From NCBI RefSeq assembly GCF_000966975.1, contig NZ_JZWV01000243.1, positions 1 to 18,392 of the forward strand: a stretch of DNA of 18,392 nucleotides. The letters are read 5' to 3'. The translations under genes and the position numbers were made by a program. Shown one piece after another: positions 1 to 18,392 of the stretch (its first letter is position 1; each line of letters starts with the position of its first letter). A model generated the notes under the pieces. That model saw only the letters and a program-made list of their open reading frames with translations, searched no databases and had not been told where the DNA came from. This DNA comes from Streptomyces katrae. Lineage in GTDB: Bacteria > Actinomycetota > Actinomycetes > Streptomycetales > Streptomycetaceae.

Positions 1-216
1 GGGGGTGGCCTGTCCCACGCGCTGCGCGGGCGGGGCGGGGCGGACGGGACCGGGGCGCCCGGGCCGGGGTACGGCGGCGGGACGCGGACCAGGTACGGGG
101 CGGGGGGTCTGCGCGGTGCGGCTCGCGGCCGGCGTGACGCGGGGACCCTGGGCACTCTCGTGAATCTGAGGCTCCTCGATGGCGGGGGTGAGAGGCATGA
201 GTTGATGTCTATCAAA
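1..216. other. Non-coding GC-rich stretch, no gene recognised
   Basis: About 216 bases before the hairpin behind rnhB. The first 140 bases are G/C-rich low-complexity sequence; the rest is more balanced. A plus-strand frame opening with GTG at 160 has no ribosome site and an unrecognisable product, so I do not call it. The stretch may hold the upstream or downstream flank of a gene outside the window. Confidence 0.5.
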
Positions 217-239
217 CACCGGTACGAAACGTACCGGTG
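217..239 (-). terminator. Hairpin behind rnhB
   Basis: A perfect inverted repeat: CACCGGTACG at 217-226 and CGTACCGGTG at 230-239, with a 3-base loop. It starts 18 bases past the rnhB stop. On the rnhB (minus) strand the stem is followed by TTTGATAG, a short T run as in a weak intrinsic terminator. The tight symmetry would also fit a protein-binding operator for something to the left. Terminator is favoured from position. Confidence 0.55.
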
Positions 240-257
240 GGTGGCACGTGGGTGCGA

Positions 258-968
258 TCAGAAATCGAAGCCGAGTTGGCCTCCGTTTTCCAGCTCCACC
301 GACTCCTCGCTGCGGCGCACCTTCTTCAAGTGCCGCCACTGGGGGAGCGCGTCGAGGTACGACCACGAGAGCCGGTGGTGCACGGTGGGACCGCGCTCCT
401 CCAGCGCCGCGCGGTGCACGGGCGACGGGTAACCGGCGTTGGCGGCGAAGGCGAACTGCTCGATTCCGTCGCCGGGTTCGCCGAGTCCGGCCATCATCCG
501 GTCGCGCTGGACCTTGGCGATCACCGAGGCCGCGGCGACGGCGATGCAGGACTGGTCACCCTTGATCACCGTACGGACCCGCCAGGGCGTGCCGAGGTAG
601 TCGTGCTTGCCGTCGAGGATCACCGCGTCGGGCCGCACCGGAAGGGCGTCCAGCGCGCGTACCGCCGCGAGCCGCAGAGCGGCCGTCATCCCCAGCTCGT
701 CGATCTCCTCCGGGGAGGCGTGTCCGAGGGCGTGCGCGGTGACCCAGGCCTGCAGGACGTCGAACAGCTCGTCGCGTCGTCTGGGGGTGAGCAGTTTCGA
801 GTCGGTGAGCCCCTCGGGCGGCCGGCGCAGGCCGGTGATCGCCGCACACACGGTGACGGGACCGGCCCAGGCCCCTCGTCCGACCTCGTCGACCCCGGCG
901 ATGACCTTGGCGCCGGTGGTTGCACGGAGGGAGCGCTCGACGGTGTGGGTGGGTGCTTCGTACGGCAT
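258..968 (-). CDS. rnhB: Ribonuclease HII
   Basis: 236 aa, a normal length for bacterial RNase HII. The enzyme cuts the RNA strand of RNA:DNA hybrids and starts ribonucleotide excision repair by nicking at single ribonucleotides in DNA. The family signature GVDEVGRG is at residues 25-32, giving the first two metal-binding acidic residues D27 and E28. The later aspartates lie in AVILDGKHD and in IKGDQSC, completing the usual four-acid site. The [13 protein letters not shown] segment near the C-terminus is also typical, and the protein ends in GQLGFDF. The ATG at 966-968 has no clear ribosome site, but it places the catalytic motif at the usual distance. The gene stands alone behind the TetR terminator. 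rnhB next to the nrd/lexA block is normal for Streptomyces as far as I recall. Confidence 0.96.
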
Positions 969-1042
969 GGCGCCAGCAAGGTTACGCCGCCCCGGGCCGC
1001 CTGCACACCCCGGCCTGGGGCAAGCCCGCGCACCGTGTGACG

Positions 1043-1089
1043 GGCGGCCCGCGCGCGGACCCGTGCGCGGGTGCCGCGTCCGGGCCGCC
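1043..1089 (-). terminator. Long GC hairpin behind the TetR gene
   Basis: A stacked inverted repeat lies 7 bases past the TetR stop. Outer arms are GGCGGCCCG (1043-1051) and CGGGCCGCC (1081-1089). Inner arms CGCGGACCCG (1054-1063) and CGGGT-G-CCGCG (1068-1078) close on the loop TGCG. About 19 base pairs are interrupted only by a 2x2 internal loop and one bulged G. There is no U tract, which is common for Streptomyces terminators. It separates the regulator from rnhB. Confidence 0.65.
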
Positions 1090-1095
1090 GGCCGC

Positions 1096-1701
1096 TCAGG
1101 CGCGGAGCATCGGCACCATCAGCCCGTCGATCATCTCGGCGATCTCGCGGTCCGGCCATTCACTTCCGCACACCTTGGCGCGATACATCAGCATCGCCGG
1201 GATCACATCGGTGATCAGCGGACTCGTGGCATCCGGACGGACGTCGCCCCGCTGGATACCGCGGAGTAGCAGCTCACCGATCACCTCGCGGGCCGGCTCG
1301 TGCAGCCCCTTCCAGATCACCTCGCGGAAGAGGTCGCCATGAGCCGGGTCGCATTCGTGAAGCACCGCACGGAGGGCCATCCCGGCCGGAGAGCGCATGA
1401 CGTCGCGCATCCGCACGCACAGCCGGTAGAGGTCCTCACGGATCGATCCCTGGTCCGGCGTCTCCCCCAGTGCGGGCAGTCCCCGGCGCAGCACGTCGGC
1501 GACCAGGTCCGCCTTCGAGGGCCACCGCCGGTAGAGAGCCGCCTTGCCGGTACGGGCCCCGGCGGCGACCCCTTCCATCGTGAGGGCGTTCCAGCCGACG
1601 CTGCCGAGCTGCTCCAGCGCCGCGTCCAGGATCGCCCGTTCGAGTTCGGGACCCCGCCTGCGCACCGGCGGCGCCCCCTCCGTCCAGCCCGAACCCGCCA
1701 T
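1096..1701 (-). CDS. TetR/AcrR-family repressor, divergent from MFS exporter
   Basis: 201 aa. The N-terminal TetR DNA-binding domain runs from about residue 17 ([15 protein letters not shown]) through the helix-turn-helix segment [21 protein letters not shown], followed by [11 protein letters not shown]. The remaining ~130 residues form a helical ligand-binding/dimerisation domain of the kind found in exporter-linked TetR proteins. The ATG at 1699-1701 has a good GGAGG 8 bases upstream. It is transcribed away from the MFS gene, and the shared spacer holds two inverted copies of a 14-bp palindrome. The simplest reading is a local repressor of the exporter and of itself, released by an exported drug or metabolite. 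The ligand cannot be read from the sequence. Confidence 0.93.
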
Positions 1702-1753
1702 GCCCGAAACCTCCGACCATCCGCGCGGCTTCGCACGGATTTCCAGCCATAGT

Positions 1754-1767
1754 GAACGCTTGCGTTC
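1754..1767. promoter_or_regulatory. TetR operator-like palindrome, copy 1
   Basis: GAACGCTTGCGTTC is a perfect 14-bp palindrome, embedded in ATAGTGAACGCTTGCGTTCC. It overlaps the candidate -35 (TTGCGT, 1760-1765) of the MFS promoter. The inverted relative of this sequence occurs at 1801-1814. Confidence 0.65.
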
Positions 1768-1789
1768 CCTCCGTGCGGACTCCTACCGT
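1760..1789 (+). promoter_or_regulatory. Candidate promoter of the MFS gene
   Basis: TTGCGT at 1760-1765 and TACCGT at 1784-1789 with an 18-bp spacer resemble a Streptomyces housekeeping-sigma promoter. Initiation would be near 1796, just before operator copy 2. An opposing candidate for the TetR gene reads TTCCGT (1808 to 1803) and TAGGAG (1785 to 1780) with a 17-bp spacer, so the two -10 elements overlap. These are inspection-based matches to loose consensus sequences. Confidence 0.4.
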
Positions 1790-1800
1790 GGACCCGCCGT

Positions 1801-1814
1801 GAACGGAAGCGTTC
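1801..1814. promoter_or_regulatory. TetR operator-like palindrome, copy 2
   Basis: GAACGGAAGCGTTC differs from a perfect palindrome by one base. With its flank (GCGTTCACTAT) it is the reverse complement of the copy-1 region (ATAGTGAACGC). The centres lie 47 bp apart. It overlaps the candidate -35 of the TetR gene and the expected start region of the MFS transcript. Confidence 0.65.
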
Positions 1815-1840
1815 ACTATTTCACTTCGGGGGGATCCACA

Positions 1841-3394
1841 GTGAAAAGCGCTCAACTCGCCCCACCCCGGATACCCGGGGCCGCCCGCCGGCCCGGCCGA
1901 CCGGGTGTAGCACTCGCGGTCATCGCCGCCTGCCAGCTCATGGTCGTCCTCGACGCGACGATCGTGAACATCGCGCTCCCGCACATCCAGACCGCGCTCT
2001 CCTTCTCCACCACCGACCTCTCCTGGGTGATCAGCGCCTACACCCTGGCCTTCGGCGGCCTGCTGCTGCTCGGCGGCCGGGCCGGCGACATCCTGGGAAG
2101 GCGCCGGGTCTTCATGGCCGGAATCCTGCTGTTCACCCTGGCCTCCCTGCTCGGCGGTTTCGCCCAGGAACCCTGGCAGCTGATGGCCGCCCGGGCCCTC
2201 CAGGGTGTCGGCGGCGCCATCGCCTCCCCGACCGCACTCGCCCTGATCACCACCACCTTCGCCGAAGGCCCGGCCCGTAACCGCGCGTTCGGCGTCTTCG
2301 CCGCCGTCTCCGCCGGCGGAGGCGCCGTCGGGCTGCTGGCCGGCGGCATGCTGACCGAATGGCTCGACTGGCGCTGGGTCCTCTTCGTCAACGTGCCGAT
2401 CGGCGTGCTGATCACCGTCCTGGCGCCGCTCTACATCAACGAGTCCGAACGGCACCCGGGCCGCTTCGACGCCGCCGGAGCGCTCACCGCCACCGGCGGC
2501 ATGACCTCACTCGTCTACGGGTTCATCCGCGCCTCGGAGGACGGCTGGCGCGACTCGCTGACCCTCGGATCCTTCGGTGCCGCCGTCGCCCTGCTCGGCC
2601 TGTTCGTGCTGATCGAGTCCCGTGCCGCCGAACCGATCATCCCGCTGCGGATGTTCGCCGACCGCAACCGTGCGGGCACCTACCTGATCATGCTGGGCCT
2701 GGCCGCCGCCGTGTTCGGCATGTTCTTCTTCATCGTCCAGTTCGTACAGAACGTGCTGGGCTTCTCGCCGATCCAGTCCGGTCTCGGCTTCCTGCCCGTG
2801 ACCGCTGCGATCATCACGGCCGCCGGCCTCTCGCAGCGCCTGCTGCCCCGCCTCGGTCCCAAACCGTTCATGGTCACCGGTTCCGCGCTCACCGGGACGG
2901 GCCTCGCCTGGCTGACCTTCATCCGCACCGACAGCACGTACCTCTCCGGCGTGCTCGGCCCGATGCTGCTGTTCGGCTTCGGCATGGGCCTGAACTTCGT
3001 CACCCTCACCCTCACGGCCGTCTCCGGCGTGGCGCCCCGGGAGGCGGGGGCGGCCTCCGGACTGCTCAACGCCAGCCAGCAGGTCGGAGGTTCCCTGGGC
3101 CTGTCCATCCTGGTCACCGTCTTCGGCACGGCCGGCCGCGACGAGGCCGCCCGGCAGGTCCCCGCCTTCATGGCGCAGGCCGACCCGGCGCAGCTGGCGG
3201 CGTTCCGGCAGACCGGACGGCTGCCGGACCCTTGGGGCGACCTCGTCCTCACCCAGGGCATCTCCAGCGCCTTCACCGCCGCCGTCGCCATGTCCGGACT
3301 GGCCCTGGCCAGCGCCCTGCTGGTGATCCGGGTCCGCAAGAGCGACCTGGACGCCCTCAGCGGAGCCGCCGCCGAGGCGGGTCCGGCGGCCTGA
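1841..3394 (+). CDS. MFS drug exporter, DHA2 (EmrB/QacA) type
   Basis: 517 aa from the GTG at 1841, chosen because GGGGGGA lies 6-7 bases before it and because starts further upstream would run through the operator region. The protein is an integral membrane drug:proton antiporter of the 14-helix DHA2 group. Motif LDATIVNIALP (37-47) marks helix 1. WVISAYTLAFGGLLLLGGR leads into motif A, GGRAGDILGRRR (78-89). DWRWVLFVNVPIG is the helix 5-6 signature. Further hydrophobic segments continue to about residue 500, and the tail is short and charged (RVRKSDLD). Regulation by the divergent TetR repressor is inferred from the shared operators. The substrate is unknown; efflux of an antibiotic or toxic metabolite is likely. 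Confidence 0.94.
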   Translation: MKSAQLAPPRIPGAARRPGRPGVALAVIAACQLMVVLDATIVNIALPHIQTALSFSTTDLSWVISAYTLAFGGLLLLGGRAGDILGRRRVFMAGILLFTLASLLGGFAQEPWQLMAARALQGVGGAIASPTALALITTTFAEGPARNRAFGVFAAVSAGGGAVGLLAGGMLTEWLDWRWVLFVNVPIGVLITVLAPLYINESERHPGRFDAAGALTATGGMTSLVYGFIRASEDGWRDSLTLGSFGAAVALLGLFVLIESRAAEPIIPLRMFADRNRAGTYLIMLGLAAAVFGMFFFIVQFVQNVLGFSPIQSGLGFLPVTAAIITAAGLSQRLLPRLGPKPFMVTGSALTGTGLAWLTFIRTDSTYLSGVLGPMLLFGFGMGLNFVTLTLTAVSGVAPREAGAASGLLNASQQVGGSLGLSILVTVFGTAGRDEAARQVPAFMAQADPAQLAAFRQTGRLPDPWGDLVLTQGISSAFTAAVAMSGLALASALLVIRVRKSDLDALSGAAAEAGPAA

Positions 3395-3426
3395 GCGGGC
3401 AGGCCCGTACGCGAAGGCCGCTGCGC

Positions 3427-3466
3427 GCAGGCCCTGCTGCGGGGCACACCCCGCACCCGGGCCTGC
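3427..3466. terminator. Bidirectional terminator between convergent genes
   Basis: Two nested perfect stems: GCAGGCCC (3427-3434) pairs with GGGCCTGC (3459-3466), and GCGGGG (3439-3444) pairs with CCCCGC (3449-3454) around the loop CACA. It lies midway in the 114-bp gap between the MFS gene (plus) and the ADP-ribosylglycohydrolase gene (minus) and can serve both. There is no U tract on either side. Confidence 0.7.
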
Positions 3467-3508
3467 GGCAAGAAGGCCCCCGCACCCGGCTCCTGGGTCC
3501 AAGCCCGA

Positions 3509-4426
3509 CTAGGCCGCGGGCGTCTCCGGCAGCCAGGCCGGCAGGGCCTCGGTGCGGGCCAGCCAGGCCGGGGGCAGCGCGGCGTCCCCGCGGGCGCCCA
3601 GGATCCCGCCGACGATCGCGCAGGTCGTGTCCACGTCCCCGCCCACCTGGGCGGTGGTCCAGAAGGCCCGCTCGAAGTCGTCCAGCGCCCGCGCCGCCGA
3701 CCACAGTGCGAACGGCACCGTGTCGTGGGCGCTCGTGCGCCGGCCGCAGCCCAGCACGGCCGCGACGGTGTTGGCGTCGCCGTAGTCCAGCATGTCCCGC
3801 GCCCGGCGCACGCCGGCGCCCACGGCACTGCGCGGCACCAGCGCGATCACCCCGTCCAGCAGTTCCTCGGCGGACGGCGGGCCCGCGGGGGCCCCCGCCA
3901 GCGCGGCCGCGGCGGCGACGGCCATCGCTCCGCACACCGCCTCGCGGTGCTGGTGGGTGGTGTAGGCGGAGATCTCGGCCTGGTGGGTGGCCTGCTCGGG
4001 GTCCTCCGCGTACCAGGCGCCCAGCGGTGCGATCCGCATCGCCGCGCCGTTGCCCCAGGATCCCTGCCCGTTGAAGAGCTCGGCGGCCAGGGTGCGCCAG
4101 TCCTCTCCCTCGCGGACCAGCCGCAGCATCCGGTTCACGGCGGGCCCGTAGCCGCGGTCGAAGTCGTGGTGCTCGGCGAACGAGGACGCCAGGGCGTCCT
4201 GGTCGATGCGCCCGTGCGCGGCGAGCACGGCCACCACCGAGCAGGCCATCTCGGTGTCGTCGGTCCACTGCCACGGTTCGCTGCCGGCCGGCAGCTCGCG
4301 CCGCTTGAGCAGCGGAAGGTTCACGGGGACGAAGTACTGGGAGCCCAGGGCGTCCCCCAGGGCCAGCCCGCGGAGGCTGGACAGGGCGCGTGCGTAGCGC
4401 CGTTCGGAAGCGGAATCAGCGGTCAT
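3509..4426 (-). CDS. ADP-ribosylglycohydrolase family protein
   Basis: 305 aa, close to the DraG/ARH family length. Members remove ADP-ribose from proteins or small molecules using two metal ions. The N-terminal motif GLALGDALGSQY (20-31) is followed by the metal-binding signature WTDDTEM (54-60). The second metal motif VGGDVDTTCAIVGGILGA (261-278) matches the family GGDxDT pattern. GSWGNGAAMRIAPLG, another hallmark, lies mid-protein. The ATG at 4424-4426 lacks a good ribosome site and begins 11 bases after the stop of the phosphatase gene, so translation may be coupled to it. The target is unknown: reversal of mono-ADP-ribosylation of an Arg, Ser or nucleic-acid substrate is possible, and no cognate ADP-ribosyltransferase is in the window. 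Confidence 0.92.
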   Translation of the reverse strand: MTADSASERRYARALSSLRGLALGDALGSQYFVPVNLPLLKRRELPAGSEPWQWTDDTEMACSVVAVLAAHGRIDQDALASSFAEHHDFDRGYGPAVNRMLRLVREGEDWRTLAAELFNGQGSWGNGAAMRIAPLGAWYAEDPEQATHQAEISAYTTHQHREAVCGAMAVAAAAALAGAPAGPPSAEELLDGVIALVPRSAVGAGVRRARDMLDYGDANTVAAVLGCGRRTSAHDTVPFALWSAARALDDFERAFWTTAQVGGDVDTTCAIVGGILGARGDAALPPAWLARTEALPAWLPETPAA

Positions 4427-4437
4427 CGCGCGCCACT

Positions 4438-5097
4438 TTAGCCGTCCAGGTCATAAGGCTCGGGTGTGGTCCACCGCTCAAACGGGCGGTCCATCCGGTA
4501 CCGGCCGTCGGGTCCGAGCATCAGCACCCGGAATTCGCCGTTCCCTGGGTTGGAGAGGGCTTCGAACTCGGCCACCGACCAGTGGAACCAGCGCATGCAG
4601 AAGAGCCGCATCGTCAAACCGTGCGTCACCAACAGCACGTTCTCCGGGTGGTCGGGTGCCTCGAAGCTGCGGTAGAGGCTCTCCAGGAAGGAGCCGACCC
4701 GGTCGTAGACGTCGGCTCCGGACTCGCCCTGCGCGAAACGGTAGAAGAAGTGCCCGTACGCGTCCCGGTAGGCCTTCTGGAGCTTGACGTCGTCCCGGTC
4801 CTGCCAGTTGCCCCAGTCCTGCTCGCGCAGCCGGGGCTCCTCGCGCATCCGCACCCGCGCGGGGTCCAGGCGCAGCTCCCGGAAGGTCTGGAGGGTCCGG
4901 CGGTAGGGGGAGACGTACGCGCTGATGTGCTCCTCTCCGAAGAGCTCGCGCAGCCGGACCCCGGCCTCGGCGGCCTGCTCACGCCCGGCGCGGGTCAGGC
5001 GCAGGGCGTGGTCGGGCTCGCGCTCGTACACCGTGTCATCGATGTTCCCCTCCGATTCCCCGTGCCGGACGAGGACGATGCGCCGTGGTCGAACCAT
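4438..5097 (-). CDS. Histidine phosphatase family protein (phosphoglycerate mutase-like)
   Basis: 219 aa. The catalytic RHGESEGN motif is at residues 11-18, with H12 as the phospho-accepting histidine. SPYRRTLQT (63-71) supplies the phosphate-binding arginine, E92 in LREQDWGNW is the likely general acid, and LLVTHG (155-160) supplies the second histidine H159. The branch that keeps a long EQDWGNWQ segment is generally annotated as a broad phosphatase rather than a glycolytic mutase. The ATG at 5095-5097 puts the active site at the very N-terminus as expected. It is followed 11 bases later by the ADP-ribosylglycohydrolase gene, suggesting a two-gene unit. The physiological substrate is not evident. 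Confidence 0.92.
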   Translation of the reverse strand: MVRPRRIVLVRHGESEGNIDDTVYEREPDHALRLTRAGREQAAEAGVRLRELFGEEHISAYVSPYRRTLQTFRELRLDPARVRMREEPRLREQDWGNWQDRDDVKLQKAYRDAYGHFFYRFAQGESGADVYDRVGSFLESLYRSFEAPDHPENVLLVTHGLTMRLFCMRWFHWSVAEFEALSNPGNGEFRVLMLGPDGRYRMDRPFERWTTPEPYDLDG

Positions 5098-5115
5098 GCC
5101 CCGACCCTATGCGGC

Positions 5116-5139
5116 GCCCGGGGCGGGTGCGCCCCGGGC
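5116..5139 (-). terminator. Perfect 10-bp GC hairpin between YdbC-like and phosphatase genes
   Basis: GCCCGGGGCG (5116-5125) and CGCCCCGGGC (5130-5139) flank a 4-base loop. It lies 32 bases past the YdbC-like stop and 18 bases before the phosphatase start on the minus strand. It could terminate the upstream gene or structure the phosphatase leader. There is no U tract. Confidence 0.5.
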
Positions 5140-5170
5140 ACGCCGGTCGCCGGGCGGATCCGTCGTACGG

Positions 5171-5776
5171 TCATACCGTCCAGCTGGGTTCGAGGTCCAC
5201 GACGTCCCCGGTGAGCGCCTCGACGTCGGCCTCGGTCTGGGCGCGCAGCGAGAGCCGCTCCACCCGCTCCTGCCGGTACTTTCCGTGCTCGGCCGCCGCA
5301 CGCCACATGGACAGCACCAGGAACTCCCGGCCCGGCGCCTCGCCGAAGAGTCCCCTGATCATCCCGGGCGACCCGGCCATGGCGGGGTTCCAGACCTTCT
5401 CCTGCATCAGCGCGAAGTGCTCCACACGGCCTTCCCGGACGCGGGTGTGCGCGACCCGGACCACGTCGGCGTCGCTGAAGCGCGGCTCGAAGCCGGTCTT
5501 CACGTCGAAGCGGTAGTCGAAGAGCGTGACCCTCGCGTCGGTGTAGGTGCCGGTCTGGGCGGCGGCCAGTCTGTCGTGCGAGCGGGCCATGAAGGAGTCG
5601 TAGAAGGAACGGCTCTCCCAGAACGCGAAGACATGCGCGACCCCCTGCCGGCCTCTGCTCCAGCCGCCGCCCTGCCCCCGGAATCCGGGTTCGCCGGGCA
5701 GCCCCGCCCACTTGCGCTGCCCGCGCTCGAACCCGCGTCGGTCCGTCACCGTGCAGCGAATCCACTTGACCAGCAC
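5171..5776 (-). CDS. YdbC-like DUF4937 protein (tandem ABM-type barrel)
   Basis: 201 aa from the GTG at 5774-5776, giving the start MLVKWIRCTV that this family shows. I recognise the pattern LVKWIxC ... FxRGQxxW ... GFRGQGGGW ... AHVFAFWESRSFYDSFM as that of the Bacillus YdbC/DUF4937 group. The second half (VVRVAHTRVREGRVEHFALMQEKVWNPAM ... FLVLSMW) repeats the theme of an antibiotic-monooxygenase-like (ABM) domain. Two ferredoxin-like barrels in tandem are therefore likely. There is no signal peptide or membrane segment, so it should be cytosolic. Function is unknown; heme- or quinone-linked roles are known for some ABM folds, but no catalytic residue can be assigned here. It starts 33 bases after the NAT gene and may be co-transcribed with it. 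Confidence 0.8.
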   Translation of the reverse strand: MLVKWIRCTVTDRRGFERGQRKWAGLPGEPGFRGQGGGWSRGRQGVAHVFAFWESRSFYDSFMARSHDRLAAAQTGTYTDARVTLFDYRFDVKTGFEPRFSDADVVRVAHTRVREGRVEHFALMQEKVWNPAMAGSPGMIRGLFGEAPGREFLVLSMWRAAAEHGKYRQERVERLSLRAQTEADVEALTGDVVDLEPSWTV

Positions 5777-5809
5777 CGCGCCATCGTACGGGCCCGGGCC
5801 CGGCCCCGG

Positions 5810-6646
5810 TCAGTCCTCGGAGCGGTGGATGCGTACCAGTTCGGCCGCATCCCGCTCGGGCAGCCGAAGGCCGAACTCCCGGTCGAGCAGGCCGGGCAGC
5901 CCCTCCGGGGCGACGGGCTCCCGCTCGGTCCTCCCGTCGGGGTACAGGCGCATCAGCTCCCGCCCCACGAGCGTCTTGCGCACCGCGTCGCCCGGGAGTT
6001 GCACGAGGGTCCGCCCGATGAAGGAGGAGCGGGGGTGCGTGGAGCTGTAGTGGTTCAGCACGACGTAGTCGACGGGGTGGTAGCGCTGGGGGGAGAAGGC
6101 GTACAGGTCCCGCCAGGCGTCCCCGCGGCGGATGCGGAGGACGAGGAGCCCGTCCTCCTCCTCGCCGACGGCGAAGGTCCACGGCCCCTGGCGCACCTCG
6201 GCCCCCGGCCGCCCCAGCGGAACGGGCTCGCGCGGGCCCTGGTAGCCGAACCCGGCGTCGCAGAGCCACGGTTCGCCCTCGACGGTGACCACGAGGGCCG
6301 CATGCGTCACCGCCAGCAGGCTCTCGCCCCGGGTGCGGTTGCGGGCGCCGCGCCCGGAGACCTCGAAGCCGATCCGCTCCAGGGCAGCGGCCAGCAGCGA
6401 GTTCTGCTCGTAGCAGTAGCCGCCGCGGCGGCCGCGCACGAGCTTGTCCTCGAGGGCCTTGACCTCCAGCGCGACGGGGCGGCCGAGCAGGACGTCCAGG
6501 CTTTCGAAGGGGATGGCGGCGGTGTGGGCGCGGTGCACCTCGTACAACGTCCTGAGGTCCGGCCGGAGTTCCCGGGCCCTGCCGCCCAGCCCGATCCGCG
6601 CCAGGTACGCGCCCAGATCCAGTTCGTCACCGCTCCACGTGCCCAT
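5810..6646 (-). CDS. nat: Arylamine N-acetyltransferase
   Basis: 278 aa from the ATG at 6644-6646, chosen because GGGGGAG lies about 5 bases upstream. In-frame starts at 6673 and 6703 lack such a site and would add an uncharacteristic N-terminus. NATs move acetyl from acetyl-CoA to arylamines and arylhydrazines, and some relatives close amide bonds in polyketides. The Cys-His-Asp triad is complete: C78 in RGGYCYEQN, H115 in LAVTHAALV, and D130 in WLCDAGFG, with spacing like that of classic bacterial NATs. IPFESLDVLLGR (45-56) and VVLNHYSSTHPRSSF are further family marks. No polyketide genes are nearby, so a detoxification or general acyl-transfer role is the default. Confidence 0.94.
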   Translation of the reverse strand: MGTWSGDELDLGAYLARIGLGGRARELRPDLRTLYEVHRAHTAAIPFESLDVLLGRPVALEVKALEDKLVRGRRGGYCYEQNSLLAAALERIGFEVSGRGARNRTRGESLLAVTHAALVVTVEGEPWLCDAGFGYQGPREPVPLGRPGAEVRQGPWTFAVGEEEDGLLVLRIRRGDAWRDLYAFSPQRYHPVDYVVLNHYSSTHPRSSFIGRTLVQLPGDAVRKTLVGRELMRLYPDGRTEREPVAPEGLPGLLDREFGLRLPERDAAELVRIHRSED

Positions 6647-6673
6647 CCGACTCCCCCGCCATGGTGTTCCCAT

Positions 6674-6695
6674 GGCCCGCGTGCTCCCGCGGGCC
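6674..6695 (-). repeat. Hairpin in the NAT 5' leader
   Basis: GGCCCGCG (6674-6681) and CGCGGGCC (6688-6695) form a perfect 8-bp stem with a 6-base loop. It lies 27 bases upstream of the chosen ATG, leaving the ribosome site free. It may be a leader structure, or readthrough protection behind the nrdJ terminator. Confidence 0.45.
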
Positions 6696-6760
6696 CCGCT
6701 CAATGATCACCACGCCCCGCGCCGCGCACCACCCCGTTCACCCGCCGCGCCGCACAAGCC

Positions 6761-6796
6761 GAAGAGGGCACCGACCCGGAGGTCGGCACCCTCTTC
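6761..6796 (-). terminator. nrdJ terminator with UNCG tetraloop
   Basis: Arms 6761-6776 and 6781-6796 form a 16-bp stem. Read on the minus strand (nrdJ mRNA), all 16 positions pair, two as adjacent G-U wobbles, and the loop is C(UCCG)G, a stable UNCG-type tetraloop. On the plus strand the same two positions are C-A mismatches. The hairpin therefore favours minus-strand RNA, fitting a terminator 22 bases past the nrdJ stop. Confidence 0.8.
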
Positions 6797-6818
6797 ACAT
6801 GGCGCTAGGCGTCAGCCG

Positions 6819-9698
6819 TCAGCTGCAGCCGCTGGTGGAGCCGCAGCCCTCGCAGATGTAGCAGGAGCCGGCGCGCTGCATCTTCGTACCGCAGGAGAAG
6901 CAGAGCGGGGCGTCGGCGGAGACGCCCATCTGCATCTCGACCAGCTCGGCGTTGCTGTGCGCCGTCTTCGGGGCCGGGACCGGGACGACCGTCACCGGCT
7001 TGGCCACGGCGGCGACGGGCGCCGACTGGGCGAGGGACTCGGTGTCCAGCTCCTCCTCGAGCGGCTCGTAGGAACCGGTGTCGAGGTGGCGCTGGCGCTC
7101 CTCGGCGGAGTGGATGCCGAGGGCCGAGCGGGTCTCGAAGGGCAGGAAGTCCAGCGCCACGCGACGGAAGATGTAGTCGACGATCGACTGCGCCATCCGC
7201 ACGTCCGGGTCGTCCGTCATACCGGCCGGCTCGAAGCGCATGTTCGTGAACTTCGCGACGTACGTCTCCAGCGGGACGCCGTACTGCAGACCGACCGAGA
7301 CGGCGATCGAGAAGGCGTCCATCATGCCCGCGAGGGTCGAGCCCTGCTTGGACATCTTCAGGAAGACCTCACCCAGGCCGTCGTCCGGGTAGGAGTTGGC
7401 CGTCATGTAGCCCTCGGCGCCACCGACCGTGAAGGAGGTGGTGATGCCCGGGCGGCCCTTGGGGAGGCGCTTGCGGACCGGACGGTACTCGATGACCTTC
7501 TCGACCGCGGTGCGGATGGTCTCCTCGGCCTTCTCGGTGATCTCGGCCTTCTCCTCCTCCTTCTTCTTGGCGGAGAGGGGCTGGCCGACCTTGCAGTTGT
7601 CGCGGTAGATCGCGAGCGCCTTGACGCCCAGCTTCCACGCCTCGAAGTAGATCTCCTCGATCTCCTCGACGGTCGCCGTCTCCGGCATGTTGACCGTCTT
7701 GGAGATCGCACCGGAGATCCAGGGCTGGATCGCGGCCATCATGCGGACGTGGCCCATCGGGGAGATGGAGCGCTCGCCCATCGCGCAGTCGAAGACCTCG
7801 TAGTGCTCGGTCTTCAGACCGGGGGCGTCGACCACGTTGCCGTGCTCGGCGATGTGGGCGACGATCGCCTCGATCTGCTCCTCCTGGTAGCCCAGGCGGC
7901 GCAGGGCCTGCGGGACGGTGCCGTTGACGATCTGCATCGAGCCGCCGCCGACGAGCTTCTTGAACTTGACCAGGGCCAGGTCCGGCTCGACACCGGTGGT
8001 GTCGCAGGACATCGCGAGACCGATGGTGCCGGTCGGCGCGAGGACGGAGGCCTGGGCGTTGCGGAAGCCGTTCTTCTCACCGAGGCGCAGGACGTCCTGC
8101 CAGGCCTCGGTGGCCGCGGCCCAGATCGCGTTGTCCAGGTCGTCGGTGCGCGGCGCGACGGCGTTGGCGTCGGCGTGCTGCTTCATGACGCGCTTGTGCG
8201 AGTCGGCGTTGCGGGCGTAGCCGTCGTACGGGCCGACGATGGCGGCCAGCTCGGCGGAGCGCTTGTACGCGGTGCCGGTCATCAGCGAGGTGATCGACGC
8301 GGCGAGGGTGCGACCGCCGTCCGAGTCGTACGCGTGGCCGGTGGCCATCAGCAGGGCGCCGAGGTTGGCGTAGCCGATGCCCAGCTGGCGGAAGGCTCGG
8401 GTGTTCTCGCCGATCTTCTGCGTCGGGAAGTCCGCGAAGCAGATGGAGATGTCCATCGCGGTGATGACGAGCTCGACGACCTTGGCGAAGCGCTCGGCGT
8501 CGAAGGACTGGGCGCCCTTGCCGTCGTCGTGCAGGAACTTCATCAGGTTCAGCGAGGCGAGGTTGCAGGACGTGTTGTCCAGGTGCATGTACTCGCTGCA
8601 CGGGTTGGACGCGGTGATGCGGCCGGACTCGGGGCAGGTGTGCCAGTGGTTGATCACACCGTCGTACTGGATGCCCGGGTCGGCGCAGGCCCACGCGGCC
8701 TCGGCGAGCTTGCGGAAGAGCGCCTTGGCGTCGACCTTCTCGATGACCTCGCCGGTCATGCGGGCACGCAGGCCGAACTCGGTGCCGTTCTCGACTGCCG
8801 TCATGAACTCGTCGTTCACGCGGACGGAGTTGTTGGCGTTCTGGTACTGGACGGACGTGATGTCGTCGCCGCCCAGGTCCATGTCGAAGCCCGCGTCGCG
8901 CAGGGCGCGGATCTTCTCCTCCTCCTTCACCTTGGTGGCGATGAAGTCCTCGACGTCCGGGTGGTCCACGTCCAGGACGACCATCTTGGCCGCGCGGCGG
9001 GTGGCGCCGCCCGACTTGATCGTTCCGGCGGACGCGTCGGCGCCGCGCATGAAGGAGACGGGGCCGGAGGCGTTGCCGCCGGAGGAGAGGAGCTCCTTGG
9101 AGGAGCGGATGCGGGAGAGGTTCAGGCCGGCGCCGGAGCCGCCCTTGAAGATCATGCCCTCTTCCTTGTACCAGTCGAGGATCGACTCCATGGAGTCGTC
9201 GACGGAGAGGATGAAGCAGGCGGAGACCTGCTGCGGCTGGGGCGTGCCGACGTTGAACCACACCGGGGAGTTGAAGCTGAAGATCTGGTGCAGGAGGGCG
9301 TAGGTCAGCTCGTGCTCGAAGATCTCCGCGTCGGCGGGGGACGCGAAGTAGTCGTAGTCCTCGCCGGCCTTCGTGTACGTCTTGACGATGCGGTCGATCA
9401 GCTGCTTCAGGCCGGTCTCGCGCTGCGGCGTGCCGACGGCGCCGCGGAAGTACTTGCTGGTGACGATGTTGACCGCGTTCACCGACCAGAAGTCGGGGAA
9501 CTCGACGCCGCGCTGCTCGAAGTTGACCGAGCCGTCGCGCCAGTTCGTCATGACGACGTCACGGAGCTCCCAGTTCACCTCGTCGTACGGGTGCACGCCG
9601 GGGGTGGTGTGGATGCGCTCGATCCGCAGGCCGCCCTTGGCGGCCTTGGTCCCCTTGGCGCGGGAACCACGTGCCGAGCTGCTCGCCGTCTCTGTCAT
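6819..9698 (-). CDS. nrdJ: Adenosylcobalamin-dependent (class II) ribonucleoside-diphosphate reductase
   Basis: 959 aa. It reduces ribonucleotides to deoxyribonucleotides using a thiyl radical made from coenzyme B12, so it works with or without oxygen. The N-terminal part carries SACFILSVDDSM with C161, one of the redox cysteines. FKGGSGAGLNLSRIRSS (184-200) is the substrate/effector region. NPCSE (365-369) gives the radical cysteine C367 with N365 and E369, and C378 in NTSCNLASLNL is the second redox cysteine. The C-terminus bears a zinc-ribbon-like set of cysteines (C933, C936, C946, C949, C952, C958), typical of the long actinobacterial NrdJ and thought to pass electrons from thioredoxin. 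The ATG at 9696-9698 has GGGAGGC 7 bases upstream. It lies 134 bases after nrdR, with a hairpin between, and is expected to share nrdR control. Codon use is orderly and no damage is visible. Confidence 0.97.
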   Translation of the reverse strand: MTETASSSARGSRAKGTKAAKGGLRIERIHTTPGVHPYDEVNWELRDVVMTNWRDGSVNFEQRGVEFPDFWSVNAVNIVTSKYFRGAVGTPQRETGLKQLIDRIVKTYTKAGEDYDYFASPADAEIFEHELTYALLHQIFSFNSPVWFNVGTPQPQQVSACFILSVDDSMESILDWYKEEGMIFKGGSGAGLNLSRIRSSKELLSSGGNASGPVSFMRGADASAGTIKSGGATRRAAKMVVLDVDHPDVEDFIATKVKEEEKIRALRDAGFDMDLGGDDITSVQYQNANNSVRVNDEFMTAVENGTEFGLRARMTGEVIEKVDAKALFRKLAEAAWACADPGIQYDGVINHWHTCPESGRITASNPCSEYMHLDNTSCNLASLNLMKFLHDDGKGAQSFDAERFAKVVELVITAMDISICFADFPTQKIGENTRAFRQLGIGYANLGALLMATGHAYDSDGGRTLAASITSLMTGTAYKRSAELAAIVGPYDGYARNADSHKRVMKQHADANAVAPRTDDLDNAIWAAATEAWQDVLRLGEKNGFRNAQASVLAPTGTIGLAMSCDTTGVEPDLALVKFKKLVGGGSMQIVNGTVPQALRRLGYQEEQIEAIVAHIAEHGNVVDAPGLKTEHYEVFDCAMGERSISPMGHVRMMAAIQPWISGAISKTVNMPETATVEEIEEIYFEAWKLGVKALAIYRDNCKVGQPLSAKKKEEEKAEITEKAEETIRTAVEKVIEYRPVRKRLPKGRPGITTSFTVGGAEGYMTANSYPDDGLGEVFLKMSKQGSTLAGMMDAFSIAVSVGLQYGVPLETYVAKFTNMRFEPAGMTDDPDVRMAQSIVDYIFRRVALDFLPFETRSALGIHSAEERQRHLDTGSYEPLEEELDTESLAQSAPVAAVAKPVTVVPVPAPKTAHSNAELVEMQMGVSADAPLCFSCGTKMQRAGSCYICEGCGSTSGCS

Positions 9699-9801
9699 GC
9701 CGCCTGCCTCCCATATGCGGGCAAAAACGCCCTAAAGTGCCAGCGATATTCCGCGGCACAATGCTGTGTCTTGTATCTACGAATCTCGCCCTGCCGGCCG
9801 G

Positions 9802-9827
9802 CGGGGCCGCACTGCGCTGCGGCCCCG
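9802..9827 (-). terminator. Hairpin between nrdR and nrdJ
   Basis: CGGGGCCGCA (9802-9811) and TGCGGCCCCG (9818-9827) form a perfect 10-bp stem with a 6-base loop. It lies 5 bases past the nrdR stop on the minus strand. No U tract follows. It could be a partial terminator/attenuator setting the nrdR:nrdJ ratio, or an RNA-processing or stability element. Confidence 0.55.
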
Positions 9828-9832
9828 TGCGG

Positions 9833-10348
9833 TCAGTCGGCGGCGGAGGCGGGCACGGGGACGACCGGGGGGGTCCCTCCGTGCTCGCACTCATGGGGGT
9901 GAGGCCGCGGCTCGCGAAGTTCCGCGATGGCGGTCTCGAAGTCTTCAAGGGTGTCGAAAGCTTTGTACACGGACGCGAACCGCAGGTACGCGACCAGGTC
10001 GAGCTCCTGCAACGGGCCGAGTATGGCCAGACCCACGTCGTGGGTGGTCAGCTCGGCGCTCCCGGTGGCGCGCACCGCCTCCTCGACCCGCTGGCCGAGC
10101 TTGGCGAGGGCGTCCTCGGTGACCGGCCGCCCCTGGCACGCCTTGCGGACGCCAGAGATGACCTTGGTGCGGCTGAAGGGTTCGGTGACCCCGCTTCGCT
10201 TGATCACCATCAGCGAGGCCGTCTCCACCGTCGTGAAGCGACGGGAGCAGTCGGGGCACTGACGGCGTCGGCGGATCGACGTTCCGTCGTCGGTGGTGCG
10301 GCTGTCGACGACGCGGCTGTCGGGGTGCCTGCAGAAGGGGCAGTGCAT
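9833..10348 (-). CDS. nrdR: Transcriptional repressor NrdR
   Basis: 171 aa from the ATG at 10346-10348, preceded by AGGAGGGTGAGGG and placing the zinc ribbon at the very N-terminus as in all NrdR proteins. C3/C6 (MHCPFC) and C31/C34 (QCPDC) bind zinc and, with the RRRR segment before them, the DNA. An ATP-cone follows (about 46-136, beginning [17 protein letters not shown]), which senses ATP/dATP. NrdR represses ribonucleotide reductase operons when dATP is high. It lies upstream of nrdJ in one unit, and two box-like sites upstream suggest autoregulation. The tail after residue 145 is Pro/His-rich and variable. The reading frame continues 55 codons further upstream to 10513, but those codons overlap leader structure and I exclude them. 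Confidence 0.96.
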
Positions 10349-10390
10349 GGTTCCCTCACCCTCCTCTTGGCACGACTGAATGACCCCACG

Positions 10391-10431
10391 GAGCCCTTCG
10401 GCGACAGAGAGCGAGTCTCTGCCGGGGGCTC
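10391..10431 (-). repeat. Structured leader hairpin upstream of nrdR
   Basis: Nested arms: GAGCCC (10391-10396) with GGGCTC (10426-10431), CGG (10399-10401) with CCG (10422-10424), and CAGAGA (10405-10410) with TCTCTG (10416-10421), loop of 5. It lies about 43 bases upstream of the nrdR ATG, so it would form in the mRNA leader. Its function is unknown. Confidence 0.5.
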
Positions 10432-10481
10432 GTGAAGCAGCCACAAGCATATGCGATCCCGGAGGTCTGAGCCGACCGTGG

Positions 10482-10497
10482 ACCACAACTTGTGGGT
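10482..10497. promoter_or_regulatory. Candidate NrdR box, proximal
   Basis: ACCACAACTTGTGGGT is a 16-bp near-palindrome of the CACA...TGTG type seen in NrdR boxes. It is 31 bp from the distal site, i.e. about three helical turns. Paired boxes at this spacing are the usual NrdR arrangement. Confidence 0.6.
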
Positions 10498-10512
10498 TGC
10501 GACGCTCATCCA

Positions 10513-10528
10513 ACCACTAGATCTTGCG
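10513..10528. promoter_or_regulatory. Candidate NrdR box, distal
   Basis: ACCACTAGATCTTGCG resembles the NrdR consensus acaCwAtATaTwGtgt, with a central TAGATCTT. It is paired with the site at 10482-10497. Position upstream of nrdR-nrdJ supports the call. Confidence 0.6.
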
Positions 10529-10531
10529 TTG

Positions 10532-10788
10532 GGGAGGATTTGAGCCCCTACGCGTGTCGCGCGGCCCGATGGCCGGTTTCCGCGGGTTCCGGTGCCACAC
10601 TGGGCACGGCCCCGGGCGGCGGCGACCCAACCCGGAAGGGTACCGTAAGCAGCAGACGCGGTTCCGAATCCACGTTCGGACGACGGGCCGGCCCACACGC
10701 CTCCGCCCCGCCGTCCGGGCCGGCCATCCGCACCGGCCGGCCATACACCCACCGCTATAACCCGGGTGGGCGATCCGCGATTTTTCAC
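10532..10788. other. Non-coding stretch between the nrdR and lexA control regions
   Basis: About 257 bases between the distal NrdR box and the LexA box. Small open frames on both strands have no ribosome site and look like chance high-GC frames. Seen only: repeated GGCCGGCC blocks near 10687-10742 and a short CCCACC/GGTGGG inverted repeat at 10748-10770. No gene recognised; a small RNA cannot be excluded. Confidence 0.5.
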
Positions 10789-10789
10789 T

Positions 10790-10803
10790 CGAACGTGTGT
10801 TTG
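10790..10803. promoter_or_regulatory. LexA (SOS) box upstream of lexA
   Basis: CGAACGTGTGTTTG matches the actinobacterial/Gram-positive LexA box cGAACrnryGTTCg at all core positions but one (GTTT in place of GTTC). It sits 63 bases upstream of the lexA start and overlaps the candidate -35, fitting autorepression. Confidence 0.8.
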
Positions 10804-10830
10804 GCGCAACCTTTCGAAAGCAACTACCGT
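10801..10830 (+). promoter_or_regulatory. Candidate lexA promoter
   Basis: TTGGCG (10801-10806) and TACCGT (10825-10830), spacer 18 bp. A perfect palindrome CTTTCGAAAG (10811-10820) lies in the spacer. The match is by eye to loose consensus hexamers, supported by overlap with the LexA box. Confidence 0.4.
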
Positions 10831-10866
10831 TGTCCAGCTAGGGAGAACATTTCGAGAGGGGCCGAC

Positions 10867-11661
10867 GTGACCACCACCGCAGACAGTGCCACCATCACTG
10901 CCCAGAACCGCTCCCAGAGCCGACTCGAGCCGGTGCATGCCATGAGTGACGCAAGTCAGAATCCGGAGGCGGAGGCCACCGTGCGCCCCGCACGCTCGCT
11001 GCCAGGGCGGCCTCCAGGCATCCGCGCCGACAGCTCCGGGCTCACGGACCGGCAGCGGAGGGTCATCGAGGTCATCCGGGACTCCGTGCAGCGCCGCGGC
11101 TACCCGCCGTCGATGCGCGAGATCGGCCAGGCCGTCGGCCTCTCCAGCACCTCCTCCGTCGCCCACCAGCTGATGGCCCTGGAGCGCAAGGGCTTCCTGC
11201 GCCGCGACCCGCACCGCCCCCGCGCCTACGAGGTGCGCGGCTCCGACCAGCCCAGCTCGCAGCCCACCGACACCACCGGCAAGCCCGCCGCCTCCTACGT
11301 TCCCCTGGTCGGCCGGATCGCGGCCGGCGGCCCGATCCTCGCCGAGGAGTCGGTCGAGGACGTGTTCCCGCTCCCGCGCCAGCTCGTGGGCGACGGCGAG
11401 CTGTTCGTGCTCAAGGTCGTCGGCGACTCGATGATCGAGGCCGCCATCTGCGACGGCGACTGGGTCACCGTCCGTCGCCAGCCCGTCGCGGAGAACGGCG
11501 ACATCGTCGCCGCGATGCTGGACGGCGAGGCCACGGTCAAGCGCTTCAAGCGGGAGGACGGGCACGTGTGGCTGCTCCCTCACAATGCCGCCTACCAGCC
11601 CATCCCCGGCGACGAGGCGACCATCCTCGGCAAGGTGGTCGCGGTACTGCGCCGGGTCTGA
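10867..11661 (+). CDS. lexA: LexA repressor (SOS regulator, self-cleaving)
   Basis: 264 aa from the GTG at 10867, chosen for the GAGAGG 7 bases upstream; an ATG at 10942 (giving 239 aa) has no ribosome site. LexA represses DNA-repair genes until RecA filaments on damaged DNA trigger its autocleavage. The winged helix-turn-helix starts with [16 protein letters not shown] (59-74), with [20 protein letters not shown] as the recognition region. The cleavage site is A153-G154 (GRIAAGGP). The catalytic dyad is S188 (VVGDSMIEA) and K225 (EATVKRF). The ~45-residue N-terminal extension before the DNA-binding domain is usual in Streptomyces. An upstream LexA box implies autoregulation. The gene converges with the helicase gene over a shared terminator. 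Confidence 0.97.
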
Positions 11662-11676
11662 CCCCTCGCCCACAGC

Positions 11677-11711
11677 CAGCTCCGGGACCCTCTGCGCCGG
11701 TCCCGGAGCTG
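11677..11711. terminator. Bidirectional terminator between lexA and helicase
   Basis: CAGCTCCGGGACC (11677-11689) and GGTCCCGGAGCTG (11699-11711) form a perfect 13-bp stem with a 9-base loop. It starts 15 bases past the lexA stop and is followed by TT on the plus strand. It lies between convergent genes, so it can act on both. Confidence 0.8.
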
Positions 11712-11717
11712 TTCCAT

Positions 11718-11750
11718 GTCCGCTGTAGGCCGGGCCTCCGGCCTGCGGAC
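11718..11750 (-). terminator. Second hairpin, directly at the helicase 3' end
   Basis: AGGCCGG (11727-11733) and CCGGCCT (11738-11744) around GCCT, extended by GTCCGC (11718-11723) pairing with GCGGAC (11745-11750), with a TGT bulge on one side. It begins immediately after the original helicase stop (11751-11753). Confidence 0.6.
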
Positions 11751-13737
11751 CTACTTGCCGTCGGCCTGGGCGCTCGCGTCGATCGCGGCCAGCGAGCGGC
11801 GGACCTGGTTGCGGTCCGTGGTGTACCAGAAGTCGGGCAGCGAGGCCCGCAGGAAGCTCCCGTACCGGGCCGTGGCCAGGCGCGGGTCGAGGACGGCGAC
11901 GACGCCCCGGTCGCCCGAGGCCCGTACGAGCCGGCCCGCGCCCTGCGCCATCAGCAGGGCCGGCCATCAGCAGGGCCGCATGCGTGGCGGCGACCGCCAT
12001 GAAACCGTTGCCGCCGTTCTCCTCGACCGCCTTCTGCCGCGCGCTCATCAGCGGGTCGTCGGGGCGAGGGAACGGGATCCGGTCCATGATCACCAGCTGG
12101 CAGCTGGGACCGGGCACGTCCACGCCCTGCCACAGGGAGAGCGTCCCGAACAGGCAGGTGCGCGGGTCGGCGGCGAAGTTCTTGATCAGCTCGCCCAGCG
12201 TCTCCTCGCCCTGGAGCAGGATCGGATTGTCGAGCCGGCCGCGCAGCTCCTCGGCGGCCGCCTTGGCCCCGCGCATGGAGGAGAAGAGGCCGAGGGTGCG
12301 GCCGCCGGCCGCCTCGATCAGCTCCGCCAGCTCGTCCATCATGTCGCCGCGGGTGCCCTCCCGGCCCGGGGTGGCCAGGTGCTTGGCGACGTAGAGGATG
12401 CCCTGCTTCGGGTAGTCGAACGGGGACCCGACGTCCAGCCCCCGCCAGAGCGGTACGTCCTCCCCCTCGACGCCCTCCGGGGAGAGGCCGAGGGAGGCCG
12501 CGACCCCGTTGAAGTCCCCGCCGAGCTTGAGGGTGGCGGAGGTGAGGACCACCGAGCGGTCCTCGAAGAGCTTCTCTCGCAGCAGCCCCGACACCGACAG
12601 CGGCGCGACCCGGAGGGTGGCACCGAACCGGTCGTGGCGCTCGTACCAGACGACGTCGTACTCCGAGCCGATCATGATCCGCTCCGCCACCGCGTGGACG
12701 TTCTCGACCGCGGCCAGGGCCTGCTTGCGGACGGCGTCCTCGTCGTGGACGGACTTGTCGCGGGTGGCACCGATCGCGGAGATCACGTTGCGCGCGGAAT
12801 CGCGCAGGGCGGCCAGCGCGTATCCGAGGTCGTCGGGAATCTGCTCCAGGCGGCCGGGAAGCGCCAGCTCCATCACCCGTTCGAAGGTCTCCGAGGCGGT
12901 CTGCAGGGAGTCCGCGGTCTTCTCGTCGACCAGCTTGGCGGCACGCTTCACGGCCCGGTTGACCTGCCCCGGGGTGAGCTCGCCGGTGGCCACGCCGGTG
13001 ACGCGGGAAACCAGCTCGTGGGCCTCGTCCACGATCAGCACCTCGTGCTGCGGCAGGACGGGCGCGCCCTCGATGGCGTCGATGGCGAGCAGTGCGTGGT
13101 TGGTGACCACCACATCGGCGAGCTTGGCCCGCTCACGGGCCGCCTCCGCGAAGCACTCGGCGCCGTACGCGCACTTCGTCGCCCCCAGGCACTCCCGGGA
13201 GGAGACCGAGACCTGGCTCCAGGCCTTGTCGGAGACTCCGGGGGTGAGGTCGTCGCGGTCGCCGGTCTCGGTCTCGTCCGCCCAGTCGCGCAGGCGCAGC
13301 AGGTCCTTGCCGAGCTTGCTGGTGGGGGCGGCCGCCTCGAACTGGTCGAAGAGGCCCTCCTCCTCGTCCTGCGGGGCGCCCTCGTGCAGCCGGTGGAGGC
13401 ACAGATAGTTCGACCGGCCCTTGAGCATGGCGAACTGCGGCCGTCGGCGCAGCTGCGGATGCAGCGCCTCGACCGTGCGCGGCAGGTCCCGCTCGACCAG
13501 CTGGCGCTGGAGCGCCAGCGTCGCCGTGGCCACGACGACGCGCTCGCCGTGCGCGAGGGCCGGCACCAGGTAGCCGAGGGACTTGCCGGTGCCGGTGCCG
13601 GCCTGGATGAGCCGGTGCGAGTTGTCGTCGATCGCTTCGGCGACGGCTTCGGCCATGGCGACCTGGCCGGGGCGCTCCGTGCCGCCGACGGCGGAGACGG
13701 CGGCGTGCAGCAGGTCGGAGAGGGAGGGCTTCGTCAT
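11751..13737 (-). pseudogene. DinG/XPD-like ATP-dependent DNA helicase, frameshifted by a 16-bp duplication
   Basis: A superfamily 2 Fe-S helicase of the DinG/YoaA type, expected to unwind damaged or hybrid DNA 5' to 3'. Visible: Walker A AGTGTGKS (46-53), DEAH (238-241), four Fe-S cysteines C114, C184, C190 and C196, and motif SATLKLGG. Up to residue ~591 the protein is intact. There the 16-bp sequence at 11947-11962 is repeated exactly at 11963-11978, shifting the frame. Removing one copy restores ALLMAQGAGRLVR (motif VI, QxxGRxxR) and a normal C-terminus ending at 11751, 656 aa in total. As it stands, the frame misses motif VI and runs on as nonsense to 10210, antisense through lexA. It is either a real inactivating change, a reversible one, or an assembly error. 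The ATG at 13735-13737 has only a weak ribosome site. Confidence 0.88.
11947..11978. repeat. Perfect 16-bp tandem duplication inside the helicase gene
   Basis: Two exact copies of GCCATCAGCAGGGCCG, at 11947-11962 and 11963-11978. Flanking bases do not extend the repeat in either direction. Sixteen is not a multiple of three, so the duplication shifts the reading frame. The form is that of replication slippage or short-homology duplication, with no transposon ends or target-site duplication. Confidence 0.97.
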
Positions 13738-13788
13738 AGCAGGACCAACCCTACGGGGCGCCGCTGACAGTGACGTACCGATCCGGCC

Positions 13789-15645
13789 TCACGGATGGTG
13801 CAGGGGGTTGGGCACGGTGCCGTGGGTGACCGCGTGGGGGCGGTCGGGGCGGTCCCGGTATCCGTCCTCGTGGAGCCGGTTGCGGTTGAGGCAGAGCCGG
13901 TCGATCCGCTCGGTCAGCAGGTCGAAGAGTTCGTAGCGGTCCTTGAGCTCGGGGAAACGCGCCTGGTGGCGGAGGATCTCCGCCCGTACGAGGGACCAGA
14001 ACTCGTCCTCGGGGACGCCGAGCCGGTCCTCGCACAGGGCGGAGAGGTAGCGGAAGACGCCGATGAACAGGCCGGAGTGGATGAACTGGGTGAGGAAGGC
14101 GGGCGGCTCGGTGAGCAGTGCCGCCCGGACGTCGGCGGGCATGGAGGCGTGCTCGGGCAGGGAGGTGCGGCTGATGTTGACGTCGTCCACGAAGTCCTTG
14201 ATCGCGAGGCGGACCGGCACGTCGTGCTCGTCGAAGATCACGACCGCGTTCTCTCCGTGCGGGGAGAAGACGGTGCCGTAGCGGTAGAGGAAGTGGAGCA
14301 GCGGGGGCAGCAGGGCCGTGAACAGGTGCTGGAGCCAGACCGCGGGCGTCAGACCGGAGCGGGCGACGAGCTCGGCGGTGAAGGAACGTCCACGCGGGTC
14401 GGTGTGGAGGAGTGAGGCGAGGGTACGGGCGCGCTCGCCGGGGGCGAGGTGGCGGCCGAGGGGTTCGCGCCAGATCGCACCGAGGAGTTCCTTGTACTGG
14501 TACGGGACCTCGGGGAGCCGGTCGTACACGGGGTGGCGGACGGTGACGGAGGCGACCTCGCCGAGCAGGACCACCCCGCATTCGTCGCGGAGGAAGGGGT
14601 CCGCGTCGCGCAGGGAGTGGATCCAGGCGGTCACCGCGGGGGCCGCCAGGGTGAGGTCGCTGGGCAGGCCCCGCCAGACCATGGTGTTGAAGACGGACAG
14701 CGGGAGTTTGACGCTGTGGCGGTCGGGGCGGGTGAGGTTGAGGAAGGTGCGGACGGACTGCTGCGGAAGCCGTTCGTCGGGGTCGGCGGGGAGCGGTACC
14801 AGCGCGCCGGAGGCGAGGGCCGGCGCGAAGAGGGGGAGGACGACCTCGTCCCACTGCCAGGGGTGGACGGGCAGGTAGAGGTAGCGGAGGGGGTCCAGGC
14901 CCCGGTCGCGGAGGGTCTGGTCGTAGGCGGCGCGGGTGACGGGGTCGAGTTCGGCCGCGTAGAGGCGCGCGGGGTCCTCCAGGCCGGCGCCGCCGCGGTA
15001 CTCGGCGAGGGAGGTGTGGGCGGCGAGCCAGGGCAGGCGTTGCGGGGTGCGGGCTTCGGGGGCCCAGGCGGCGGCGTCCGCTGCGGACCATCCGACGCGG
15101 CCCTTGTTGGGGACGAGCCAGGGGTGGCCCGTCTGGTGCCCTTCGAGGGCGGCGTAGTCCAGGTCGGCGAGGACGTCGGCGGTGAGGGCGTGGTGGTCGA
15201 GGCGGGCGTCGGCGGCGAGGGTGGCGCTGAGCTCGCGGATGAGGTGGCCGAGGGTGGGGCCGTCGAGGCCGAGGAGGGTGCGGGCGCGGACGAGGAAGCC
15301 GTAGGGGTCCGCGAAGGCTTCCGGCGGTTCGGCGGAGGGGGGTGGCGGGGTGAGGGTGATGGAGTCCGGCGCGACCTGCCAGCTGCCGTAGGCGCGGCGG
15401 CGGGCGCGGAACCCGAGGCTGCTGCCGTCGTCGAGTGTCAGGGTCCAGGCGTCGCCCGCGGCGGCCGGGGCCGGGGCGGGGGTGACGATCTCCTCGTACG
15501 CGAACTCGGAAAGCATCTTGGCGAGCAGCCTGCGGGCCGCGCCGTCCCAGGTCGGGCGGTTGAGTTCGGGAGGCGTGCACGGGTGCTGGGGCGACGGGGG
15601 GAGGGCGGGTTCCGCGGAGTCTGGGGCTGCGGGGAAATTCGGCAC
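13789..15645 (-). CDS. IucA/IucC-family NIS siderophore synthetase (second, DesD-like)
   Basis: 618 aa from the GTG at 15643-15645, with GAGGAG 4 bases upstream. NIS synthetases adenylate a carboxylate with ATP and condense it with an amine or alcohol to build hydroxamate or citrate siderophores. Family marks in order: the ATP-binding segment GHPWLVPNKGRVGW, LPVHPWQWDEV, QSVRTFLNLTRPDRHSVKLPLSVFN split around the second ATP contact, the FSPHGENAVV histidine motif, and IKDFVDDVNIS. A C-terminal FhuF-like region follows. The pattern resembles the type C (DesD/AlcC-like) branch, which joins or cyclises acylated hydroxydiamines, more than type A. It is the last gene of the operon, ending 51 bases before the helicase start. 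Its whole length is also open in the frame of the preceding GNAT gene. Confidence 0.93.
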   Translation of the reverse strand: MPNFPAAPDSAEPALPPSPQHPCTPPELNRPTWDGAARRLLAKMLSEFAYEEIVTPAPAPAAAGDAWTLTLDDGSSLGFRARRRAYGSWQVAPDSITLTPPPPSAEPPEAFADPYGFLVRARTLLGLDGPTLGHLIRELSATLAADARLDHHALTADVLADLDYAALEGHQTGHPWLVPNKGRVGWSAADAAAWAPEARTPQRLPWLAAHTSLAEYRGGAGLEDPARLYAAELDPVTRAAYDQTLRDRGLDPLRYLYLPVHPWQWDEVVLPLFAPALASGALVPLPADPDERLPQQSVRTFLNLTRPDRHSVKLPLSVFNTMVWRGLPSDLTLAAPAVTAWIHSLRDADPFLRDECGVVLLGEVASVTVRHPVYDRLPEVPYQYKELLGAIWREPLGRHLAPGERARTLASLLHTDPRGRSFTAELVARSGLTPAVWLQHLFTALLPPLLHFLYRYGTVFSPHGENAVVIFDEHDVPVRLAIKDFVDDVNISRTSLPEHASMPADVRAALLTEPPAFLTQFIHSGLFIGVFRYLSALCEDRLGVPEDEFWSLVRAEILRHQARFPELKDRYELFDLLTERIDRLCLNRNRLHEDGYRDRPDRPHAVTHGTVPNPLHHP

Positions 15646-15646
15646 G

Positions 15647-16426
15647 GGACTCCTCGAGGATCGGGAACTCCGCGGTGGCCCGCGGAGTTTTCGAAGTGAG
15701 AGGCGTGGAGGGACGGTTGCGCAGCGACCCCTCCCGGATCATCAGGGCGGCGCGCTTCCCGGGGAGTTCGATTTCCGTGGCGTAGCGGAAACCGGCGGCG
15801 AGGAAGGCTGATACGGAGGGGGTGTTGCGGATGTCCGGTTCGGCGATGACCCGTGTGCAGCGGGGACGGTTGTCGAAGACGAGCTCGGTGACGGCGCGCA
15901 GCAGCGTGGTCCCCAGGCCCCGGCCGCGGTTCGTGCCGTCTCCGATCAGCAGGTGGATACCCGTGTCGTGGGGGCGCGCCGGGTAGTGGCGGGAGACCGG
16001 GTCGAGGTCGGCCCGGTAGATCTCCCAGTAGCTCATCGGGGTGCCGTCGAGTACGCCGAGGCAGGGGATGCTGCGGCCGTCGCCGTCGAGTTGGGTCCGC
16101 AGGTGGGCGGCGGTGACGGCGGAGGCGCCGGCCAGCTCCCAGTAGGCGGCGACGTCGGGGTCGTTCATCCAGCGGGTGAGGAGCTGCAGGTCCCGGCCCG
16201 GCCGTACCGGTTCGAGGCGGAAGGCTCCGGCCGGCGTGGGGAGGGCGCCCCAGCCTGCGGGTGAGTCGAGGAGGTCCGCCTCGGCGAGCAGGGGCAGCAG
16301 TCCGACGGCGAAGCGGTGTTCGGCGGTCTGGTGGTGGGCGGTCTCGTAGTGGGCGGTCTCGTAGTGGGCGGTCTCGTGGCGGGCGGGACCGGTCGCGGTG
16401 CTGGTGGTCGTTTCGGCGGGGGGCAT
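15647..16426 (-). CDS. Siderophore-type GNAT N-acyltransferase, no stop codon before the next gene
   Basis: The ATG at 16424-16426 follows GGAGAAGAG, 30 bases after synthetase 1. After a repetitive N-terminus (ETAHY units, about residues 17-35) comes a GNAT domain of the IucB/RhbD/AlcB type (Acetyltransf_8). It runs from FRLEPVRPG to LMIREG (about 69-232), with LLTRWMNDPDVAAYW, YWEIYRADLDPVSRHY and the CoA loop GRGLGTTLL. Such enzymes acylate the N-hydroxylated amine before NIS condensation. The left coordinate given is only where synthetase 2 starts: the frame has no stop there and stays open to 13751, past the end of synthetase 2. A lost stop or small frameshift near 15650-15730 is likely, since family members end soon after LMxRE. 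The other possibility is a genuine long overlap. Confidence 0.75.
15666..15689 (-). repeat. Perfect hairpin before NIS synthetase 2
   Basis: AACTCCGCGG (15666-15675) and CCGCGGAGTT (15680-15689) form a 10-bp stem with a 4-base loop. In the mRNA it lies 20 bases before the synthetase 2 GTG, just outside its ribosome site, in the stretch where the GNAT gene should end. It may affect coupling, processing or partial termination. Confidence 0.6.
16322..16381. repeat. 15-bp minisatellite encoding a pentapeptide repeat
   Basis: Four consecutive 15-bp units. The two central ones (16337-16351, 16352-16366) are identical (GGCGGTCTCGTAGTG); the outer two diverge by a few bases. The units keep the frame and encode repeated ETAHY-type pentapeptides at the GNAT N-terminus. 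Confidence 0.9.
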
Positions 16427-16456
16427 CGGGCTCTTCTCCGTGTCGGTGGGAGCGCG

Positions 16457-18286
16457 TCAGTCGTGGAGGGGGTTGGTGATGGTGACGTAGACGGACTGCG
16501 TCTCGACGGGGCCGACGAGCTCGTCGAGGCCGCCCAGGCGGGTCAGCAGGTTCGCCTTGCAGCGGAGGGTGGGTGAGTCCAGCAGCTGCGCGGGGAGCGG
16601 GCCGAGGTCTGCGGCCTTGCCGAGGAACCGGCGGAAGGCGGCGAGGAGTACGCGCTCGTCGGCGAGCCGCTGGGATCCGAAGGCCCCGATGAGGCCCAGC
16701 ACGTTGTTGATGCCGAGGTAGTAGGCGAAGCGTTCGTCGGTGACGGCGTCGGGGACGAAGGTGTCGCTGGCGCGGCCGATGCCGGGGAGCCGGTGTTCCA
16801 GTTCGGTGCGCCGGGAGTCGCTGAAGTAGTACCACCGGGAGTCGCGGAAGTAGTACCCCTGGTTGTCGCGGAAGCGGCCGCCGACGGGCCAGCCGGCGCG
16901 GTCGAGGAGGACCAGGGTGTTCTGCTGGTGGGCTTCGAGGGCGATACCGGCGAGCGCGTCGAAGGCCAGGACGGGCAGGACGACGTGGTCGAGGTAGCGC
17001 AGGAACCACTCGGTGGCGACGGCGGAGGCGGGGCGGCCGGTGCTGGTGGCGAGCCGGGAGACGGTGTCGGCGAGCCGGGAGCGCATCGTGTTGCGTCCGG
17101 GCCACGGGCGGGGGGCTGTGAGTGCGGCGACGCAGACGGCGTCGTCGTCGGAGCGGAAGGGGTTGTGGCGCAGCAGGGCGTCGAGTCCGGGTACGGGGTT
17201 GCCGGCCGGGGTGTCGACGGCGACCCAGGCGGGGTCGCGGACGATGTCGAAACCGGGATGCGCGCTCTGCCACTGCTCGGCGAGGCCGGTGCGGAGCAGC
17301 CGGTGCACCTCGACGCCTCGGTGGAGTTCCTTGCGGAGGTTCTCGCGGCGGGAGTTGGTGATGCGCAGGCCCAGGGAGAGCTTGAGCATCGCCGGGGTGC
17401 CGGGCCGGTGGACGGTGCGGACGGAGGAGGTGGGGTACCAGGGGGCTCCGTGGGCGCCCAGGTCGGTCAGGAGTCCGGCGTCGCGGAGGGCTGCGACGGC
17501 GGGGCGCTGGAGGAGGTCGCGGGCCTGCCAGGGGTGCAGGGGAAGGGGGGTGGTGCCGGCGGGCAGCGGGAGCCCGGCGGCGAGTCGGGCGAGGAGCTGG
17601 GCGGCGGAGACGGGGCGGCCGCGTTCGGTCCAGGCGGAGTCCGTGGCGAGGGCGGTCGGTGCGACGGCGAACCAGTGCAGGGGGAAGGAGCCGTGGAGTT
17701 CGGGTGAGTAGCGGTCGGCTTCGGCTTCGGAGAGCCCTTCGCGGCTCTTGGGGTCCGGTTGGAGGGGGTGGCCGAGGAGGAGGGACTGTTCGGCGGTGAG
17801 GAAGAGGTCCCCGGCGATGGGGGCGGGCGCGGTGGGGCGGCGGCGCCGGTCGGCGATGAACTCGGCGGTGCGGCGTACCGAGTCGGCGACCCGGCCGACG
17901 AGGTCGGCACCGCGGCCGTTGCCTTCGCGGGCGAGGAGGGCGGCGAGGGTGACGGCGTCCACTGCGGGGGCTTCGGCGGGGGCCCCTTCGAGACGGGCGG
18001 GGGCGAAGCGGTGCCAGCCGGCCTCGGACCAGTGCCGGACGGGAACGAGCAGGGTGGCGGCGGATGCGGGAAGGGGGATGCGGAGCAGGGTGCCGGGGGG
18101 CCCGTCGGGGCGGCCGATGCCGCTCTCGCGGACCCAGCACCGCAGCAGGTTCTCCACAGTGGCGGCCTCGGCGGCGGTGGCCGGGTCGGGGTGGTCCAGC
18201 AGGTCGGGCAGCGCGGCCGGCTCGGGCCCGACGGGTCCGGTCCCGCCCACCCGGGGCCGGGGGGTGCCGGCCTTCTGGCGGGGCAC
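16457..18286 (-). CDS. IucA/IucC-family NIS siderophore synthetase (first)
   Basis: 609 aa from a GTG at 18284-18286, but the frame is open beyond it to the window edge and the GTG has no clear ribosome site, so the true start may lie outside. Family marks: VENLLRCWVRE near the start, GHPLQPDPKSREGLS (ATP-binding HPxxPxxKxRxG), LPLHPWQARDLL, YPTSSVRTVH, MLKLSLGLRITNSRREN, EAHQQNTLVLLD, and FRDNQGYYF. The TNxRREN and EAHxQN signatures are diagnostic for NIS synthetases; the type (A or B) cannot be fixed by eye. It differs clearly from synthetase 2, so the two probably do successive condensations. It ends 30 bases before the GNAT start. Monooxygenase, decarboxylase or transport genes expected for the pathway are not in the window. 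Confidence 0.9.
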   Translation of the reverse strand: MPRQKAGTPRPRVGGTGPVGPEPAALPDLLDHPDPATAAEAATVENLLRCWVRESGIGRPDGPPGTLLRIPLPASAATLLVPVRHWSEAGWHRFAPARLEGAPAEAPAVDAVTLAALLAREGNGRGADLVGRVADSVRRTAEFIADRRRRPTAPAPIAGDLFLTAEQSLLLGHPLQPDPKSREGLSEAEADRYSPELHGSFPLHWFAVAPTALATDSAWTERGRPVSAAQLLARLAAGLPLPAGTTPLPLHPWQARDLLQRPAVAALRDAGLLTDLGAHGAPWYPTSSVRTVHRPGTPAMLKLSLGLRITNSRRENLRKELHRGVEVHRLLRTGLAEQWQSAHPGFDIVRDPAWVAVDTPAGNPVPGLDALLRHNPFRSDDDAVCVAALTAPRPWPGRNTMRSRLADTVSRLATSTGRPASAVATEWFLRYLDHVVLPVLAFDALAGIALEAHQQNTLVLLDRAGWPVGGRFRDNQGYYFRDSRWYYFSDSRRTELEHRLPGIGRASDTFVPDAVTDERFAYYLGINNVLGLIGAFGSQRLADERVLLAAFRRFLGKAADLGPLPAQLLDSPTLRCKANLLTRLGGLDELVGPVETQSVYVTITNPLHD

Positions 18287-18392
18287 GGTCCCGCCCGCCG
18301 CCCCTGCCCGGGGCAGCCCGCCCGCTCCGGCCCCGTGTCGTGGCAGGCCGGGAGCCTCGGGTGACAGTCCGGCTTCGGCTCCGGTCCAGGGC

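What the first reader, a model, noticed from the sequence alone, without database searches (positions are those of the whole stretch)
11947..11978. A perfect 16-bp tandem duplication destroys helicase motif VI
Two exact, adjacent copies of a 16-bp sequence shift the frame at codon ~592 of an otherwise intact DinG-like helicase. Deleting one copy restores the motif-VI segment QGAGRLVR and a proper C-terminus ending at 11751. The rest of the gene shows no decay, so the event is very recent, reversible, or an assembly artefact. A tandem repeat of this kind can be lost by slippage, so the strain could carry an on/off allele of a DNA-repair helicase next to lexA.
Basis: partly seen in the sequence, partly recalled or inferred. 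Interest (0 to 1): 0.8.

Follow-up and report, generated by a model that had tools for sequence, protein, structure and literature searches.

The report
Assembly-made duplication in a DinG-like helicase
A 16-letter stretch appears twice in a row and breaks a DNA-repair helicase gene in this Streptomyces draft genome, but similar gene-breaking duplications recur in the draft and some neighbouring contigs carry unmerged overlaps, so it is most likely an assembly error and not a genetic switch.

Summary
Window 11947-11978 holds two exact, adjacent 16-bp copies that shift the frame of a DinG-like helicase (minus strand, start 13737). The downstream piece, ALLMAQGAGRLVR...ADGK, is intact in another frame. 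All 109 relatives' loci compared have one copy. The two-copy junction occurs in 1 of 392 genus genomes searched, this one.

The on/off-allele reading is not supported. The window is one whole contig of a 1873-contig draft. In the 0.53 readable Mb sampled, 6 of 12 unexplained same-strand frame jumps sit on a perfect two-copy duplication (units 10-22 bp), against 0 of 10 in 2.2 Mb of control Streptomyces DNA. In the same draft, 7 of 30 consecutively numbered readable contig pairs overlap exactly end to start by 10-32 bp, against 0 of 10,964 other end pairings. The assembly thus leaves short overlaps unmerged. A join of that kind closed without a gap would write the overlap twice, which is what is seen here.

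Verdict: assembly artefact, most likely (0.9). No reads could be seen, so this is not proof. The strain probably carries an ordinary intact helicase gene next to lexA.

The parts
11947..11962 (.). one copy of the 16-bp unit
   Evidence: identical to the adjacent copy
11963..11978 (.). the other copy of the 16-bp unit; 109 of 109 relatives' loci have one copy only
11979..13737 (-). upstream piece of the DinG-like helicase (586 aa): DEAD domain with AGTGTGKS (Walker A, name recalled) and most of Helicase_C_2
   Evidence: Pfam PF00270, and PF13307 profile positions 2-122 of 170
11751..11960 (-). downstream piece in another frame (ALLMAQGAGRLVR...ADGK, then stop), like the C-terminus of relatives; its first codons lie within the repeat
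   Evidence: frame 2; relatives' tails printed for seven of 80 loci
10492..11661 (+). lexA, convergent neighbour; the ORF list's first start codon is probably upstream of the real one, since the DNA-binding domain begins at residue 181
   Evidence: PF00717 and PF01726

Best explanation
The second copy is an assembly artefact. During assembly of this fragmented Streptomyces draft, two contig ends that really overlap by 16 bp were placed next to each other and joined without merging the overlap, so the 16 bp was written twice. Shown: the exact duplication; its absence from the relatives compared; an excess of gene-breaking perfect duplications in the sampled part of the draft; and unmerged exact overlaps of 10-32 bp between some consecutive contigs of the same draft. 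Inferred: that this particular duplication arose at such a join, and therefore that the strain has an ordinary intact helicase gene. Which program did it is unknown.
For: (1) 109 of 109 relatives' loci (L005-L113; some may be one genome held twice) align with 16 gap positions here. In 80 of 80 named Streptomyces loci the frame runs on to a stop 610-628 aa after AGTGTGKS, and 79 of 80 hold QGAGRL. The 120 listed of 7998 scored protein relatives are 655-674 aa long (capped list). (2) Degenerate exact pattern for the two-copy junction: 1 of 392 genus genomes, the window's own. (3) In the G000 sample (590,491 bases, 532,977 readable), 6 of 12 same-strand frame jumps without a nearby stop lie on a perfect tandem pair of at least 10 bp: window 16 bp, L153 14, L180 10, L189 22, L192 10, L247 16. 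Controls: 0 of 8 in complete G012/G005, 0 of 1 in fragmented G017/G028, 0 of 1 in the 80 dinG-region loci. Fisher p = 0.015; leaving out the window itself, 5 of 11 against 0 of 10, p = 0.035; against the randomly placed controls only, 5 of 11 against 0 of 9, p = 0.038. (4) Two of the five other break sites had relatives to align: at L189 12 of 12 loci lack 17-23 bp (exactly 22 in 9); at L192 the 4 best of the loci cut lack 9-10 bp (10 in 3). (5) 7 of 30 consecutive readable contig pairs overlap exactly end to start by 10, 16, 17, 18, 18, 19 and 32 bp, all in the given orientation; 0 of 10,964 other end pairings reach 10 bp and 2 reach 8; four further consecutive pairs share 13-24 bp words at or near their ends.
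Against: No reads, coverage or read pairs could be examined. [quoted passage not shown] The window's own readable neighbour pair, C1210/C1211, shows no overlap; C1212 is masked. 23 of 30 consecutive pairs show no exact end overlap. Two other fragmented drafts gave 0 of 9 readable consecutive pairs, which does not differ significantly from 7 of 30 (p = 0.17). Overall density of perfect tandem pairs is not raised in this draft, and the total rate of unexplained frame jumps is similar in G000 (12 in 459 kb coding) and in the complete genomes (8 in 331 kb). Most of the control bases (1.64 of 2.2 Mb) are the same conserved region from 80 genomes. Three of the six sites (L153, L180, L247) had no alignable relative in the 12 genomes searched.
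Confidence: 0.9

Rival explanations
1. A real, recent loss-of-function mutation: a 16-bp tandem duplication arose by strand slippage in this strain or its culture and disrupts the helicase near motif VI.
For: The duplication is exact and both pieces of the gene are undecayed. The local stretch folds more stably than most (rank 55 of 600 random 80-mers), and the sequence shows GCCCTGC...GCAGGGC arms, which could promote slippage.
Against: Five more gene-breaking perfect duplications in 0.51 readable Mb of the same draft outside the window would scale to about 78 in 8.05 Mb, while the controls show none. The run is exactly two copies, without border microhomology. Unmerged contig overlaps supply a simpler source.
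Confidence: 0.08
2. A reversible on/off (phase-variable) allele of the helicase, switched by gain and loss of one 16-bp copy.
For: A perfect tandem pair with a unit not divisible by 3 could in principle revert. No tool result supports this specifically.
Against: No repeat at the site in the relatives compared: 109 of 109 single-copy, 1 of 392 with the junction. The same kind of pair coincides with frame jumps in other genes of the draft.
Confidence: 0.01
3. The frame-shifted product is functional: the long alternative C-terminus, antisense through lexA, is a real new protein end.
For: The frame stays open to 1175 aa.
Against: Long open frames in wrong frames are routine in this DNA (72 ORFs of at least 90 aa in 18.4 kb). 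80 of 80 named relatives end in the ordinary way. The codon-usage caller puts the coding signal in the other frame after the repeat.
Confidence: 0.01

Closest known systems
Unmerged contig-end overlaps ('duplicated overlapping contigs', Kelley and Salzberg 2010, PMC2864568; passages seen, not the whole text)
   Same: Nearby contigs overlap at their ends and the overlap is left as two copies, which looks like a recent duplication.
   Different: Theirs come from heterozygous diploid genomes, are much longer and lie on separate contigs; here the overlaps are 10-32 bp in a bacterial draft and this one lies inside a contig.
DinG/XPD-like superfamily 2 helicase of Streptomyces (PF00270 + PF13307; superfamily name recalled)
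   Same: Domains, up to 97% identity over 586 residues to S. lavendulae and relatives; lexA neighbour.
   Different: The 16-bp second copy and the frame shift that it causes.
Phase-variable genes switched by tandem-repeat copy number (recalled)
   Same: A repeat whose copy number decides the frame.
   Different: No repeat at the site in any relative compared and no sign of variation; one event in one draft.

Membership tests
Unmerged-overlap assembly artefact | Same assembly leaves neighbouring contig ends overlapping without merging | tested here: met
   7 of 30 consecutive readable pairs, 0 of 10,964 other end pairings. Weak control: 0 of 9 readable consecutive pairs in drafts G017/G028, 10 further control pairs masked, p = 0.17
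Unmerged-overlap assembly artefact | Similar exact duplications recur at unrelated loci of the assembly and are absent from relatives | tested here: met
   six sites; three of them, the window included, checked against relatives; three not alignable
Unmerged-overlap assembly artefact | Reads or read pairs are consistent only with one copy | not testable with these tools
   no reads available
DinG-like helicase | DEAD/helicase domain with Walker A and Helicase_C_2 domain | tested here: met
   PF00270 1.2e-9, PF13307 2.8e-18 on the upstream piece
DinG-like helicase | QGAGR (motif VI, name recalled) in the same frame as the rest | tested here: not met
   present but in another frame as the draft is written
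Phase-variable repeat-switched gene | Repeat kept or varying among relatives | tested here: not met
   109 of 109 single-copy; 1 of 392 with the junction
Phase-variable repeat-switched gene | Mixture of copy numbers in one population | not testable with these tools
   needs reads or PCR

The most novel reading that the evidence does not exclude
The duplication is real, and this strain carries a slippage-prone, revertible loss-of-function allele of its DinG-like helicase, perhaps as one of dozens of recent short tandem duplications made by an unusual mutator state.
Probability: 0.03. Interest if true: 0.55.

Novelty: not a real feature. Interest (0 to 1): 0.08.

Why it matters
It matters mainly as a warning. 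Perfect short tandem duplications that break conserved genes in fragmented drafts can be unmerged contig overlaps, and such sites can pass for pseudogenes or phase-variable alleles. Checking consecutive contig ends for short exact overlaps is a quick test that needs no reads.

Tried and rejected
Raised overall tandem-repeat density in this draft: tested and not found; only the frame-breaking subset differs (5 of 13 in the first sample, 0 of 31 in the 80 control loci). One more pair in that sample, 22 bp at L140 3857, shows a matching frame change but falls below the score limit and was not counted.

Generally poor indel quality: the caller's rate of unexplained frame jumps is about that of the complete genomes. 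Of the six G000 jumps not counted as tandem, L176 has 7- and 8-bp pairs nearby and the others none.

Hairpin-driven break: the six sites rank 24, 43, 55, 87, 139 and 193 of 600 random 80-mers for fold stability (the site stretches were 74-80 bases long and hold part of the repeat). Suggestive only, and it fits slippage as well as assembly gaps.

Word search near contig ends: four consecutive pairs counted as near-end overlaps; a fifth (73/74, 12 bp, far from both ends) was dropped as chance-like; no control was run for this looser search.

Relatives for the L153, L180 and L247 sites and for the C50/C51 join: no clean full-length match in 12 genomes. Literature: searches were seen as listings, one search found no paper; of the papers only passages of PMC2864568 were seen. 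I found no paper on this exact artefact in bacteria in those searches, which is no proof of absence. One search printed nothing because of unsuitable BLAST settings; one search repeated it with defaults. In one search some relatives were on the wrong strand; one search replaced it.

Full report
What is there. Window 11947-11978 is two exact adjacent copies of a 16-bp unit, run length exactly 32 bp. It lies in a minus-strand gene starting at 13737. The 586-aa piece before the repeat matches PF00270 and PF13307 and is up to 97% identical to the protein of named Streptomyces such as S. lavendulae. The conserved continuation, with QGAGRLVR and an end ADGK, lies in another frame. A codon-usage frame caller lists no other same-strand frame jump without a nearby stop in the window.

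Relatives. In 80 of 80 named loci the frame runs from AGTGTGKS to a stop 610-628 aa later, and 79 of 80 hold QGAGRL. A degenerate exact pattern for the two-copy junction hits 1 of 392 genus genomes, the window's own; a two-copy junction with other codons would have been missed. The second copy is private to this record as far as was searched. Records very near the window's genome may be left out of the named collection (note).

Is the event special to this gene? No. The window is one complete contig of an 8.05-Mb draft in 1873 contigs. I sampled 590,491 bases of it, 532,977 readable. Among tandem pairs of at least 10 bp with a unit not divisible by 3, the first sample (462,248 bases) gave 5 of 13 that break a coding frame, against 0 of 31 in the 80 control loci. 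With a frame caller over all samples, 6 of 12 unexplained same-strand frame jumps in the draft coincide with a perfect tandem pair of 10-22 bp. The figure is 0 of 8 in 0.40 Mb of two complete genomes, 0 of 1 in 0.18 Mb of two other fragmented drafts, and 0 of 1 in 1.64 Mb of dinG-region loci. Fisher p = 0.015; without the window itself, which was picked for its repeat, p = 0.035; without it and against the randomly placed controls only, p = 0.038. The chance that all sites fall in the draft's share of readable bases is 5e-5 with every control, 2e-4 without the window, and 0.02 without the window and with the random controls only. Two of the other five sites could be aligned with relatives and are single-copy there: 12 of 12 loci lack 17-23 bp at the 22-bp site, and the 4 best loci lack 9-10 bp at a 10-bp site. 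The remaining three had no alignable relative. The total rate of unexplained jumps is about the same in the complete genomes, so general sequence quality is not the cause.

Where the duplications come from. Some consecutively numbered contigs of this draft overlap. Of 30 consecutive pairs with both contigs readable, 7 share an exact end-to-start overlap of 10, 16, 17, 18, 18, 19 or 32 bp in the given orientation; 0 of 10,964 other end pairings reach 10 bp (these include reverse-complement twins, so they are not all independent). Four more consecutive pairs share 13-24 bp words at or near the ends. The window's own left neighbour shows no overlap and its right neighbour is masked. In two other fragmented drafts 0 of 9 readable consecutive pairs overlap, with 10 more masked; this control is too small to differ from 7 of 30 (p = 0.17), and whether those drafts list contigs in chromosome order is unknown. 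I infer that consecutive numbers are often neighbours on the chromosome and that real short overlaps were left unmerged. If such a join is written without a gap, the result is a perfect duplication of about 10-32 bp at an arbitrary place, often breaking a gene. The six sites look like that. A published analogue is the duplicated overlapping contig of Kelley and Salzberg (PMC2864568; passages seen), although that work concerns long, diploid cases and says that duplications inside a contig are rarely mis-assembled.

Conclusion. The most likely account is an assembly artefact (0.90; lowered from 0.92 in my draft after the statistics were redone without the window and against random controls only). 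A real recent slippage mutation is possible (0.08). An on/off allele has no support beyond the bare presence of a repeat (0.01). No reads were available, so this is inference from the assembly's own fingerprints and from relatives, and reads would settle it.

Noticed in passing
window 16334-16377: A 15-bp in-frame repeat, 2.9 copies, near the start of a GNAT acetyltransferase-like gene, giving HETAHYETAHYETAHHQTA. It could be natural.
   Followed up: partly
window 13789-18286: Two IucA/IucC-FhuF siderophore synthetase genes with an Acetyltransf_8 gene between them; most of the stretch aligns in the 12 of 30 relatives' loci printed.
   Followed up: partly
window 6819-11661: Class II ribonucleotide reductase, nrdR and lexA next to the helicase, aligning over nearly the whole stretch in the 12 loci printed.
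   Followed up: partly
L189 1073-1116, L192 6067-6086, L153 10572-10599, L180 275-294, L247 1926-1957: Further perfect duplications in the same draft that coincide with frame jumps; probably annotated as pseudogenes or split genes.
   Followed up: partly
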